Assembly: GCF_024362525.1 (NCBI RefSeq) | Contig: NZ_CP101459.1 | Coordinates: 620,001-684,000, forward strand | DNA: 64,000 bases | Reading direction: 5' to 3' | DNA from: Natrononativus amylolyticus | GTDB taxonomy: Archaea > Halobacteriota > Halobacteria > Halobacteriales > Natrialbaceae | Shown: piece after piece, positions 1 to 64,000 of the stretch | How the letters are laid out: every line of letters begins with the position of its first letter | How positions within the stretch are numbered: position 1 is the stretch's first letter | Notes under the pieces: model-generated | What the model saw: only the letters and a program-made list of their open reading frames with translations | What the model was told of the DNA's origin: nothing | Databases searched by the model: none | Program-made: the position numbers and the translations under genes

Positions 1-187
1 TCGAGTGTGAACTCACAATGAGTTGTCGTTTCACAGCTACCTGTCACATTTTAAATATTTTACTGTTTGCTTCGCGGCATCCTCCGAGCACCTCTGCCGA
101 CGTCTATAAGCGAAGTGATTGGTGCGTCAGTCACACGCCATAACAGTGTGGAGATAACCCAATAACTCACACAGCTAGATCGACGAC

Positions 188-379
188 TTAATCGCGAATC
201 ATATAAACGCTCAACGAGCGTCGTCGGGTCTGAAACCACTTTTTGATCAGATCGCGCCCAACTAGACGAGTTGACCGTTCGATACCATCACTCGAGTAGC
301 GACAGATATTCGTACTTACTGACGTGGGATACGGCCTCGGAGAGATCTTTTTTGCGTGGTGATGCAGTAACGTAGCCAC
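188..379 (-). mobile_element. Decayed IS6-type transposase remnant
   Basis: The minus-strand translation keeps a run like RDLIKKWFQT, which matches ERNLIEKWFHT around the last acidic catalytic residue of the intact IS6-type transposase near 8.2-8.9 kb. The bases at about 228-330 also align by eye with that copy, including a shared stretch around the KWF codons. The first two catalytic Asp regions and both inverted repeats are missing, so this is an old fragment and not a gene. The assignment rests only on comparison within the window. Confidence 0.6.
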
Positions 380-778
380 GAATTCAGTGCTTCAATTTCT
401 AAAGACGTCGACATCGAGATTCGACCTCAACTCAATCAATGTTGATTGTTATCTACAATATCGTGTGGCAGTTATATTGACAATACTCCATCAATCTCGA
501 CTTGGAGTGACTTCAGAATGGTACGGTCGGAACAATGATGTGTAAAACACAGTTCAGTAATGGGTCTTTATCGTGGCATTCAGCATAACTCAAGTGGAGC
601 TTCCGACCTACTCGCTCCCTTCGGTCGCTCCTTGAGGTCGGAGAAGAAACCGGCGAAGGACGGCGCAACCGCACGACTGTAGCTACCCGACCCTCCGAGC
701 GTATAAGAACCATCGGGCAGCAATCTGAAATATTGGGGCGCATCGAACGGCGCCGGTCAAACTCCTCGTTCTCGATGA
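380..778. other. Non-coding stretch with one inverted repeat
   Basis: No convincing gene was found. An 8-base inverted repeat (TCCGACCT at 602-609 and AGGTCGGA at 635-642) encloses a smaller region around CCCTTCGG. It lies about 140 bases past the stop codon of the glycosyltransferase, so it could be a distant terminator or part of a lost insertion element. Nothing else stands out. Confidence 0.4.
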
Positions 779-2020
779 TCAGCGCCCGGTGCTCGAGACC
801 TCGACGAGGACGTCGAGCAGGTCTGCAAGTTGACGAGGAAGCAGAAAGCGCTCGCGAACGTGCTCCTGACCGTTCGCCCCGAACCTCGTTCGACGGTCCT
901 CGTCTTTGAGCAGGTCGACGACGCAATCCGCGGCGCCCGCAGTGTCGGCCGGCTCGACGAGATAGCCGTTTCGACCGTCTTCGACCTGCAGCGGAATGCC
1001 CCCGACGCTCGAGCCGACGACCGGTGTGCGCTTCCAGAGGGCTTCCGAAACGACCAGTCCGAACCCCTCGCGCAGTGACTTCTGGACGACAACGTCCGAT
1101 CGACGCTGCAGGACGTTTACCGTCGCGTCCGGGAGATCGGTCAGCACGTGTACATTTGTATCGTCGACCGCCTCCGCGGCGACTCGTTCGTACAGCTCGA
1201 ATCCTTCGGGATCGTCGGCGGCCATTCCGCCGGCCAGCGCCAGCTGGAGGTTCGGAATCGCCTCGCAAGCGCGCCGGTACGCATTCAGGGTGCCGAACTG
1301 GTCCTTCCACGGGTCGAACCGTGAAACCTGCGCGACGACCGGCGCGTCGAACGAGAGGGGGTCCAGATGATCGCATTCGACTGCCATCGCTTCCTCGTCA
1401 AGCGAGCGGTTTTTCGCCGTTAGGGGATCGATCGAGGGGTAGACAACGCTCATCGGAACGTCGAGTTCGAGTTCGTAGGCCGATCGGCTGAAGATCGCGT
1501 GATCGATCCGCCCCGTGTACTCGGAAAGGAATGCCAGGTACTCGTCGGACGGATCGGTGAGGTCGATATGACAGCGCCAGACGATCGGCGCGTTCGGGAG
1601 GGTTTCTTCGACTCGGTCGATCATCCCCAGCGGTTGCGGGTCGTGCAATACGACGATGTCGTATTCGTCTTTGAGCGCGGCAGCGTTTCGGTCGGTCACG
1701 TCGTGATACGTCGCTTTCATCTCCTCGGTCAGCCGGGCCCCCTCACCCTGGAGCCCGTTGTGGATCGCCTTGGTCACCTCGAAGAAGTCGTCGCCGGCGT
1801 CCATGACGAGCCAGTCGGTGTCGACGCCGAGGTCGATACAAACCGGAACGATCGAACGGAGCAGTTCCGCGACGCCGCCGCCGGTCGCGGTCGAATTGAC
1901 GTGAAGGATCCGGACGTCGTCAAGCGTTGTAGCGAGCGACCGGAGCCGTTCGAGTCGCTCCCGCCCGGCCACCTCTGCGAACGCCTCGATCGATCGATCC
2001 GGTAGTGGGGGAGCGTGCAT
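779..2020 (-). CDS. treT: Trehalose glycosyltransferring synthase-like GT4 glycosyltransferase
   Basis: A 413-residue glycosyltransferase family 4 protein, close to the roughly 412-residue archaeal TreT, which makes trehalose from a nucleoside-diphosphate glucose and glucose in the cytoplasm. TreT-like signatures run through it: HVNSTATGGGVAELL near residue 35, FFEVTKAIHNGLQG near 80, HDPQP near 130, WRCHIDLT near 150, QVSRFDPWKD in the second Rossmann domain, and the donor-binding REGFGLVVSEALW near the C-terminus. The open frame extends upstream to 2233, but those extra residues are low-complexity, and the ATG at 2020 starts where TreT homology starts. The gene is divergent from the histidine kinase. 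Trehalose is a compatible solute in halophiles, so a role in osmoadaptation is likely; substrate choice is inferred. Confidence 0.8.
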   Translation of the reverse strand: MHAPPLPDRSIEAFAEVAGRERLERLRSLATTLDDVRILHVNSTATGGGVAELLRSIVPVCIDLGVDTDWLVMDAGDDFFEVTKAIHNGLQGEGARLTEEMKATYHDVTDRNAAALKDEYDIVVLHDPQPLGMIDRVEETLPNAPIVWRCHIDLTDPSDEYLAFLSEYTGRIDHAIFSRSAYELELDVPMSVVYPSIDPLTAKNRSLDEEAMAVECDHLDPLSFDAPVVAQVSRFDPWKDQFGTLNAYRRACEAIPNLQLALAGGMAADDPEGFELYERVAAEAVDDTNVHVLTDLPDATVNVLQRRSDVVVQKSLREGFGLVVSEALWKRTPVVGSSVGGIPLQVEDGRNGYLVEPADTAGAADCVVDLLKDEDRRTRFGANGQEHVRERFLLPRQLADLLDVLVEVSSTGR

Positions 2021-2249
2021 CGTTCGTACCCGTCGATACAACGACGGCGGAGGTATCAGTTGTGGGGGTGGATCCTCGATGGGAGCAAGAGCGAACGTCT
2101 CGCCGCCGGCGAGGTGACGCTCACAAAGGTGGCTCACTTCGCCGGGCTGTCCGTCTGGACGCTCGCTCAGTTCGCGGCCGACCTCAAGGAGTTGTGAACG
2201 TGGGTCTCGGATGTGACGCTGCTCATCTCCCATCGTTTTTGAACGCTAC

Positions 2250-2255
2250 TTTTAA
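2250..2255 (+). promoter_or_regulatory. TATA-like box of the histidine kinase gene
   Basis: TTTTAA is centred about 28 bases before the ATG at 2281, the usual distance for a leaderless haloarchaeal transcript. This supports 2281 as the start rather than the longer open frame from 2005. Confidence 0.5.
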
Positions 2256-2280
2256 CCGTGCTCCGAAAGTATCACATCTA

Positions 2281-4563
2281 ATGAGTCGACCGGTCAGAAA
2301 GGATCATCAACGCAGTCTGTCGAGCAGAGAGCACGGCCTCGACGCGTTACGCCAAAGTCCAGCGTTTATTGGACCCGTCGAACCCCTTGACGACCACAAG
2401 CACACCAACGATCATCTCGCGCTTATCTACGAGAGCCGTGACGAACAGTTCGCGGCTGTTGTTCCCTACATTCGTCAAGGCCTCGAGCAAGGCGAGCGCT
2501 GCGTCTATATCACTCACGAAACCTCTCGAGAAGAAGTGACACAGGCGATGCACGAAGGTGGAATCGACGTAGACGACGCGCTAGAGTCAGGAGCCCTCTC
2601 GATTCACACTGAACAGGACACCTATCTTCGGTCCGGGGCGTTCGATCCGGAGGACACGCTGTCGTTTCTCGACGATGCCATTACGGAGGCTGCCGAGGAG
2701 TACGAAGCACTTCGCGTCACCGGCGAGATGTCTTTCATTCTGGACGGTGACGCTCACGTTGATGATCTTCTGAAATGTGAGAGTAAAGCCAACTATCTGT
2801 TTCAGGACGTAGACGGAATGGCGCTCTGTCAGTACAATCGCGACCGGTTTCCGCCAGAAGTCATCAGAGACGTCATCAACACCCATCCACATCTGATTCA
2901 TGACAACCGCGTGAGCCGCAACTCCTATTACACGCCGCCCTCGGAGTTCCTCGGTCCCGACCGACCCGCCCGCGAAGTTGAACGAATGATGGGAACGCTC
3001 CGTGAGCAAACCGACGCAAAAGCGGAGCTGGAAAACCGCCAGCAGTTCGTACGCCGGCAAACTGAGATCATCGCCAGTACAGCACAACCATTCGAAGAGA
3101 AACTCCAGGCGCTGTTCGAGTTAGGCTGTACCCAGTTCGACCTCGAGTTGGGAGCACTGGCTCGAGTCGATACGGAGGACGACTGGTTCGAGGTCGAGTA
3201 CGTCAGTGCCGACCACGAGCATTTCGAACCGGGGGTTGAACTCCCGCTCTCGGAGACATATTGTACTGCTGCCACCGAAATCAAGGCGGCTGGGAGTGTT
3301 TCAGACCCCCACGAGGAAGGCTACGATGACATCCATGTCTACCAGGAGTTCGGTATCCAGGCGTATCTCGGGACCTACGTCGAAATCTCCGGCGGTACCA
3401 ATCGGACGTTCTTTTTCGTCACCTCCCAGTCGAGGGACGAAGGCTTCTCAGATGACGAACACGCCTTTCTCAAGTCGATGGGGCAGTGGGTGAAATACGA
3501 ACTCGAACGCCGACAGCGAGAGCAGGAGCTGTACGAGCACACAGAACATCTGAGTGCGATCATCGAGACCACGCCCGAATGCATCAAGACAGTCGCTGCC
3601 GACGGCACTCTGCTGCAGATGAATCCTGCCGGAGTCGAGATGGTAGAGGCCGACTCGGCACAGAGTGTAGTCGACGAATCCGTCTACGACATAATCGCCC
3701 CCAAGGACCGCGAACGATTCCGTGAGTTCAACGAGCGGATCTGTCGAGATAACAGTGGGACCTTGCAGTTCGACATCATCGGTCTGGACGGGACGCGCAG
3801 GCGCATGGAAACCCACGCAGCGCCCCTACACCACCCCGATGGAACGATATCCCACCTGGCGCTGACGCACGACATCACCGAGCAGGTCGAACGCGAACGA
3901 ACACTCGAGGAGACGATCGGCCAACTCGAGGAGTCGAACGAGCGCCTCGAGAGTCTGGCCAGCATGATCGCCCACGAACTTCGCAATCCGGTCGCAATTG
4001 GCCAGATTTACAGCCAGCGGTTGCCGACTGAGACGGCTCCGGAGGCCGTTGACTACGTCGTCGAAGCGTTCGACCGCATCGAGGATATCGTCGACGTCCT
4101 CCTGGTCTTAACGCACGGACGCGAGACCGTTGGTGAACGGACCCCGGTCTCGCTTGCAGACGTAGTTCAGGACGCCTGGGATGAAGTGGACACACCCGAT
4201 GCAACACTCCACGTCGAGATTGATGGCGAGATCGAAGGGGACCAGACGTACCTCCGGCATCTGTTCAGAAATCTTCTCGAAAACGCAGTACGGCATGGTG
4301 GCGCGGACGTCACCGTTGAGGTGGGGGGTGTCTCGAACGGTTTCTACGTGGCAGACGATGGACCCGGGATTCCAGCTACGGACCGAGAGACGGTGTTCGA
4401 AGCAGGATTCACGACGACAGCTACAGAAGGTGGGACCGGGTTGGGGCTGGCGTTCGTCAAGGAGTTGGCTGATCTATACGGGTGGACGTGTGCAGTGTCG
4501 GAGAGCGCAACCGGTGGCGCACGGATCGAATTTCGGGGCGTCGATTTCGCCTCAGCGGCGTGA
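2281..4563 (+). CDS. MEDS-GAF-PAS sensor histidine kinase
   Basis: A 760-residue soluble kinase. The order is: a MEDS domain (about residues 43-205, starting DHLALIYES; the sensory domain also found in DcmR-like regulators), a short coiled segment, a GAF domain (about 260-400), a PAS domain (about 430-545), a HisKA dimerisation helix with phospho-acceptor His565 in IAHELRNPV, and a HATPase domain with an N box (NLLENAVRHGG), DDGPGIP and GTGLGLAFVKELAD. No membrane segment is visible, so it should sense a cytoplasmic signal. No response regulator gene is adjacent, which is common for haloarchaeal orphan kinases. The signal is unknown. The open frame runs upstream to 2005, but the promoter and domain start favour 2281. 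Confidence 0.85.
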   Translation: MSRPVRKDHQRSLSSREHGLDALRQSPAFIGPVEPLDDHKHTNDHLALIYESRDEQFAAVVPYIRQGLEQGERCVYITHETSREEVTQAMHEGGIDVDDALESGALSIHTEQDTYLRSGAFDPEDTLSFLDDAITEAAEEYEALRVTGEMSFILDGDAHVDDLLKCESKANYLFQDVDGMALCQYNRDRFPPEVIRDVINTHPHLIHDNRVSRNSYYTPPSEFLGPDRPAREVERMMGTLREQTDAKAELENRQQFVRRQTEIIASTAQPFEEKLQALFELGCTQFDLELGALARVDTEDDWFEVEYVSADHEHFEPGVELPLSETYCTAATEIKAAGSVSDPHEEGYDDIHVYQEFGIQAYLGTYVEISGGTNRTFFFVTSQSRDEGFSDDEHAFLKSMGQWVKYELERRQREQELYEHTEHLSAIIETTPECIKTVAADGTLLQMNPAGVEMVEADSAQSVVDESVYDIIAPKDRERFREFNERICRDNSGTLQFDIIGLDGTRRRMETHAAPLHHPDGTISHLALTHDITEQVERERTLEETIGQLEESNERLESLASMIAHELRNPVAIGQIYSQRLPTETAPEAVDYVVEAFDRIEDIVDVLLVLTHGRETVGERTPVSLADVVQDAWDEVDTPDATLHVEIDGEIEGDQTYLRHLFRNLLENAVRHGGADVTVEVGGVSNGFYVADDGPGIPATDRETVFEAGFTTTATEGGTGLGLAFVKELADLYGWTCAVSESATGGARIEFRGVDFASAA

Positions 4564-4568
4564 CTACT

Positions 4569-4588
4569 CCCACGACTTCAGTCGTGGG
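4569..4588 (+). terminator. Perfect 8-bp-stem hairpin after the kinase
   Basis: CCCACGAC and GTCGTGGG flank a TTCA loop five bases after the kinase stop codon, followed by a pyrimidine run. It could terminate kinase transcription. Very similar hairpins are known at the right ends of haloarchaeal IS200/IS605-type elements, so it may instead be an element end that outlived its transposase. No TnpB sequence lies next to it. Confidence 0.5.
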
Positions 4589-4666
4589 CTTTCTCCTCGA
4601 ATCTGTGTAACCGGTCAGTACACGGCGGAGTGCGGACTTTGGTCTCGGTTAGGCGATTTCCCGCTA

Positions 4667-5721
4667 TAGTAGTCGTTAGAAATTTTTACGCAGGGACCGT
4701 AGCCCTTTGCAATGGATCATCTTGACGAGATCTCCGTTGAGGATCTTCAGAACGCACTCGGCAACGTAGAAGGAAAGAAACCGACACAACGGCTGTTGGC
4801 CGCGATCGCGTACAAAAACGGCGTTCCACAGATTGAGCTTGTCGAGTGGTACGGGGTTGAACGGAAAACGATCTATAATTGGCTCACGCGACTCGACACA
4901 GACGAGTCGCTCGAGCAGGCCGTGACTGATGCTCAGCGGTCTGGGAGGAGACGAAAACTCTCAGAAACAGAGCAAGAGCAATTCAATGCAACTGTCCACG
5001 ACTCGCCCGAGGAAGTTGGGTTCGACGCGCCGGCGTGGACGCCGACGCTGGTTCAGCAGTTCCTCGACGAAACGTACGATGTCGAGTACTCAATCCCGAG
5101 TTGTCGGCGGTTACTGAAAGAAGCGGGATTGAGTTACCAGAAACCACGCCGTACAGCCGCCGAAGCTGACGAAGACGAACGAGATGAGTTCCACGATGAA
5201 CTTAAAAAAAGCGGCGGGAGATGGACGCCACAGTAGTCTGTATCGATCAAACCAAGAAATCCGTGCAAGTTGAGCCGCGTGCCGCGCGGAAACCACGCGG
5301 CACGCGGCCGGCCGTCGAATTGTCTGGCCAACGCGACTGGACGTGTCTGCTCGGCGCGATCACCGAGGACGGTGATCGCTTTTTCTCCAGGTTTGAAGAG
5401 TATGTGACAGCCGATCACGCGAAACATTTCATCTTAGCGTTATGCAAAGAATTCGAAGATGATTTGATCGTTGTGTTAGATGGAGCGCCGTACTTTCAGG
5501 CGTCGGCCGTCACGGACCTGGCGGCCCGTGACGACCTCGCTTTCGTCACGTTACCGGCGTACTCTCCCGAACTCAATCCAGTCGAAGAGTGCTGGAGACA
5601 GCTGTAATCAGCACTGAGCAACCGGTTCTTCGACTCACTTTCTGAGTTGACAACAGCGATCGATACCGCTCTTGATCAACTCTCTATTCCCAAAGTGAGC
5701 AACTATTTCTAACGTCTACTA
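4667..5721 (+). mobile_element. IS630-type insertion sequence, copy 1
   Basis: The ends are imperfect inverted repeats: TAGTAGTCGTTAGAAAT on the left, and on the right the complement of TAGTAGACGTTAGAAAT, with one mismatch. Both ends are bordered by TA (4665-4666 and 5722-5723), the TA target duplication typical of IS630. It carries a two-frame transposase. Two further partial copies lie at 35.4-35.8 and 42.9-43.6 kb. Confidence 0.85.
4712..5712 (+). pseudogene. IS630 transposase, two-frame, with a premature stop
   Basis: The first frame (4712-5236, 174 aa) has a helix-turn-helix domain (IELVEWYGVERKTIYNWL). The second (5221 onward) holds the DDE catalytic core: VVCIDQT, VLDGAPYF and LNPVEECW. 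The frames meet at a run of seven A (5204-5210). A -1 slip there would read KK-KRREMDATVV and join them, so a programmed frameshift is likely. Downstream, TAA at 5605-5607 follows CWRQL where the copy at 35.5 kb has CAA (Gln); the frame then continues SALSNRFFDSL to a natural stop at 5710-5712. This copy is therefore probably inactive, although the DDE residues lie before the stop. Confidence 0.75.
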
Positions 5722-5723
5722 TA

Positions 5724-6061
5724 GTACTGGTCTCTGGTTCCTTTCCAACGGACCGTGCGATAAGAGTCTCGCGCTCGGTCTTTGTTGACCTCTTCTGAGA
5801 TAGGCGATGGTCCATCTTGAAGAGAACGTACAGACTTCAATCGCTCTTTCACATGTTATCACATACGATCGCTTGGAGTTTCGTAAGAATCTCCGGAGTG
5901 GCTGGATTTCCGTGAAATGCTGCTCAAAACCACCGTCTACAATCTTCGCCGGAGCGTCCGTTACCCGTGAAATCAACCGCCGTGTACCGAAACTACAGAG
6001 CCAAAAATCTTCTATTGATGATGACCTCCAGCAGTCGTGCTGAATAGAGAGCGCGTATCGG
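5724..6061. other. Unassigned stretch after the IS630 copy
   Basis: Open frames exist on both strands (78 aa on plus, 119 aa on minus) but neither has a recognisable domain, an obvious promoter or haloarchaeal-style acidic composition. It may be decayed mobile-element DNA. Nothing firm can be assigned. Confidence 0.4.
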
Positions 6062-6859
6062 TCAAAGCGATGTAACAAAGTCGCTCACCACTCGGTTGAA
6101 CTTCTCGGGTTCTTCAATGGTGAGACAGTGGCCGCTCTCCTCGAAGAGTTTGAATCGGGCGTTTGGGATGAGTTCCGCAGCGTATTCGACGGAAGCGACG
6201 CTTCGCCACTTTTCGTCCGTACCGGCACATACCAGGGTCGGGACATCGATCTCGGGCAGAACAGCTCGATACTCACGCATCAGTTCAAGGAGCATCGCTC
6301 CCGAAATCGGTGGCGGGGTTCGGGAGGACTCGTCGAACATCATGGTCCGGCGCTTTCGGGACGGGGGGTCTTTGAGTAATGCCTCGATTTGCTGGTCAAG
6401 TCGCTCGAGTGGATTCGTTTGTATACCCACGAGTGCGTCCCTGAGCCCTTCGACGGTGTAACTCCCGTAGTCGTAACCCGCTCGTTGCAGCGGTGAGGGT
6501 TCCATATCTACATCGACCAATGCGCGAATTCGATCCGTGCCAAACTGGTCGACGTACTCCCACGAGATGAGTGCACCCATCGACCAACCGACGACCACGG
6601 CATCGTCGAGATCGAGCTGCTCCAGAACCGCTCGTACGTCGCGAGCGTGTTGCGGCAGCGTATGACCGAGTTCGGTCTTCTCCGACCGACCGTGGCCTCT
6701 GAAATCCAACGCGAGACAACGGTACTCGTTCGAGAGGTCGGTCAGTTGAGATTCGAAGTACCTGAGACCCGCCGTTGCACCGTGAAGAAAGACGATCGGT
6801 TCCCCGTCACCGTGATCCTCGTAGTAGAGGTTCGCTCCGTTGCACTGGATACTCGGCAT
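6062..6859 (-). CDS. Alpha/beta hydrolase
   Basis: A 265-residue single-domain alpha/beta hydrolase. The oxyanion-hole HG motif is in IVFLHGATAG (residues 23-32). The nucleophile elbow is GWSMG with Ser93, the acid is probably Asp in CAGTDEKW near residue 213, and the base His is in EESGHCLT near 243. Length and layout fit the family of esterases, C-C bond hydrolases and lactonases (3-oxoadipate enol-lactonase-like). The gene stands alone between mobile-element debris and a small hypothetical gene. It might serve the CoA-ester island downstream, but nothing shows this directly. The substrate cannot be told. Confidence 0.8.
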   Translation of the reverse strand: MPSIQCNGANLYYEDHGDGEPIVFLHGATAGLRYFESQLTDLSNEYRCLALDFRGHGRSEKTELGHTLPQHARDVRAVLEQLDLDDAVVVGWSMGALISWEYVDQFGTDRIRALVDVDMEPSPLQRAGYDYGSYTVEGLRDALVGIQTNPLERLDQQIEALLKDPPSRKRRTMMFDESSRTPPPISGAMLLELMREYRAVLPEIDVPTLVCAGTDEKWRSVASVEYAAELIPNARFKLFEESGHCLTIEEPEKFNRVVSDFVTSL

Positions 6860-7003
6860 AGCAATAGACGTACGTTCGAATCGAGAATAGCTGTGTCGGG
6901 GGTGCTGAAGAGCTGCTGCATAGAACCTCTATCTCCAGCAGGCTACTCTTTTCTTCTATTGAGAAATTCACCAGGGTCAGCGACTTAGCTTTCACCTCCG
7001 TTG

Positions 7004-7282
7004 TTATTTCTCTACGGTAATAGATTCTATGCGACCGAGGCGCACGGTTCGTTGGATTCGGGATTCGTCATCACCGCCGGTATCACTACCGATAGAGATG
7101 CTGAACGCGTAATCAGATTTAACACCAGTCAGTTGATTCTCGTCGGTTTCGACAAATAGTACGCTCTTTCCGTTTTCTTCAGGAACTTGCACAACGTTCC
7201 CTGTTCGTGAAACTACGTTACCCGACCGCGTCGATTCATACGCTATTTCCACTTTGTCGTCTTGCTCAATCTCTTCAATCAT
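7004..7282 (-). CDS. Small hypothetical protein, 92 aa
   Basis: A 92-residue acidic, beta-rich protein starting MIEEIEQDDKVEIAYES. The frame is open upstream to 7381, but the ATG at 7282 is directly preceded by GGAGGT and begins where the acidic, haloarchaeal-type sequence begins. No signal peptide or membrane segment is present. The composition, many short beta-prone runs with Asp and Glu, suggests a small barrel. I do not recognise the family. Confidence 0.6.
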   Translation of the reverse strand: MIEEIEQDDKVEIAYESTRSGNVVSRTGNVVQVPEENGKSVLFVETDENQLTGVKSDYAFSISIGSDTGGDDESRIQRTVRLGRIESITVEK

Positions 7283-7516
7283 ACCTCCTAATCCGACAAC
7301 TGGTGGTTTATTGTTATTGGTCCGAACGCGCTTAGAGCGACACGCCCACAGGGAATCTACAACGAAAGCCGGGTGTGTCATACACTCTCGTTATCGGACT
7401 AGGCACAACACACTTGTTTTATAACAATATGTTCTATGATATGTTGGTTAGAACTGTAAGCGCCCTGGAAATTGACTGGACAACGACAGGCCAAACCTGG
7501 AACCAGTAAAATAACA

Positions 7517-8173
7517 ATGGCGCACTCTACTACAGAACCTACGAGGACCACTCTAATGGAGAACTCATCTGTGACTGAGTTGATGACGTCCGAGCCCTAC
7601 TATACTGCAGAAAATGGGGCGTGTTATCATGGAGATAGTCGTGAACTCCTCGAGGAGCTCCCCGATGAGTCCATTGATCTTGTACTAACATCTCCACCAT
7701 TTGCCCTGACGAAGAAAAAGGAGTACGGAAACAAGGATACAGAGGAGTACAACGACTGGTTCATGGAGTTTGCAGAAAAGATCAAACGTGTTCTCAAGCC
7801 GACTGGCTCTTTTTGTCATCGATATCGGCGGTAGCTGGCAGAAGGGGGTTCCCTACCGCTCGATTTACCACTTCGAGCTGTTGACGAGGCTGGCTGGGAG
7901 CGATGGTCCGTTCGAACTGGCCCAGGATTGCTACTGGTATAATCCTGCGAAGCTTCCGACTCCAGCGCAGTGGGTGACGATTGAGCGCGTTCGCATCACC
8001 GACGCCGTGAACCATGTCTGGTGGCTCGCGAAAGGAGAGGATGAACGCCCAGAGGCAGACAACACTCGAGTGTTACGCGAATACTGTGACTCCCAGAAGA
8101 AGCTCATGGCTGAAGGCTATCGTGACAAAAAGCGACCTTCTGGGCATGATATCAGTGATAAGTTCGATAAGCC
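7517..8173 (+). pseudogene. Beta-class DNA methyltransferase, frameshifted and truncated
   Basis: Remains of a site-specific DNA methyltransferase. The first part has ACYHGDSRELLEELPDESID followed by the catalytic TSPPF motif (typical of N4-cytosine and some N6-adenine enzymes). Near 7806-7813 the run CTCTTTTTG holds one T too many: removing one restores SFVIDIGGSW, and the second frame then continues with PYRSIYHFELLTRLAG and NHVWWLAKG. The coding sequence is then cut at 8173 by the inverted repeat of the IS6-type element. Both lesions mean no active enzyme. No restriction endonuclease gene is adjacent, so it may have been an orphan methylase or part of a lost system. The exact start is unsure (7517 or 7556). 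Confidence 0.75.
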
Positions 8174-8916
8174 GGCACTGTCTAGTTTAGCACCTCCGCT
8201 GGCGTCTGTCCGTTGAGTGACTGGTGCGGTCGTTGTGTGTTATAGTAGTGTACGAACATCACAATCCTATCTCTGACGCTCGCTCGACTTCCCACCCACG
8301 AGTTATGGAAGCGGTCAACTCGCATCTTAAAGGTGTGAAACCACTTTTCAATCAGGTTTCGCTCGACGTAGTCGAGTTGGCCGCTCAACCCTAACCGAGA
8401 GAGGGCAGTCAGATATCCGTAGCCATCGATGAGAAACATCATCTCGGAAAAATCGTGTTTCTCGGCCAATCGATGCAGGAACGCAGCGGCTGGATCGGTG
8501 CCTCGGCGTCCGAACACTGCGACATCAAGAATCAGCCGAGAGTCGAGATCGATTGCAGCGTACACCCAAGACCAGTCGCCGTTGATCTTGACAGTAGTCT
8601 CGTCAACCGCGACCCGCGAGGGCTTCGCCCTCGGCGGGTCTGGCACGCTGTCAGCCAGCCGATGTACCCAGTGCCAGATCGCTTGATGAGAACGTTCGAC
8701 GCTGATCAAGCGAAGGATCGCTTGTGTCTCCCGAAGCGAACAACCGGTCGCGTGGAGGCAGACAGCGAACACCCTAACGGGCGTCGCCGTCCGCTCACGC
8801 ACCCAAGCTTCATCAAATTCCGCCCCGTATGACTCGCTGAGCAGGTCTGCGAGCTGCATGATCAAAACAACTCTACGACCTGCTCGCTTCTCAAACCGCG
8901 CTAACTAGACGGTGCC
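8174..8916 (-). mobile_element. Intact IS6-type insertion sequence
   Basis: A 743-base element bounded by GGCACTGTCTAGTTTAGC (8174 on) and the complement of GGCACCGTCTAGTTAGC (ending 8916). It holds one transposase gene. The 8 bases outside the two ends differ (GATAAGCC and TTCCAAAC), so there is no target duplication, which points to a deletion or recombination next to the element. Related remnants lie at 0.2, 35.1 and 44.9 kb. Confidence 0.85.
8182..8859 (-). CDS. IS6-family transposase
   Basis: A 225-residue DDE transposase. After an N-terminal helix-turn-helix region (ATGCSLRETQAILRLI), the catalytic triad is Asp in VAVDETTVKING, Asp in MFLIDGYGY and Glu in NLIEKWFHT, with the C-terminal YYNTQRPHQSLNG typical of the family. 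No frameshift or internal stop is seen, so it is probably active and the only complete transposase in the window. The longer frame would start with TTG at 8865; the ATG at 8859 is preferred. Confidence 0.9.
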   Translation of the reverse strand: MQLADLLSESYGAEFDEAWVRERTATPVRVFAVCLHATGCSLRETQAILRLISVERSHQAIWHWVHRLADSVPDPPRAKPSRVAVDETTVKINGDWSWVYAAIDLDSRLILDVAVFGRRGTDPAAAFLHRLAEKHDFSEMMFLIDGYGYLTALSRLGLSGQLDYVERNLIEKWFHTFKMRVDRFHNSWVGSRASVRDRIVMFVHYYNTQRPHQSLNGQTPAEVLN

Positions 8917-9266
8917 TTCCAAACTAATCCCATGATCAGCTTGTTTCCCAAGCCATCCTAACTAAATAATGCTCAATGAGGGGTAATAAGTCTCGAAGTG
9001 TCGGTTGATACAGTTGAGTACGTCATCAAGTCCGACCTTCGAGACTAACTGATAATTGCTCTCACGGTTTGATTACTTGTTGATGAAGTCAATATTTGCA
9101 GAGTGCTATTTGTCTTATTAGACACCATATCTTTGATCACCGTTCCACATTATTTCCAACAAATGCTGAAGGGGTGATAAATCACCGGTTCATGATTTAT
9201 CCGCCAATAATTTAGGCTGCTATTTGATAGCAGTGGGCTTATCTCGGTGCAGAGTGCGTATTAGGT
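8917..9266. promoter_or_regulatory. AT-rich upstream region of the thiolase operon
   Basis: No gene is seen. CTTATC at 9238-9243 lies about 26 bases before the ATG at 9267 and is a reasonable TATA-like box for a leaderless transcript. The low GC content starts here and marks the left edge of the catabolic island. Confidence 0.4.
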
Positions 9267-10445
9267 ATGAGAGATGCCTATATAATTGGCGCTGGCCAAT
9301 CATCGTATGGTGCGTTTCCCTCAGAAAGTTACCGGTCATTATTTCAAATAGCATTTGAAACTACGGTTGATAGTGTTGAAAATGAATTTGACCCCAAGGA
9401 TATTGATGAGGTGGTCCTGGGGACTCTTGGAGTCGGGGGTAGACAGCTTGGCCTCTCCGGGCCTGCAGTAACAGAATACGTCGGTTTGAATGGAACGCCC
9501 ACCAATCGAGTCGAAAATGCCTGTGCAGCAAGTGGGTTCGCCGTTCGACAAGCCGTTCAAGCAGTCAAATCTGGGATGGCCGATGTCGTTCTTGCTGGTG
9601 GTTTCGAAATTATGTCAGATATGAGTTCGAATGCCACAAAATATTGGCTCGGTGTTTCTGGAGAAACCCAATGGGAACGCCTAGCCGGTACGACATTTTC
9701 CGGGGTCTATGCACAAATGGCTTCAGCGCACATGGAACAGTACGGGACTACACAAGAACAACTCTCACGAGTAGCGGTCAAAAACCACGCAAACGGAGCA
9801 AAAAACCCACATGCTCAGTTAGATTTTGAGTGTACACTAGATGATGCACAGGCTGCGCCAGTAATTGCTGACCCCCTTAACCTCTATCATTGTTGCCCAA
9901 CTTCAGATGGTGCGGCTTGCGTCCTAATTGTGAGTGAAGACGTTGTTAGTCAATACACTGATACCCCCATCCGGGTTTCCGGGGTTGGTGCTGGCAGTGA
10001 TAAAGTTGGACTCTTTCAACGTGATACATACACAAGAATTCCTGCAAGTGAAAAAGCTGCAGAGGCTGCATACAAGATGGCAGGTATTGGTCCGAGCGAT
10101 ATTGATTTTGCAGAAGTTCACGATTGTTTTACAATCGCAGAGTTGCTTGCCTATGAAGATCTCCAATTCTGTAAGAGGGGTGAATCCGGCGAGTTCATCG
10201 AATGCGGTGCAACAGAAATTGACGGCAAAATTCCGGTTAACACGTCCGGTGGGCTCAAATCGAAAGGCCATCCAATCGGTGCAACAGGTGCAGGACAAGT
10301 TGTCGAAGTATTCAAGCAACTTTCTAATAATGCGGGTGAGCGTCAACTTGAAAATCCAATACGCGGACTTACGCACAATGTAGGTGGGAGCGGTGGTGCC
10401 GCTGTAGTCCATATCTTTGAGAAGAAAAAAGGGGTGAAAACATGA
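9267..10445 (+). CDS. SCP2-type thiolase (acetyl-CoA acyltransferase family)
   Basis: A 392-residue thiolase. The nucleophile is Cys86 in VENACAASGF. The middle HDCF motif (AEVHDCFTIAE) and GLKSKGHPIGATGAGQ supply the other catalytic residues. The end reads THNVGGSGGAAVV without the usual C-terminal Cys, as in SCP2/SCPx-type thiolases that use the Cys of HDCF. It should cleave or form a 3-ketoacyl-CoA with free CoA. Its stop overlaps the ATG of the next gene (ATGA), so the two are co-translated and probably form a complex, as thiolase, HMG-CoA synthase and DUF35 proteins do in other archaea. The context makes thiolytic cleavage at the end of a degradation pathway likely. Confidence 0.85.
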   Translation: MRDAYIIGAGQSSYGAFPSESYRSLFQIAFETTVDSVENEFDPKDIDEVVLGTLGVGGRQLGLSGPAVTEYVGLNGTPTNRVENACAASGFAVRQAVQAVKSGMADVVLAGGFEIMSDMSSNATKYWLGVSGETQWERLAGTTFSGVYAQMASAHMEQYGTTQEQLSRVAVKNHANGAKNPHAQLDFECTLDDAQAAPVIADPLNLYHCCPTSDGAACVLIVSEDVVSQYTDTPIRVSGVGAGSDKVGLFQRDTYTRIPASEKAAEAAYKMAGIGPSDIDFAEVHDCFTIAELLAYEDLQFCKRGESGEFIECGATEIDGKIPVNTSGGLKSKGHPIGATGAGQVVEVFKQLSNNAGERQLENPIRGLTHNVGGSGGAAVVHIFEKKKGVKT

Positions 10446-11881
10446 CAGGGATTACTGGAATCGGTGCCTACGTTCCTCAGTACTCTATAAGTGCAAAGGA
10501 ATTTAGAAATGCATGGGGAGAATTCAAAGGGCCAGGAATCTCAAAAAAAGCAGTACCAGCATTCGACGAAGATTCATTGACTATGGCATATGAGGCTGCC
10601 AAGCGAGCACTCGATGCAGCCGAGACGGACTTAGAGAACGTTGGTTGGCTTGGGTTTGCGTCATCAAGACCACCGATAGCCGAAGGTGATTTAACAGCTC
10701 ATTTAGGCGCGATGCTTGCAATCCCTCACTCAGCAACTCTGCAATTATTCACCGGGAGCACACGTGCTGGAACTCGTGCGCTATGGGCGGGAATTGATGC
10801 AATCGAGGCTGGTGTAGATACAGCTGTTGTTGTCGCTGCAGATGCGCCATACGGAAAACCAGATGGTGAAATCGACCACAGTGCCGGTGCCGGTGCCGCA
10901 GCATTTGTACTCGAGTCAGACGGACCGGCTGAGATCAAGGATCGTGGAGAGTACGCAACACCATACTCTGGAACTCGTTTCCGCAATATCGATCAAAAGG
11001 AAACCACAGGGCTAGGTATCACTCAATACGATAGAAACGCGTTCACCGATACAATCAGTCAGGCGATGTCGTCGTTCGAGGCTGATCTCGATACCGACGC
11101 TGTTGCAGTTCAGGCACCAAATGGAAAGCTACCGTATCGGTTAGCAAAAGAATTTAACATTGATGCTGAAAAGATACAAAATGCAGTAACTGTACACAAA
11201 CACGGCGATTTGGGTGCAGCGAGTGTACCAATTTCATTATCCCACGCACTTGCTAGCGGTCACGAAACCGTTCTTGCGGTCTCATATGGTAGTGGTTCGG
11301 GAGCAGATGCAGTTGTTGTAAAAGCTGACGGCCCCGTTCCTAATAGAACAGCGCTTGAAACGGCAATTCCACTCACATACACAGAATATTTGCGTCATCG
11401 AGGAGTTATTACGACAGATCCACCAGCCGGTGGCGGTGCCTACGTTAGTATTCCAACTTGGCAACGTTCGCTTGCGCAGCGATACCGGTTAAAAGCAGGG
11501 CGTTGTTCAGAATGTGGAGCACTTTCATTTCCTCCAGAAGGGGCTTGTGAAAGCTGTGGCAAATTAGCTGAGTACGAGCTTGAAGAGTTGTCTGTGACTG
11601 GAAAAATTGAGACTGTCACAACGATATCGCAAGGAGGTGCCCCACCAGAGTTTGCCGAACAACAAGCTAAATCTGGTGACTACGTCTCGGCAATCATCTC
11701 GTTCGATACAAAAGACAACAAAGAGACGGTTAGTCTGCCTGCAATGGGTACAAGTGCTACATCTGCTGATTACGAAATTGGAGAGGAGGTTACGTCAACG
11801 ATTCGACGCATCTATACACAGGAGGGAGTCACCCGATATGGTTTCAAGATGTGTCCTTTGTCCCTAGACCGTCAAGAGTAG
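10442..11881 (+). CDS. HMG-CoA-synthase-like protein fused to a DUF35 OB-fold domain
   Basis: A 479-residue fusion. Residues 1 to about 340 form a thiolase-fold domain of the HMG-CoA synthase/FabH type (MTGITGIGAYVPQY at the start, SHALASGHETVLAVSYGSG later). The rest is a DUF35 module: a zinc ribbon (CSECG, then CESCG) followed by an OB fold. Where HMG-CoA synthases have the catalytic Cys before AGT (C-x-AGT), this protein has Thr107 (STRAGTRAL), so ordinary HMG-CoA synthase chemistry is unlikely. In archaea the three proteins thiolase, HMGCS and DUF35 form one complex sharing CoA sites; here two are fused and the third overlaps by four bases. It may be a non-catalytic or altered partner for the thiolase. 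Confidence 0.8.
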   Translation: MTGITGIGAYVPQYSISAKEFRNAWGEFKGPGISKKAVPAFDEDSLTMAYEAAKRALDAAETDLENVGWLGFASSRPPIAEGDLTAHLGAMLAIPHSATLQLFTGSTRAGTRALWAGIDAIEAGVDTAVVVAADAPYGKPDGEIDHSAGAGAAAFVLESDGPAEIKDRGEYATPYSGTRFRNIDQKETTGLGITQYDRNAFTDTISQAMSSFEADLDTDAVAVQAPNGKLPYRLAKEFNIDAEKIQNAVTVHKHGDLGAASVPISLSHALASGHETVLAVSYGSGSGADAVVVKADGPVPNRTALETAIPLTYTEYLRHRGVITTDPPAGGGAYVSIPTWQRSLAQRYRLKAGRCSECGALSFPPEGACESCGKLAEYELEELSVTGKIETVTTISQGGAPPEFAEQQAKSGDYVSAIISFDTKDNKETVSLPAMGTSATSADYEIGEEVTSTIRRIYTQEGVTRYGFKMCPLSLDRQE

Positions 11882-12036
11882 CAGCCACTGTTCTTTAATC
11901 AAAAGACGACATAACACAAGTAAGTCTGCTAAGAGTAATCCCAATAACGGAGGGTGTTCGGCCGCATAGTTTGGTACACCCTTGATGAGGATCTACGCTT
12001 GAGATAGCGGTTACGTCAAGGGACTAATACCCTTCT

Positions 12037-13278
12037 TTAGAAGGGGATCATTCCTCCAAGTCCGGGTCCGAGGACCAATTGATCATAGAGCGTCTGAGAC
12101 GCGATGATAATTACGACAACCAGAACTAAGGCACCGAGTATGTTCTGCGTCGTACTATTGGTGTACTCCCCAAGGAGTCTGTCGTTGTTCATTGCATATA
12201 GCAGGAAGACTGCTAAGATTGGTAGTAATAGCCCGTTTGCAACTTGTGCAAAGATAATCAACTGAATGACGTCATATTCGAACGTCGAGAAGATGAAAGC
12301 GAAAGCAAGGACTGACACCCAAATTGCGCGGAAGCGCGTAGCCTTCATGTCACGTTCCCATCCAAGAACACCCGCTGTAGCATATGCAGCTGCGAGCGGT
12401 GCGGTTATAGCGCTCGAGAACGCTGCTGCGAAGAATCCGACCGCGAAGAAATAGAAGGCCCAGCCACCGAAGATAGGCTCGAGTTGGTCAGCCATCTGAC
12501 TCACATTGCCGAGTTCGGTTCCTTCAGGGAACACGCCAGCAGCAGTGACCATGATCGAGAGCATAATAATTCCCCCTAGCGACATCATGAATATTGTATC
12601 TGTACGAGACGCCTCTAGACCATCAGTACCACCCCATTTCTCCTGAACTGTGCTTGCATGCAGGAACAGATTGTAACCGACAATCGTAGTTCCAATTACG
12701 CCTGCGATCAAGTATGCCGATCCGTCGGGGATAGTTGGGATGAATCCAGATGCCATTCCGGAGAAGTTCGGGCCAATAACGATCGCGTTGAAAATAAACG
12801 CGAATCCCATGAGGCCGACGATACCAATGAATATGTATTCTAATAATTTGTAGCTACCGACCCATAATACGGCAAACGCTACCAATGCAGCGAGGGGGGT
12901 CCAAATATTCGTACTGGTCCCTGTGACCATCACCAGTCCTTCACCACTGGATACGAAATTACTGACCTGATATGCAGCTGTCCCAATTAAGATCGCAGCC
13001 ACAACCAACCCAATTGCGGAATAACGTATAACTGGATGTTTGAACTCGCTGTAGATTGCTTCTCCCAATCCTTTTCCAGTAACGAGTCCTAACCGAGCGC
13101 TCATCTCTTGAAGAATGATTGTCGCTGTAATACTAAACACAACCGTCCAAACGAGTAGGTATGCATATTCAGCACCCAATGCACTCGCGGTTGTGATAGT
13201 GCCAGGCCCGATAAATGCTGCTGAAATCAATGCGGCAGGCCCCAACTCTCGTAGTCGCTGTGTATCGATTATTCCCAT
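12037..13278 (-). CDS. NRAMP-family-like membrane transporter lacking metal ligands
   Basis: A 413-residue protein with about 11 membrane helices, matching the NRAMP fold in length and pattern (EMSARLGLVTGKGLGEAI after helix 2; FAVGFFAAAFSSAITAPLAA late). In helix 1 the canonical DPGN metal site reads GPGT (residues 24-27), and in helix 6 the MPHN-type motif reads VGYN before LFLHAS. Both metal-binding sites are therefore changed, and Mn/Fe transport is doubtful. Similar NRAMP-like proteins occur beside 5-oxoprolinase-type genes in bacteria. The catabolic setting suggests an organic-acid carrier or another ion, which is inference. The frame opens with TTG at 13293; the ATG at 13278 is chosen. 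A TATA-like CTATAAAAG lies at about 13311. Confidence 0.75.
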   Translation of the reverse strand: MGIIDTQRLRELGPAALISAAFIGPGTITTASALGAEYAYLLVWTVVFSITATIILQEMSARLGLVTGKGLGEAIYSEFKHPVIRYSAIGLVVAAILIGTAAYQVSNFVSSGEGLVMVTGTSTNIWTPLAALVAFAVLWVGSYKLLEYIFIGIVGLMGFAFIFNAIVIGPNFSGMASGFIPTIPDGSAYLIAGVIGTTIVGYNLFLHASTVQEKWGGTDGLEASRTDTIFMMSLGGIIMLSIMVTAAGVFPEGTELGNVSQMADQLEPIFGGWAFYFFAVGFFAAAFSSAITAPLAAAYATAGVLGWERDMKATRFRAIWVSVLAFAFIFSTFEYDVIQLIIFAQVANGLLLPILAVFLLYAMNNDRLLGEYTNSTTQNILGALVLVVVIIIASQTLYDQLVLGPGLGGMIPF

Positions 13279-13470
13279 GTCTAGTGCCCACAAAGATCAC
13301 ACGAAGTAACCCTATAAAAGAATTATTGAGAAATAAGGCGAAATAACATTCTCGAACACATATACCCTCATCAATGAAGGTCGCATTTGTGAATTTTTAT
13401 GAAGATAGATCAGATCCTTGTAGCAGGATGTGCGGACTATATGCTAGATAGCGAGCTGAAAAAGAAATTA

Positions 13471-14016
13471 TTAGTTGGCCACTTGTTCAATTATAATCGC
13501 TTTAAGCACACCTCTCTCGATATCAATTTCTAAGGGCATTTCAACCGTGCTACGTTCAATAAATCGGGTTGCAAACCATCGTGTTGCTTCAGACGGGAAT
13601 ATCACATGGTAAGTGTCCTCAGTGTTTCGCTGCACCTCAAGAAACCCACAAAACGAGAGCCATGTTAGCAGGTCTCCAATTGTTTCAAATTCAGTAGCAT
13701 ACTCACGAGCGTGATAATCTGAGACTCGATCGATAGCTTGGACTAGTTCCGGTTCAGGGTCTCCGTCCGCATAGCAGTACTCAAGGAAAACATGAAAAAA
13801 ATCAATGTCAAGTAGCACATGTTCACCCGACATGAGCATCTGATAGTGTTGACCAAGTTTATCGCTTGCATGCCCATTTGCTGCTTCAAAATTAGTCGCA
13901 TAAAATGTGAGTGCGCGTCTGACTATCTCACTCTGTGGAGAGTCAGTTTTCGTACAAAGTGTTTCAAGCGCTTCGATTGAATCTGCATCAAGCGATGCTG
14001 TAACTCGCTCTGTCAT
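13471..14016 (-). CDS. Ribbon-helix-helix (CopG-like) regulator
   Basis: A 181-residue protein. The first 45 residues (VTASLDADSIEALETL, then SPQSEIVRRALTFY) are a ribbon-helix-helix DNA-binding domain. The remainder (about 50-181) is an acidic alpha/beta domain of a type seen in haloarchaeal RHH proteins, with no recognised ligand motif. It stands between the NRAMP-like gene and the dehydrogenase, all on the minus strand, and may regulate neighbouring genes of the island. The target is unknown. Confidence 0.7.
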   Translation of the reverse strand: MTERVTASLDADSIEALETLCTKTDSPQSEIVRRALTFYATNFEAANGHASDKLGQHYQMLMSGEHVLLDIDFFHVFLEYCYADGDPEPELVQAIDRVSDYHAREYATEFETIGDLLTWLSFCGFLEVQRNTEDTYHVIFPSEATRWFATRFIERSTVEMPLEIDIERGVLKAIIIEQVAN

Positions 14017-14147
14017 ATTTTCTCATAGGAAGCAAGGCAGGTATAGTTCACGGTATCCATTGTTATCGAGATGAGAAAAGCATAGTGCTCCTGCTGAAGA
14101 AGCAATAGATGGCAATTAGTGAATCAAGACGCCAATCTACTACTCTA

Positions 14148-15218
14148 CTACGATTGAGTCAGAATGAGTTTCCCATAAAGGCCCCGATTCGCCATTTTTT
14201 CAAAAGCCACTTCGTAATCGGAGAGCCGAATAGTTTCCTGAATTACGGGTTCAATACGTCCGTTCCAAACATGATCAAGCATATCTACGAAATCAGAGTG
14301 GCTATGCGAGGTACTTCCAAACACCTCCAGTTGGCGCATGAAGATTAACCGAATTTCAGTTTCGGGGTTAGGACCGGCTGTCGCTCCAGAAGTAATGAAC
14401 TTGCCTCCGTTCCGCAGACATCGCATTGACTTTACCCAAGTATCGCCTCCGACAGTATTAAATACGGCATCAACTCCCGTTTTGTCAGTAAGTTCCCATA
14501 TTTTCCTATCGAATTCCTCTTCATTGTAATTGATAACGTGGTCTACCCCCATTTCTTGAAGTCTCTCAGTTTTCGATTCCGAACCAGTTATTGCGTAGAG
14601 TGTCTCGACACCGATGACATTCTTTGCAATTTGGATAGCATATGTTCCGACACCCCCAGTGGCACCAACTACTAAAAGATCGTGTGGTGGTCGAATATCA
14701 CCGCGATTCATAAGTGCCCGCCAAGCACATCCTGCTGCAATAGGAACCGCCGCGGCAGTCTCGAAACTGACATGGTCAGGAAGAGGATGCAAATTTCGTT
14801 CAGGAACATCAACATATTCAGCGAATCCCCCCCGCCGGTGTTCACCAATGACTTTTAGGTTTCGGCACATAGACTGCTCCCCGTTAAGACAAAGATCGCA
14901 TTCGCGACAGGAGATGCGAGAATTGACGACAACCCGATCACCAGCGGACCAGTCACTGACGTCATCACCGACAACTTCAACTACACCAGCAATATCACCG
15001 CCGCCCCAAAACGGGTACTCCGTAATATAGTGGTCAAGTTCTCGAACTGCGAACAAATCCTGATGATTGAGCGAGGATGCTTTAACATTGACCAATACGT
15101 CATTGTCTCCTATAGAAGGAATTGGGACGTCTAACAACTCGATCTGATCAATATCACCGTGTTCGTGAAATCCAATAGCTTTCATAGTTCCAGTCATCTC
15201 ATCGGGATTGCTACTCAT
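14148..15218 (-). CDS. Zinc-type medium-chain alcohol dehydrogenase / quinone oxidoreductase
   Basis: An MDR-family oxidoreductase of about 356 residues. Residues 95-112 carry the structural-zinc cysteines (C-x2-C-x2-C-x7-C in CRECDLCLNGEQSMC). The NAD(P)-binding fold has VVGATGGVGTYAIQIAK. The position of the catalytic-zinc Cys reads SSLNHQDL, without Cys, so the protein resembles acryloyl-CoA or enoyl-CoA reductases and quinone reductases of the family more than true alcohol dehydrogenases. It could reduce an unsaturated CoA ester in the island. The start is uncertain: the ATG at 15218 is used, but a TATA-like box at about 15231-15237 fits starts at 15197 or 15188 better. Confidence 0.75.
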   Translation of the reverse strand: MSSNPDEMTGTMKAIGFHEHGDIDQIELLDVPIPSIGDNDVLVNVKASSLNHQDLFAVRELDHYITEYPFWGGGDIAGVVEVVGDDVSDWSAGDRVVVNSRISCRECDLCLNGEQSMCRNLKVIGEHRRGGFAEYVDVPERNLHPLPDHVSFETAAAVPIAAGCAWRALMNRGDIRPPHDLLVVGATGGVGTYAIQIAKNVIGVETLYAITGSESKTERLQEMGVDHVINYNEEEFDRKIWELTDKTGVDAVFNTVGGDTWVKSMRCLRNGGKFITSGATAGPNPETEIRLIFMRQLEVFGSTSHSHSDFVDMLDHVWNGRIEPVIQETIRLSDYEVAFEKMANRGLYGKLILTQS

Positions 15219-15420
15219 TAGCAACCAAACTGTTTATTGGGAAGGGGCATAACATTTCTGTAGTAAAGGGCTACGGTAGTTTTCAATCAACATTACGATT
15301 TCAAGCAGGAAATCGATCCTAATCAAGTCTCTATCGGAAAATAAAAGACACCAGAGTCAAAGGTCATGCTTAGAATTGAAACCAAATTGATACCGATCGC
15401 TAGGTAACAATAGGACCATC

Positions 15421-16614
15421 GTGTATACCAATCTCGACGAGCAGCCCGATAGTCGCCACAGTTGGATAGTAGCTACAGTTGGCGCTGTTGCTATGATATT
15501 TACAATGGGGACTCCGTTCTCGTATGGGGTTTTTATAGGACCTTTTAGCACTACTTTTCAGATATCTCCCGTTGTCCTCTCGACGATATTTTCAGTCATG
15601 TTATTCACATTTTTCATTGGAGCCGGAGTGGTAAGCATCCTCACATCACAAGTTCCAGCTCGTTTGCTAATACTGGTTTGTGCGGTAATAATTGGCATAT
15701 TGAGTCCATCACTATATTTCGTTGAATCATATGTCGGACTACTCGTAGTCTTTGCTACAATGGGACTAGCGCTGGGGATGGTATTCGTTGTAATAGCGTC
15801 GATTGTCCCACGATGGTTTAGGGAGAATCGTGGATTTGCAATAGGAATCATTTTCGCGGGAAACGGCTTAGGCCTATTTCTACTTCCACCTGCTTGGCAG
15901 CTTGCTATCAGCTACCGTGGTGTGCGTGAGGGATTTTTTATTATAATGACGTCTACCATGGTTACATTTTTTATCGCAGGAATTGTCTGCCGACGACCGC
16001 ATTGGGCAGATCGTTCGACAACTTCCACCAACGACCTTCTTAGGTGGATTCGAAGAGGGAGTAGAACGCGCTCGTTTAGGTTATTGTTCGTCGGTGTTGC
16101 ATGCACGTTTGCGTGGTATCAAATGCTCGCAGCGTACGCAATTGATCTCTTCACACACCGTGGGCTTGCAGAATCGACTGCATCTCTGGCATTTGGACTC
16201 ATTGGCGGTGTGAGTATCATCTCGCGAATTGGAAGTGGATACATTGCAGATTCGCTTGGAGCTCGAGGAGCGTTTCTGGCATCGCTTAGTTGTTCGGCGA
16301 TAGGAATCGGTTTGTTCCTAGCACCGCAGTTTTCAATACTGATACTAGCTATTTTCTTAACTGGTATCGGACTAGGAGGAAGTGCAACCCTCTACATACC
16401 CGTGCTCCTTCGAACGTATGGTCCAGAAAAAGACACCGCCATCGTTGGGACCTCAAACATCGCGATTGGAGTCGCTGCGTTGGCAGTGCCTCCGATTGGA
16501 ACTGGAATTGTTAACTATACCGGATCATTCGAGCCAGCAATTGTGCTCACATTTGTTACGACAGTTCTGGCAATTGTAACAGTAGGACTCGGCGCTACGA
16601 AAACTCACGCCTAG
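15421..16614 (+). CDS. MFS transporter, monocarboxylate/oxalate type
   Basis: A 397-residue major facilitator protein with 12 predicted membrane helices, starting from GTG at 15421. The N-half begins WIVATVGAVAMIFTMGTPFSYGVF, as in OxlT/MCT-like organic-anion carriers, with the typical R-x-N-R-G-x-A loop between helices 4 and 5 (WFRENRGFAIGI). The C-half has FGLIGGVSIISRIGSGYIAD. It probably imports the carboxylic acid that the island degrades, or exports an intermediate. It is followed by an SDR gene 37 bases downstream on the same strand, perhaps co-transcribed. Confidence 0.8.
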   Translation: MYTNLDEQPDSRHSWIVATVGAVAMIFTMGTPFSYGVFIGPFSTTFQISPVVLSTIFSVMLFTFFIGAGVVSILTSQVPARLLILVCAVIIGILSPSLYFVESYVGLLVVFATMGLALGMVFVVIASIVPRWFRENRGFAIGIIFAGNGLGLFLLPPAWQLAISYRGVREGFFIIMTSTMVTFFIAGIVCRRPHWADRSTTSTNDLLRWIRRGSRTRSFRLLFVGVACTFAWYQMLAAYAIDLFTHRGLAESTASLAFGLIGGVSIISRIGSGYIADSLGARGAFLASLSCSAIGIGLFLAPQFSILILAIFLTGIGLGGSATLYIPVLLRTYGPEKDTAIVGTSNIAIGVAALAVPPIGTGIVNYTGSFEPAIVLTFVTTVLAIVTVGLGATKTHA

Positions 16615-16651
16615 TCGAAATAGTTACCTGTATACCGCCAGAGTTCCGGAT

Positions 16652-17395
16652 ATGGACCTTCAACTTGAGGGGCAGACAGCAATCGTGATTGGAGGAACAA
16701 CCGGTATCGGTCGTGGAATTACCGAACGGTTGTATGAAGAAGGAGTGAACGTCGTCCCGACGAGTCGGACTGAAAAGAGCGTTGAAGAAGCAGCGCGTGC
16801 AGTTGAGTGCCCCATAGTTCACCCAACAGACATTACGTGTCAGGATGATATTGAGAGTCTACTGGAAACAACCACTGCTCAGATTGGAGCAGTCAACATT
16901 CTCATCAATAGTTCTGGACTAATTCAAGAAGCAACTTCGCCAGAAGAGATGTCAATCGAGCAGTGGGATACCATCATCGAAACGAACCTATATGGTCCGT
17001 TCCTCGCGTCAAAAATGGTTCCCCCCTACATGGATGGGGAGAACAAAAACATCCTAAACGTAAGTTCAATGGTAGAAGAAGTGCCACTAAAAGGGATGAG
17101 TGCGTACGTTACATCCAAATTTGGCGTAAAAGGTCTTACAAAGAATCTCGCATTAGATTACGCAAATGATGATATTCGCGTTAACGCAATTGCACCAGGA
17201 AACGTAGTGACAAGACAAAATGAGGATGTACTGACGAAGGATACAGTCCAAGATCTGATTCTCGATCGAACTCCAATGGGAAGATATGCGAATGTAGAAG
17301 AAATAGCAGATCCAGCTGCATTTCTAGTCTCACCGAGGGCAAGCTACGCAACTGGTGAGACATTTGTCGTGGACGGTGGATTCACACTCAAGTGA
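16652..17395 (+). CDS. Short-chain dehydrogenase/reductase
   Basis: A 247-residue classical SDR. The cofactor motif is GGTTGIGRGI (residues 14-23), followed by the NSSG variant of NNAG, Ser in LNVSSM, Tyr and Lys in AYVTSKFG, and VNAIAPGNV. Thr-Ser-Arg after beta-strand 2 (VPTSRT) suggests NADP(H). It closely resembles the SDR at 20948-21706 (same GGTTGIG, VVPTSRT, TRQNE and FVVDGGF/LVIDGGF motifs), so the two are paralogues. It probably oxidises a hydroxyacyl-CoA or a cyclic alcohol intermediate; the substrate is not known. Confidence 0.8.
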   Translation: MDLQLEGQTAIVIGGTTGIGRGITERLYEEGVNVVPTSRTEKSVEEAARAVECPIVHPTDITCQDDIESLLETTTAQIGAVNILINSSGLIQEATSPEEMSIEQWDTIIETNLYGPFLASKMVPPYMDGENKNILNVSSMVEEVPLKGMSAYVTSKFGVKGLTKNLALDYANDDIRVNAIAPGNVVTRQNEDVLTKDTVQDLILDRTPMGRYANVEEIADPAAFLVSPRASYATGETFVVDGGFTLK

Positions 17396-17584
17396 CGGTC
17401 TCATACCTGAAGGAGCGAAATTCGCTGACACTAAAATAAACCTCGGTCGGCCTTACCAAATGTTGAAAATTATTATTCATTGCTAGTTTGGTTGCATATT
17501 CTCCGGAGCTAATTGGCAAGAGAGAAGCTAAAATGTACATAGAGATTCATACATTACTAATTAGTTGGGTGCGAACCCACTACT

Positions 17585-17980
17585 ATGCCTCGTCTTTCGG
17601 TCGGCGATACCGCCCAAGCAAGTCTTAAAATTACTGACGAAACAATCAACCAATATGCAGATTTGGTTGGAGATAGAAACCCATTTCACACAGATCCAGA
17701 GTACGCCGCAGAATCGATTTTCGGAGGGAAGTTTGCGCATGGAATGCTAATCGCCGGTGTAATCAGCGCAGCGATGACAGAGTTACCAGGGGAAAATATC
17801 TATTTGGCGCAAGATATTTCGTTTGAACACCCTGTGTTTCCAGGAGATACTGTAACTGCGACCGTTACTGCATCGGAATACTTGGGTGACGATCGCATGG
17901 AGATCGATACAGTTGTCAAAACCGAGTCAGAAACTATTATTACGGGAACTGCAGTCCAGCTTATGGTCCGAGAAGAATAA
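17585..17980 (+). CDS. MaoC-type (R)-specific enoyl-CoA hydratase
   Basis: A 131-residue single hotdog-fold protein. The hydratase-2 motif is complete: Asp and His in GDRNPFHTDPEYA (residues 31-43), then FAHGMLIAG. It should add water to a trans-2-enoyl-CoA to give the (R)-3-hydroxyacyl-CoA. The island also has crotonase-type (S)-specific hydratases, so two stereochemical routes, or substrates of different shape, are served. It has its own upstream region (17396-17584). Confidence 0.85.
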   Translation: MPRLSVGDTAQASLKITDETINQYADLVGDRNPFHTDPEYAAESIFGGKFAHGMLIAGVISAAMTELPGENIYLAQDISFEHPVFPGDTVTATVTASEYLGDDRMEIDTVVKTESETIITGTAVQLMVREE

Positions 17981-18119
17981 GTCAAGAAGGAGAATAGATC
18001 AGGTTAGTTGTATTTCACGGTACTACAGCCAATAAAGCTGGATAGCTGTGATCATAGACTTTGGAATGTATTTCTCCAACGAACCAAACACTTATTTCTC
18101 CAATACCGAAATCCATACT

Positions 18120-18890
18120 ATGGCACATGCGTTAATAGAGACAACCGAGTCAGACGGCCACGTTCACATTACATTAGCTAATGAGGAGAAACCGAATCCA
18201 ATTAATGCTCAACTGCAGAAGGAACTCAACAGTGTACTAGGTGACCTCGAGAATGATGAATCGGTACGAGTGGTGTCAATTACCGGACAAGGGAGCTCGT
18301 TCGCGGTAGGTGCCGATATCTCAGAGATGCATGGTTGGTTACAAAACAAAGAGTGGGACGAACTAATGCGGTTTCTTCGGAGCGGGCAAGAGTTGATGAG
18401 TCGAATAAGTGATCTTCCGGTACCCACACTTGCTTCAATAAACGGATACGCACTAGGTGGAGGACTGGAACTGGCTCTTGCATGTGATCTGCGGTTCGCC
18501 AGTCGCTCTGCGACCGTTGGTTTCCCGGAAATCAATCTCGGGATGATTCCTGGTTGGGGTGGCACACAGCGCCTCCCTAACGTCGTTGGTCAAAGTACTG
18601 CAAAAGATATACTCCTTACCGGCCGCCATATTGACTCAGAGTCAGCCCTAGAAATGGGTCTAATTGATCGAGTGACTGCAGATGATCAATTAGATGAAAC
18701 GGTCGACGACTATGCTGCGACGATTGTTGAAAAACCGTCTCACACGACGCGGTATATGTTAGACGCAGTCGAAGCTAGTAAGACCGACTCTACAGAAATG
18801 GGGCTTAGTCACGAGTTGATGTGTGATATGTTTGCTAGTTTTCCTGCCGAGACTACAGATCGAGTAGAATCCTTCATGGATCGTAGTTAA
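18120..18890 (+). CDS. Enoyl-CoA hydratase/isomerase (crotonase), BadK-like candidate
   Basis: A 256-residue crotonase. The oxyanion-hole segments are AVGADISEM and GYALGGGLELALACD, with catalytic Glu residues in GGGLELA and FPEINLGMIPGWGGTQRL, so it is a standard syn-hydratase. CTTATTTC at about 18091 lies 26 bases before the ATG, which supports this start over the longer frame from 18048. In the proposed alicyclic pathway it would hydrate the cyclic enoyl-CoA (BadK step) or serve ordinary beta-oxidation; the sequence cannot decide. Confidence 0.8.
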   Translation: MAHALIETTESDGHVHITLANEEKPNPINAQLQKELNSVLGDLENDESVRVVSITGQGSSFAVGADISEMHGWLQNKEWDELMRFLRSGQELMSRISDLPVPTLASINGYALGGGLELALACDLRFASRSATVGFPEINLGMIPGWGGTQRLPNVVGQSTAKDILLTGRHIDSESALEMGLIDRVTADDQLDETVDDYAATIVEKPSHTTRYMLDAVEASKTDSTEMGLSHELMCDMFASFPAETTDRVESFMDRS

Positions 18891-18980
18891 ATTACACTAC
18901 TGCAATCGTTAGTCGGGGGGCCGCGACTGAAGTTATGGGAAAACAATAAGGTGCAAACCGTTGAACCTAACCGTTCTCGA

Positions 18981-19802
18981 TCAATCTTCGCGATCGGGAA
19001 GTGATCCCATGAAAGATCGCTTCTCCATCTCTTCACCGTTCATAAACGAATCAGATCGTTCGGTGAATTCTTGAGATCGCCAAACAGCTGCGGTCAACTC
19101 GCGCTGTGATTCCCACCCCAACATCGCAACGTTACTCCACTGCTTCATTATTGATTTCATCACCCTGTAAGCCTGTGGACTACTGTTCTCGATCACATCG
19201 AGAAGCAATTCGGTCGCTTCGTCTTCAACGTCATCGTCATCCACGAGACGGTTAATTAGGCCGATTTCATACGCCTCCTCAGCGTCGATGAGGCGTCCAG
19301 TCAGGAGGATTTCTCGTGCTCTACGTTCGCCGATCATTAGCGGAAGCATCTGGAGACCCCCACTGCCGGCGGTCGAACCAACCTTTACTTCTGGTTGTCC
19401 GAATTTCGAGGATTGACCAGCAACGATTAGGTCACACCCCATGATGAGTTCTTGTCCACCCGCAACACAGGGCCCAGTAACTGCTGCCACCGTAGGTTTG
19501 CCGGTGTCTTTTAGCACTTCTAAGTTATCGTAGTAGGCGTTTAGCCAGCGGGTTCCAGACTCGAGACTTTTGCCTTTAATATCGGAGAGATCAGCACCTG
19601 AGCAGAAAATATCCCCGATACTCCCTAGGATGATTCCGTCAACATTCTCATCACGGTCAGCGCTCCGGAGAGCGTCGTTGATTTCGAGAATGACTTCGTG
19701 GTTGAGGACGTTGTTTTCCGCCATATTATCTATCCGAATGTAGCAAATACTGTGATCCTCAGAGTACTCTACTGACACCTTATCGTACGTATCGTCGGAC
19801 AT
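18981..19802 (-). CDS. Crotonase-family protein, possible ring-opening hydrolase (BadI-like)
   Basis: A 273-residue crotonase. It has FCSGADLSDIKG and GPCVAGGQELIMGCD, but the segment after SSKFGQ reads PEVKVGSTAGSGGLQMLP. The FGQ...VGS pattern is that of MenB and BadI (2-ketocyclohexanecarboxyl-CoA hydrolase) rather than the plain FPE...PGxGGTQRL of hydratases, although a Glu is kept in QPEVK. It follows the BadH-like SDR gene by 174 bases on the same strand, the same order as badHI in Rhodopseudomonas. This makes hydrolytic ring cleavage a fair hypothesis, not a proven one. A TATA-like box (TTTATA on the minus strand, 19827-19832) gives it its own promoter. Confidence 0.7.
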   Translation of the reverse strand: MSDDTYDKVSVEYSEDHSICYIRIDNMAENNVLNHEVILEINDALRSADRDENVDGIILGSIGDIFCSGADLSDIKGKSLESGTRWLNAYYDNLEVLKDTGKPTVAAVTGPCVAGGQELIMGCDLIVAGQSSKFGQPEVKVGSTAGSGGLQMLPLMIGERRAREILLTGRLIDAEEAYEIGLINRLVDDDDVEDEATELLLDVIENSSPQAYRVMKSIMKQWSNVAMLGWESQRELTAAVWRSQEFTERSDSFMNGEEMEKRSFMGSLPDRED

Positions 19803-19976
19803 GACTAGCCGGTCGCGGGTTACCGGTATAAATCTTTATATGTTTGAAGTTAGGGGAGGTATCTATTTACGGTCGGGTACCCAAAAATTTGGGTCGAGTC
19901 AATAGTCAATAATGCGCTGTCAGAAGAGGATCGACCTGGAACAAACATGGGAGAGAAAGATTCGGAAATGATTCGG

Positions 19977-20741
19977 TCAACACATCGTCAATCCACCGCT
20001 CACACTCAGAACCTGACCGGTCACGTAATCGGCATCCGAGCTAGCGAAGAAAGCGACGCCCGACGCAATGTCTTCAGGTTTTGCTTTCCGACCCAATGGA
20101 ATGTGATTTTCCATGCCATCATGAATTTTCCTCGCGATCTCAGTTTCCTCTTGCATCTCCTCGAGCAACGGTGTCTCTGTTGGACCAGGAGAAATGACGT
20201 TGCACTGCACGTCGAACCGTGCGAGCTCGCGGGCAAGGGTCTTTGTAAAGCCAATAGCACCAGCTTTCGTCCCTGCGTAGACAGCTTCACCCGTACTACC
20301 GACTCGTCCGGCATCCGATGAAATCGCGATGATTTTTCCGGTCTCACGCTCCATCATGTTATCCATGACGGCACGCGCACAGTTGACTTGGCCGCGATAA
20401 TTGATATCGATAATTCGGTTCCAGACCTCAGGATCATTGTCCTTGAATAATTCGACACGATCCCAACCAGCATTATTGACAAGGATATCAATCTGCCCTT
20501 CCTGTTCGAGAATGTCATCAACAGTCGACTGAACGTCGGTTAAGTCCGTTACGTCCGCTGGAGCAGCGAACGCGTCATGACCCACGGCGCGGAGTTCTTC
20601 AGCTGTCGTTTCTGCTCTCTCGGCTTCGATGTCGTTGATGGCAACGGTAGCTCCTTCTTCTGCTAACCTAGTCGCGATAGCTCGTCCGATGCCACGTCCT
20701 GAACCGGTGACTAACGCAACGTTATTGCTAATGCCTCGCAT
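19977..20741 (-). CDS. BadH-like SDR (2-hydroxycyclohexanecarboxyl-CoA dehydrogenase candidate)
   Basis: A 254-residue SDR with GSGRGIGRAI, an Asp after beta-2 (NDIE, favouring NAD+), NNAGWD, catalytic Ser in AISSDAGRVGS and YAGTK. Several stretches match my memory of Rhodopseudomonas palustris BadH: NNAGWD, SDAGRVGSTGEAVYA, KTLARE, SPGPTETPLL and a C-terminal GQVLSVSGGLTM. BadH oxidises 2-hydroxycyclohexane-1-carbonyl-CoA in anaerobic benzoate and cyclohexanecarboxylate degradation. The BadI-like gene follows. A TATA-like box (minus-strand TATTTATC, 20766-20773) lies about 28 bases before the ATG. Confidence 0.75.
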   Translation of the reverse strand: MRGISNNVALVTGSGRGIGRAIATRLAEEGATVAINDIEAERAETTAEELRAVGHDAFAAPADVTDLTDVQSTVDDILEQEGQIDILVNNAGWDRVELFKDNDPEVWNRIIDINYRGQVNCARAVMDNMMERETGKIIAISSDAGRVGSTGEAVYAGTKAGAIGFTKTLARELARFDVQCNVISPGPTETPLLEEMQEETEIARKIHDGMENHIPLGRKAKPEDIASGVAFFASSDADYVTGQVLSVSGGLTMC

Positions 20742-20947
20742 ACGATTTGTGATTCGGGAAGGATTGATAAATAGATTAGGAAATCAGGGCTTGATGACAC
20801 ATAATATGTGTGCAGAACTTGTTTATTCTCCAACATTAACAGAAAAATTTTCATAGATAGTCTGATTAGAAGAGGGCATGGTTAGGGTTTACCACAACAG
20901 CAAAAGTAATCACCGAGGCCGCTCATCGCTTTACGGTGTGATGTCCT

Positions 20948-21706
20948 ATGAGTAACATTGGAATCGACGCTGATCTTGACGGGCAGGTGGCCGTTGTTAT
21001 CGGGGGCACGACCGGAATTGGGCGAGCGATTTCTGAGGCTTTGTCCGCCGCCGGTGCGGATGTCGTGCCAACGAGTCGAACTAAATCGAGCGTAGAAGAC
21101 GCAGCAGATGCAGTCGACTGTAATCTAGTCTGTCCAACTGACGTGACGGACCGAGACGCTGTTCGATCATTGTTCGAGAGTACTGTTGAAAATATAGGCG
21201 AGATCAACATTCTTGTCAACAGCGCAGGTGTCGTTCAAGAAGCAAAGCCCGTTGAAGAGATAACCGATGACGAATGGGGGCTGATTTTCGATACCAACGT
21301 ATACGGTGTATTCCTTGCATCACAACTAATCCCTGATTATATGGCTAATGCCCCTCGAATTATCCTCAATGTGAGCTCGATGAACGGAGAGAGGGCTGTT
21401 CGTGAACTATCCGCATACAACTCAAGCAAATATGGAGTCAAGGGGCTAACTGAAACACTTGCTCTCGAGTTCGCAGAAAGAGGGATTCGAGTGAATGCAA
21501 TTGCACCAGGATATGTGAAAACCCGACAAAATGAGGAAGTACTCGATAACGAAGAAGTCAGTGCAGCGATTCATAAGCGAACGCCGTTATCGCGTTATGC
21601 AGAATTAGATGAAATCGCTGGATCAGCCCTATTTCTTTGCTCTCCAGCAGCCGAATTCATCACTGGTGAGACCCTTGTCATCGATGGAGGGTTTTCCGTT
21701 AAATAA
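20948..21706 (+). CDS. Short-chain dehydrogenase/reductase, paralogue of the 16.7-kb SDR
   Basis: A 252-residue classical SDR with GGTTGIGRAI, NSAG, VSSM, YNSSKYG and NAIAPGY. VVPTSRTKSS after beta-2 suggests NADP(H). It shares long matching runs with the protein at 16652-17395, so the gene was duplicated within the island. It lies just before the family III CoA-transferase-like gene on the same strand (62 bases) but that gene has its own TATA-like box. The likely role is oxidation or reduction at a hydroxyl/keto position of a CoA ester. Confidence 0.8.
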   Translation: MSNIGIDADLDGQVAVVIGGTTGIGRAISEALSAAGADVVPTSRTKSSVEDAADAVDCNLVCPTDVTDRDAVRSLFESTVENIGEINILVNSAGVVQEAKPVEEITDDEWGLIFDTNVYGVFLASQLIPDYMANAPRIILNVSSMNGERAVRELSAYNSSKYGVKGLTETLALEFAERGIRVNAIAPGYVKTRQNEEVLDNEEVSAAIHKRTPLSRYAELDEIAGSALFLCSPAAEFITGETLVIDGGFSVK

Positions 21707-21768
21707 AGCCCTTGTCCTGGTGTGTTTCGGGTGAAGACTAAATAGAAGGACTCGCTAATCAGTATCTG

Positions 21769-22962
21769 ATGCACGATAAGCCATTAGCAGAGACACGCGT
21801 GCTGGATCTAACACGACTTCTCCCAGGACCATATGCAACGCAAATGCTCGGGGATCTTGGAGCGGAAGTTATCAAGATAGAAGAACCAACCGTAGGAGAC
21901 TACTATCGCGAAATGGAACCCCAGCTCAACGATGGGACAAGTAGAATATTTGCCATGCTTAATCGAAATAAGAAGAGTGTCGCGCTCAATTTGAAAGACG
22001 AACGTGGGAAGGAAGCTTTTTTACGACTCGTTGAAACAGCGGATGTCGTCGTCGAAGGATTTCGGCCAGGCGTTGTAGAGCGACTTGGAATCGACTATGA
22101 GACAGTCAGTGAACGGAATGAGGCCGTTGTATACTGCTCACTATCGGGCTACGGACAAAGCGGGCCGTACGAACAATGGCCAGGCCACGACATCAATTAT
22201 ATCGGTATCGGCGGCTTGCTCGGGATGACGGGTACTCCTAATGAAAAGCCCGTTATTCCGGGTGTACCGGTTGCTGATTTCGCAGGCGGGATGGCGACAG
22301 CGCTCGCAGTCATGGTTGGTCTTGTACAATCGAAAACCACTGGCGTCGGGAGCTACTTTGATCTCGCAATGACGGATGTAATTGTCTCCTGGCTCTCCCT
22401 TTACGCACCATACGTCTTCGACGAGGGCGCTTCCGTACCAGACCGCGGTGGAACCCAACCGGCGGGTAAGTATCCATCATATAGTGTCTACGAGACGGCA
22501 GACGGCAAGTACATCGCGCTCGGTGGACTTGAGTACAAATTCTGGGAAGCCACATGTGAAGTGCTGGATCTTGAGGAGTATGCAAATCCAGAGGACCATA
22601 ACCCCGTTGGGGAGCGCAACCAAGAAGTCAGAGAGGCAGTCGCCGCGGCGTTTAAGAAACGGACGCGTAGTGAATGGCTAGAGCACGTCGATCCAACGAG
22701 AGTCCCAATCGCGCCTGTGAACGATTTGGAGGAAATATGGGAAGATCCACAGGTACAACACCGTGGGATGAAAACATCGATGAACACTAAACACGGGCAG
22801 ATTCCAGCGGTCAGTACACCAGTTCGCCCACACGGATACGATAGCGCGCCGCACGAAACTTATCCGGGATTAGGCGAACACTCGAGAACAATTCTAACAG
22901 AAGTATATAACGACAGTAAATTAACCGAACTGTTCGATGACGGTGTGACAAAAACAGACTGA
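21769..22962 (+). CDS. CoA-transferase family III protein, alpha-methylacyl-CoA racemase-like
   Basis: A 397-residue CaiB/BaiF-fold protein beginning LAETRVLDLTRLLPGPYATQ. Two residues match the racemase branch of the family: His140 in WPGHDINYIGIGG and Asp170 in PVADFAGG, as in alpha-methylacyl-CoA racemase (AMACR), where His and Asp are the acid/base pair. CoA transferases use the Asp as a nucleophile and lack GHDINY. Epimerising a 2-methylacyl-CoA or a ring carboxyl-CoA carbon is therefore more likely than CoA transfer. TAAATA at 21739-21744 is a TATA-like box 28 bases upstream of the ATG. Confidence 0.75.
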   Translation: MHDKPLAETRVLDLTRLLPGPYATQMLGDLGAEVIKIEEPTVGDYYREMEPQLNDGTSRIFAMLNRNKKSVALNLKDERGKEAFLRLVETADVVVEGFRPGVVERLGIDYETVSERNEAVVYCSLSGYGQSGPYEQWPGHDINYIGIGGLLGMTGTPNEKPVIPGVPVADFAGGMATALAVMVGLVQSKTTGVGSYFDLAMTDVIVSWLSLYAPYVFDEGASVPDRGGTQPAGKYPSYSVYETADGKYIALGGLEYKFWEATCEVLDLEEYANPEDHNPVGERNQEVREAVAAAFKKRTRSEWLEHVDPTRVPIAPVNDLEEIWEDPQVQHRGMKTSMNTKHGQIPAVSTPVRPHGYDSAPHETYPGLGEHSRTILTEVYNDSKLTELFDDGVTKTD

Positions 22963-22993
22963 CGACCGTCGGTAGCAGTACGAACCGAAAGGG

Positions 22994-24124
22994 TCAGTCT
23001 AGTATTCTATCAGAGATGATATTCCGTTGAATCTCGCTCGTCCCTTCGTAGATTTCTAGTCCCTTCGCATCACGGTAATGCATCTCAACAGGGAAGTCGC
23101 GAGTGTATCCATACCCTCCGTGAACCTGTACTGCCTGACTGGCGACTTCCTGGGCGGATTCTGAGGTATAGAGCTTCGCCATTGCCGCCTCAGTTTCGAA
23201 CTCCTCTCCACTGTCACACCGTTTGGCGGCATTATAAACAAGGTGTCGACAATTCTCCACCTTAATGGCCATGTTCGCGATCTTGTGACGAATTGCTTGG
23301 AACTGCTTGATCGGTTGATCGAATTGAGATCTGTTCGAAGCATAAGAGATGGATTCCTCGTATGCGCCAGCTGCAACGCCCAACCCTCGGGCCGCGACTG
23401 CGATTCGATTCTCACCAAGCATCTCCATTGTATGATAGAATCCTTTGTTCTCTTTCCCCAACAGGTTTTCTTCAGATACAAACACATCGTTAAGGAGTAC
23501 TTCATGAGTATTCGATGCATGATACCCCATCAAATCCTCAGGCTCCTGAACGTCCACCCCATCAGAATCGGTTGGAACAAGAAAAATACTGATTCCACGA
23601 TGCCGTTCTCCAGGGTTCGTCTTAACAGCTACCGCGATTAGATCGGCAGCGCCCCCTCCGGTAACCCACATTTTGTTCCCATTTAGCACATATCCATTTT
23701 CGACACGTTCTGCGGTGGATGTGATACCAGCTAGGTCTGAACCGTGATCGGGTTCCGAAAGCGCGATAGCATCAAGCAATTCACCTGAGCTGAGACCCGG
23801 TAGCCATTTTTCTTTTTGTTCCTCGGTTCCAAACAGCCGAATGAAGCGAAGCAGCCCCTCATCGAGTTTCATCCCCGCCGACGGCCATATTTTCGAGACT
23901 TCCTCCATCACGATTGCGTGGCTCAACATATCCATCCCTCCGCCGTCGTACTCAATCGGAACCTGAGCCCCTCGCAAATCGTACTCCGCTAATGTCCTAA
24001 TGGCCTCCTTAGGAAACTCGCCGCGTTGTTCCCACTCGTCAACTAATGGCTGTAACTCGTTTTGGGCGACGTCTCGAGCCGTTTGCCTTACAGCTTCGTA
24101 CTCTCCGCTAAGGTCTATCGCCAT
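22994..24124 (-). CDS. Acyl-CoA dehydrogenase
   Basis: A 376-residue FAD-dependent dehydrogenase. It has the signature IALSEPDHGSDLAGI, GNKMWVTGGG, the QFDQPIKQFQAIRHKIA helix and, near the C-terminus, Glu360 in YEGTSEIQRN, the usual catalytic base. It introduces an alpha,beta double bond into an acyl-CoA and would pass electrons to electron-transfer flavoprotein, not encoded here. In an alicyclic pathway it would do the AliB step. The gene is convergent with the racemase-like gene and has its own TATA-like box (about 24148-24156). Confidence 0.85.
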   Translation of the reverse strand: MAIDLSGEYEAVRQTARDVAQNELQPLVDEWEQRGEFPKEAIRTLAEYDLRGAQVPIEYDGGGMDMLSHAIVMEEVSKIWPSAGMKLDEGLLRFIRLFGTEEQKEKWLPGLSSGELLDAIALSEPDHGSDLAGITSTAERVENGYVLNGNKMWVTGGGAADLIAVAVKTNPGERHRGISIFLVPTDSDGVDVQEPEDLMGYHASNTHEVLLNDVFVSEENLLGKENKGFYHTMEMLGENRIAVAARGLGVAAGAYEESISYASNRSQFDQPIKQFQAIRHKIANMAIKVENCRHLVYNAAKRCDSGEEFETEAAMAKLYTSESAQEVASQAVQVHGGYGYTRDFPVEMHYRDAKGLEIYEGTSEIQRNIISDRILD

Positions 24125-24346
24125 ACGAATGAATAGCCACTTCTTGGATATAAAGCGATCCCTCTACAACCCATCACTGCTTACTCCTGTTTCTTGGTGA
24201 TCAAAGTCGATCGGATGCTAAGCAGGGTTCGTTAATTAGAGGAAAACCAGGGATAGTAGCATAAGATAAAGTGAGAGTGTAGAAACGATAACACACAATC
24301 CACATCCAGTCGCACATCAATAGGTCTTCTACTGTTCCGAGGAGAT

Positions 24347-25321
24347 CTATAGTCGAGGAAGGACCTCATCACCGAGGAGATCAATTGAATGAAGAGTTTC
24401 CTCGTGACTCATTCCTGGACCATGGATTTTCATAATAAGGTGGTCAGTTTCGTACTTGTTGATGAACTCTGAGAGCTGTGAGACTACATCATCGGGATTC
24501 CCGGCCATAATTCCACGTCCAATCAAATCAGTAACGTCATTGAGCTCCCCTTCTGAAATTCCTAAATCAAGCCCCTGTTCCAGATACCGATCGACCACTG
24601 GCTGTATTGACTTTCTGGCCCTCTCAACTGCGACTTCTCGAGTCTCAGCAACGAACACAACTCGAATTACCGGATTGATACGATCCGTAGGATCCTCTCC
24701 ATACTCATCGACGTACCCGTGGTATCGCTCTTTGCGGTCCAAAATGAGGGCGGTCGATTCCGGCCAACTGGGCATCCATTCATCGCCAAATCGGGCTGCA
24801 CGTCGTAATGCGGCATCGGCACCACCTCCACACCAAATTGGAGGACCACCTGCTTGGATTGGGTTTGGCGAGATTTCAAAGTCAGATAGTTCGTAGCTTT
24901 TGCCATTGAAGTCGACATCACCTTCTCCCCAGAGTTGTTTCACGATTCGAATATAGTCTACAAACCGAGTGACGCGTTCGTCCATCGGAACGTCCAGCGC
25001 CTCGAACTCCCGTTCCTGGTATCCAAGTCCCACACCGAGGATTGATCGACCATTGCTCATCTCATCGAGAAGTGCGAATTCACCTGCTAACCTCACAGGA
25101 TTGGCCAGGGGTAAAAGAACGATACCTGTTCCGAGTTCGACCCGTTCCGTGACAGAGGCATATCCAGCGAGTGCCATTTGAGGAGAGGGCCACGACATGT
25201 CCCAACCGTGATGTTCTGTTAACCAAATTGAGTCAAACCCAACTTCCTCAGCTCGCCGCACCTGAGTGAGCGAATCTTGATAGCAGTTCCCTCCCTGCAT
25301 CGGACGGACTCCGAATTTCAT
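24347..25321 (-). CDS. LLM-class (luciferase-like) flavin or F420 oxidoreductase
   Basis: A 324-residue TIM-barrel protein of the bacterial luciferase family (MKFGVRPMQGGNCYQDSL; GFDSIWLTEHHGWDMSWPSP; GRSILGVGLGYQEREFEAL; GGPPIWCGGGADAALRRAARFGDEW). Haloarchaea make F420, and several members of the class use it; others are FMN-dependent monooxygenases. It may carry out an F420-linked dehydrogenation or an oxygen-dependent step of the island pathway. The frame begins with TTG at 25327, but the ATG at 25321 is preferred, with a TATA-like GTATATTA near 25349. Confidence 0.75.
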   Translation of the reverse strand: MKFGVRPMQGGNCYQDSLTQVRRAEEVGFDSIWLTEHHGWDMSWPSPQMALAGYASVTERVELGTGIVLLPLANPVRLAGEFALLDEMSNGRSILGVGLGYQEREFEALDVPMDERVTRFVDYIRIVKQLWGEGDVDFNGKSYELSDFEISPNPIQAGGPPIWCGGGADAALRRAARFGDEWMPSWPESTALILDRKERYHGYVDEYGEDPTDRINPVIRVVFVAETREVAVERARKSIQPVVDRYLEQGLDLGISEGELNDVTDLIGRGIMAGNPDDVVSQLSEFINKYETDHLIMKIHGPGMSHEETLHSIDLLGDEVLPRL

Positions 25322-25491
25322 ACACAAAAAATAGAACGCAGCCTAATGTATATTACTATTAGACAACAGAGTGTACCGGATGCCGAAGTTAGTAACGATG
25401 GATATGGTACATGATGTTAACGCTATTTTCGCACCTAGTATGAGTCAGTGAGAACAATTATAGGGAAGACGAAGCTATGTGAACTATACCC

Positions 25492-27156
25492 ATGGAACGA
25501 TACCTATGGACAGAAGAAAAACATGCGAAGTTCACTAAGGCAGGGTGGTGGCCAGATAAAACGATTATCGATTATTTGCGAAAACACGCTGAGCAACGTC
25601 CGGATCAAATCGCACTGGTCGATAAATACGGCACGTACTCCTATAGAGACCTATTCCAGGCCGTGCAAAACGTCGCCCATGGTCTCTCCGTGCACGGAAT
25701 TACCGCGGGTGATGTTATCGCACATCAGATTCCGAATCGAAATGAAGGTGCCATCCTCAACCTTGCTGCCATTTTTATCGGGGCAGTCACTAACCCGATC
25801 GTGAGTAGTTATCGAGAAAACGAACTCGAGTATATACTCGACAAGATCGATGCGAAAGCATATTTTGCACCGAAAACGTATCACGGCTTCGACTATGGAT
25901 CGATGGCGGCAGGGTTAAAAGAGGAATTGTCTGAGCTTGAGAAGATCGTAGTGATTGAGGAGAGCGAATCAGAAAAACTGGGCACATCAATTTCGCTGCA
26001 ACAGTTAATCAAGACAGACTGGGAAGCTGCGACTGAAGAATCACAACCTCAATCGACTGAGGTGGAACCTGACGATGTTTCGCTCATTCAATTCACCTCA
26101 GGAACAACCGGAAATCCGAAAGGAGTGCTCCACACTGAGAACACACTTTTGTCCGCTGTGACAGGAGAAATTGACCGTCTTGGGCTGACTGACAACGATG
26201 TGATCTTCACACCATCCCCGATCGGGCATATGATGGGAATACAACATGGATATCGGCTATCACTGATACTCGGGACGAAGTGTGTATTCCTGGAGAGATG
26301 GAATCCAGAACAAGCAATTAAGCGTATTGCAGAGGAGAACTGCACCTTTATGGGCGGAGCAACTCCGTTTGTGAGTGATCTAGCAAAAGCGGAGAACATA
26401 ACTAACTACGATACCGCGAGCCTGACTACGATCATGACCGCTGGAGCTCCGGTGCCACGTGAGATAATCGAGTTAGCTCACGAAACGTTCGAAAACCTCA
26501 CTGTCTGTCGTGGGTGGGGACAAACGGAGAACACGCTTCCGACGGTGAACAGCCCAATGGACCCCGACGAAAAAATACTCACAACCGATGGAAAACCATA
26601 CGGGGGAATGCAGGTTCGAGTGAAGCAACCAGAGTACGCTCAAGCGGACGAGGACACAGATGGAGAACTACAAGTAAAAGGTCCGTTCCTATTTGTGGGG
26701 TATTTTGATGAGGAAAAACAAACACGGGGGGCCTTCACCGAAGACAACTGGTTCAAAACTGGAGACAAAGCAGTTGTTGACGAGGATGGCTACATTGAGA
26801 TCAAAGGTCGGATCAAAGATCTCATTATCCGAGGTGGAGAAAACATTCCAGTCCGTCAAATCGAGGAGTATCTACATGAACATCCCGCAGTAGAAAACGT
26901 CGCAATAGTCGCAATGCCAGACGAACGGTTACAGGAGCGTGCGTGTATGTATGTCCTTCCCGTGGATTCGGATCTGCCTCCGACGTTCGATCAACTAATC
27001 GACCACCTGAAGGATAAAAATATCGCTGTCCAAAAGCTTCCCGAGAGACTCGAGATCGTTGAGAAGTTCTCTATGACTGCCAGTGGAAAAATACAGAAAT
27101 ACAAACTTCGCGAAGACGTTGCAGAAAAGCTTGACATGGACCCAATTCAACGGTGA
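25492..27156 (+). CDS. AMP-forming acyl-CoA synthetase
   Basis: A 554-residue ANL-superfamily ligase. It has the P-loop FTSGTTGNPKGVL, GWGQTENT, KTGDKAV and the hinge KDLIIRGGENIP, with the catalytic Lys in ASGKIQKYKLRE near the C-terminus. The N-terminus (WWPDKTIIDYLRKHAEQRPDQIAL) resembles cyclohexanecarboxylate- and 2,3-dihydroxybenzoate-type ligases more than long-chain fatty-acid ligases. It would activate the pathway substrate to its CoA thioester with ATP. ATTATA near 25457 may be its TATA box. Substrate specificity is inferred from the context. Confidence 0.85.
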   Translation: MERYLWTEEKHAKFTKAGWWPDKTIIDYLRKHAEQRPDQIALVDKYGTYSYRDLFQAVQNVAHGLSVHGITAGDVIAHQIPNRNEGAILNLAAIFIGAVTNPIVSSYRENELEYILDKIDAKAYFAPKTYHGFDYGSMAAGLKEELSELEKIVVIEESESEKLGTSISLQQLIKTDWEAATEESQPQSTEVEPDDVSLIQFTSGTTGNPKGVLHTENTLLSAVTGEIDRLGLTDNDVIFTPSPIGHMMGIQHGYRLSLILGTKCVFLERWNPEQAIKRIAEENCTFMGGATPFVSDLAKAENITNYDTASLTTIMTAGAPVPREIIELAHETFENLTVCRGWGQTENTLPTVNSPMDPDEKILTTDGKPYGGMQVRVKQPEYAQADEDTDGELQVKGPFLFVGYFDEEKQTRGAFTEDNWFKTGDKAVVDEDGYIEIKGRIKDLIIRGGENIPVRQIEEYLHEHPAVENVAIVAMPDERLQERACMYVLPVDSDLPPTFDQLIDHLKDKNIAVQKLPERLEIVEKFSMTASGKIQKYKLREDVAEKLDMDPIQR

Positions 27157-27267
27157 TCTTACCAATTTGTGGAACGTGTCCACTACACCTCATGGTTTTG
27201 GATACCCCAGCCAACTATTTCAATCAGTATTAGGGGCAAAGGTGAATCCATAGTACGGGTTCGACAA

Positions 27268-28254
27268 TTACGGTGCCATAGCTTCAATTGTCTGCAACGT
27301 CAGCTCTTCATCACACTGTCGTGGGATCGCGAGGATCGGGAAATCGATTATATCCCGCGCATCTAAGAGGGTTTCAAGTTTCTCGGGCGCAGTATCCGGT
27401 GTCCCCACAATACCGAGATCTACGATCATTTCGTCGGTGACTGCTGCAGTAGCGCTCGACCGGTCCCCCTTTCGCCAGAAATCGGCAACTACCTGAGCTT
27501 CTTCCGGGAAAGACAGCGCAACCGCATTTTCGTATCCCTTTGCGTTACCAATATTATATGCGAGATGCCGGCGTACGGCCTCTTCAGCAACTGAGACGTC
27601 ATCTGCAACTGCTACAGGAACGTACGGGGAAACAGTGATTTCATCAGGGTCACGTCCTCTCTCTCGAGCTGCCTCAGCAATAGTCGCGAAGGATTCAGTA
27701 AGATATGAGAAGGGAACGTTGTGCGGTATCCAGCCATCCGCTAATCGGCCGACTACACGTCGATTCGCAGAGCCAAGCGCTGCGTGGAAGATTGGGACGC
27801 TAATATTGAGTGAGGGAAAGTCGGCGACCTCGAGTAACTCGTTTTCATAGAGTACAGGCGACCCGTCACCATCGAGATACGCATCTACAACCTCAATCGT
27901 TTCATGGGCTCGTCGAACCGGTCTCTCAAACTTTATGCCGTGGAGGTCCTCAATGACTTTTGGTGTGCTAACACCTGTTCCAAGGAAAAAGCGCCCATCT
28001 GAATAGCGCTGAAGCGATGCAGCCCCCATCGCGAGTACCCCTGGAGACCGTGAAAATACATTGACGATGGCAGTGCCGAGGTTAATATCAGTAGTGCGGT
28101 CTGCAAGTATCCCCAATTCTACAAATGCGTTGTTCTCCCATAACTCAACCATCCACGCAGAATCGTATCCCAGGTCTTCAGCGAGTACCCCATACTCAAT
28201 TGAGTCTCTTGTTTCTGTGTCTGGGAGCAATAGCCCACGAGGAGTTCCATTCAT
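27268..28254 (-). CDS. LLM-class flavin or F420 oxidoreductase, second copy
   Basis: A 328-residue luciferase-like protein (AEDLGYDSAWMVELWENNAF; GRFFLGTGVSTPKVIEDLHG; ADGWIPHNVPFSYL), more like methylene-tetrahydromethanopterin reductase (Mer)-type F420 enzymes in its GTGV and ADGW segments. It is clearly distinct in sequence from the one at 24347-25321. The start chosen is the ATG at 28254; the longer frame to 28314 adds 20 hydrophobic residues with no promoter support. It lies between two acyl-CoA ligases, so a redox step on an early CoA-ester intermediate is plausible. Confidence 0.7.
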   Translation of the reverse strand: MNGTPRGLLLPDTETRDSIEYGVLAEDLGYDSAWMVELWENNAFVELGILADRTTDINLGTAIVNVFSRSPGVLAMGAASLQRYSDGRFFLGTGVSTPKVIEDLHGIKFERPVRRAHETIEVVDAYLDGDGSPVLYENELLEVADFPSLNISVPIFHAALGSANRRVVGRLADGWIPHNVPFSYLTESFATIAEAARERGRDPDEITVSPYVPVAVADDVSVAEEAVRRHLAYNIGNAKGYENAVALSFPEEAQVVADFWRKGDRSSATAAVTDEMIVDLGIVGTPDTAPEKLETLLDARDIIDFPILAIPRQCDEELTLQTIEAMAP

Positions 28255-28365
28255 AGTAATGATGATGCCAACAGTCAGTAAGTAAGTTATGCGTCTCTGT
28301 GACGCAATGCTCACGAAAAACTACTATTACAGGATACGGATCTCTGTTCAGTACTCCGGTAACCG

Positions 28366-29964
28366 CTATCCACTCCCAATGGCCTGGTCTTCGTCCTCCC
28401 AGTACTTTTCACGTAGTTCGTGTTTCTTGATTTTCCCTGTAGATGTTTCAGGAAGGTCGTTGACGAATTCAACACTCGTCGGTGCTTTGAAGCTTGCCAG
28501 CTTATCCTTACAATGAGTGATTACATCCGATTCTGTGAGTTTAGAGTCATTCCGGGTGATGATTAGTGCTTTTGGTGTTTCTCCCCATTCATCGTGCGGC
28601 ACGGGGATAACGGTCGCTCTCACTACATCTGGAATATCATAGATCGCATCTTCGACCTCGAGCGTAGATATATTCTCGCCACCAGAGATGATTACGTCCT
28701 TTTTCCGGTCTTTGATAGTAACAAAGCCGTTTTCATCGATCGTTCCGAGGTCACCGGAATGGAACCACCCATCGACTCGGTCGGAGAAGGCCTCCTCGGT
28801 TTTCTGTGGTTTGTTCCAATACCGATCGAAAACAAGATTTCCTTTGAGTACGATCTCTCCCATCGTTTCGTCATCTCGGGGGACGTCGTTCCCCTGTTTA
28901 TCAACTACTCGCATTTCGTTCCCAATCGACGGGATCCCCTGTTTAGTCTTCACAGCGACTCGTCCCTTTGAGTCTATACGCCGTGGCGAGTAACTTGTAG
29001 TGTAAGGACCAGACTCAGTATGTCCATAAAAGTGATAGAGGTCCCATCCGAGATCATCTTCGATAGCTTCGATCGTCGCTCGCGGTGGTGACGCAGCAGC
29101 CGTTGATATCGTAACAGAATTCTCACCCGCTGTAACAAGGTCATCAGTCTCCTCGTTATACTCAAGAAGGCGGTTAAGCACTGTCGGTGCACCCGATAAG
29201 TATGACACATTATACTCGCGAATTCGCTCGAAGGCCGCTTCGGCAGAAAAATCTCGGAAGCAAACGTGCGTTCCACCGACACCCGTAATAGTATACATAT
29301 TGCTCCACCCCTCCACGTGAAACATTGGGAGTGTCCAAAGGTACACGGTATCATCTTTGAGTTGGACGTTCAATGCGTGAGTTATAGCGTTCGAGAAATT
29401 AGTTCGATGTGTTCGAACAACCCCTTTCGGTGGACCAGTCGTTCCACTCGTATAGTTGATCGTAGCTTCATCGTCTTCCTGAATGTCTGGCCGATCAGGT
29501 TGCGATTTAGACGCTCCTTCAATGAGCTCGTCATAATCAGTCCAAGAGCCTTTTGCACGCTCGGCCTTGTAACAAATGAATTGATCAGCGGGGACGTCAT
29601 CACGAACTGGATCAACTTTTTCTGCGAATTCGTAGTCAACGAGAACCGCATCCGCTTCCGAGTCTGAAAGGAGATACTGGTAGTCACTCTCGATGAGTCG
29701 ATAATTTAACGGCACAAAGACCATCCCTAGCTGCTGGACGGCGTATAGCGTTTCCAAACACCAGTGAGTGTTTTGGCTGACGATTGCGACATGATTTCCC
29801 TCTTCAAGGCCAAGATCGAGCAACGCGTTAGAGAGGCGATTTACTCGATGACCAAACTCATCGTATGTGAATTCTGTCCCATCGTCGGCAATCACCCCAA
29901 CAACATCACCGTAGTACTCTACTGCTCGGTCAAGAAAGTGGGGAGTGATATTCGGTACGTTCAT
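28366..29964 (-). CDS. AMP-forming acyl-CoA synthetase, long/medium-chain type
   Basis: A 532-residue ANL ligase with NYTSGTTGPPKGVVRTH, YGHTESGPY, HSGDLGTID, KDVIISGGENIS and the catalytic Lys in TSTGKIKKHELRE. Its N-terminus (NITPHFLDRAVEYYGDVVGVI) and overall pattern resemble the medium- and long-chain fatty-acid:CoA ligase group. The island therefore has two ligases, pointing to two substrates or to re-activation of a hydrolysed intermediate such as the dicarboxylic acid made after ring opening. That link is inference. Confidence 0.85.
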   Translation of the reverse strand: MNVPNITPHFLDRAVEYYGDVVGVIADDGTEFTYDEFGHRVNRLSNALLDLGLEEGNHVAIVSQNTHWCLETLYAVQQLGMVFVPLNYRLIESDYQYLLSDSEADAVLVDYEFAEKVDPVRDDVPADQFICYKAERAKGSWTDYDELIEGASKSQPDRPDIQEDDEATINYTSGTTGPPKGVVRTHRTNFSNAITHALNVQLKDDTVYLWTLPMFHVEGWSNMYTITGVGGTHVCFRDFSAEAAFERIREYNVSYLSGAPTVLNRLLEYNEETDDLVTAGENSVTISTAAASPPRATIEAIEDDLGWDLYHFYGHTESGPYTTSYSPRRIDSKGRVAVKTKQGIPSIGNEMRVVDKQGNDVPRDDETMGEIVLKGNLVFDRYWNKPQKTEEAFSDRVDGWFHSGDLGTIDENGFVTIKDRKKDVIISGGENISTLEVEDAIYDIPDVVRATVIPVPHDEWGETPKALIITRNDSKLTESDVITHCKDKLASFKAPTSVEFVNDLPETSTGKIKKHELREKYWEDEDQAIGSG

Positions 29965-30271
29965 GCAGTGGTGCGTTCACACTGACCTTACTTCATCATT
30001 ATGGATGTCAACTAGACAGGACTCTATTGGCACCTAATGTGACTGTGTGAGTCCTCATTTCCGATTGTCCTGAATCACTGCTGATGTACAGTCTAACTGG
30101 TTTCCAAAGAGAGGCGTATCATAACAAATTAGTGGGTATGAGTTATGGGATAACGTATGACAATCGATTGTGTTATACGAAAGATAGTCGGGAAGACAAA
30201 GAGGGGAGATATTCAGAACCGCCGACAGATAAATATCGCGACCGATTCCACCCAGGAAACGAGGTAGACAA

Positions 30272-30994
30272 ATGTACGGCTGGCGTGCACGATTCGGATT
30301 ACTCGTACCGTCCTCAAACACAACAAATGAACCGGAATTCCGTGAGACGCTTCCAAAGGGGGTCGAATTGTATACAGCTCGACTCCCTCTTGATCGTGTC
30401 GGAGCTGAAGAGTTGAGCAAAATGTCCGAGACCGCATCCAGAGAGGCAGAGAAACTTAGCCATGCCAACGTTGACGTACTCGCATACGGCTGTACAACGG
30501 GAAGTCTCGTAAACGGTCGCGGATATGCCCTCGAATTAGAGAAGACTCTATCTAAAAGCGCAGATGCGCCTGCCGTTGTAACGGCTTTGTCCGTCGAGCG
30601 TGCCCTTGCTGCGCTCGGTGCGAACCGAATTTCGGTGGTCACACCCTACATTCAAGAGCTCAATGAGTTAGAACGGGAGTTCCTCGAAGCCGGCAGTGTT
30701 GAAGTCGAAAATATTGACGGCCGCGGACTAGACCAAAACCTCGAAATCGGTGCTTTATCTCAAAACGAGGCGTATCTGCACGCCGCTGAGGCTGCTGAAT
30801 GGGATGTTGATGCGGTATTCATTTCGTGTACGAACTATCGAACGTTTTCGGTTATCGATCAACTAGAAGAAGACTTCGGAACACCCGTGGTAACTTCCAA
30901 CCAGGCAACATTGTGGGATGCACTCCGTCAAATGAGAATAGATTCCAGGGGTATTGGACCAGGAAAGTTGTTTGAGAAGGCCCGTGATTTATGA
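30272..30994 (+). CDS. Maleate isomerase / Asp-Glu racemase superfamily protein
   Basis: A 240-residue protein of the Asp/Glu racemase fold. The N-terminal VPSSNTTNEPEF matches maleate cis-trans isomerase and arylmalonate decarboxylase. Cysteines occur in both half-domains: AYGCTTGS near residue 73 and ISCTNYRTFS near 190, the two-Cys layout of racemases and maleate isomerase. It might isomerise maleyl-type products or decarboxylate a malonate. Its stop overlaps the stop of the convergent 3-hydroxyacyl-CoA dehydrogenase gene by a few bases. The preceding 307 bases carry no clear gene. Confidence 0.7.
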   Translation: MYGWRARFGLLVPSSNTTNEPEFRETLPKGVELYTARLPLDRVGAEELSKMSETASREAEKLSHANVDVLAYGCTTGSLVNGRGYALELEKTLSKSADAPAVVTALSVERALAALGANRISVVTPYIQELNELEREFLEAGSVEVENIDGRGLDQNLEIGALSQNEAYLHAAEAAEWDVDAVFISCTNYRTFSVIDQLEEDFGTPVVTSNQATLWDALRQMRIDSRGIGPGKLFEKARDL

Positions 30995-31864
30995 GGTGTT
31001 AGTTACACCGACCGCTTTTCCATCTGCCCATTCATAAAATCCATTCCCCGTTTTCTTGCCAAGGTTACCGGCCCGCACCTTCCGCTTGAGTAACTGAGGG
31101 GGTCGAAATCGTTCTCCAAGTTCTTCATGGAGGTACTCCAGGATATCAAGTCGAACATCAAGACCTACAATGTCTGTTAGCTTGAGCGGTCCCATTGGAT
31201 GATTATATCCCACCTCCATTACGCTGTCAATTGCCTCAGCGTCAGCAACACCCTGTTCAACCATACGAATAGCCTCTACGCCTAGAGTAACACCAAGCCT
31301 CGAGGAAGCAAAGCCCGGAAAATCATTGACGGTGACGGGCTTTTTACCGAGATCTTGAACGAAAAGCTCTGCTTGGGTTTGAGTCTCCTCACTTGTTTGT
31401 GCCGCGACGACCACCTCAACAAGTGGCATGATGTGAACTGGATTGAAGAAGTGAATTCCAATCGCTCGAGATGGGCATGTGAGGTCGTTTATTAGCTCCG
31501 TCACCGAGAGCGATGATGTGTTAGTAGCGATTAACGTATCATCACAAACTGCTGCTTCAACATCATCGAATACACTCTTTTTCAGCTCTATATTCTCAGG
31601 GACAGCTTCGATAACGAGATCGGCATGCTCACAAGCAATTTGGAAATCAGTGCTTCCCTCAATGCGTTCGAGGGTTTCATCAACTGATGTTTCATCTACT
31701 TTTCCCTTTTTCACGCCCTTATCGAGGTTCGACTTAATTGCATCGAGACCATCACCAACAATCTCGTCGTCAATATCGTACAGTACAACGTCGTGCTCAG
31801 CCATTGCGCTTACTTGTGCGATGCCGTGTCCCATTGTTCCAGCTCCAATAACGGTGACGTACAT
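30989..31864 (-). CDS. 3-hydroxyacyl-CoA dehydrogenase
   Basis: A 291-residue, single-function enzyme of the HBDH type (no fused hydratase). It has VIGAGTMGHGIAQ, an Asp after beta-2 (LYDID, NAD+), TNTSSLSVTEL with the catalytic Ser region, IGIHFFNPVHIMPLVEV with the catalytic His, and NDFPGFASSRL. It oxidises (S)-3-hydroxyacyl-CoA to the 3-keto ester, which the thiolase at 9.3 kb could cleave. The ATG at 31864 directly precedes the Rossmann strand and is preferred to the frame start at 31876. Confidence 0.85.
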   Translation of the reverse strand: MYVTVIGAGTMGHGIAQVSAMAEHDVVLYDIDDEIVGDGLDAIKSNLDKGVKKGKVDETSVDETLERIEGSTDFQIACEHADLVIEAVPENIELKKSVFDDVEAAVCDDTLIATNTSSLSVTELINDLTCPSRAIGIHFFNPVHIMPLVEVVVAAQTSEETQTQAELFVQDLGKKPVTVNDFPGFASSRLGVTLGVEAIRMVEQGVADAEAIDSVMEVGYNHPMGPLKLTDIVGLDVRLDILEYLHEELGERFRPPQLLKRKVRAGNLGKKTGNGFYEWADGKAVGVTNTS

Positions 31865-32052
31865 GCACTTCTCCATCTCTTCGGTTCAATTAAAACTGTT
31901 TCCCAAACAAAAAGGAAGATTGACGGTTGTGAATCCGTAGCGTTTGCCTTTGCGAACACCAGCAGGAATTCTAAGGTTTTCATAGACTGCACTGCAAGGA
32001 GATACCGCTCTAGGAGCAATATTATTAAGCAGCGAAGATAATACCGTAGTTA

Positions 32053-33258
32053 ATGCCACTTTCAGATGTACGGGTTGTCGACCTGAGTCAAGCTGTCGCT
32101 GGTCCGTTCTGTGCAATGTTCCTTGCAGATCTCGGAGCTGACGTCGTAAAAATCGAGCGACCCAGTGGGGACGTATATCGAGTCGATCGACGAGAATTAA
32201 ACGGGAAAGGCTTCAACCCACCGTTTGAGTTGTATAATCGGAACAAGCGGGCACTTGGGCTTGACCTGAAGTCGGACGAGGGAATTAAATTATTCCACGA
32301 GTTAGTTGAGAAAGCAGATATCGTCATACAAAACTGGCCGCCCGGTGTTGCAGCTAAGCTCCGTGCGGATTACGAAGCGCTGACAGAAATCAACGAAGAT
32401 CTCATCTACGTTCATGTCACCGGGTATGGTGAAGATGGTCCCGATGCGAGGAAACCTGCAATGGATACAATCATCCAACACTTATCTGGGTTCTCTAGTC
32501 TCCTCGGATACGACGGCGATCCACCAATTCGGTCACAATCCTCACTGGCAGATTTCTATGCTGGGTACAATGCAGCTATCAGTACACTCGCTGCACTCCG
32601 GCATCGTGATCGTGGAAACGGTGGACAAAAGATCGACATTTCTCTTCTTGAGTCGATGATGCACAATATGGATGGGGCGTTTGAATATTATACAAATCTC
32701 GGTGAGAAACTCGAGCGAGGGGGACGCAACGGATTTTTCGAGCCGGACATGCTCTATGGCGCAGCACGAGCCGCAGACGGTTGGGTGTGCGTGGCCCTCC
32801 TTTTATACTCCGATCGCGTTTGGAAAGGATATTGTGAACTACTTGACCGGCCAGAACTCCTTGAGAAGGACAAGTACCAGTCTGATAGTGGCCGTATGGC
32901 TGATGCCGAAAAACTAACAGCACTGTTCGAAGACTGGCTGCATGAACGAGAAGTTGATGATGTAGTTGAAACGCTCAACAATCATGGAATCCCTGCTGCC
33001 AGGCATAATTCAATCGCTGAAGCGACGAACCTAGACCAGGTCAAAGCTCGAGACGTATTTACAGAAGTTGATCACCCACGATATGGAAGTATTACGTTGA
33101 CAAACAGCCCGCTTCGGTTCTCAGAGTCCAATGTAGAGATCCGGCGACCAGCGCCGACTCTAGGTCAACATAACGAAGAGATACTCACCGAACTCGAGTA
33201 TCCACCAGAGAAGATTGGACAGCTAGAGGATCAAGAAGTCATCGTTGATGACGAATAA
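32053..33258 (+). CDS. CoA-transferase family III (CaiB/BaiF)
   Basis: A 401-residue family III protein beginning MPLSDVRVVDLSQAVAGPFC. The likely nucleophilic Asp is in SQSSLADFYAGYNAA near residue 167. Unlike the protein at 21.8 kb it lacks GHDINY (it reads KPAMDTIIQHLSG), so a true CoA transferase is more likely. It could swap CoA between a product such as succinyl-CoA and the incoming acid, giving an ATP-sparing route of activation beside the two ligases. TATTAA at about 32023 lies 28 bases before the ATG. Confidence 0.8.
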   Translation: MPLSDVRVVDLSQAVAGPFCAMFLADLGADVVKIERPSGDVYRVDRRELNGKGFNPPFELYNRNKRALGLDLKSDEGIKLFHELVEKADIVIQNWPPGVAAKLRADYEALTEINEDLIYVHVTGYGEDGPDARKPAMDTIIQHLSGFSSLLGYDGDPPIRSQSSLADFYAGYNAAISTLAALRHRDRGNGGQKIDISLLESMMHNMDGAFEYYTNLGEKLERGGRNGFFEPDMLYGAARAADGWVCVALLLYSDRVWKGYCELLDRPELLEKDKYQSDSGRMADAEKLTALFEDWLHEREVDDVVETLNNHGIPAARHNSIAEATNLDQVKARDVFTEVDHPRYGSITLTNSPLRFSESNVEIRRPAPTLGQHNEEILTELEYPPEKIGQLEDQEVIVDDE

Positions 33259-33790
33259 GATTCTAAGACTATAATTCGGCTCTCGCGAATGTGAGTTCCT
33301 GCCTTAGAGACACCATGGTCGTCATTTCCAATAGTTGATTCGATTTGATCGGTAGCGATACAAATTCGGCCCCCTAGAGCATGATTTGAGAATAGCACAG
33401 TGCTCTACTAGCTAATTCAATTGAAGTTATTGGTGTTAAAGTGGTAACCAAATAGCAGTGGAAAATTCAGAGTGAGTGGAACTGGGCTGCATAGCCGCCC
33501 CCATATATAATTCCGAAAATGCGAATCTCAGTGAATGACATACAGTAAATAATAGTAGACTATTCGTGTAATATCTTGATTGTGAGTAACAGGCACAAGA
33601 GGTGCTATTTGTGGGTTGTAACCAACGCCCATAGCTTATCGCGGTAATATTCCACTCCAGTTTGGTGTAATTTGCGTAAATTGAGGTGCAACTAATGAGT
33701 TTAAATTTGGAATTTTCTATGCTAATACGAGATCACGAATCTCCATTCGGCAGAGGGGAACTTTATAACAATAGGGGCTAATAACACGGT
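33259..33790. promoter_or_regulatory. AT-rich intergenic region before the IclR gene
   Basis: A gap of 532 bases with no credible gene. TTTATAA at 33762-33768 stands 26 bases before the ATG of the IclR regulator and is its probable TATA box. The rest is low in GC; I see no repeat that could be named an operator. Confidence 0.4.
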
Positions 33791-34552
33791 ATGGACGAAA
33801 ACAAACGGCTGCTCGCAACAACCGAGACTTCACTCGAAATTATTGAAAAACTCAAACAGCTTGATGGAGGTAGGGTAACCGAAGTCGCAGACGAAGTTGG
33901 GATTGCACCGAGCACTGCTCATAGTCATCTCACAACACTCGAGCAACGTCAATTTGTAATCAAAGAGGGCGACGAATATCGTTTGGGTTTGAAATTCCTT
34001 GAGCTAGGTGAACATGTACAGAAGAACGATTATTTCTCATTAGCGGAATCAAAAGCTAATCAATTGGCTGAAGAAACAGGCGGTCGAGCTCACTTTACAG
34101 TAGAGGAGCACGGGCAAGGAGTATATGTATATACATTTTCAGGGAAACACGCTATCGAAACATACTCACGTGAAGGGCGGAGGTTTCCGCTTCATCAAGC
34201 CGCTGCGGGTAAAGCGATTTTGGCATATCTTCCAGACGAACAAGTGGACAAGATAGTCGATCGCTATGGATTAGAGCGACGTACTGACAACACTATTACA
34301 GAGCGCAAGGAGTTGAAAAGCGAATTAGCGACCATTCGCGACAGGAATGGTGTTTCCTTCAACCATGAAGAGCAAGTGAAGGGGATCCGTGCTGTTGGTG
34401 CACCCATCTGCTCGCCGAATAAGGGAGTTATCGGCGCTCTGAGTGTATCTGGGCCAGCTCATCGGTTCAAAGGAGAATTTTATGAAGAACAGCTACCAGA
34501 TATAGTCATAGGGACAGCAAACGAACTCGAGCTGCAGATTCAGTATTCGTAA
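33791..34552 (+). CDS. IclR-family transcriptional regulator
   Basis: A 253-residue protein. Residues 10-70 form a winged helix (GGRVTEVADEVGIAPSTAHSHLTTLEQ). The rest is the IclR effector-binding domain (KANQLAEETGGRAHFTVEEHG; PLHQAAAGKAILAYLP; ERKELKSELATIRDRNGVSF; GIRAVGAPI). IclR proteins in haloarchaea and bacteria commonly control catabolic gene sets in response to a pathway compound. Its place at the right end of the island makes it the main candidate regulator for it. Confidence 0.85.
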   Translation: MDENKRLLATTETSLEIIEKLKQLDGGRVTEVADEVGIAPSTAHSHLTTLEQRQFVIKEGDEYRLGLKFLELGEHVQKNDYFSLAESKANQLAEETGGRAHFTVEEHGQGVYVYTFSGKHAIETYSREGRRFPLHQAAAGKAILAYLPDEQVDKIVDRYGLERRTDNTITERKELKSELATIRDRNGVSFNHEEQVKGIRAVGAPICSPNKGVIGALSVSGPAHRFKGEFYEEQLPDIVIGTANELELQIQYS

Positions 34553-35084
34553 TTTCCGAATGCACGACAATCTTTACGGCACGACATTTAGAACTACAAT
34601 TGGAGGGATAGTAGCTTTGCGTAGTAACATTGTAAAAGTGATTAAAAGTCAGCTTGAGATGATTTACAGGCATATGTTTGTAATAGAGCCCATCAAAATG
34701 TTGTATTTTAATGCAATAATTGGAGTGTCATAGCTTGTTATTTGGATGATTCAATTATAACCAAATTTTTGGAAAAGTGTTTTCATCTAGGCCAGAGATT
34801 AGTTTCTGTTATCAAGTAGAAGAGTTCTTATCAGATATTTAATAATCATTATTACAGATGGTATTGTGAGCATTCAGAACTATAGCCCGAGTACTTTGAC
34901 TACAGATAGGAGGCGATTATGGTTATTTTCTGAAGGCTACAAGCCCGATTCAGGACAGTGTCTAATTTGGCCAGTTTGAGGAACCAACAGGTCGTGGAAT
35001 TAGTCTGGAATGGTGTCCATAAACCTGCTCAGTCAATCGTATGCGAGGGTCTTGATGTCGGAATGTTAAACCGCGAAATGCCGA
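34553..35084. other. AT-rich stretch without genes
   Basis: No gene was found. The sequence is unusually AT-rich up to about 34,940 and marks the right edge of the catabolic island. GACAGTGTCTAATTT at about 34,957 vaguely resembles the IS6-type terminal repeat and may be the outer end of the IS6 remnant that follows. Confidence 0.35.
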
Positions 35085-35393
35085 TCCCAGCGCCACATTC
35101 TTGCACCAACTAGTCGTCGAGAAAAGCCGTTTCATAGAGATCGTGTTTCTCGCCGACGGCTACGGCTATCTAACTTCTATCCACTGGTTGGCGTTGAAGA
35201 GGTAGGTCGACTATGTTAACCGAAACCCGATTGGGAAGTAGTATACCCGCTGAAGGTGCGGGCCGGGCGCTTCCACAATTCGTGGGTCGCCAGTCGGGTG
35301 AACGTCAAAGTTTGACTTGCTCAACTTTGGCACTACTATAACACTCACCAACGATACATATCAAATTGTATAATAAATGGTAGAGGTGCTGAA
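35085..35393 (+). mobile_element. IS6-type remnant
   Basis: In plus-strand frames broken by stops and shifts, pieces of the IS6 transposase can be read: FLADGYGYLTS, VDYVNRNPIGK, then HYYNTHQR and finally GRGAEL before the junction at 35,394. All match, in order, FLIDGYGYLTA, LDYVERNLIEK, HYYNTQRPHQ and TPAEVLN of the intact copy at 8.2-8.9 kb. The 5' half is mostly lost. Confidence 0.7.
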
Positions 35394-35394
35394 C

Positions 35395-35413
35395 TATAGT
35401 AGTCGTTGAAAGT
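35395..35413 (+). repeat. Solo IS630 inverted-repeat end
   Basis: TATAGTAGTCGTTGAAAG matches the left end of the IS630 copies (TATAGTAGTCGTTAGAAA), but no transposase follows. A second IS630 end begins at 35,443, 30 bases further on, so one element end has been stranded here by deletion or a second insertion. Confidence 0.55.
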
Positions 35414-35444
35414 CATTGCACTCCTGGTTACGAATGTGCGGCTA

Positions 35445-35837
35445 TAGTAGATGTTAGAAATGATTGTTCACGTTAGGGATAGAGAGCTGATCAAGAACGG
35501 TATCGACCGCGGTTGTCAGCTCAGAAAGTGAGACAAAAAACCGGTTGCTTAGTGCTGATTGCAGCTGTCTCTAGCACTCTTCGACCGGATTGAGTTCGGG
35601 AGAGTACGCCGGTAACGTGACGAAGGCAAAGTCGTAACGGACCTGGCGGCCCGTGACGGCCGACGCCTGAAAGTACGGCGCTGCATCTAACACAACGATC
35701 AAATCATCTTCGAACTCTTGGCATAGCGAAAGAAGGAAATGTTTCGCGTGGGCGGCGGTGACGTACTCTTCGAATCGAGCGAAAAAGCGATCACCATCTT
35801 CGGTGATCGCGCCCAACAGACACGTCCAGTCGCGTTG
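35445..35837 (-). pseudogene. IS630 transposase fragment, copy 3
   Basis: The C-terminal part of the second transposase frame, from GQRDWTCLLGAITEDGD to the catalytic LNPVEEC. It has the same right inverted repeat as copy 1. After EEC the codon is TAG where copy 1 has TGG (Trp), while the later CAA that is a stop in copy 1 is intact here. The first frame, the left end and the start of the second frame are missing. The break at 35,837 falls within the hairpin-element region, so the insertion or its deletion removed the next small gene of the zinc-ribbon array. Confidence 0.75.
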
Positions 35838-35873
35838 CCCCTCTATCCCTCTCTGAGGGAGAATCAACACTAC
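35838..35873 (-). repeat. Array hairpin element E1 (orphaned)
   Basis: The most diverged member of a seven-copy family. On the minus strand it reads GTGTTGATTCTCCCTC, then GAGAGGGATAGAGGG. In other copies a gene starts a few bases later; here IS630 sequence begins instead, so its gene is lost. Confidence 0.6.
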
Positions 35874-35884
35874 TGAACAGGAGG

Positions 35885-36058
35885 TCACGGGGCGGTGGGA
35901 GGTCGATGGCGTGCCGGATCGTCACACGAGCAACCGAGTGCAGCGACGTCCCCACAGTTCGTACACTCGTAGATCGGAACGACGTCCGACCCACGCTGGG
36001 ACAGCGGGCCGTCTCTCGATCCCTCGTATCCACACTCAGCGCAGTGGGAGCGTACCAC
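35885..36058 (-). CDS. Zinc-ribbon small protein, 57 aa, GTG start
   Basis: Starting from GTG at 36058, the frame reads a small protein with CAECGYEG, then CTNCGD, then CSC: two CxxC knuckles spaced as a zinc ribbon with an extra Cys pair. It starts 8 bases after the stop of the previous gene, which fits translational coupling. A longer open frame in another register (start 36069) has no such pattern and is a shadow. Function is unknown; small zinc ribbons often bind nucleic acids or proteins. Confidence 0.6.
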   Translation of the reverse strand: MVRSHCAECGYEGSRDGPLSQRGSDVVPIYECTNCGDVAALGCSCDDPARHRPPTAP

Positions 36059-36065
36059 CGTTCGC

Positions 36066-36368
36066 TCACCCCGACCTCACTTGATGTCGATTGTGCCAGA
36101 CCTCAGCAGTGAACTCCTCGAGGGTGGTGAGCGCGTCACGGCGGCTTGACGCGTCGGCGGTCTCAGCAATATCGCCGTGGTGAAGATCGAGCGACAGTCC
36201 TGGCGCACTATCGTAGGTGCCGAGAAAACCACAGTGGCCTCTCGGAGGGCTGAGGGTCTGGACGTCTGGCTCGGCTCTGCACCCGATACTGGCTGCAAAC
36301 TGGGCGGTGATCGTCCCCTCGGCGTGAACTCTCATGAGGAGATCAGTAGCGATCCGGAGTTCAGTCAT
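36066..36368 (-). CDS. Hypothetical protein, 100 aa
   Basis: A soluble acidic protein beginning MTELRIATDLLMRVHAEG. Its ATG overlaps the stop of the preceding 51-residue gene (ATGA), so the pair is translationally coupled. A single Cys and no Cys pairs distinguish it from its zinc-ribbon neighbours. No domain was recognised. Confidence 0.6.
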   Translation of the reverse strand: MTELRIATDLLMRVHAEGTITAQFAASIGCRAEPDVQTLSPPRGHCGFLGTYDSAPGLSLDLHHGDIAETADASSRRDALTTLEEFTAEVWHNRHQVRSG

Positions 36369-36520
36369 GGTAGGGACCGTCCCTCCTCGTCGTTGATGCC
36401 CGCACTGGGGCCGTCTTGGGATGGTGTCTGTTCCTCGCTGTCCCCGTCCTCGACTCGAGTCTGTCGAGGGAGAGGGACGTCTTCGTCGAACGCGTGCTCG
36501 TATACGTCTAGGAATGGCAT
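36365..36520 (-). CDS. Hypothetical small acidic protein, 51 aa
   Basis: The frame MPFLDVYEHAFDEDVPLPRQ runs to a stop that overlaps the next start by four bases. It is strongly acidic and probably disordered in its second half (Asp, Glu, Gln, Ser and Pro rich). The array hairpin E2 lies about 40 bases before its ATG, farther than in other units. No family recognised. Confidence 0.55.
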   Translation of the reverse strand: MPFLDVYEHAFDEDVPLPRQTRVEDGDSEEQTPSQDGPSAGINDEEGRSLP

Positions 36521-36559
36521 GGTGATCAGTCTGGAGAGCGCGTATTGCTTGTTCGCGCT

Positions 36560-36594
36560 TCCTCCACCCCTCTACGAGGGTAGAACAACACCAC
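36560..36594 (-). repeat. Array hairpin element E2
   Basis: Minus-strand reading: GTGTTGTTCTACCCTC, a GTA loop, then GAGGGGTGGAGGAAG. It contains the conserved GTGTTGTTC and a GGAGG run. The following bases on the 5' side (toward 36,650) also resemble those beside E4. Confidence 0.7.
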
Positions 36595-36650
36595 GTGCGA
36601 TGTGTTCGTACGGACTGGCTGGGCTGGTGGAGTCACCCCACGGATTCAGA

Positions 36651-37049
36651 TCATCCCTCGTCCGTGGAGTAACTCTGCTCGTCCTCTGGCTCTCGATCCC
36701 ACGCTGGCTCCCACTCACAGTCGTCGTGAACGTGGTCTGCATACGCCGAAAACCAGTACCGGTCGTATCCATGTGCCTCTGTTCCGAGCCACTTTCCCGA
36801 CGCACGTGGCCCGTACTCGTCGGTGTCGGGAATTGGATCAGCCCCATCGACCGACCAGGAGTATGAGCTGTCGAACTCGGCGATGAACCCCTGATCACCT
36901 GCAGGTTCTCGAAGCGTGCATCGGGTGTTGCACGTCGTGCAAAACACCCCCTGGAACACGAGATGTACCCACTTGTCGGAGCCACAAACCGGACACTCCA
37001 CAACGTCGAACGCGCCAGTATACCGCTCTTCGATCTCGACGAGCGGCAT
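36651..37049 (-). CDS. Zinc-ribbon protein, 132 aa
   Basis: Residues 19-43 hold a zinc ribbon: ECPVCGS and then FCTTCNTRC. The C-terminal part is acidic and aromatic-rich (WLGTEAHGYDRYWFSAYADH). The ATG shares a base with the stop of the 32-residue gene before it (TGATG). This two-part layout, a CxxC ribbon plus a Trp/Tyr-rich tail, is seen in haloarchaeal hypothetical proteins from mobile regions. Function is unknown. Confidence 0.65.
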   Translation of the reverse strand: MPLVEIEERYTGAFDVVECPVCGSDKWVHLVFQGVFCTTCNTRCTLREPAGDQGFIAEFDSSYSWSVDGADPIPDTDEYGPRASGKWLGTEAHGYDRYWFSAYADHVHDDCEWEPAWDREPEDEQSYSTDEG

Positions 37050-37147
37050 CACTGCTCACCTCCGTTGTCGACGATCGTCGCGATTCCCGTCTCGATGCAC
37101 TGAATAGTCGGTGGCTGTGCTGCTGCCGTCTCGTTTGCGTGAGACAT
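37049..37147 (-). CDS. Very small protein, 32 aa
   Basis: From the ATG at 37147 the frame reads MSHANETAAAQPPTIQ and ends at TGATG, overlapping the next start. Hairpin E3 lies directly upstream with GGAGGG about 9 bases before the ATG, good Shine-Dalgarno spacing. It may act as a leader that couples translation of the 132-residue protein. Confidence 0.5.
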   Translation of the reverse strand: MSHANETAAAQPPTIQCIETGIATIVDNGGEQ

Positions 37148-37155
37148 CTCTGATA

Positions 37156-37185
37156 CCCTCCACCCCTCCAGGGGTGGAACAACAC
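37156..37185 (-). repeat. Array hairpin element E3
   Basis: Minus-strand reading: GTGTTGTTCCACCCCT, then GGAGGGGTGGAGGG, 9 bases before the ATG at 37147. The stem is CCACCCCT with AGGGGTGG. Confidence 0.75.
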
Positions 37186-37290
37186 TTGGCCTGATCACGT
37201 CGAAGATACAGGGGCTACCCAGAGTCCAGTACAATCGAATTCGAGAACACATCGTTCATACGAACTCGCTGCGGACCGAGTGATCGTCTC

Positions 37291-37544
37291 TCAGGTTGTC
37301 CGAACGAGCAGTTCCTTCTCGGTGAGTGTGACGTCGTACTCACCGATTGAGAATGCGACCGACACCGGCTCGCCAGTCGTGACGAGTCGATCGAGCGTTT
37401 CGGAATCAAGCGTGTCGGAGAGGACGATCCCGAGGGTTGGTCCCAGCTCGGTCGATGGGCAGTTCTCGAGCCTCGCGATCGCTTCGATCAGTGCGATGCT
37501 GGCGGCGTTTTCGACCACTCGTATTCGACTTGTCTAGTTGCCAT
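37291..37544 (-). pseudogene. HalOD1-domain gene with an apparent frameshift
   Basis: From ATG at 37544 the frame reads MATRQVEYEWSKTPPAS and then hits a stop. In another frame the protein continues IALIEAIARLENC and FSIGEYDVTLTEKELL to 37291. Joined, the two halves form a standard haloarchaeal HalOD1 output domain (about 85 residues). One base appears to be missing near 37,495-37,500. An alternative is that translation starts with GTG at 37518 and the protein is merely short. The first possibility is favoured because EYEWS-TPP is the usual start of the domain. Confidence 0.6.
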
Positions 37545-37698
37545 GATTCACCTTCACTGTTAACCCCGCCCCAGCTCCTGCCAATCTCGCCTGCTGGGTT
37601 CGACAGTTCGGACAAGCATGAAGCGTTCCAGTGTTGTCTGCAAACACACGCTTATACTGTTCTGTAACGTGACTGCCACAGTTCGAACACTCAGGCAT
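37534..37698 (-). CDS. DUF7563-like zinc-ribbon protein, 54 aa
   Basis: The frame reads MPECSNCGSHVTEQYKRVFAD and then ACPNCRTQQ: two CxxC knuckles about 25 residues apart. This is a widespread haloarchaeal one-domain zinc ribbon that starts with P-E-C-x-N-C-G and V-T-x-x-Y-x-R-V-F. Its start follows the stop of the 57-residue gene by two bases, and its end overlaps the HalOD1 start. Function is unknown. Confidence 0.7.
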   Translation of the reverse strand: MPECSNCGSHVTEQYKRVFADNTGTLHACPNCRTQQARLAGAGAGLTVKVNHGN

Positions 37699-37700
37699 CG

Positions 37701-37874
37701 TCAGGCCCCCACGTCCGTCTGCTCGTAGACGGCGATCGTCGCCTCGAGTTCGGCGATCGAGTCTGCGAGGGTCAACGGCTCGGCCAGGTGCTCCTCGACC
37801 GTTCGCAGATTGGCCAGAACTGCTTCGAGTTCGGCCTGTACTCGGTCGTCAGGCCATCCAGTGGACTCACTCAT
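37701..37874 (-). CDS. Small helical protein, 57 aa
   Basis: MSESTGWPDDRVQAELEAVL and the following residues form two amphipathic helices rich in Leu, Glu and Ala with heptad spacing, suggesting a helical hairpin or coiled-coil dimer. The ATG shares its A with the stop of the previous gene (TGATG), so it is translationally coupled. No known family. Confidence 0.6.
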   Translation of the reverse strand: MSESTGWPDDRVQAELEAVLANLRTVEEHLAEPLTLADSIAELEATIAVYEQTDVGA

Positions 37875-38194
37875 CACGACTCACCCTCCGGGCAGCCGGG
37901 CGCATGCGGCAGTTTGTCCTGTCCACCAAGTTCGACCAGCAGCTCACGTTTGCAGTACCTACACCGGATGTACGCCTTCCCGCCCTGTTCCGGCGGTTCG
38001 ATATGTCGCGTGTACGGCGGCCTCTCGGAATCGGTCCGGATGGTCTCGGTGGCTGCGGTCCCGCCATCGGACACCACCCGCTCTGTGCAAACAGTCAGTT
38101 CGGCTGCTGCACGCAGACGCAGCTCTCTGCCCGTGTCGGTTTCGTAGTAGTCAGCTCGCTGTACCACTCGGTCGATGGTTCTAACCTGTTGCAT
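37874..38194 (-). CDS. Putative zinc-binding protein, 106 aa
   Basis: Begins MQQVRTIDRVVQRADYYETD. The C-terminal third has CRYCKREL followed by HAPGCPEGE, so a CxxC and a H-x3-C pair could bind one zinc. Hairpin E4 lies directly upstream with its GGAGGG about 10 bases before the ATG. Homologues with the same N-terminal D-R-V and C-terminal HAPGCP pattern are, I believe, common hypothetical proteins of haloarchaea. Confidence 0.65.
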   Translation of the reverse strand: MQQVRTIDRVVQRADYYETDTGRELRLRAAAELTVCTERVVSDGGTAATETIRTDSERPPYTRHIEPPEQGGKAYIRCRYCKRELLVELGGQDKLPHAPGCPEGES

Positions 38195-38203
38195 CGGTTC
38201 AAA

Positions 38204-38236
38204 CCCTCCACCCCTCTCGAGGGTGAGAACAACACC
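38204..38236 (-). repeat. Array hairpin element E4
   Basis: Minus-strand reading: GTGTTGTTCTCACCCTC, then GAGAGGGGTGGAGGG, ending 10 bases before the ATG at 38194. Conserved bases continue for some 20 positions on the 5' side (CACCGCATGTG), similar to E2. Confidence 0.75.
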
Positions 38237-38278
38237 ACATGCGGTGGGTTCGTGCCGACGCTAGTCGGTTCGGCAAGG

Positions 38279-38659
38279 TTACCCCACACCTTCGGACTCG
38301 ATTTCATGCGTGGGGTAACTCACAATGCTGGCGGACTCGCTGGGGGCCTGCGCCCTAGTCTGCAGTTCGCGAATCCGCTGTGCGTGGCGTGTAGCCTCGA
38401 GAACGGACGTTCGGATCGCGACTGCAACCCGATGTTTGCACGCGCCCTGGTGGTGTTCGTCTGCCGGGCACGTACAGCTGTGCGGCAGGCCGTCCTCGAT
38501 CGTAACCAGATACTCGTGATCCTCCGGATTCGCATGGCTGATATTGCGAGCGAGGACGCCCTGCGAGACAAGTTCGAACTCGAAGGCTTCGTACTGGGCG
38601 CGTCGGAGCGTCCGCTGGGTCGGTTCAAGTCGCTCGAGTGGGTGTGCTGATGGTGACAT
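38279..38659 (-). CDS. SWIM zinc-finger protein, 126 aa
   Basis: The central part has HSCTCPADEHHQGACKHRVAV, the C-x-C-xn-C-x-H arrangement of a SWIM zinc finger, which binds DNA or proteins. The N-terminal RTLRRAQYEAFEFELV is a typical lead-in of haloarchaeal SWIM proteins. A related but broken SWIM gene lies at 45.5-46.1 kb. No hairpin element separates it from the gene before it (41 bases). Confidence 0.75.
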   Translation of the reverse strand: MSPSAHPLERLEPTQRTLRRAQYEAFEFELVSQGVLARNISHANPEDHEYLVTIEDGLPHSCTCPADEHHQGACKHRVAVAIRTSVLEATRHAQRIRELQTRAQAPSESASIVSYPTHEIESEGVG

Positions 38660-38700
38660 CGATCAGGTCAACTGCGGCTAGACTGGTCGATCGTGTCGAG

Positions 38701-38922
38701 TTACGCACTCTCGCATTCCGAGCAAATCAGTTGAACACCGAGGTCACAGGCAGTTTCACAGCTCTGGGTCGGAACAAGTCCGAACTTCCCACAGTACTCA
38801 CAGCTCGTGTTGGTGTGACCAGGAGCGTCGAACACGTCGAAGCGGGTACGTTTGACGGCATTATCAGTCTCGGTGATGAACTCAACGGCGATTGGTATGT
38901 TGGTCCGACTAGCAGTTTGCAT
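38701..38922 (-). CDS. Zinc-ribbon protein, 73 aa
   Basis: From ATG at 38922, directly after hairpin E5. The Cys pattern is CEYCGKFG, then CETACD, then CSEC near the end, so probably one zinc ribbon plus one extra Cys pair. The middle GLVPTQSCETA aligns with GLVTTLACEEA of the protein at 39570-39797, so the two are paralogues within the array. The open frame runs upstream to 38949, but those bases belong to the hairpin element. Confidence 0.65.
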   Translation of the reverse strand: MQTASRTNIPIAVEFITETDNAVKRTRFDVFDAPGHTNTSCEYCGKFGLVPTQSCETACDLGVQLICSECESA

Positions 38923-38931
38923 TGTTTTCAA

Positions 38932-38963
38932 TCTCTCTACCCCTCCCAAGGGGTGAACAACGC
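38932..38963 (-). repeat. Array hairpin element E5
   Basis: Minus-strand reading: GCGTTGTTCACCCCTTG, then GGAGGGGTAGAGAG, about 9 bases before the ATG at 38922. The loop bases differ from the other copies while the stem (ACCCCT with AGGGGT) is kept. Confidence 0.75.
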
Positions 38964-38996
38964 TACCGGCTGTGCGTTCGTCGCAAGGCTTTCGAC

Positions 38997-39464
38997 TCAG
39001 CGGATTGGCTTCGGCCCCCGCGACGAGAAGGTGATCTCGCCGTTCTCTCGCTCGTCTTCCGTCTGCAGGTTGTATTGCTCCCCAAGGTCACTGCAGACGG
39101 TTTCTGCGACCTCGAGTGCTTCCTCGAGCGTTGGGGCTTCGGCTTCGATCGATCCCCAGTCCGGATTTGCGTTCGGATAGACGGCCACTTGGTACGTGTC
39201 AACGAAACAGTCGGGCCAGCTCGACGATGGCTGGTACACCGCTGTCGGTGCGATCGTTACTTCCATCGGCGTCGAGAATACTGCCTTACCCACCTCGTCG
39301 ACGATGAACCGAACCAACGAGAACACACACTGCCGCCGACCCAGTGCCCACGATCGGACGCTACCCTGCTCACAATCCCATACCGGGAATCGTTCCTCGA
39401 TGCTCTCCGACGCCTCGAGTACCTGTGCGGTCGCCAGTCGACTGACCGATTCGTGTATCGACAT
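38997..39464 (-). CDS. Hypothetical protein, 155 aa
   Basis: Begins MSIHESVSRLATAQVLEASE. The C-terminal part (APTLEEALEVAETVCSDL) is helical. Cys residues are scattered (Cys31, 45, 85, 128) without CxxC spacing, so it is not a zinc ribbon. It starts directly after hairpin E6. No family recognised. Confidence 0.6.
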   Translation of the reverse strand: MSIHESVSRLATAQVLEASESIEERFPVWDCEQGSVRSWALGRRQCVFSLVRFIVDEVGKAVFSTPMEVTIAPTAVYQPSSSWPDCFVDTYQVAVYPNANPDWGSIEAEAPTLEEALEVAETVCSDLGEQYNLQTEDERENGEITFSSRGPKPIR

Positions 39465-39472
39465 CTCTTGAA

Positions 39473-39506
39473 CCCTCTACCCCTCTCAGAGGGGCGAACA
39501 ACACCA
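39473..39506 (-). repeat. Array hairpin element E6
   Basis: Minus-strand reading: GTGTTGTTCGCCCCTC, TGA, then GAGGGGTAGAGGG, about 9 bases before the ATG at 39464. This copy is closest to the consensus and has a perfect CCCCTC/GAGGGG stem. Confidence 0.8.
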
Positions 39507-39569
39507 CTGGGCGGATGCATTGTCGTGTCCTTCTCGTTCGCCGATCCGCCGTGGCCCGTGTCGCCGATC

Positions 39570-39797
39570 TCACCCACACTTCGAACAGACGAGGTCGACG
39601 TCCCGGATTGTGGCTTCCTCGCAAGCCAGCGTCGTGACCAGACCGTATGTCCCACAGCTGTCGTACCTCGTTCCAGAGCGGGCCGCAAGAGCCGGCAGTT
39701 CACCGTGAGGATCGTGATCGGGTTTCTGGAACAATGGATCGTCTCTGGTTTTGAACTCAACAACAATCGACTCTGACTGGCTATCTGGTACTGGCAT
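39570..39797 (-). CDS. Zinc-ribbon-like protein, 75 aa
   Basis: From ATG at 39797. The C-terminal half has SCGTYGLVTTLACEEA and then CSKC at the very end. Compared with its paralogue at 38701-38922, the first Cys of the leading CxxC is Asp/Ser (YDSCGT), so zinc binding may be weakened. It is the first gene of the array in the direction of transcription. Confidence 0.6.
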   Translation of the reverse strand: MPVPDSQSESIVVEFKTRDDPLFQKPDHDPHGELPALAARSGTRYDSCGTYGLVTTLACEEATIRDVDLVCSKCG

Positions 39798-39803
39798 CTT
39801 TGA

Positions 39804-39837
39804 TCCCTCTACCCTGCTGAGAGGGGCAAACAACCCC
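39804..39837 (-). repeat. Array hairpin element E7
   Basis: Minus-strand reading: GGGTTGTTTGCCCCTC, then AGCAGGGTAGAGGG, 7 bases before the ATG at 39797. It is slightly diverged in the 3' half of the stem. It is the first element in the direction of transcription. Confidence 0.7.
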
Positions 39838-40027
39838 ACGATCGTGTCGAACTGAATGTTGCGTCAATCGTGGACTGATGAGTTTGTGATCTCCTGCTCA
39901 GACGTCTGAGAACGACTAGTTTCTACTTTCATGTGCGAGAGACAAGGCGCGATTGTCGCACAAGTCAGAGCGTGATCAACGCGGAGGAGGAAATGCTCAG
40001 TACACGTTGTCCTAATCGCAGGTTGGC

Positions 40028-40507
40028 CTACCCATCAATGAGTGTGAGTTTCTCACGCTTTTCTGTCGGGATTGGATTGACGTATTTCACATCTTCGCCG
40101 TCGCAAAGGTCGTCGAAATCACTGTCGGTAGTGATCAAGTAATCGGCATCATACGACCGCGCGAGCGCTAAGATGAACGAGTCGTACACGTCGTGATTTT
40201 TCTCGGCGCTAATATCGTACGCTTCGAGAAGCGTCGACTCGGTGGCGCTCACGATTCGCGCTGGGCTTCGTACGAGCGATTGAATCGCATTGCGAGCATC
40301 AACAGTGTTCACACCAAAATTGCCCGTCATAAGATACTGTGCTCGTAACGGGTAGTAATCGAATACGAGTAAGACGTTCGGTCCATCAAGTGTGTTCTGG
40401 ATCCACGGATATACATCATCATACGCGGGATGGTTATCGGTCAGCCCGATCGCAAGAACGTTTACATCAGTGAGGATCGTCACCTCGGTCGGGAAAGAAT
40501 CAGGCAT
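40028..40507 (-). CDS. PIN-domain toxin, VapC-like
   Basis: A 159-residue PIN-domain protein. The acidic residues of the metal-dependent RNase site are present: Asp in ILTDVNVLAIG, Glu in STLLEAYDIS, Asp in HDVYDSFILALAR and Asp in TTDSDFDDL. It probably cleaves RNA when free of its antitoxin. Its gene follows the AbrB-type gene by 9 bases on the same strand, the usual antitoxin-toxin order. The pair would stabilise the surrounding accessory DNA. Confidence 0.8.
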   Translation of the reverse strand: MPDSFPTEVTILTDVNVLAIGLTDNHPAYDDVYPWIQNTLDGPNVLLVFDYYPLRAQYLMTGNFGVNTVDARNAIQSLVRSPARIVSATESTLLEAYDISAEKNHDVYDSFILALARSYDADYLITTDSDFDDLCDGEDVKYVNPIPTEKREKLTLIDG

Positions 40508-40516
40508 TCGGCTTCT

Positions 40517-40786
40517 TTACCGATTCATTGGCCCGAAGAGCGTTTCTCCAGCATCAGTCGGTGTGGAGTTCTCCCAGTTATCCCGCTCTGCTGTTGCTGT
40601 CTTCAGTTTCGAACTCGGCTTCGGGTTGACCTCGAGGACGGATCCAATGAGGGTAGCGGGGATCTCATCGTTCGATTCGATTCCGAGTCGCTCTCGAATC
40701 TCTTTCGGGAGCGTTACCCGTCCTCTGTCATCCACTTTGAGTGTGAGTTCTTCTCCGTGGTTCGCTTCAAACGAGGTCTTTCCCAT
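40517..40786 (-). CDS. AbrB-type antitoxin, VapB-like
   Basis: An 89-residue protein with an AbrB/SpoVT swapped-hairpin DNA-binding domain (LTLKVDDRGRVTLPKEIRERLGIE). The C-terminal tail (KPSSKLKTATAERDNWENS) would bind and inhibit the PIN toxin encoded just downstream. It probably also represses its own operon. Confidence 0.8.
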   Translation of the reverse strand: MGKTSFEANHGEELTLKVDDRGRVTLPKEIRERLGIESNDEIPATLIGSVLEVNPKPSSKLKTATAERDNWENSTPTDAGETLFGPMNR

Positions 40787-41099
40787 TTTGAATCACCTAA
40801 TACCCACTATCCGACTGACATACAAAACCTTTGCGCTCCTCCCTGTCTTGGCACGTTCGCACGCTTCTGAGGCAGTGCAGGGCAAGAACTCCGGCGGTCA
40901 CGCCGGAGGATGCCATCCGACTGGGCTGCTCGACGAAGCTCTCAGAACTGCATCAGCGTGGCGCGCGATGAATCCGCGCTAAACGCGGAGAACGCGTGAG
41001 GGACGAGCGACGCGACCGCAGGGAGCAAAGCGAGGAGGCTGGGGAGGACGCGAGCGAAGCGAGCGTGTGGTCGTCCACACAAAAAGAGGTGAGACGACG
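40787..41099. other. GC-rich non-coding stretch with a strong hairpin
   Basis: No gene is seen. A perfect 8-base-pair hairpin lies at 40889-40908 (CTCCGGCG, GTCA, CGCCGGAG) and a smaller one near 40973-40988 (CCGCG, CTAAA, CGCGG). The stretch from about 40,990 to 41,070 is purine-rich with GAGCGA-type repeats and resembles in style the ends of the R1 and R2 repeats at 42.1 and 43.6 kb. Confidence 0.45.
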
Positions 41100-41981
41100 C
41101 TATTCCTGGGTCCACCACCGTCCGCGTTCGGGGAACTCGAGGCGGCTCCAGCCGGTCACGGCGAGGTTACATTGCTCGTTGTGCCAGTTCTTCGCCGCGT
41201 TCCGGATCCGCACTGTCTGACCCTCGCTCACTGTCGTCTGGTAGGAGTTCTTCCAGATTGTAAACTTCATCTTCTCCGTGTCGTCTGCGATCAGCCCCAC
41301 TTGGCTGATCGACGGCTTCGAGGGCGCCCACAACTCAATGATCTCGCCTTCCACGTCCACTTCGCCTGCTTCCACCTCCGGCACGTCTGCGATGTCGACG
41401 ATTGTTCCCGACTCGGCCTTCACTTCCTCCATCTGCTCGAGGGTTGCGTCGATCATTGACTGTCCCCCCGCGACCTTCTCGCCAAGGCTACGGCTCACTG
41501 CTGCTCGGCTTGGCCCCCCGCGCACCGATTCCGTGATCCGCACTGACTGCGTGTTGACTTCCGCCAACTGTATGTGTTCCAACTCCGACCGGGGATCCGC
41601 CCTTTCGACCCGCCGCTGTCTGCGCTGCTCGACGACGATCTCTCGCGCCCGTGCTTCCCGCCCGTCCTGCCGTCCGAACGTCGCCTTTGCACTGATCAAC
41701 TCGAGCTCCTCCTCCCGACCTCGAATCCGCTCTTCTTGCGCCAGTGGCAGGTGGCCGAATTCATTTTCCTCGCGACCAACCACCGTCTCGGGGTGGTTCG
41801 TCTCGACTTTCGTGTGTGTCTCCTGCTCGGCACTCGGCGAGAGCTCCGGCGTCTCGTCCACGATGTCTTCCGCGAACGGATCTTCCACCTCCACGCCTAC
41901 GTCCGTCTTCTCCGCAGCCACCTCTTGGTTGACAGTCGATTCATCCGAAGTTTTATCATCTCGGAAGTTCGTAGAACTCAT
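41100..41981 (-). CDS. RPA-like OB-fold single-stranded DNA-binding protein
   Basis: A 293-residue protein. Residues 1-140 are acidic and low-complexity (EDPFAEDIVDETPELSP). A basic, Arg- and Glu-rich helical middle follows (REARAREIVVEQRRQRRVE). The last 85 residues form an OB fold: VEGEIIELWAPSKPSISQVG, then MKFTIWKNSYQTTV and GWSRLEFPERG, as in archaeal replication protein A. It probably coats single-stranded DNA of a plasmid or virus. The ATG at 41981 is chosen; the frame continues upstream only through the GC-rich repeat R1. Confidence 0.7.
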   Translation of the reverse strand: MSSTNFRDDKTSDESTVNQEVAAEKTDVGVEVEDPFAEDIVDETPELSPSAEQETHTKVETNHPETVVGREENEFGHLPLAQEERIRGREEELELISAKATFGRQDGREARAREIVVEQRRQRRVERADPRSELEHIQLAEVNTQSVRITESVRGGPSRAAVSRSLGEKVAGGQSMIDATLEQMEEVKAESGTIVDIADVPEVEAGEVDVEGEIIELWAPSKPSISQVGLIADDTEKMKFTIWKNSYQTTVSEGQTVRIRNAAKNWHNEQCNLAVTGWSRLEFPERGRWWTQE

Positions 41982-42134
41982 TGCATTAACCTCGAAGGCG
42001 CTTTCCAACGCGTCTTCACCTTCAACTCCTCTGAGTCCCAACTGTGCTCGTCTCCTGCAACCGCTCTCGCTCGCGCCTTCAGGTCCCCTGAGGCGCGAGT
42101 AGAGCGGGACACTATACCCCCACCATCCAGCACC

Positions 42135-42438
42135 GCGCGCCGGGAGCGACCGGAGCAAGCGGCCAGCGGAGTAAGTCCGCTCGTGTCCGGCCCGGACTGC
42201 AGGTCCGTGTCCAGTGCGACTGTCGAGACCACGGCGAGCTGTATCGTGGCTCGCCGCGCACATCGGTACCAAGCACTGGAACGCGAAAGCATGCGAGGGG
42301 CGCAACCGACGGGCTTACCCGCTGGCGCCGAAGGTACACGCCCGGAACGGGCGCTCGCGGTGCGGAGAGCGCCCGCACGCCCGGAATGGTCAGTCGCGAG
42401 CGACGCGAAGGGCGAGGAGGCGAGCGGGGCGTGCCGTC
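42135..42438 (+). repeat. GC-rich structured repeat R1
   Basis: It aligns with R2 (43555-43798) through a series of blocks in the same order: GAGC-AGCGGCCAGC, CGTGTCCGG, GGTCCGTGTCCAG-GCGAC, CTGGAAC-CGAAAGC, GCGAGGGGCGCAACCG and GAGCGGGGCGTGCCGT. A stem GGCGAGC/GCTCGCC sits at 42233-42255 where R2 has a different but also paired stem. No protein-coding frame is shared by the two copies, so a structured RNA or DNA element is more likely than a gene. Confidence 0.65.
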
Positions 42439-42639
42439 TCGTTCACACCGGTCAAGGAGTGTCAAAACACCCCTACCTTCAGCTCAGCCTGACGGACTTC
42501 GAAAGGGCGAGGACGTCTCGGTTGTCCCCGCCGACGCAAGCACCGCAACGACCGAGCGTTGCGAGGGAGTGAGGCGCGCAGCGAGGCGCGGGATGCCGAG
42601 CGGCCGAGGGCTTTCGGTGGTAGTGTGCTCCTCTCCCTT

Positions 42640-42900
42640 CTCGAGTAATATCGATGACATCGTCTCCCTCACAACTACCTCTCTGTCTCCACCCCTCCAT
42701 CACGATCTTTCCCTCACCCTACACCCTTTTTCTCTTCTCCTCTCCTCGAGCGTCACCTTCACGTCAACCCCACTCTGCCCTACGCGATCCGAGCACTTCA
42801 CACGTCTATCCGCATCCCCGCAACATCGTCTTCGTCTCTCTCCCAACGCACCAGTGTACTACCATCCCGCCTGTACTGTCTTCTCGAGTGGTCCGTTTAC
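42640..42900 (+). other. Strand-asymmetric, G-poor tract
   Basis: About 260 bases in which the plus strand is mostly C and T, with very little G (for example the runs CTCACAACTACCTCTCTG and CCCTTTTTCTCTTCTCCT). No gene signature is present on either strand. Such skew could come from a replication-origin-like or terminator-like segment of a lost plasmid, or from an RNA that avoids structure. The bounds are approximate. Confidence 0.4.
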
Positions 42901-42945
42901 CACCGAAACCGAACCAGTTGAAAGTCCACGTCGACTCCTCTATTA

Positions 42946-43554
42946 TAGTAGTCGTTAGAACTTTTTACGCAGAGGTTGTAGGCCCTTGCAATGGAACATC
43001 TTGACGAGATCTCCGTCGAGGATCTTCAGAACGCACTCGGCAACGTAGAAGGAAAGAAACCGACACAACGGCTGTTGGCCGCGATCGCGTACAAAAACGG
43101 CGTTCCACAGATTGAACTTGCTGAGTGGTACGGGGTTGAACGGAAAACGATCTATAATTGGCTCACGCGACTCGACACGGACGAGTCGCTCGAGCAGACC
43201 GTGACTGATGCTCAGCGGTCTGGGAGGAAACGAAAGCTCTCAGAAACAGAGCAAGAGCAATTCAATGCAACTGTCCACGACTCGCCCGAGGAAGTTGGGT
43301 TCGACGCGCCGGCGTGGACGCCGACGCTGGTTCAGCAGTTCCTCGACGAGACGTACGATGTCGAGTACTCAATCCCGAGCTGCCGGCGGTTACTGAAAGA
43401 AGCGGGATTGAGTTACCAGAAACCACGCCGTACAGCCGCCGAAGCTGACGAAGACGAACGAGATGAGTTCCACGATGAACTTAAAAAAAGCGGCGGGAGA
43501 TGGACGCCACAGTAGTCTGTATCGATCACACCAAGAAACCCGTGCAATCTGAAC
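42946..43554 (+). mobile_element. IS630-type element, copy 2, truncated
   Basis: The left inverted repeat (TAGTAGTCGTTAGAAC, preceded by TA) and the whole first transposase frame are kept. The second frame breaks off after VVCIDHTKKPVQSEPRA at about 43,555, where repeat R2 begins. The right end is missing. The DNA is nearly identical to copy 1, so the truncation is recent. Confidence 0.8.
42991..43515 (+). CDS. IS630 transposase, first frame (DNA-binding part)
   Basis: A 174-residue helix-turn-helix protein nearly identical to the one at 4712-5236 (AEWYGVE replaces VEWYGVE; RRRK becomes RKRK). The A7 slip site at its end is kept, but the catalytic frame stops soon after, so it can only make the DNA-binding part. 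Such truncated products can act as transposition inhibitors. Confidence 0.75.
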   Translation: MEHLDEISVEDLQNALGNVEGKKPTQRLLAAIAYKNGVPQIELAEWYGVERKTIYNWLTRLDTDESLEQTVTDAQRSGRKRKLSETEQEQFNATVHDSPEEVGFDAPAWTPTLVQQFLDETYDVEYSIPSCRRLLKEAGLSYQKPRRTAAEADEDERDEFHDELKKSGGRWTPQ

Positions 43555-43798
43555 CGCGCGCCGACCCGCCCGGAGCGAGCGGCCAGCTTTAAGCCGTTTC
43601 TCGTGTCCGGACCGAACTGCGGGTCCGTGTCCAGGGCGACGGCCGTGCGGAACGGCCCAAAGCGCTGGAACACGAAAGCCCGCGAGGGGCGCAACCGAAA
43701 ACGCGCTTAATGCTGGCGTCGAAACCAGATGCACTTTAGCCCGGAATGGTCGGTCGCGAGCGGCGCGGAGGGCGGAAGCGGCGAGCGGGGCGTGCCGT
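43555..43798 (+). repeat. GC-rich structured repeat R2
   Basis: A shorter relative of R1 fused directly to truncated IS630 copy 2. Where R1 has the stem GGCGAGC/GCTCGCC, R2 has GGCCGT (43641-43646) paired with ACGGCC (43652-43657), at the same place between the conserved blocks. The paired change suggests that structure is selected. It may be the end of a mobile element that inserted into the IS. Confidence 0.6.
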
Positions 43799-43887
43799 AA
43801 CAAAGGATCTGTTCAACCGAGTTCGGCGCTCAGTGACACAGCCGACATCCTGGTGGAATTAGAAAATAATAACTATTTTATATTTTT

Positions 43888-44817
43888 CTAAAAGGTACCA
43901 TTGAGTGCCATCGAATGATCATCGTAGTACGCATACAGCGATCGTGGTGCAGTTTCTGATCCACCATAGTGCATTACGGGACCGTTCGTCTGAATGCCGT
44001 TGTTGATGTGGTCCACTGTAAATCGACGATTGGTCTCTTCGTGGATTTGTTGGCCATCGAGCCAGTACCGAACAATCCCATCAGAGTTGGGATCTCCGCC
44101 TTGCCCACCATCGACAGTATTCACATGAACATAGTATTCGAATTCGTACCAGACACCGGGCTCAATTGATACGTTATCAATAAGTTCCTCATCGCCACAG
44201 CTCTCATTCTGATCCATGTGGTACGTATACGAAAGCAGGTTATACGGACCATCATCGCTTGTACCCTGGCTCGTCACATACATTCGATTAGACCATCCGT
44301 CCCATCCATCAGGCGCTCCATCACACCCGGAGCTGTAGGTTCCTTGAGCGATTGCACAGTTCCAGAGCCGACAAGTATCAGTTCCGCTCATCTCCCAGTT
44401 GGAATTTAGTGCAAACCGAATTCGTCCGTTGAGTTCGGTCAAATCATCGTCAAAGTCGTAACCAGTACTGATACCCCACGTTTCATCCTCAGGCACACCA
44501 ATTTGGACAGAGGTATTACCAGAATAAGTAGGACTACTCACTAGACTTATGTTACTACTCTCCCCAGTTGACCGGTTATAAACCTCATCCCAGCTATCGT
44601 AGTTATCATAGTCGAGATGAATCTCATTACTGGCGGCTGTTGCAGTATCTACTCCTATCCCAGTAATACCCAACAAACCCCCTCCTCCGAGGGCGCCTCC
44701 AGTCTGCAGTACCGCACGTCGAGACAGTCCGTTAGCAACTCTATCTTTGTCGCCGGTCTCCAATTCCTTTTCCTCGATCTCATTTTCGCTCGAACCGATT
44801 GGGTGGTAATTCGACAT
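43888..44817 (-). CDS. Tat-exported polysaccharide-lyase-like protein
   Basis: A 309-residue exported protein. A twin-arginine signal (LSRRAVLQTGGALGGGGLLG, residues 31-50) follows an acidic N-terminal stretch. The mature part is Trp- and Tyr-rich and all-beta. WYEFEYYVHVNT, DGIVRYWLDGQQI, NNGIQTNGPVMHYGGS and LYAYYDDHSM match the jelly-roll layout of polysaccharide lyase family 14/20-type proteins. It could cleave uronic-acid polymers outside the cell. No transporter or uronate gene is near, so it looks like an isolated acquisition. Confidence 0.65.
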   Translation of the reverse strand: MSNYHPIGSSENEIEEKELETGDKDRVANGLSRRAVLQTGGALGGGGLLGITGIGVDTATAASNEIHLDYDNYDSWDEVYNRSTGESSNISLVSSPTYSGNTSVQIGVPEDETWGISTGYDFDDDLTELNGRIRFALNSNWEMSGTDTCRLWNCAIAQGTYSSGCDGAPDGWDGWSNRMYVTSQGTSDDGPYNLLSYTYHMDQNESCGDEELIDNVSIEPGVWYEFEYYVHVNTVDGGQGGDPNSDGIVRYWLDGQQIHEETNRRFTVDHINNGIQTNGPVMHYGGSETAPRSLYAYYDDHSMALNGTF

Positions 44818-44868
44818 GGCAATTACCTATAGATACTCAACTCACTTATTATTTATGCTCCATGTGGA

Positions 44869-45493
44869 TTAGAGGGGCGGCGCACGCCCTGACAGGCGTC
44901 GCCGTCCGGCTCCATGCAACTGGATGTTCACTTCGGGAGACAACAACGATTCTCGCCGAATTAGGCGTTGAACGATCTCATGGGCGGTTTGGAATTGGGT
45001 ACGTCGGCTGGCTGACAGCGTTTCTGACCCGCCGTCGGCGAAGCCGACGCGAGTCGCGGTTGACGAGACCGCTGTCAAAATCAACGGGGAGTAGTCTTGG
45101 TTGTACGCTGCAATAGGCCTCGATACAAAGTTAATTCCGACGTCCAGTTGTTCGGACGCCACGGCACCGATCCGGCAGCTGCATTCCTGCATGGACTCCG
45201 CGAGAAACACGATCTCTCCGAGTCGGTGTTTCTCGTCGATCAGTTTGGCTACCGGATTGCTCTTGCTCGGTTAGGATTGAACGGTCGGGTTGACTATACC
45301 GACCGAAACCTCATCGAAAGTGGTTTCACACGCTCAAAATGCGAGTTGACTGTTTCCATAACTCGTGGGTGGGCAGTCGGGCGAGCGCACGCAAATGGAT
45401 TGAACAGTTCGCACATTACTATAACCATCAGAGACCGCATCAATCGCTCAATGGACGAACGCCGGCTGAGGAAGTGCTAAACTAGACAGTGCC
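44869..45493 (+). mobile_element. IS6-type element, 5'-truncated and frameshifted
   Basis: The transposase reads in three broken frames: LTGVAVRLHATGCSLRET, then (after a shift near 44,985) VQLFGRHGTDPAAAFLHGL and VFLVDQFGYRIALARLGL, then (after a shift near 45,330) the tail. The first 28 residues and the left repeat are missing. The right inverted repeat CTAAACTAGACAGTGCC ends at 45,493. It cannot be active. It truncates the SWIM pseudogene that follows. Confidence 0.75.
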
Positions 45494-46061
45494 GAGTAAC
45501 GATGATTGAACGGTCCATCCGGAGCGGGGGTGATCCCAGTCCGGATCTCGAGATCAACACGTCTGAGATGTTTGCAGCCGCCGGCAGGCTGGCGTTGTTC
45601 CCAATCCGGACAGGTGCACGTCTCTGTCTCGATATCGACCGTGTAGGTGTTCCCGCTCTCGCTGACGACTTCGTAGGTTGCGCCCACGCTGGCGAAGCGA
45701 ACGTCCATCTCCTCGCTCAGTGCCCGGCGGGTTCGCGGCTCGTCGATCGAGTAGTCGCCTGCCTCGAGCGGAGTCGGTGGGTCTGGTGTCTCACAGTGGC
45801 GCTGAATTCGTCGCGGCGATTTCGTTCGTGGCCGCAGTTCCGGCAGCGCCAGTAGCGCGTACGGTACTCGTACCCATCGGTGAGGTCGATCTCGTATGGT
45901 GCTGGTTCGGTGCCGGATAGCCACTCGTCGACGGCGACGAGTTCGTGCTCGTTCAGTCGAGCGACGTCGCCGGAATACCGTCGCTCTCGGTCACTGGTGT
46001 TGTTGCTGTCATGGCGGTGTTCCTGGTCTTGCTCGCGCTGGATCGGTCGATCTATACTCAT
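45494..46061 (-). pseudogene. SWIM zinc-finger protein, frameshifted and IS-truncated
   Basis: The first part reads LNEHELVAVDEWLSGTEPAP and RYWRCRNCGHERNRRDEF. After a missing base near 45,797 the next frame gives CETPDPPTPLEAGDYSIDEP, then the SWIM finger TETCTCPDWEQRQPAGGCKH and RRVDLEIRTG. The last residues run into the IS6 inverted repeat. The intact haloarchaeal protein would be about 190 residues with a zinc ribbon and a SWIM finger. Two independent lesions mark it as decayed. It is a relative of the intact SWIM gene at 38.3-38.7 kb. Confidence 0.7.
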
Positions 46062-46265
46062 GGGCACTCTCGAGGCACGCGTAGGTGCGTCTCACCTCTC
46101 AGGTGCGAACAAACGATTCCCGGATTGGACGATTGATAGGGGAGCGTAAGGGCTGACTGGAAAGTGAGAATCATTCATTCTGCCCTGTTGAATAGTGCTC
46201 TCGATCGAACGCCGCATGATGCGTTTTACAGAATTGAGTAGCAGTTCTTTTCGAGTTACTCTCAA

Positions 46266-47303
46266 TCAGTATTGGTGCTCAAAGCTGAGTTCTGCGTGGT
46301 TGTATGAGTATGTTTTAATTCCGGCTTCGTCACAACGCGAGCCAAGATCACTTGGCTGAACGTAAGGTTGCTCACCGAACTCCTTCTCGAGATGCTTAAC
46401 GAATACGACAGTCACGTCTCGGTCTTCATTATCCTCCGCAACCTCGAGAATCACCGCTAAATCTGGATCGTCGTAATCAGGCTTGATGACATAGTCGCCT
46501 GGTGTAAACGCGTTCTCTGCGAACTCGAGATTCGTATGCTTGTATGTGTACAGTTTGATGTCTTGATCGTCACAGTACGATGCAAGCTTCGCCGGATGAA
46601 TCTCACGCCAGTTCCCAGGCCCGTTATCAAGCATATTTGGGAACGCCACACTGACTGCTTCACCGTCCATACTCTGCCCGTAGAGGTTGATGTCTTTCTC
46701 CGGAGGGAGCACCTCAACAACGACTGCAACCGACGCATCATCATCCCCAGCTTTCACAACCCGGTCCCTCGGCTTGAACGGATTCTGTGGCTTCTGATTC
46801 ATATGTGCCGTATTCGGGCCTAAATCCTGCAATTCGTTCATCGGTCGAGCAGCGAGGTGGGCGAGCTTTTCCGGCTCTTCACCTGAATATGCCTCCTGAG
46901 TTTTCACCTTCGATTTCAGTGTTTCCGTCCGCTCCCATCCAAGGAGGATAAGCGCATCCTCGTTATCACGATGCCAAACCATGACGACAATATCGTCGTC
47001 TGGGTCGTTCTCGAGAATATTTGCTGGGCGAAACGCAGACACGTCTCTGGAAGTTTTTACGTCAACTTCGTAGCCAAACACCTCGAAATCGTATCCCGAG
47101 AAACTCTCGGGATTACACCGTCTGATCGCCTCTTCGTTCTGCCATTCCCACATCTCCACAGGAAGATACTCTCGACAGAATTGTTCAAACGCGAGCTCCC
47201 CAAGATTCCCGATTCGCTTTACATCCAGATCACCCGCGCCTTGGATTACTGCTTGATGATGAGCCCGCTCCCTGTCGATTTCATCAGGTGTATAGAGATA
47301 CAT
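46266..47303 (-). CDS. PD-(D/E)XK nuclease-like protein with two tandem C-terminal repeats
   Basis: A 345-residue protein, counted from the ATG at 47303, where a TATA-like ATATATTTT lies about 28 bases upstream. Residues 30-115 fit a PD-(D/E)XK nuclease core: Glu36 in GNLGELAFEQFC, Asp72 in SGYDFEVFG, then Asp81-x-Lys83 in YEVDVKTSR. The C-terminal part has two related repeats of about 80 residues (about 174-260 and 264-344), each starting with PFKPRDRVVK or AFTPGDYVIK and ending with IKLYTYKHTNLEF or IKTYSYNHAELSF. It could be a restriction-type or repair nuclease with a duplicated recognition or regulatory domain. No partner gene is adjacent. I do not recognise a named family. Confidence 0.65.
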   Translation of the reverse strand: MYLYTPDEIDRERAHHQAVIQGAGDLDVKRIGNLGELAFEQFCREYLPVEMWEWQNEEAIRRCNPESFSGYDFEVFGYEVDVKTSRDVSAFRPANILENDPDDDIVVMVWHRDNEDALILLGWERTETLKSKVKTQEAYSGEEPEKLAHLAARPMNELQDLGPNTAHMNQKPQNPFKPRDRVVKAGDDDASVAVVVEVLPPEKDINLYGQSMDGEAVSVAFPNMLDNGPGNWREIHPAKLASYCDDQDIKLYTYKHTNLEFAENAFTPGDYVIKPDYDDPDLAVILEVAEDNEDRDVTVVFVKHLEKEFGEQPYVQPSDLGSRCDEAGIKTYSYNHAELSFEHQY

Positions 47304-47520
47304 AGCACACTGATTCGCCACGAACAGGATATATTTTTCTAACTAATTTTATCGGGCAATATAATAGCACCTCAACGAAGCACTCGTCTCTTCAAGTGGA
47401 TCTGTGAGTTCCTTCGAACGAGATCTTCGAGTCCGTTAGTTACCCTGCGAAGCCGGGTCCCCTCTCACGTGGGGTATCCTTAAGCGACTCGATGCTGAAG
47501 AATCCCAGTACGAAAACGAG

Positions 47521-47784
47521 ATGGACGACAGTACTGATCCACGACCGCCGCTTTCGGAATGGATTCTAAACGCGTACGACGTCCTTTGCACACACAGTCT
47601 CGATTCGGACGATCATGAAGATGTGCAGTCGGTCCCTCGAGAGCACGCACTCGAGATCCTTCTTAGAAGTGATGAGCTAGCCCTTGAGCCTGAAGATGCG
47701 AACTATGCGCTCACCCGGCTACTCGAGCGGGGCTACTTCTACGAGGTCGACGATGAACTCCGTGTGACGGCGCCGGAAAACTGA
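47521..47784 (+). CDS. Small winged-helix-like hypothetical protein, 87 aa
   Basis: An acidic 87-residue protein starting MDDSTDPRPPLSEWILNAYD. The segment ALEILLRSDELALEPEDANYALTRLLERGYFYEVDDELR has the helix-helix-wing pattern of small haloarchaeal winged-helix proteins. It is divergent from the nuclease-like gene (217 bases between the starts). Function is unknown. Confidence 0.6.
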   Translation: MDDSTDPRPPLSEWILNAYDVLCTHSLDSDDHEDVQSVPREHALEILLRSDELALEPEDANYALTRLLERGYFYEVDDELRVTAPEN

Positions 47785-47859
47785 CTTCTGGTTGTAGTCT
47801 GAGACTGCTCGCTCACTACACGTGCGAACCTAACACGGTCACTTTTATCATTTACCATT

Positions 47860-48099
47860 CATTTTGGTGGAGTCGTGCTGACTCGATGGCATTCTGCTAT
47901 CCTATGAGAGCGTGAAACGAGTATGAGGCGCAAGAGACCGACCCATTTTCCGTGCCCGAGAGCACGTGGTGCTGACTGTCCGAGTCCGTAGGAAGCCGAG
48001 TCCTGGGTATCACAGCCCGACCGCCGCTCCTGACGACAGTCGGGAAAGTCCGCTTAGGTGAATCTCTGTTTCACGCACCGACGTTCTACGGTGAGTCCA
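47860..48099 (+). other. Leader region before the IS110-type fragment
   Basis: This stretch has no gene. It has the position of the left end of IS110-family elements, where a structured bridge RNA is encoded just before the transposase. Several short inverted pieces are visible (for example CGACTGTCGTCAGGA on one strand near 48,030-48,045). The RNA call is inference only. Confidence 0.3.
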
Positions 48100-48339
48100 A
48101 TGTTCATTGGAATCGACGTGCACAAGCGGGACTCACAAATCGCAGTATTGGACGAATACTGTGAGATCGTTAAAGAGGTTCGCGTCGAAAACGCGAACCT
48201 CAGCGACTTTACCCGGCAGTACGTTGACTCAAAACCTGCGCTTGAAGCGACCACCAACTACTACCACATCCATGACACTCTTTCAGAATATCTGGATGTG
48301 ACCGTCGCTAACCCCGGCAAATTGAAGTTGCTCGCATAA
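48100..48339 (+). pseudogene. IS110-family transposase, N-terminal fragment
   Basis: From ATG at 48100 the frame reads MFIGIDVHKRDSQIAVLDEY, the first catalytic Asp strand of the DEDD (RuvC-like) domain, then ALEATTNYYHIHDTLSEYLD and VTVANPGKLKLLA. It stops after 79 residues, where IS110 proteins have over 300. The C-terminal Ser-containing domain is missing. It lies at the border between the accessory stretch and the GC-rich chromosomal part. Confidence 0.8.
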
Positions 48340-48459
48340 GCCGCCGACCTCTCCGCTCGATAACTCCGCGTTCCGCTCGAGGGAACGGGTGTGTCTACCA
48401 CGCTCCGCGAACGGCGACGGCCAAAGAACGAGTTCGGTCCTGGGTGCCGGAACCGGGGC

Positions 48460-50259
48460 TCAGTCGGCGCGCAGCGACTCGGTCTCCTCGCGGTCGAGAT
48501 CGCCGTCCTCGGTGATCGCGACGCCGTAGACCTCGCGGGCGGTCTCCCGCGAGACGTAGCCGTCAATCACGTCCTCGCGAACTGCCTCCGGATCGCGCTC
48601 GAGCGGATTGCCGTAGCCACCGCCGCCACCGGTCCGGTTGGAGATGACGTCGCCAGGGACGAACTCGCCGCGGAACATGCCGACCCACAGCTGATCGTCG
48701 TCGTAGATGTCGGTGTTGTCGACGAGCACCTGGACCCGGTCGTCGTCGGCGTCCGCGTCGTCGACGAGGTCCAGGACGACGCCGTTCTTCGCGCCCGGCT
48801 TCCCACCGTCGATTCCCCAGCCCGGCTTCCGCGTCTTCTGGATGATCGAGAGCGCGCCGACGGGGTGGGCGATCCGGAAGTCCCGCCGGAGGCCGAGACC
48901 GCCGCGGTGCTCGCCGGCGCCGCCCGAGTCACGCCGGAGCGAGAGCTCGTCGAACTCGATCGGCGCCTTGTTCTCGAACACCTCGACTGGGATGTTCTGG
49001 ACCATCGTCTCGCTGATGTGCATGACGGCGTTCGCGCCGTCGTGGGTGTCGGTCGCCCCCCAGCCGACGGCGTCGTTGTTCGCCTCGACGAACTGGCGGC
49101 CGGTGTCGGGGTCGACGCCGTACAGCATGATGTCGTTGAGGTCGCCGCCGGAGCTCGCGGGGATGCGGTCGGGCATCGCCTTCGCGAGCGCCTTGTACAC
49201 GACGTCGATGCTTACGATCGCCGTCCAGATGGTGAACGTCGGCGCGGGGTACGTCGCGTGGAAGAGGTTCCCCTCGGGCGCGTGGATCGACATCGGCGCG
49301 TACTGGCCGGCGTTCGACACCTCCTCCGGCGTGGTGATCGACTTGAAGCAGAGCTTGCTGACGGTCTCGGTCATCCCGCGCGGGAGGTTCAGCGGCCCCT
49401 CGACTTCGTCGTCGGAGTTCGAGAAGTCGAAGCGGACCTCCTCGCCATCGATCGTCACCTCGACCTCGATCCGAATGAGTTCGCCGGTCGTCCCGTCGGC
49501 GTAGTCGACCGCCGACCACGTGCCGTCGGGGAGCTCCCGGACGGCCTCGCGGGCGGTGCGCTCGCCGTGATCGTGGATCCGCTCGATGCAGCGGTCGACC
49601 GTCTCGGAGCCGTACTTCCCGTGAAGCTCGCGCAGCCGGCGCTTGCCCGTTCGGATGGCGGCGATCTGCGCGTTCAGGTCGCCGAGAACCTTCTCCGGGA
49701 TGCGGGAGTTGAAGCGGATCAGGTCGAGGATCTCCTCGTCGGGCTCGCCGCGCTTGTACACCTTGGTGCCGGGGAAGATGACGCCCTCCTGGTGGACATC
49801 GGTCGAGTCGAGCACGTAGCCGGCGTCCTTCGCACCGAGGTCGAGCCAGTGAGCGCGCGTGGCGGCGTAGCCGATGAGCTCGTTCTCCTCCGCGTCGGCG
49901 TCCTCGCCCTCGCGGAAGATCGGCGCGAACACGCCCACGTCGAGGGTGTGCGTCGAGCTCCAGTACGGGTAGTTCATGATGATGACGTCCCCCGGCTCCA
50001 TGTTCTCCTCGCCGAGGTGCTCGACGAGCTTGTCGAGGGCGTAGTCGTTCGCCCCGAGGAACAGCGCGAGGCCGGGCGAGTCGGCGATGAGATTGCGGTC
50101 GCGGTCGTACAGCGAGATGCCGAAGTCGAGGATCTCGTAGATGATCGTGTTGTACGCCGTTCGGATCAGCGTCCGCTGCATCTCCGTGGCGGCCGAGGTG
50201 AGGTAGTTTCTCACCACCTCGACGGTCGCCGCGTCGGGCTCGAGCGTCGACTCGCTCAT
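48460..50259 (-). CDS. hyuB: Hydantoinase/oxoprolinase-type subunit B
   Basis: A 599-residue HyuB-family protein. It begins MSESTLEPDAATVEVVRNYL and has TAYNTIIYEILDFGISLYD, PGDVIIMNYPYWSSTHTLDV and RAHWLDLGAKDAGYV, then RDSGGAGEHRGGLGLRRDF and GGGGGYGNPLERDP near the end, all typical of the family. It forms the catalytic complex with the A subunit encoded just upstream (4-base ATGA overlap) and would open a cyclic amide (hydantoin, 5-oxoproline-like) with ATP. The substrate is not evident. Confidence 0.85.
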   Translation of the reverse strand: MSESTLEPDAATVEVVRNYLTSAATEMQRTLIRTAYNTIIYEILDFGISLYDRDRNLIADSPGLALFLGANDYALDKLVEHLGEENMEPGDVIIMNYPYWSSTHTLDVGVFAPIFREGEDADAEENELIGYAATRAHWLDLGAKDAGYVLDSTDVHQEGVIFPGTKVYKRGEPDEEILDLIRFNSRIPEKVLGDLNAQIAAIRTGKRRLRELHGKYGSETVDRCIERIHDHGERTAREAVRELPDGTWSAVDYADGTTGELIRIEVEVTIDGEEVRFDFSNSDDEVEGPLNLPRGMTETVSKLCFKSITTPEEVSNAGQYAPMSIHAPEGNLFHATYPAPTFTIWTAIVSIDVVYKALAKAMPDRIPASSGGDLNDIMLYGVDPDTGRQFVEANNDAVGWGATDTHDGANAVMHISETMVQNIPVEVFENKAPIEFDELSLRRDSGGAGEHRGGLGLRRDFRIAHPVGALSIIQKTRKPGWGIDGGKPGAKNGVVLDLVDDADADDDRVQVLVDNTDIYDDDQLWVGMFRGEFVPGDVISNRTGGGGGYGNPLERDPEAVREDVIDGYVSRETAREVYGVAITEDGDLDREETESLRAD

Positions 50260-52301
50260 TCGCGGTCACCTCCGTCGACCGCGACGACGAGCTGGCCGTA
50301 CTCGTCCACCGTCGCCGTCTGGTCGCCGTGGTAGACGATCGTCGTCGTCGGTTCCCGGACGATCGCGGGTCCCGCAACGGTTGCTCCCGGCGGGAGCTCC
50401 GCGCGGTCGTAGACGTCGAACGAGACGAGCTCGCCGGCGTGGAAGCAGTACGCCTCCCGCGAACCCGCCGGCTCGAGCGCCTGGTTGTCGACCGACTCCC
50501 GCCGTTCGAGCGTCGGCTTCTCGGTGCGGCCGGAGGCGCGGACGCGCTGGTGGACGACCTCCGCCGGATCGTCCATCGTGTGGCCGTAGCGGTCCTCGTG
50601 TCGGTGGTCGAAGCGCTCTTTGACCTCGTCGATCGACGCGAGGCCGTTCGCGTCCACGTCGACGGTGTGCTCCTGACCGAGATAGCGCATCTCGAGTGAG
50701 TGATCGAGGTGGATCTCGTCGTCGTCGAAGCCCTCCCCGGAGAGCGTCTCGACGGCTGCCTCGTCGAGCTCGTCGAAGACGGTTTCGAGGTCGGCCAGCT
50801 CGAGGTCGGTCAGCGCGGCGATGTTCGTCCGCGCGAAGTCGTAGACGACGTCGGCCATCAGCATCCCCCACGCGGAGAACACCGAGGGCGCGTTCGGCAC
50901 GACGACCTCGTCGACGCCCATCTCGCGGCCGAGCAGCGGCACGAACATGCCGCCCGCGCCGCCGAAGGCCATCATCGAGAAGTCGCGCGGATCGAGGCCG
51001 TTCTCGATCGTGATCTCCCGGATCGCGCCGACGGTGTTCGCGAGCGTGACGTCGAAGACGCCGCGGGAGACGTCGGTGACGCTCGACTCGAGCGGGTCGG
51101 CGAGCGTCTCGCGAAGCGCGTCGCGGGCGCCGTCGGCGTCGAGCTCCATCTCGCCGCCGAGGAAGTCGTCGGGGTCGATGTAGCCCAGCGCGACCGCGGC
51201 GTCGGTGACGGTCGGCTCGGTGCCGCCCTGCCCGTAGCTGACCGGCCCCGGATCGGCCCCCGCGCTCTGCGGGCCGACTTTCAGGAGGTCGCCGTCGAGC
51301 CAGGCGATCGAGCCGCCGCCGGCCCCGATCGTCCGGATGTCGTAGACGGGGATCATCAGCGGCTGGTGCTCGAGCCGGGCGTCGTACTTCACCGCGGGGG
51401 TGCCGTTCTCGATGACGCAGGCGTCGAGACTGGTTCCGCCCATGTCGACGGTGATGAGGTCCTCGCGGCCGGTCTCGCGGCCGACGTGGGCCGCGCCGAT
51501 CAGCCCGCCGGCGGGGCCGGAGAGGATGGTGTGGACCGGCGCGTCGGTCGCGCTCTCGGCGGCGAGGGTGCCGCCGCCCGAGCGCGTGATGAAGAACGGG
51601 CCGTCGAAGCCGGCGCTCGAGAGCGCCGCGTCGAGGTCGGCGACGTAGGAGCCGAAGATCGGCTTGATGTAGGCGTCCATCACCGCCGTGCTCGTGCGCT
51701 CGTACTCGCGGTACTCCCGCGTGATGTCGCTCGAGATCGAGACGTTCACGTCGGGGTGAGCCTCGCGGATCGCTTCGGCCGCCTCGCGCTCGTGGTCTGG
51801 ATTCCGGTAGGAGTGCAGGAAGCAGATCGCGATCGCATCGACGCCGTGGTCGTCGACGAGGCTGTCCGCGGCGTCGCGGACGGCGTCGACGTCGAGCGGT
51901 TCGACCTCCTCGCCCTGGGCGTTCAGTCGTCCGGCGACGCCGATGCGCCGGCGGCGGGCGACCAGCGACTCCGGCTTCTGGTACCGGATGTCGTACATCG
52001 CTCGCGGCTCGACGTTCGTGCGGCCGATCTCGTAGACGTCCCTGAACCCCTCGTTCGTGATGATACCCGTCGTCGCCCCCTCCCGCTCGAGGACGGCGTT
52101 CAGTCCGAGCGTCGTCCCGTGGACGAACGCGTCGGTGTTCGCGAGGTCGGCGCCCACCTTCTCGATGGACGTCACGACCCCGGCTTCCGGTTCGTCGGGC
52201 GTCGTCGCAGCCTTCTCTACCGCCACGTCGCGCGTCGTCTCGTCGAAGCTGATCGCGTCGACGAACGTCCCCCCGATGTCGACGGCAAGTCGTTCTGTCA
52301 C
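50256..52301 (-). CDS. hyuA: Hydantoinase/oxoprolinase-type subunit A
   Basis: A 681-residue HyuA-family protein from GTG at 52301. The ASKHA-type nucleotide-binding motifs are VDIGGTFVDA at the start, DAFVHGTTLGLNAV, ILSGPAGGLIGA, TVDMGGTSLDACV and AGGGSIAWLDGDLLKVGPQSAG. It phosphorylates the substrate for subunit B. A Shine-Dalgarno-like GAGGTG (minus strand, 52311-52316) lies 9 bases before the GTG, and TATATAAT at 52343-52350 is a likely TATA box, giving a short leader. Confidence 0.85.
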   Translation of the reverse strand: MTERLAVDIGGTFVDAISFDETTRDVAVEKAATTPDEPEAGVVTSIEKVGADLANTDAFVHGTTLGLNAVLEREGATTGIITNEGFRDVYEIGRTNVEPRAMYDIRYQKPESLVARRRRIGVAGRLNAQGEEVEPLDVDAVRDAADSLVDDHGVDAIAICFLHSYRNPDHEREAAEAIREAHPDVNVSISSDITREYREYERTSTAVMDAYIKPIFGSYVADLDAALSSAGFDGPFFITRSGGGTLAAESATDAPVHTILSGPAGGLIGAAHVGRETGREDLITVDMGGTSLDACVIENGTPAVKYDARLEHQPLMIPVYDIRTIGAGGGSIAWLDGDLLKVGPQSAGADPGPVSYGQGGTEPTVTDAAVALGYIDPDDFLGGEMELDADGARDALRETLADPLESSVTDVSRGVFDVTLANTVGAIREITIENGLDPRDFSMMAFGGAGGMFVPLLGREMGVDEVVVPNAPSVFSAWGMLMADVVYDFARTNIAALTDLELADLETVFDELDEAAVETLSGEGFDDDEIHLDHSLEMRYLGQEHTVDVDANGLASIDEVKERFDHRHEDRYGHTMDDPAEVVHQRVRASGRTEKPTLERRESVDNQALEPAGSREAYCFHAGELVSFDVYDRAELPPGATVAGPAIVREPTTTIVYHGDQTATVDEYGQLVVAVDGGDRE

Positions 52302-52310
52302 GTGTTATCT

Positions 52311-52350
52311 CACCTCAGTACGGATCCATAGTCGAGTGTCGGTATATAAT
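52311..52350 (-). promoter_or_regulatory. Promoter and ribosome-binding site of the first hyuAB pair
   Basis: On the minus strand, ATTATATA (52343-52350) is a TATA-like box and GAGGTGAG lies 9 bases before the GTG start at 52301. It shows that this operon, unlike most in the window, has a leader with a Shine-Dalgarno sequence. Confidence 0.5.
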
Positions 52351-52487
52351 TTATGCACAGAATGGCTCTCTCGAATACGTATCGAAAAACGAAACTAACG
52401 ATTTGAAGTTGTAATGGTTTTATTGATCACGTATCGTTCAATTATTCTGCCGAAGAGTTTACGTCGCCGTCTCCGCATAGGTGAGCC

Positions 52488-52820
52488 ATGAGTGGGCTTA
52501 CCGTTCACGAACTGGCGATGAAGTGGGACGAGAGCACCGGCGAGCCGCTGGCGCTCTACGGGTGCGACGAACCGACGGTCCAGACGGGAAGCTACGTCAT
52601 CGAACCGGGCGAGCGCGTCCCCGAAACGGGGACGACGAGCCACGACGGCGACGAGCTGTCGGTCCTGCTCTCGGGCGAACTCGAGGTCGTCGTCGACGGC
52701 GAGCAACACACTGTCGGCGCCGAGTCGCTGACCGTGATCCCCGCCGGCGCGCCGCACTACAGCGAGAACGTCGGCGACGAGCCCGTCCGACTCGTCTACA
52801 CGATCCTCGGCGAGCTGTAA
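52488..52820 (+). CDS. Cupin-domain protein
   Basis: A 110-residue single-domain cupin. Motif 1-like residues are in ETGTTSHDGDELSVLLSGELEV and motif 2-like residues in LTVIPAGAPHYSENVG. Only part of the usual His set is present (His in TSHDG and PHYS), so metal binding is possible but not certain. It lies between the two divergent hydantoinase operons and could bind a small pathway compound or act as a sensor. Confidence 0.8.
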   Translation: MSGLTVHELAMKWDESTGEPLALYGCDEPTVQTGSYVIEPGERVPETGTTSHDGDELSVLLSGELEVVVDGEQHTVGAESLTVIPAGAPHYSENVGDEPVRLVYTILGEL

Positions 52821-52932
52821 GCCACGCCAGGCGGGAGCCGGTAGTCCGAGCTCGACACTCGGCGATACATTGTTGTTTTCCACAGTTCTGAGAACGAATT
52901 GTACTCTGACTAGCCAGATAGTGCACACAAAG

Positions 52933-52938
52933 TTAATA
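52933..52938 (+). promoter_or_regulatory. TATA-like box of the second hyuAB operon
   Basis: TTAATA is centred 28 bases before the ATG at 52964, consistent with a leaderless transcript. It supports this start over the longer frame from 52943. Confidence 0.5.
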
Positions 52939-52963
52939 GTCTGTGTCGTATTGTAGATCAACT

Positions 52964-55033
52964 ATGATAGAGAACACCACACGTGTCGCGGTGGACATCG
53001 GCGGCACGTTCACCGACCTCGTCGCGGTTCGCGACGGCCGCCTGTCGCTCGAGAAGGCGTCGACGACGCCGTCGAACTTCGCGGACGGTGTCGTCGACAC
53101 CCTCGAGAAGAGCGACCTGTCGCTCCCGGCGATCGACCAGTTCGTCCACGGAACGACGGTCGTCATCAACGCGATCACCGAACGAAACGGCGAAGACTGC
53201 GCGCTGCTCACGACGAGCGGCTTCCGGGACGTCCTCGACATCACGCGGGCCAACCGCCCGGCCATGTTCGACTTCCGGTACGAGAAGCCCGACCCGTTCG
53301 TCCCGCGGCGGGACCGGTTCGAAGTGACAGAACGGATCGACCAGGCCGGCGAGGTGTTGACGCCGCTCGCGGAGGACGACGTTCGCGAGGCGGCGGCTGC
53401 GATCCGCGAGCGCGGAATCGATACGATCGCCGTGGCCTACGTCAACGCGTACGCGAACCCCGAGCACGAGCGACGAACGAAGGAGCTCCTGGCGGAGGCG
53501 TACCCGGAGGCGTACGTCACCCTCTCGCACGAACTCTCCGGGGAGTACCGCGAGTACGAGCGGACCAACACGGCCGTCCTGAACTCCTACGTCCGACCGA
53601 TCGCCGACACATACCTGAGCACGCTCGAGTCCCACCTCGACGAGGAGGGCGTCGCGGGCAACCGGTACGTGATGAAGAGCAACGCGGGGACGAGCAGCTT
53701 CGAGCAGGCGCGGCGGAGTCCCGTCGAGATGGTCGAGAGCGGCCCCGTCGGCGGCGTCTTCGGCGCGGCTCGCGTCGGCGAGCGGATCGACGAGCCGAAC
53801 GTCGTCAGCTTCGACATGGGCGGCACGACGGCGAAGACCTCGCTCGTCGCGGACGGCGACGTCGACATCCGGACGGAGTACTGGCTCGAGCGCACGTCGA
53901 ACCACGAGGGCTACCCGCTCCAGGTCCCGGTCGTCGACATCGTCGAGATCGGTGCCGGCGGCGGCTCGATCGCCTGGATCGACACGGGCGGCTCGATCAA
54001 CGTCGGTCCGCAGAGCGCGGGCGCCGATCCGGGCCCCGCCTGCTACGGACTGGGCGGAACCGACCCCACCGTGACGGACGCGAACCTCGTCACCGGTCGG
54101 CTCAACCCCGAATACTTCCTCGGCGGCGAGATGGACCTCGACGAGGAGCGCGCCCGCGCCGCGCTCGAGCCGATCGCCGACGCGTACGGAACCGGCGTCC
54201 GGGAGGCCGCACACGGCATCCTCCGGGTCGTCAACTCGAACATGGCGACGGCGCTGAAGCAGGTGAGCCTCCAGCGCGGCTACGACCCGCGGCGGTTCGT
54301 GATGGTCGCGAGCGGCGGGGCGGGCGGGCTCCACGCGGCGACGCTCGGGCTCGAACTCGGCGTCCGCGAGGTGATCGTGCCGCAGGCGCCCGGCCAGTTC
54401 TCCGCCTGGGGCATGCTGCTGACCGACCTCCGCAAGGACTTCGTCCGGACGCGAGTCCGACCGTTCGACGGCGACGCCGCGAGCGAGGTCGACGACCAGT
54501 TCGCCGCGCTGGCCGAACGGGCCGAGCACGAGTTCGACGCCGAGGGGATCGACGCCGCGGCGATCTCGCTCGAGCGCAGCGTCGACCTCCGCTACGCGGG
54601 CCAGGAGCACACGGTCCAGACGCCGCTCGCCGGGGACGCCGCGACCCCCGAGACGATCGAGCGGACGATCCGCTCGTTCCACCGCCTCCACGAGTCGGCG
54701 TACAACTTCCGCCTCGACGACCCCGTCGAACTCGTGAACCTCCGGCTCACCGCGACGGCCGACGTCCCCAAGCCGACGATCGAGCGGGTCGAGCGCGACG
54801 GTCCCCTCTCGGACGCCCGAAAGGGGACGCGCGCGGTCGACTTCCGGACGGAGGGGACGATCGAAACGCCGGTGTTCGAGCGGAGCGCGCTCCCGACGGG
54901 ACGGCCCGTCTCGGGACCGGCGATCCTCGAGGAGCCGGCGTGTACGACGCTCGTCAATCCGGGCCAGTCGTGTCGCGTCGACGAGTACGGCAACGTTCGG
55001 ATCGCGGCGAGCGAGGGGGTGAGCGAGCGATGA
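52964..55033 (+). CDS. hyuA: Hydantoinase/oxoprolinase-type subunit A, second
   Basis: A 689-residue HyuA protein beginning MIENTTRVAVDIGGTFTDLV. Other family motifs are QFVHGTTVVINAI, SGPVGGVFGAARVG, SFDMGGTTAKTSLV, GAGGGSIAWIDTGGSINVG and ASGGAGGLHAATLG. It is clearly different in sequence from the A subunit at 50.3-52.3 kb, so the two systems should act on different substrates. Its end overlaps the start of the next gene by four bases. Confidence 0.85.
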   Translation: MIENTTRVAVDIGGTFTDLVAVRDGRLSLEKASTTPSNFADGVVDTLEKSDLSLPAIDQFVHGTTVVINAITERNGEDCALLTTSGFRDVLDITRANRPAMFDFRYEKPDPFVPRRDRFEVTERIDQAGEVLTPLAEDDVREAAAAIRERGIDTIAVAYVNAYANPEHERRTKELLAEAYPEAYVTLSHELSGEYREYERTNTAVLNSYVRPIADTYLSTLESHLDEEGVAGNRYVMKSNAGTSSFEQARRSPVEMVESGPVGGVFGAARVGERIDEPNVVSFDMGGTTAKTSLVADGDVDIRTEYWLERTSNHEGYPLQVPVVDIVEIGAGGGSIAWIDTGGSINVGPQSAGADPGPACYGLGGTDPTVTDANLVTGRLNPEYFLGGEMDLDEERARAALEPIADAYGTGVREAAHGILRVVNSNMATALKQVSLQRGYDPRRFVMVASGGAGGLHAATLGLELGVREVIVPQAPGQFSAWGMLLTDLRKDFVRTRVRPFDGDAASEVDDQFAALAERAEHEFDAEGIDAAAISLERSVDLRYAGQEHTVQTPLAGDAATPETIERTIRSFHRLHESAYNFRLDDPVELVNLRLTATADVPKPTIERVERDGPLSDARKGTRAVDFRTEGTIETPVFERSALPTGRPVSGPAILEEPACTTLVNPGQSCRVDEYGNVRIAASEGVSER

Positions 55034-56838
55034 GCGCGCCGAGTACCGACGCGGACCAGGTGGCGGAGCTCGATCCGTTCACCCGGGAGGTCGTCACGAA
55101 CGCGCTCCAGAGCGCGGCAGAAGAGGCGTTCATCAATCTCGGCCGAACCGCGAAGTCGAGCGTCATCTACGAGACGCTCGATTACGCCTGCGGGCTGATC
55201 GACCCCGACGGCAACGTCGTCGCGCAGGCGAACGGCGTGCCGGGCTTCCTCGGGACGCTCAAGTTCTGCGTCGAGGACGTCGTCGAGAAGTTCGGCCTCG
55301 ATGGCTTCTACCCGGGAGACGTCGTGCTCCTGAACGATTACCACGGCGGGACGCACCTGAACGACGTCGCGATGGTCGCACCCGTGTTCGTCGAGCGCGA
55401 GGGTGCGTCCGACTCGAGCGCGCCAGCACCGACGGACGAACTCGTCATGTTCGCCGCGTCCAAGGCGCACTGGACCGACGTCGGCGGGAAGGACCCGGGC
55501 TCGTGGACCACCGACGCGACGAGCGTCTTCCAGGAGGGGATCCAGTACCCGATGGTCAAGCTGTACGAGGAGGGGGTGCTCAACGAGAGCGTCCGCGACA
55601 TCGTCGCGGCCAACACCCGGATGCCCGAGATGACTCTCGGCGACATGCAGGCCCAGGAGGCGTCGATGGAGGTCGCCGTCGAGCGCGTCCAGGAGATCGC
55701 CCGCGAGTACGGCACCGAGACGCTCGAGCGGACGGTCGACGAGTGGCTCGCGTACGGGCGGGAGCTCGTCCGCGAGGAGGTCGAGAAGCTCCCGAACGGC
55801 ACCTACCACGCCTCGGACTATCTCGACGACGACGGCGTCACCGACGAGCCGGTCCACGTCGAGGTCGAGGTGACGATCACCGACGAGGCCGTCACGCTCG
55901 ACTTTACGGGTACTGACCCCGAAACGACGGGGCCGATCAACTCGCCGTACGCCGCGAGCGTCAGCGACGCGCGCGCGTTCTTCCAGGCGATCACCCTCCC
56001 CGACGCCCCCACGAACGAGGGGTTCTTCGAGCCGCTCGAGATCGTGATCCCCGAGGGGACCGTACTGAACGCGACGAAGCCGGCCCCGATCGGCACGGAC
56101 TGGGAGTCGTCGGCGATGGCCGCGGACCTGCCGTGGAAGGCGCTCGCGCCGCACCTCCCCGAGAAGCTCTCGGCCGGCCACTTCACCAGCGTCTGCGCGA
56201 CGATCGTCGGCGGCACCGACGACCGAACCGACGAGGAGTTCCTGGTGATCGAGCCCCAGCCCGGCGGCTGGGGCGCCTGCCACGACCGCGACGGAGCAGA
56301 CGTGCTCGTCTGCAGCGGCGACGGCGACACCCTCGAGATGCCCGTCGAGGTGATGGAGACGCGGTTCCCCCTGCTGTTCGACCGGTTCGCGCTCGACACG
56401 CCCCAGCGGGCGGGTCACGGCCGGTTCCGCGGCGGGACGGGGCTCATCCAGGACTACCGCGTGTACAACGAGAGCGGCGCGTTCGTCACCGCCTCGTTCG
56501 GCCGCTCCGAGTACCCCCCGTGGGGAACCGAGGGCGGCCAGCCCGGCGACGGGAACTACATCGAACTGCGCCGCACGGACGGCTCCGTCGAGCGGACGAG
56601 CAAACTGACGAACGAACCGCTCTCCGACGGCGACGTCGTCCGGTTCGTCACGAGCGCCGGCGGCGGGTGGGGGGCCCCGCTCGAGCGCGACCCCGAGCGC
56701 GTCCGCCAGGACTTCCTCGACGACTACGTGACCCGCGAGATCGCCCGCGAGACGTACGGCGTCGTCCTCGCAGACGATGGAACGGTCGACCACGACGAGA
56801 CGGTCACGCTCCGACGCGACCGATCGAACGAATCGTAA
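55030..56838 (+). CDS. hyuB: Hydantoinase/oxoprolinase-type subunit B, second
   Basis: A 602-residue HyuB protein starting at the overlapping ATG (MSAPSTDADQVAELDPFTRE). Motifs include YPGDVVLLNDYHGGTHLNDV, SKAHWTDVGGKDPGSWTTD, AGHGRFRGGTGLIQDYRVY and AGGGWGAPLERDPERV. It works with the A subunit upstream. A racemase gene and an ABC importer follow on the same strand, which suggests that the compound is taken up, racemised if needed, and opened. Confidence 0.85.
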   Translation: MSAPSTDADQVAELDPFTREVVTNALQSAAEEAFINLGRTAKSSVIYETLDYACGLIDPDGNVVAQANGVPGFLGTLKFCVEDVVEKFGLDGFYPGDVVLLNDYHGGTHLNDVAMVAPVFVEREGASDSSAPAPTDELVMFAASKAHWTDVGGKDPGSWTTDATSVFQEGIQYPMVKLYEEGVLNESVRDIVAANTRMPEMTLGDMQAQEASMEVAVERVQEIAREYGTETLERTVDEWLAYGRELVREEVEKLPNGTYHASDYLDDDGVTDEPVHVEVEVTITDEAVTLDFTGTDPETTGPINSPYAASVSDARAFFQAITLPDAPTNEGFFEPLEIVIPEGTVLNATKPAPIGTDWESSAMAADLPWKALAPHLPEKLSAGHFTSVCATIVGGTDDRTDEEFLVIEPQPGGWGACHDRDGADVLVCSGDGDTLEMPVEVMETRFPLLFDRFALDTPQRAGHGRFRGGTGLIQDYRVYNESGAFVTASFGRSEYPPWGTEGGQPGDGNYIELRRTDGSVERTSKLTNEPLSDGDVVRFVTSAGGGWGAPLERDPERVRQDFLDDYVTREIARETYGVVLADDGTVDHDETVTLRRDRSNES

Positions 56839-56890
56839 CCTCAGCACCGACACTCGAACGAACCGACACGCCACGACCACAACGACAACG

Positions 56891-57670
56891 ATGACAAACA
56901 CAACCCGAATCCGATGGATCGATCCGGTCGGCCATGACGACTTCAGCGGCGATATCGAAGCGCTCCTGACCGACGTGAAACGACCGAACACCGAGGTGGA
57001 GACCGTCTCGCTCGAGCGCGGCCCCCACCACGTCGAGTACCACTACTACGAGTCGCTCGTCCTGCCGGACGTCCTTCACCTGGTGAAAGAAGCCGAGAAC
57101 GACGGCGTCGACGCGACGGTGATCGGCTGCTTCTACGACCTGGGGCTCGAGGAGGCCCGCGAGGTGTCGGAGTCGATGCCGGTGATGGGGCCGGCGCAGG
57201 CGACGACGCACCTGGCGTCGACGATGGGAGACACGTTCTCCGTGATCGTCGGCCGGCGAAAGTGGATTCCACAGATGCGCTCGACGATCGAGCGGTACGG
57301 GCTGGGCGACCGGCTCGCGTCGTTCCGCCCGGTCGAGCTGGGCGTGCTCGACTTCCAGACGGAGCCCGACCGGACGCGAGACCGGCTGACGGAGGCCGCG
57401 CGAGCGGCGATCGAGGAGGATCACGCGGAGGTCGTCATCCTCGGCTGTACGGCGGAGTACGGCTTCCACGAGACGCTGCAGGCGGAGCTGGGGGTGCCGG
57501 TACTCGACGCCGTCGTCGCGCCCTTTAAATTCGCCGAGCTCCAGGCGGAGCTGGCGAGCCTCGGCTGGACGCACAGCAAGGTCGGCGGCTACGAATCGCC
57601 ACGCGTCGCCGAGATCGAGGAGTGGGGGCTGTCGGACGCGTTCCGCACCCGCGGCGTCTGGGAGAGATGA
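56891..57670 (+). CDS. Asp/Glu/hydantoin racemase
   Basis: A 259-residue protein of the Asp/Glu racemase superfamily, hydantoin-racemase branch. The two catalytic Cys are in ATVIGCFYDLGLEEARE and VVILGCTAEYGF, about 115 residues apart, with PVMGPAQATTHLAS between. It would interconvert D and L forms of the cyclic substrate. The ATG at 56891 follows the B-subunit stop by 52 bases. Confidence 0.85.
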   Translation: MTNTTRIRWIDPVGHDDFSGDIEALLTDVKRPNTEVETVSLERGPHHVEYHYYESLVLPDVLHLVKEAENDGVDATVIGCFYDLGLEEAREVSESMPVMGPAQATTHLASTMGDTFSVIVGRRKWIPQMRSTIERYGLGDRLASFRPVELGVLDFQTEPDRTRDRLTEAARAAIEEDHAEVVILGCTAEYGFHETLQAELGVPVLDAVVAPFKFAELQAELASLGWTHSKVGGYESPRVAEIEEWGLSDAFRTRGVWER

Positions 57671-57762
57671 TTACGATCTGGGCAGATGAAGGACACGGAT
57701 CGTAATCAAATCCGGACCTTATATGTCTAATTTGCATGTAGTGTTCGACAATACGCCGAAAA

Positions 57763-57770
57763 TTATAAAT
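57763..57770 (+). promoter_or_regulatory. TATA-like box of the ABC-importer operon
   Basis: TTATAAAT is centred about 28 bases before the ATG at 57795. It supports this start, where a twin-arginine signal begins, over the longer frame from 57723, and shows the importer can be transcribed on its own. Confidence 0.6.
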
Positions 57771-57794
57771 CGCTCCGATTCGGTATACCATACC

Positions 57795-59465
57795 ATGACT
57801 CGCGGTGACAACCAACGAGGGGGATCGGGACTCCTGTCGAGGCGGCAGATCCTGCAGTACGCGGGGGCGGCTGGACTCTCGGCGACGCTCGCCGGCTGTG
57901 CAGGGGAAGAACCGGACGAAGACGTCGATCCGGATGCCGACGACGACGACGCCGGTGGCGGCGGTGACGGCGGCGGCGACGACGATTCGACGCTCGTCTA
58001 CGCGACGACGATCTCGCCGAGCACCATCGACCCGATGGGTGTCTCGGACAACTTCGAGAACATCTACGCGGTCAACGTGTACGACTCGTTGCTGAGCTAC
58101 ACGGACGACACGCCACCGGAGATCGTCGAGTCGCTCGCGACGGAGTGGGAGGTCGGCGACGACGATCAGACGTACCAGTTCACGCTGCGCGACGACGCCA
58201 CGTTCCACAACGGCGACCCCGTCACCGCGGACGACGTCGTCTACTCGTTCCAGCGGATGCACGACATGCAGGCCGGACTCTCGTGGATGTGGGACGGGAC
58301 CGTCTCCCCGGACGGGGTGAGCGCGCCGGACGAGACGACCGTCGAGATCGAGACCGACCGCACGTTCGCGCCGTTCCTGTTCACTCTCCCGTACCACCCG
58401 ATCGTCAACGAGGCCGAAGTCGAGGAGAACGACGACGACTGGCTCCAGGACAACGACGCGGGAAGCGGCCCCTACGAACTCGTCGAACACGTTCGCGAGG
58501 AGCGGATCGTCCTCGAGCGAAACGACGACTGGTGGGGCGAGTGGCCCGGCGACGGCGACCCGTTCGACGAAGTCGTCATGGAGATCGTCCCGGAGGAGGG
58601 GACGGTGACCGGGATGATGCGAAGCGGAGACGCCGATATCACCGACGAGTGGCTCTCGGTCGAATCCTACGAGGAACTCGACGGACTCGACGACGTCAGT
58701 GTCAGCGACGAGGTCACGTTCTCGCCGCTGTACGTCTTCATGCACAACGGCCGCGAGCCGCTCGACGACGAGAACGTCCGCAAGGCCATCTCCTACGCCG
58801 TCGACTACGAGACGATCGTCGACGAGATCCTCCTGGGCAACGCCGAACGGCTCCAGGGGCCGCTTCCGGACGCGATGTGGGGGCACAACTCCGACGTCAC
58901 GCTGTACGACCAGGACCTGGATCGGGCGCAGGAGTACCTCGACGAATCGGGCTACGACCCCGAGGAGATCGAGCTGACGTACACCTACGTCACCGGCCTC
59001 ACCGTGACCGAGAACGTCGGCCTCCTGATGCAGACGAACCTCGCCGAACTCGGCATCGACCTCGAGCTCGAGGCCGCGCCCTGGACGCGCATCACCGACA
59101 TGGTGACCGACCCCGAGTCGACGTCGGACATGCACGCGATCTACCTCTCGTTCTCGTACGTCGATCCGGACACGTTCCTCTTCCCGGCCTGGCACACCGA
59201 CTCGCACGGCAGCTGGGAGAGCGCGTCCTGGTACGAGAACCCCGAGGTCGACGACCTCCTGGACGAGGCGCGCACGGAGCTCGACGAGGACCAGCGCATC
59301 GAGCTCTACGAGGAGGCACAGGAGCTGATCACCGACGACGCCCCGGCGCTGTTCGTGGTCAACGAGGCGGAGCTGTACGGCGTCAACGAACGCGTCGGTG
59401 GCTACGTCGACAACGGACTCGTCGGCTACTCGAAGGCCTTCTGGCGGCTGTACCACCAGGGCTGA
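57795..59465 (+). CDS. ABC transporter substrate-binding lipoprotein, dipeptide family
   Basis: A 556-residue family 5 solute-binding protein. The N-terminus has a Tat lipobox signal (LSRRQILQYAGAAGLSATLAGC), then an acidic linker rich in Asp and Gly, then the mature domain with TISPSTIDPMGVSDNFENIY, TWEVG-type strands, FTLRDDATFHNGDPVTADDV and a C-terminal RVGGYVDNGLVGYS. It captures a peptide or peptide-like compound outside the cell and feeds it to the permeases encoded next. In this setting the likely cargo is the hydantoinase substrate. Confidence 0.85.
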   Translation: MTRGDNQRGGSGLLSRRQILQYAGAAGLSATLAGCAGEEPDEDVDPDADDDDAGGGGDGGGDDDSTLVYATTISPSTIDPMGVSDNFENIYAVNVYDSLLSYTDDTPPEIVESLATEWEVGDDDQTYQFTLRDDATFHNGDPVTADDVVYSFQRMHDMQAGLSWMWDGTVSPDGVSAPDETTVEIETDRTFAPFLFTLPYHPIVNEAEVEENDDDWLQDNDAGSGPYELVEHVREERIVLERNDDWWGEWPGDGDPFDEVVMEIVPEEGTVTGMMRSGDADITDEWLSVESYEELDGLDDVSVSDEVTFSPLYVFMHNGREPLDDENVRKAISYAVDYETIVDEILLGNAERLQGPLPDAMWGHNSDVTLYDQDLDRAQEYLDESGYDPEEIELTYTYVTGLTVTENVGLLMQTNLAELGIDLELEAAPWTRITDMVTDPESTSDMHAIYLSFSYVDPDTFLFPAWHTDSHGSWESASWYENPEVDDLLDEARTELDEDQRIELYEEAQELITDDAPALFVVNEAELYGVNERVGGYVDNGLVGYSKAFWRLYHQG

Positions 59466-59502
59466 GCCGACCGAGACCACGCACACGACCAGACACTAAT
59501 CA

Positions 59503-60519
59503 ATGGGTTTCAAAGGCTACGTACTCAGACGCGTTCTGTCGGGAATTCCCGTCTTCATCGGCCTCTCGATCCTGATCTTCACGCTCGCTCGCGTCCTGCC
59601 GGGCGACCCCGCGCGGCTCGCACTCGGACCGCGAGCGAGCGACGAGGCCGTCCAGTCGCTCCGCGACCACATGGGACTCGACGAGCCGATCGTCGTCCAG
59701 TATCTCAACTACATGGCCGGGCTGGTTCAGGGCGATATGGGCATCTCGCTGACGACGAATCGGAACGTCGCGGCGGACCTGCTCTACTTCTTTCCGGCGA
59801 CGTTCGAGCTCATCACGGTCGGGATGCTCATCGCCGTCCTCTTCGGCGTGCCCCTCGGCGTGATCGCCGGCAAACACAAGGACAAGTTCGGCGACAACGC
59901 GAGCCGGCTGTTCGCCTTCTTCGGCGTCTCGATGCCCGCCTTCTGGGCGGCCATCCTGCTCCAGCTCGTCCTCGCGTTCTACCTCGGGCTCCTACCCGCG
60001 ACCGGCCGGATCGGAACCGCCCCGCCGAGAGTCACCGGGCTCATGATCATCGACAGCATCCTCGCGACCGATCCGGCCGCGCTCCGGAGCGCCCTGGCGC
60101 ACCTCGTGCTCCCGGCGTTCGTCCTCGCGCTGGCGCCGATGGCCGACATCGCGCGGATGACCCGCTCGAGTTTCATCGAGGAGTTCAACAAGGAGTACGT
60201 CCACTCGCTGCACTCGTCGGGCATCCCCGGCCAGCTCATCGCGTACAAGTACGTGCTCAAGGCGTCGTTCGCCGCCACGCTCACGATCATCGCACTGGAC
60301 TACGGCTTCCTCATCGGCTCGGCGTTCCTCATCGAGATCGTCTTCGCCTGGCCGGGGATGGCTCGCTACGGCGTCAACGCGATCCTCGAGAACGACATCA
60401 ACGCGATCATCGGCGTCACGCTGGTCGTGGGCGTCGTGTTCATCGTCGCGAACATCGTCGTCGACGTGCTGTACGGCTACTTCGATCCGCGGGTCCGCTA
60501 CGGGGGTGAGGACGAGTGA
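59503..60519 (+). CDS. ABC importer permease, DppB type
   Basis: A 338-residue membrane protein with six helices and the DppB/OppB layout: GYVLRRVLSGIPVFIGLSIL at the start, DEPIVVQYLNYMAGLVQGDMG, and the coupling-helix EAA loop near STGIPGQ-type bases (LHSSGIPGQLIAYKYVLKAS). It pairs with the DppC-type permease whose gene overlaps it by four bases. Confidence 0.85.
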   Translation: MGFKGYVLRRVLSGIPVFIGLSILIFTLARVLPGDPARLALGPRASDEAVQSLRDHMGLDEPIVVQYLNYMAGLVQGDMGISLTTNRNVAADLLYFFPATFELITVGMLIAVLFGVPLGVIAGKHKDKFGDNASRLFAFFGVSMPAFWAAILLQLVLAFYLGLLPATGRIGTAPPRVTGLMIIDSILATDPAALRSALAHLVLPAFVLALAPMADIARMTRSSFIEEFNKEYVHSLHSSGIPGQLIAYKYVLKASFAATLTIIALDYGFLIGSAFLIEIVFAWPGMARYGVNAILENDINAIIGVTLVVGVVFIVANIVVDVLYGYFDPRVRYGGEDE

Positions 60520-61421
60520 GCACCCTCGAGAACTGGGCCCGCTCGGAGGCGATGGAGCCGCGGATCGAGAGCGCAAAGCGGATCGCCTACCGGTTCCGGC
60601 AGAACCCGCTCTCGATCGTCGGCCTGACGATCATCCTCGGGCTCGTGTTCGTCGCGGTCTTCGCGCCGTACATCGCCCGCTTCCCGCAGGACGCCGGCTA
60701 CATGGGCGAACCCGCGGTCAACTTCGGCAACCGGTTCGCGGAGCCGAGTCTGACCCACCCGTTCGGAACCGATCAGGCCGGTCGGGACATCCTCTCGCGG
60801 GTGATCTTCGGCACCCGGTACTCGCTGGCGCTCGGCCTGTTCGTGCTCACGTTCGCGATCGGCATCGGCGTCCCCGTCGGCCTCGTCGCGGGCTACGTCG
60901 GCGGCGCGGTCGGCACCGTGCTGATGCGGATCACGGACGTGTTCCTCTCGGTGCCGCCGCTCGTGCTCGCGCTCGCCGTGGCCGTCCCCCTGCAGCCGAG
61001 CCTCCGAAACGCCATGATCGCCATCGCGATCGTCTGGTGGCCGTGGTACGCGCGGCTGGTGTACGGCGAGGTGGTCTCCGTCCGCCAGGAGCAGTTCGTC
61101 GAGGCCAGCCGCGGCATCGGCACGGGCAGGATCAGGATCATGTTCCGCGAGATCCTGCCGAACGTGCTCGCGCCGATCACGGTCAAGTTCAGCCTCGACA
61201 TGGGGTACGCCATCCTCATCGGCGCGGGGCTCGGCTTCCTCGGGCTGGGCGCACAGCCGCCGACGCCCGAGTGGGGGACGATGATCGCCGAAGGTCGGGT
61301 GTACCTCCCGGCCCAGTGGTGGTACTCGACGTTCCCCGGCGTCGCGATCTTCGTCGCCGTCCTCGGCTTCAACTTACTCGGCGACGGCCTCCGGGACGTC
61401 TTCGACGTGGAGGTGAAGTGA
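60516..61421 (+). CDS. ABC importer permease, DppC type
   Basis: A 301-residue permease from GTG at 60516, overlapping the stop of the previous gene. It has NPLSIVGLTIILGLVFVAVF, the DppC hallmark HPFGTDQAGRDILSRVIFG, and the coupling segment VEASRGIGTGRIRIMFREIL. About five to six membrane helices are visible. Confidence 0.85.
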   Translation: MSTLENWARSEAMEPRIESAKRIAYRFRQNPLSIVGLTIILGLVFVAVFAPYIARFPQDAGYMGEPAVNFGNRFAEPSLTHPFGTDQAGRDILSRVIFGTRYSLALGLFVLTFAIGIGVPVGLVAGYVGGAVGTVLMRITDVFLSVPPLVLALAVAVPLQPSLRNAMIAIAIVWWPWYARLVYGEVVSVRQEQFVEASRGIGTGRIRIMFREILPNVLAPITVKFSLDMGYAILIGAGLGFLGLGAQPPTPEWGTMIAEGRVYLPAQWWYSTFPGVAIFVAVLGFNLLGDGLRDVFDVEVK

Positions 61422-61422
61422 G

Positions 61423-62613
61423 ATGGCCGACCCGGTCCTCGAGGTTCGCGACCTCGAAGTTCACTTCAACACGTACGACGGCCGCGCCCGCGTGGTCAAC
61501 GGCGTGAACCTCACAGTCGAGGAGGGCGAGACGGTCGCCCTCGTCGGCGAGTCCGGCTGCGGCAAGAGCGTCACCGCCGAGACGATCATGGGGATCCTGC
61601 CCCAGCCGCCCGGCGAGATCGTCGGGGGCGAACTCCGCTACCGGGGGGAGAACCTGGTCGACGATCCCGCCGCCCACCAGCGGGTCAAAGCCGAGTCGAT
61701 GGGCATGATCTTCCAGGACCCGATGACGAGCCTCTCGCCGGTGTTTACCATCGGCGAGATGATGCGCGACGTGCTCACCTACCGGGGGAAGACGAACGTC
61801 GGCTGGCTCGAGATCGCCCGGAGCACCCTCGGTCGCCGGCGGGCCGACGAAGAGGAGATGAACGAGCGGTGCATCGAACTGCTCGATAGGCTCCGGATTC
61901 CGGATCCCGAGGGAATCCTCGACCGGTATCCGGTCGAGCTCTCCGGCGGGATGCGCCAGCGGGTGCTGATCGCACTGGCGCTGCTGGGCGAACCGGAGTT
62001 CCTCATCGCCGACGAGCCGACGACGGCGCTCGACGTCACCGTCCAGGATCAGCTCATCGACCTCCTGTCCGAGCAGGTCGAGCGCGAGAACCTCTCGATG
62101 CTGTACATCACCCACAACCTCGGCGTGGCCCGCCGGATCGCCGACCGGATCTACGTGATGTACGCGGGGGAGATCGCGGAGGTCGGCACGAAAGCGGAGA
62201 TCCTTCAGGAGCCGCTTCACCCCTACAGCCGCGGCCTCATCGGGAGCGTCCCGAAGCTCACCGCGTTCGATCGGCAGGGGATCGACGGGCTCATTCCGGA
62301 CTACACGGACCCCCCGCAGGGGTGTCGGTTCCACCCGCGCTGTCCGGCCGCGATGGCCGGCGAGTGCGACGTCGACCGACCGCCGCGCTACGAGATCGAG
62401 CCCGGCCACGAGGTCGCCTGTCACCTCTACGATTGGGAGCTCGACGGGACGGAAGCGCTCGAGATAGCCGACGACGAGATCGACTACGAGATCCGCGGCG
62501 ACGAACCCGAACCGAGCGACGACGCGTCTGCGACCCGGCGCCCGCTCTCGGTCGAGACGAACCCGTCGCGACCGGGTACGGCTCGAGAGGGAACGGAGGA
62601 CACCGATGAGTGA
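61423..62613 (+). CDS. ABC importer ATP-binding protein, DppD type
   Basis: A 396-residue ATPase. Walker A is ALVGESGCGKSVTAET, the signature is ELSGGMRQRVLIALAL, and Walker B is EFLIADEPTTALDVT. The oligopeptide C-terminal domain has CRFHPRCPAAMAGECD, a Cys-rich motif. An acidic, haloarchaeal-specific tail follows. It works as a heterodimer with the next gene's product. Confidence 0.9.
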   Translation: MADPVLEVRDLEVHFNTYDGRARVVNGVNLTVEEGETVALVGESGCGKSVTAETIMGILPQPPGEIVGGELRYRGENLVDDPAAHQRVKAESMGMIFQDPMTSLSPVFTIGEMMRDVLTYRGKTNVGWLEIARSTLGRRRADEEEMNERCIELLDRLRIPDPEGILDRYPVELSGGMRQRVLIALALLGEPEFLIADEPTTALDVTVQDQLIDLLSEQVERENLSMLYITHNLGVARRIADRIYVMYAGEIAEVGTKAEILQEPLHPYSRGLIGSVPKLTAFDRQGIDGLIPDYTDPPQGCRFHPRCPAAMAGECDVDRPPRYEIEPGHEVACHLYDWELDGTEALEIADDEIDYEIRGDEPEPSDDASATRRPLSVETNPSRPGTAREGTEDTDE

Positions 62614-63685
62614 CGCAAACGCAGCCGCCCCGAGACCCGAGGCCGCGGACGAGGTCGTCCTGCGCGTCCAGGAGCTGACCAAGTACTACCCGATCACCGG
62701 CGGGCTGTTCCGCACGAAGGTCGGCGAGGTGAAAGCCGTCGACGGCGTCTCCTTCGACGTTCGCCGGGGCGAGACGTACGCGATCGTCGGCGAGTCGGGC
62801 TGCGGGAAGACGAGTCTCGGGAAGACCGTCGCGCGCCTGCTCGAGCCGACGTCGGGAACGATCGAGTTCCGGGGCCAGGACATCGCCGCGTTCGACGACC
62901 GCCAGCTAAAGTCGATTCGCCGCGAGATCCAGGTCGTCTACCAGGATCCGACGTCCTCACTCAACCCCCGGAAACGGATCAAGGACATCGTCGCCGAGCC
63001 GCTGGTCGTCCACGGCGTCGGCACGAAAGCCGACCGGCGCGACCGCGTCGCCGAGCTGCTCGCCCGGGTCGACCTCCCGCAGGAGTTCGCCTACCGCTAC
63101 CCGAACGAGCTCTCGGGCGGCCAGAAACAGCGCGTCGCGATCGCCCGCGCGCTCACGCTCGAGCCGTCGCTGCTGATCTTAGACGAGCCGACGAGCGCGC
63201 TCGACGTCAGCGTGCAGGCGAAGGTGGTCGCCTTACTCGAGGAGCTCCAGGCGGAACTCGACCTCGCGTACCTGCTGATCACGCACGACCTGAGCCTGAC
63301 GAAGAACATCGCCGACCGGATCGGCGTCATGTATCTCGGGCGGTTCATGGAGCAGGCGGACGCCGACGAGCTGTTCGCGCGCCCCCGGAACCCCTACACC
63401 GAACAGCTCCTCTCCGCGATCCCGATCGTCGACGAGTCGGAGGCCGTCTACAAACCCGAGAAGATCGAGATTCAGGGGGAGACGCCGGACCCGTCCGATC
63501 CGCCGTCGGGGTGTTCGTTCCACCCGCGCTGTCACCGGGTGTTCGACGACTGCTCGTCGGTCGCCCCCTCACTGGTTCGCGTCGGCGAAGATCACACGAG
63601 CCGCTGTCTGCTTCACGAACTGGCGGACGAGGACGCTCCCGGCTCGGCTACGGACGTCGATTCCACCGGCCGCGGCGATCGGTAG
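62606..63685 (+). CDS. ABC importer ATP-binding protein, DppF type
   Basis: A 359-residue ATPase overlapping the previous gene by 8 bases. Walker A is AIVGESGCGKTSLGKT, the signature is ELSGGQKQRVAIARAL, and Walker B is SLLILDEPTSALDVS. The C-terminal oligopeptide domain has CSFHPRCHRVFDDC. LTKYYPITGGLFRTKVGEV near the start is typical of DppF/OppF proteins. It completes a full importer. Confidence 0.9.
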   Translation: MSDANAAAPRPEAADEVVLRVQELTKYYPITGGLFRTKVGEVKAVDGVSFDVRRGETYAIVGESGCGKTSLGKTVARLLEPTSGTIEFRGQDIAAFDDRQLKSIRREIQVVYQDPTSSLNPRKRIKDIVAEPLVVHGVGTKADRRDRVAELLARVDLPQEFAYRYPNELSGGQKQRVAIARALTLEPSLLILDEPTSALDVSVQAKVVALLEELQAELDLAYLLITHDLSLTKNIADRIGVMYLGRFMEQADADELFARPRNPYTEQLLSAIPIVDESEAVYKPEKIEIQGETPDPSDPPSGCSFHPRCHRVFDDCSSVAPSLVRVGEDHTSRCLLHELADEDAPGSATDVDSTGRGDR

Positions 63686-63813
63686 GCTCGAGCCGGATTC
63701 GCCGCCGCTGTTGGCGCCCTCGTCGGGTGATCGGTCACCGGCGGAGACCGCCATACGCCGTGTTCCGGTCGAGAGCCGGCGCTTCGCGAGAGACGCTGTT
63801 CGTGCGGCGAGAC

Positions 63814-64000
63814 TCAGTCCATCGACCCGTCGACCCTGCTGTGCCAGGCTTTGTGCGTCTTGATGACGGGGATGACCTCGTAGGAGTCGACGATGTCCGT
63901 CCGCTGCATCAGCTCGTTCACGTAGCGTTTGATGTCGCGCAGCGAGCCGTGCCACACCCGGACCAGCATGTCTGACCGACCGAGGTACTCGTCGACCTCG
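63814..64000 (-). CDS. Lrp/AsnC-family regulator, C-terminal end (partial)
   Basis: The last 61 residues of a protein whose start lies past the window. EVDEYLGRSDMLVRVWHG, RYVNELMQRTDIVDSYEVI and a short tail match the ligand-binding C-terminal domain of Lrp/AsnC regulators, where the alternating beta-alpha pattern ends with the T-x-x-V-x-x-x-x-T-x-x-V motif. It may regulate the importer, which is convergent with it, in response to an amino-acid-like compound. Confidence 0.7.
   Translation of the reverse strand, partial: EVDEYLGRSDMLVRVWHGSLRDIKRYVNELMQRTDIVDSYEVIPVIKTHKAWHSRVDGSMD

Follow-up and report, generated by a model that had tools for sequence, protein, structure and literature searches.

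To our knowledge, only a small number of structured cis-regulatory RNAs have been described in archaea. Among plasmid systems, the establishment regulon of the pLS20 family is recognized by a shared sequence upstream of ardC (PMC8708921). The element analyzed here resembles the EGeRS1 and EGeRS2 sequences of that family in being a conserved repeat that lies upstream of many plasmid genes, including an ardC-like one, and that would mark a shared regulon. EGeRS1, however, is 400 to 600 bp long and carries many inverted repeats, while the present element is one ~40-nt hairpin located between archaeal cistrons; EGeRS2 belongs to repressor-controlled promoters, while no promoter signal accompanies the element (PMC8708921). 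The Frpo/ssi promoters of leading regions also place hairpins before co-directional genes, anti-restriction functions among them (PMC11541004). Compared to these, the element is far smaller, has no promoter boxes, and folds on the coding strand.

The window, a 64,000-nt stretch of contig 2 (620,001 to 684,000) of the Natrononativus amylolyticus genome, contains an array of 13 small co-directional genes (35885..39797, minus strand) arranged in units that mostly open with the element. Direct reading of the minus strand of the 35.5- to 40.2-kb region recovered all seven copies (E1 to E7) at the positions given in the original prediction, as well as the six gene starts said to follow them. E1 (39798..39839) has the box GTTGTTT with its first base at 39834, followed by the C-arm, the loop CAGCAGGGT, and the outer arm AGAGGG; a 7-nt spacer separates it from the ATG at 39797 of a 75–amino acid (aa) gene. 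E2 (39465..39507, first base of the box at 39502) reads GTTGTTC-G-CCCCTC-TGA-GAGGGGTAGAGGG and precedes the ATG at 39464 of a 155-aa gene. E3 (38923..38966, box from 38961) precedes the ATG at 38922 of a gene for a 73-aa protein with a weak resemblance to the TFIIB zinc ribbon, E4 (38195..38238, box from 38233) the ATG at 38194 of a 106-aa gene, and E5 (37148..37187, box from 37183) the ATG at 37147 of a short open reading frame (ORF) joined to the DUF7567 gene. E6 (36521..36594, box from 36589) is an extended leader of the ATG at 36520. E7 (35838..35873, box from 35868 in the variant form GTTGATT) has no gene. A fragment of an IS630 transposase (35500..35840) abuts it, also on the minus strand; the homology of E7 to intact relatives ends at ~35840, where IS630 similarity starts, in agreement with the earlier proposal that the insertion has taken the place of the gene. 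Members of the E7 family elsewhere consist of a far-type leader (see below) and a gene.

A MAFFT alignment of the seven copies revealed G-runs and a nearly invariant GTTGTT box. In the 3.99-Mbp genome, R1, a sequence-only covariance model built from 45 copies, matched exactly E1 to E7 (E ≤ 0.0033), with the next score at E = 0.44. A strict pattern matched five times in the genome, always inside the window, and the reversed pattern did not match, which excludes a chance origin of the copies.

The products of the array include zinc-ribbon–like, SWIM, DUF7563, HalOD1, and DUF7567 proteins and others of unknown kind; a search of the window’s array proteins with PADLOC and PHROGs returned only a weak SWIM-domain match. 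When gaps between array genes were measured with the start codons chosen here, on which their lengths depend, the element was present at all six gaps of at least 74 nt preceding array genes (230, 105, 74, 84, 143, and 130 nt); the seven gaps no longer than 41 nt (41, 15, 7, 2, −1, −1, and −4 nt) all lacked it. To extend the analysis, we collected 173 unique copies from the window and related loci and recorded the distance to an ATG that begins an ORF of 35 codons or more. An ATG was located within 4 to 15 nt in 56% of the copies compared to 6% of random positions, so the element is linked to gene starts, as predicted, rather than to a fixed period, and many genes have it immediately before their start codon. 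Measured from GGGGTRGAGG, the distance to the ATG was bimodal, being mostly 8 to 11 nt in 88 copies (near class) and 36 to 42 nt in 32 (far class). Within each gene family the spacing was constant, at 9, 11, 39, or 41 nt.

Archaeal promoters carry a TATA box some 25 nt upstream of the start site. We counted TATA-like motifs over 60 nt upstream: They occurred at 1.7% of elements, 2.2% of random positions, and 10% of genes with a divergent neighbor, and a TATA promoter at the elements was rejected for lack of enrichment. An intrinsic terminator was rejected because few T-runs follow the hairpin (over 20 nt downstream, TTTT occurs in 11 of 173 copies and TTTTT in 3), and the alternative that each copy is only a terminator was thus not borne out. 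With no TATA enrichment and few T-runs, the array looks like a single operon, or a few operons, whose units begin with an element. In Haloferax volcanii, Shine-Dalgarno (SD) motifs are not used for initiation at 5′ untranslated regions (5′UTRs), and closely spaced distal genes of operons mostly overlap or abut the preceding gene (PMC3986360). Widely spaced cistrons would, for this reason, need another entry signal, and the element may be a means of translating them. It offers a test of the translation of spaced cistrons in organisms without an SD mechanism at 5′UTRs.

After the U-rich box, the element has three segments: P, a C-rich arm; an inner GGGGT; and an outer arm, Q2, which in the window is GAGGG. 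P could pair with either of the other two. To distinguish between these pairings, we used a register-free arm-swap test in which arms are exchanged between copies (20,000 permutations). For 35 dissimilar copies of a Natrialbaceae-based set, P:Q2 gave z = −5.3 (0/20,000) and P:inner GGGG gave z = −3.3 (25/20,000), with no signal in the flanks. With a class-wide set, the values were −6.5 (0/20,000) and −1.95, respectively. When one copy per protein cluster was kept (19 copies), P:Q2 remained at −5.5 to −6.5 (0/20,000) and P:inner fell to −1.1 to −2.1, again without a flank signal; this version is conservative, since the clusters were built from shared tripeptides and merged many families. As P:Q2 stays strong class-wide and per cluster while P:inner weakens, the stem that generalizes is P:Q2, with GGGGT in its loop.

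The stem CCCCTC/GAGGGGT initially proposed is thus the weaker of the two: The C-run co-evolves better with the outer GAGGG, and GAGGGGT falls mainly in the loop. The expectation of a constant stem and a changing loop is also reversed across the class. Stems differ wholly between gene families (GCCCCC/GGGGGC, TGGGGC/GCCCCA, AGGGGC/GCCCCT, CGTCCCGC/GCGGGACG, and GCGCCGGC/GCCGGCGC), while their related loops stay GGGGTG-like or GACTGA/GGCGGA-like. Nor is the SD-like run a unifying feature, being replaced class-wide by, e.g., GCGGGG, GCCGGCGC, or GCCCCA. What stands of the original interpretation is a shared element that precedes small genes, a hairpin that is conserved as its sequence changes, and likely posttranscriptional control; the exact stem and the role of the SD-like sequence do not. 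In these plasmid loci, a perfect hairpin followed GTTTTT at 46% and GTTGTT at 22% of ATG-proximal sites, compared to 3 to 10% for seven control hexamers. Together, the arm-swap tests and the stem variants demonstrate helices kept through co-ordinated changes.

The stem of hairpin 1 is only 5 to 9 bp long, and minimum-energy z-scores of single copies were modest. Fixed-column covariation in the R1-based alignment did not exceed that of shuffles for either stem; varying loop lengths probably displace the arms in fixed columns, and we relied on the register-free tests for this reason. Two MAFFT alignments of orthologous leaders, in which some rows were register-shifted, were left out of the counts. 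Hairpin 1 showed no G·U excess (6 G·U versus 13 A·C), sense and antisense fold z-scores did not differ, and pairing between the U-box and the loop, inspected by eye, was inconsistent.

Where the ATG is ~36 to 42 nt away, a second hairpin is present, and its 5′ arm overlaps Q2. The “longer gap” noted earlier at E6 is not merely a gap: A second hairpin (GGAGGAAGCGCG...CGCGCTCTCC), typical of this gene family, occupies 36533..36565 on the minus strand, is compensated in relatives, and has a 5′ arm that overlaps with hairpin 1 at the 3′ arm of the latter. In the arm-swap test of 10 far leaders, Q2 and the downstream segment gave z of about −5.7 (0/20,000), and P and the downstream segment gave no signal. 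Since the second hairpin re-uses Q2, it and P:Q2 are mutually exclusive, and, as judged from complementarity alone, the two pairings would form a two-state switch. Among non–Watson-Crick pairs in 22 second hairpins, identified by a rule that makes no distinction between mismatches, 19 were G·U, none were A·C, and 5 were others. Many of these pairs are inherited within a few families (E6, ArdC-like, and DUF6735), which leaves an estimated six or seven independent events, each with the same direction. The coding strand therefore folds, as expected of an mRNA.

We consider the chances about even that the element is a cis-acting leader RNA controlling translation initiation of individual cistrons or cistron groups in long plasmid operons. 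It would open every separated cistron or group of cistrons in such haloarchaeal operons and present a single-stranded U-rich box, GUUKUUC, followed by a hairpin of free sequence with a conserved GGGGUG-like loop motif. Downstream there would be either the start codon, ~9 nt on from an SD-like 3′ arm, or a second hairpin re-using the 3′ arm. Locking of the 3′ arm with the C-arm, or its release, would then set translation initiation of that cistron set, and the U-box and loop would be contacted by one trans-acting factor, a protein or the ribosome, so that all cistrons respond together. The analysis establishes the element and its placement, the co-evolution of its arms, the folding of the second hairpin on the sense strand, the lack of promoter or terminator signals, and the spread through the class; we infer that translation is the step controlled, that the exclusive pairings act as a switch, and that a common factor acts in trans. 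Such a leader would be similar to translational riboswitches and SD-sequestering leaders, with an SD-like arm either hairpinned or free and exclusive hairpins in the far class. Unlike in riboswitches, no ligand-binding core was seen, the conserved parts being the 7-nt box and the short loop motif only. Lambda nut sites consist of boxA and the boxB hairpin, and the element resembles them in combining a conserved single-stranded box with a following hairpin that has a conserved loop. While nut lies near the start of an operon, the element is repeated before every separated cistron, and we know of no archaeal N-like protein or boxA.

The main competing explanation, which we regard as rather unlikely, is a site of RNA processing or stability, at which the operon transcript is cut at the U-box or hairpin and the hairpin shields the new 5′ ends of small mRNAs. 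The occurrence of a U-rich box and a hairpin at each wide intercistronic gap, with no promoters or terminators in between, is consistent with such a site, and action on RNA agrees with the G·U result for the second hairpin. However, the family-specific spacing to the ATG points to the start codon, as does the SD-like 3′ arm of the near class, rather than to a cut.

Translational control also has to be weighed against a DNA element for transcription, in which GTTKTTC would stand in for the TATA box of a promoter specific to the plasmids, with the palindrome as an operator. In the near class GTTGTTC starts ~37 nt before the ATG, and some arrays have plasmid-encoded TFB-like genes nearby, both of which would suit a promoter. 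We nevertheless find this reading improbable: The stem sequence is free, the loop length is variable, there is no AT-rich box, and the RNA-type second hairpin on the sense strand implies that the stretch is transcribed, at least in far-type leaders.

Still less probable is a single-stranded DNA promoter like Frpo/ssi, used as the conjugating strand enters the recipient. The arrays are co-directional, the element is found on genes for an ArdC-like protein, a C5 methyltransferase, and DpdA, and the carrier plasmids include some of type MPF_T and one with genes for TrbL/VirB6-like and HerA-like proteins. Yet such a promoter requires the template strand to fold, and the G·U excess is on the coding (sense) strand; hairpin 1 is short and has no promoter box, and no relaxase was recognized on the typed plasmids (“non-mobilizable”). 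The recombination site of an integron-like cassette array, suggested by a short hairpin repeated between small genes, is very improbable, since the order of gene families, where it was read by eye, looked conserved between plasmids, with gains, losses, and duplications, rather than shuffled, the ATG spacing is family-specific, and the arms differ between copies.

The covariance search that could have returned nothing outside this locus produced many matches. The strict pattern matched 7 of 391 genomes of the class (reversed pattern, 0), and outside the source genome its matches were confined to the same family, with Natrialbaceae genera as the named carriers. The element recurs in many copies on Natrialbaceae plasmids: Matches at E ≤ 0.01 were present in 33 of 125 genomes of the family, with maxima of 41, 34, and 30 per genome; named carriers include Natrialba, Natrinema zhouii plasmids, Natronococcus, and Saliphagus. 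A recognizable cousin occurs on plasmids of other haloarchaea that have array genes in common with the window: in Halococcus dombrowskii (CGTTTTTCTCACCCGAGAGGGGTAGAGG), on Haloarcula marismortui pNG600, and on Natrinema pJ7-1. A broader form was defined as GTTKTTC, a hairpin, and a GGGGTG-type loop, with an ATG a short distance on. Within the class, it matched 68 of 194 genomes, representing 32 of 65 genera, counts that are too low because the pattern demands CCC and GGG and misses other stems; the reversed pattern never matched. Matches to the broader form were mostly on contigs other than the first, and some were on contig 1. Rfam gave no match at E ≤ 1 for the window region and three related plasmid loci, and no description of the element was found in open-licence papers. 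E1 to E7 are one local set of a widespread and apparently undescribed family of probable RNA leaders, which in some genomes would be common to tens of genes and which would occur in about half of the haloarchaeal genera sampled. A virus-borne element was considered and rejected, with one match to the element in IMG/VR and no DUF7567 match among phage records.

The leader groups small plasmid genes of unknown function with anti-restriction and DNA-modification genes. The element precedes a gene for an ArdC-like protein, which matched the PHROG anti-restriction family at 1.7e-8 and Pfam ArdcN at 0.0028 (below the curated cut-off), and genes for a C5 methyltransferase (8.2e-34), DpdA (6.1e-17), and DUF6735 (2.3e-83); another gene led by it has a weak Mom-like match (0.0067, below the cut-off). 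The ArdC-like, C5 methyltransferase, and DpdA genes thus share an upstream sequence. Such functions belong to DNA entry and counter-restriction and recall the establishment regulons of pLS20 plasmids; since a function is known for only some of the families, we put forward a regulon of this kind as a suggestion. A speculative extension, unlikely in our judgment, is that the class-wide family of plasmid leaders is a common posttranscriptional switch through which one plasmid-encoded factor turns on an archaeal establishment regulon. If so, the regulon would comprise genes for anti-restriction and DNA modification together with dozens of small genes of unknown function, and the latter would be recognizable as counter-defense candidates from the leader alone, making it a sequence handle for finding archaeal counter-defense genes. 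A further ArdC-like protein, encoded by pJ7-1, scored above the Pfam cut-off (4.1e-5).

In other plasmid arrays, three genes start immediately after a copy of the element, the short leader hairpin repeated before small genes on haloarchaeal plasmids. They encode DpdA (locus L114, 2395-3225), a weakly Mom-like protein (L043, 4908-5699) and a C5 methyltransferase (L032, 3061-4689), and all three are candidates for archaeal counter-restriction genes. Some leaders carry one pairing arm three times, as seen upstream of an ATG in L060 (10421-10472), where the order is GCGCCGGC - GCCGGCGC - GCGCCGGC. The obvious reading of this arrangement is that such triple-arm leaders would form an either/or pair of hairpins ahead of the ATG.

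Natrinema pJ7-1 (L162, L165 and L166) codes for a TrbL/VirB6-like protein and, by a weak match, a HerA-like ATPase, together with primase, PolB, ExoVII, BREX-5 and an ArdC-like protein. No relaxase was recognised on pJ7-1, which is possibly a conjugative element.

In the window, the DUF7567 gene (36651-37049; Pfam match, 3e-51) has relatives in 89 plasmid records from numerous haloarchaeal genera and none in the phage records searched; it looks like a widely spread plasmid gene. The element pattern itself had one match in an IMG/VR contig of 13.6 kb (L044, 5856-5880). Immediately upstream of the window array, on the minus strand, lies a PIN-domain/AbrB-type toxin-antitoxin pair (40028-40786), with close matches on plasmids of Natrialba magadii and Haloarcula.
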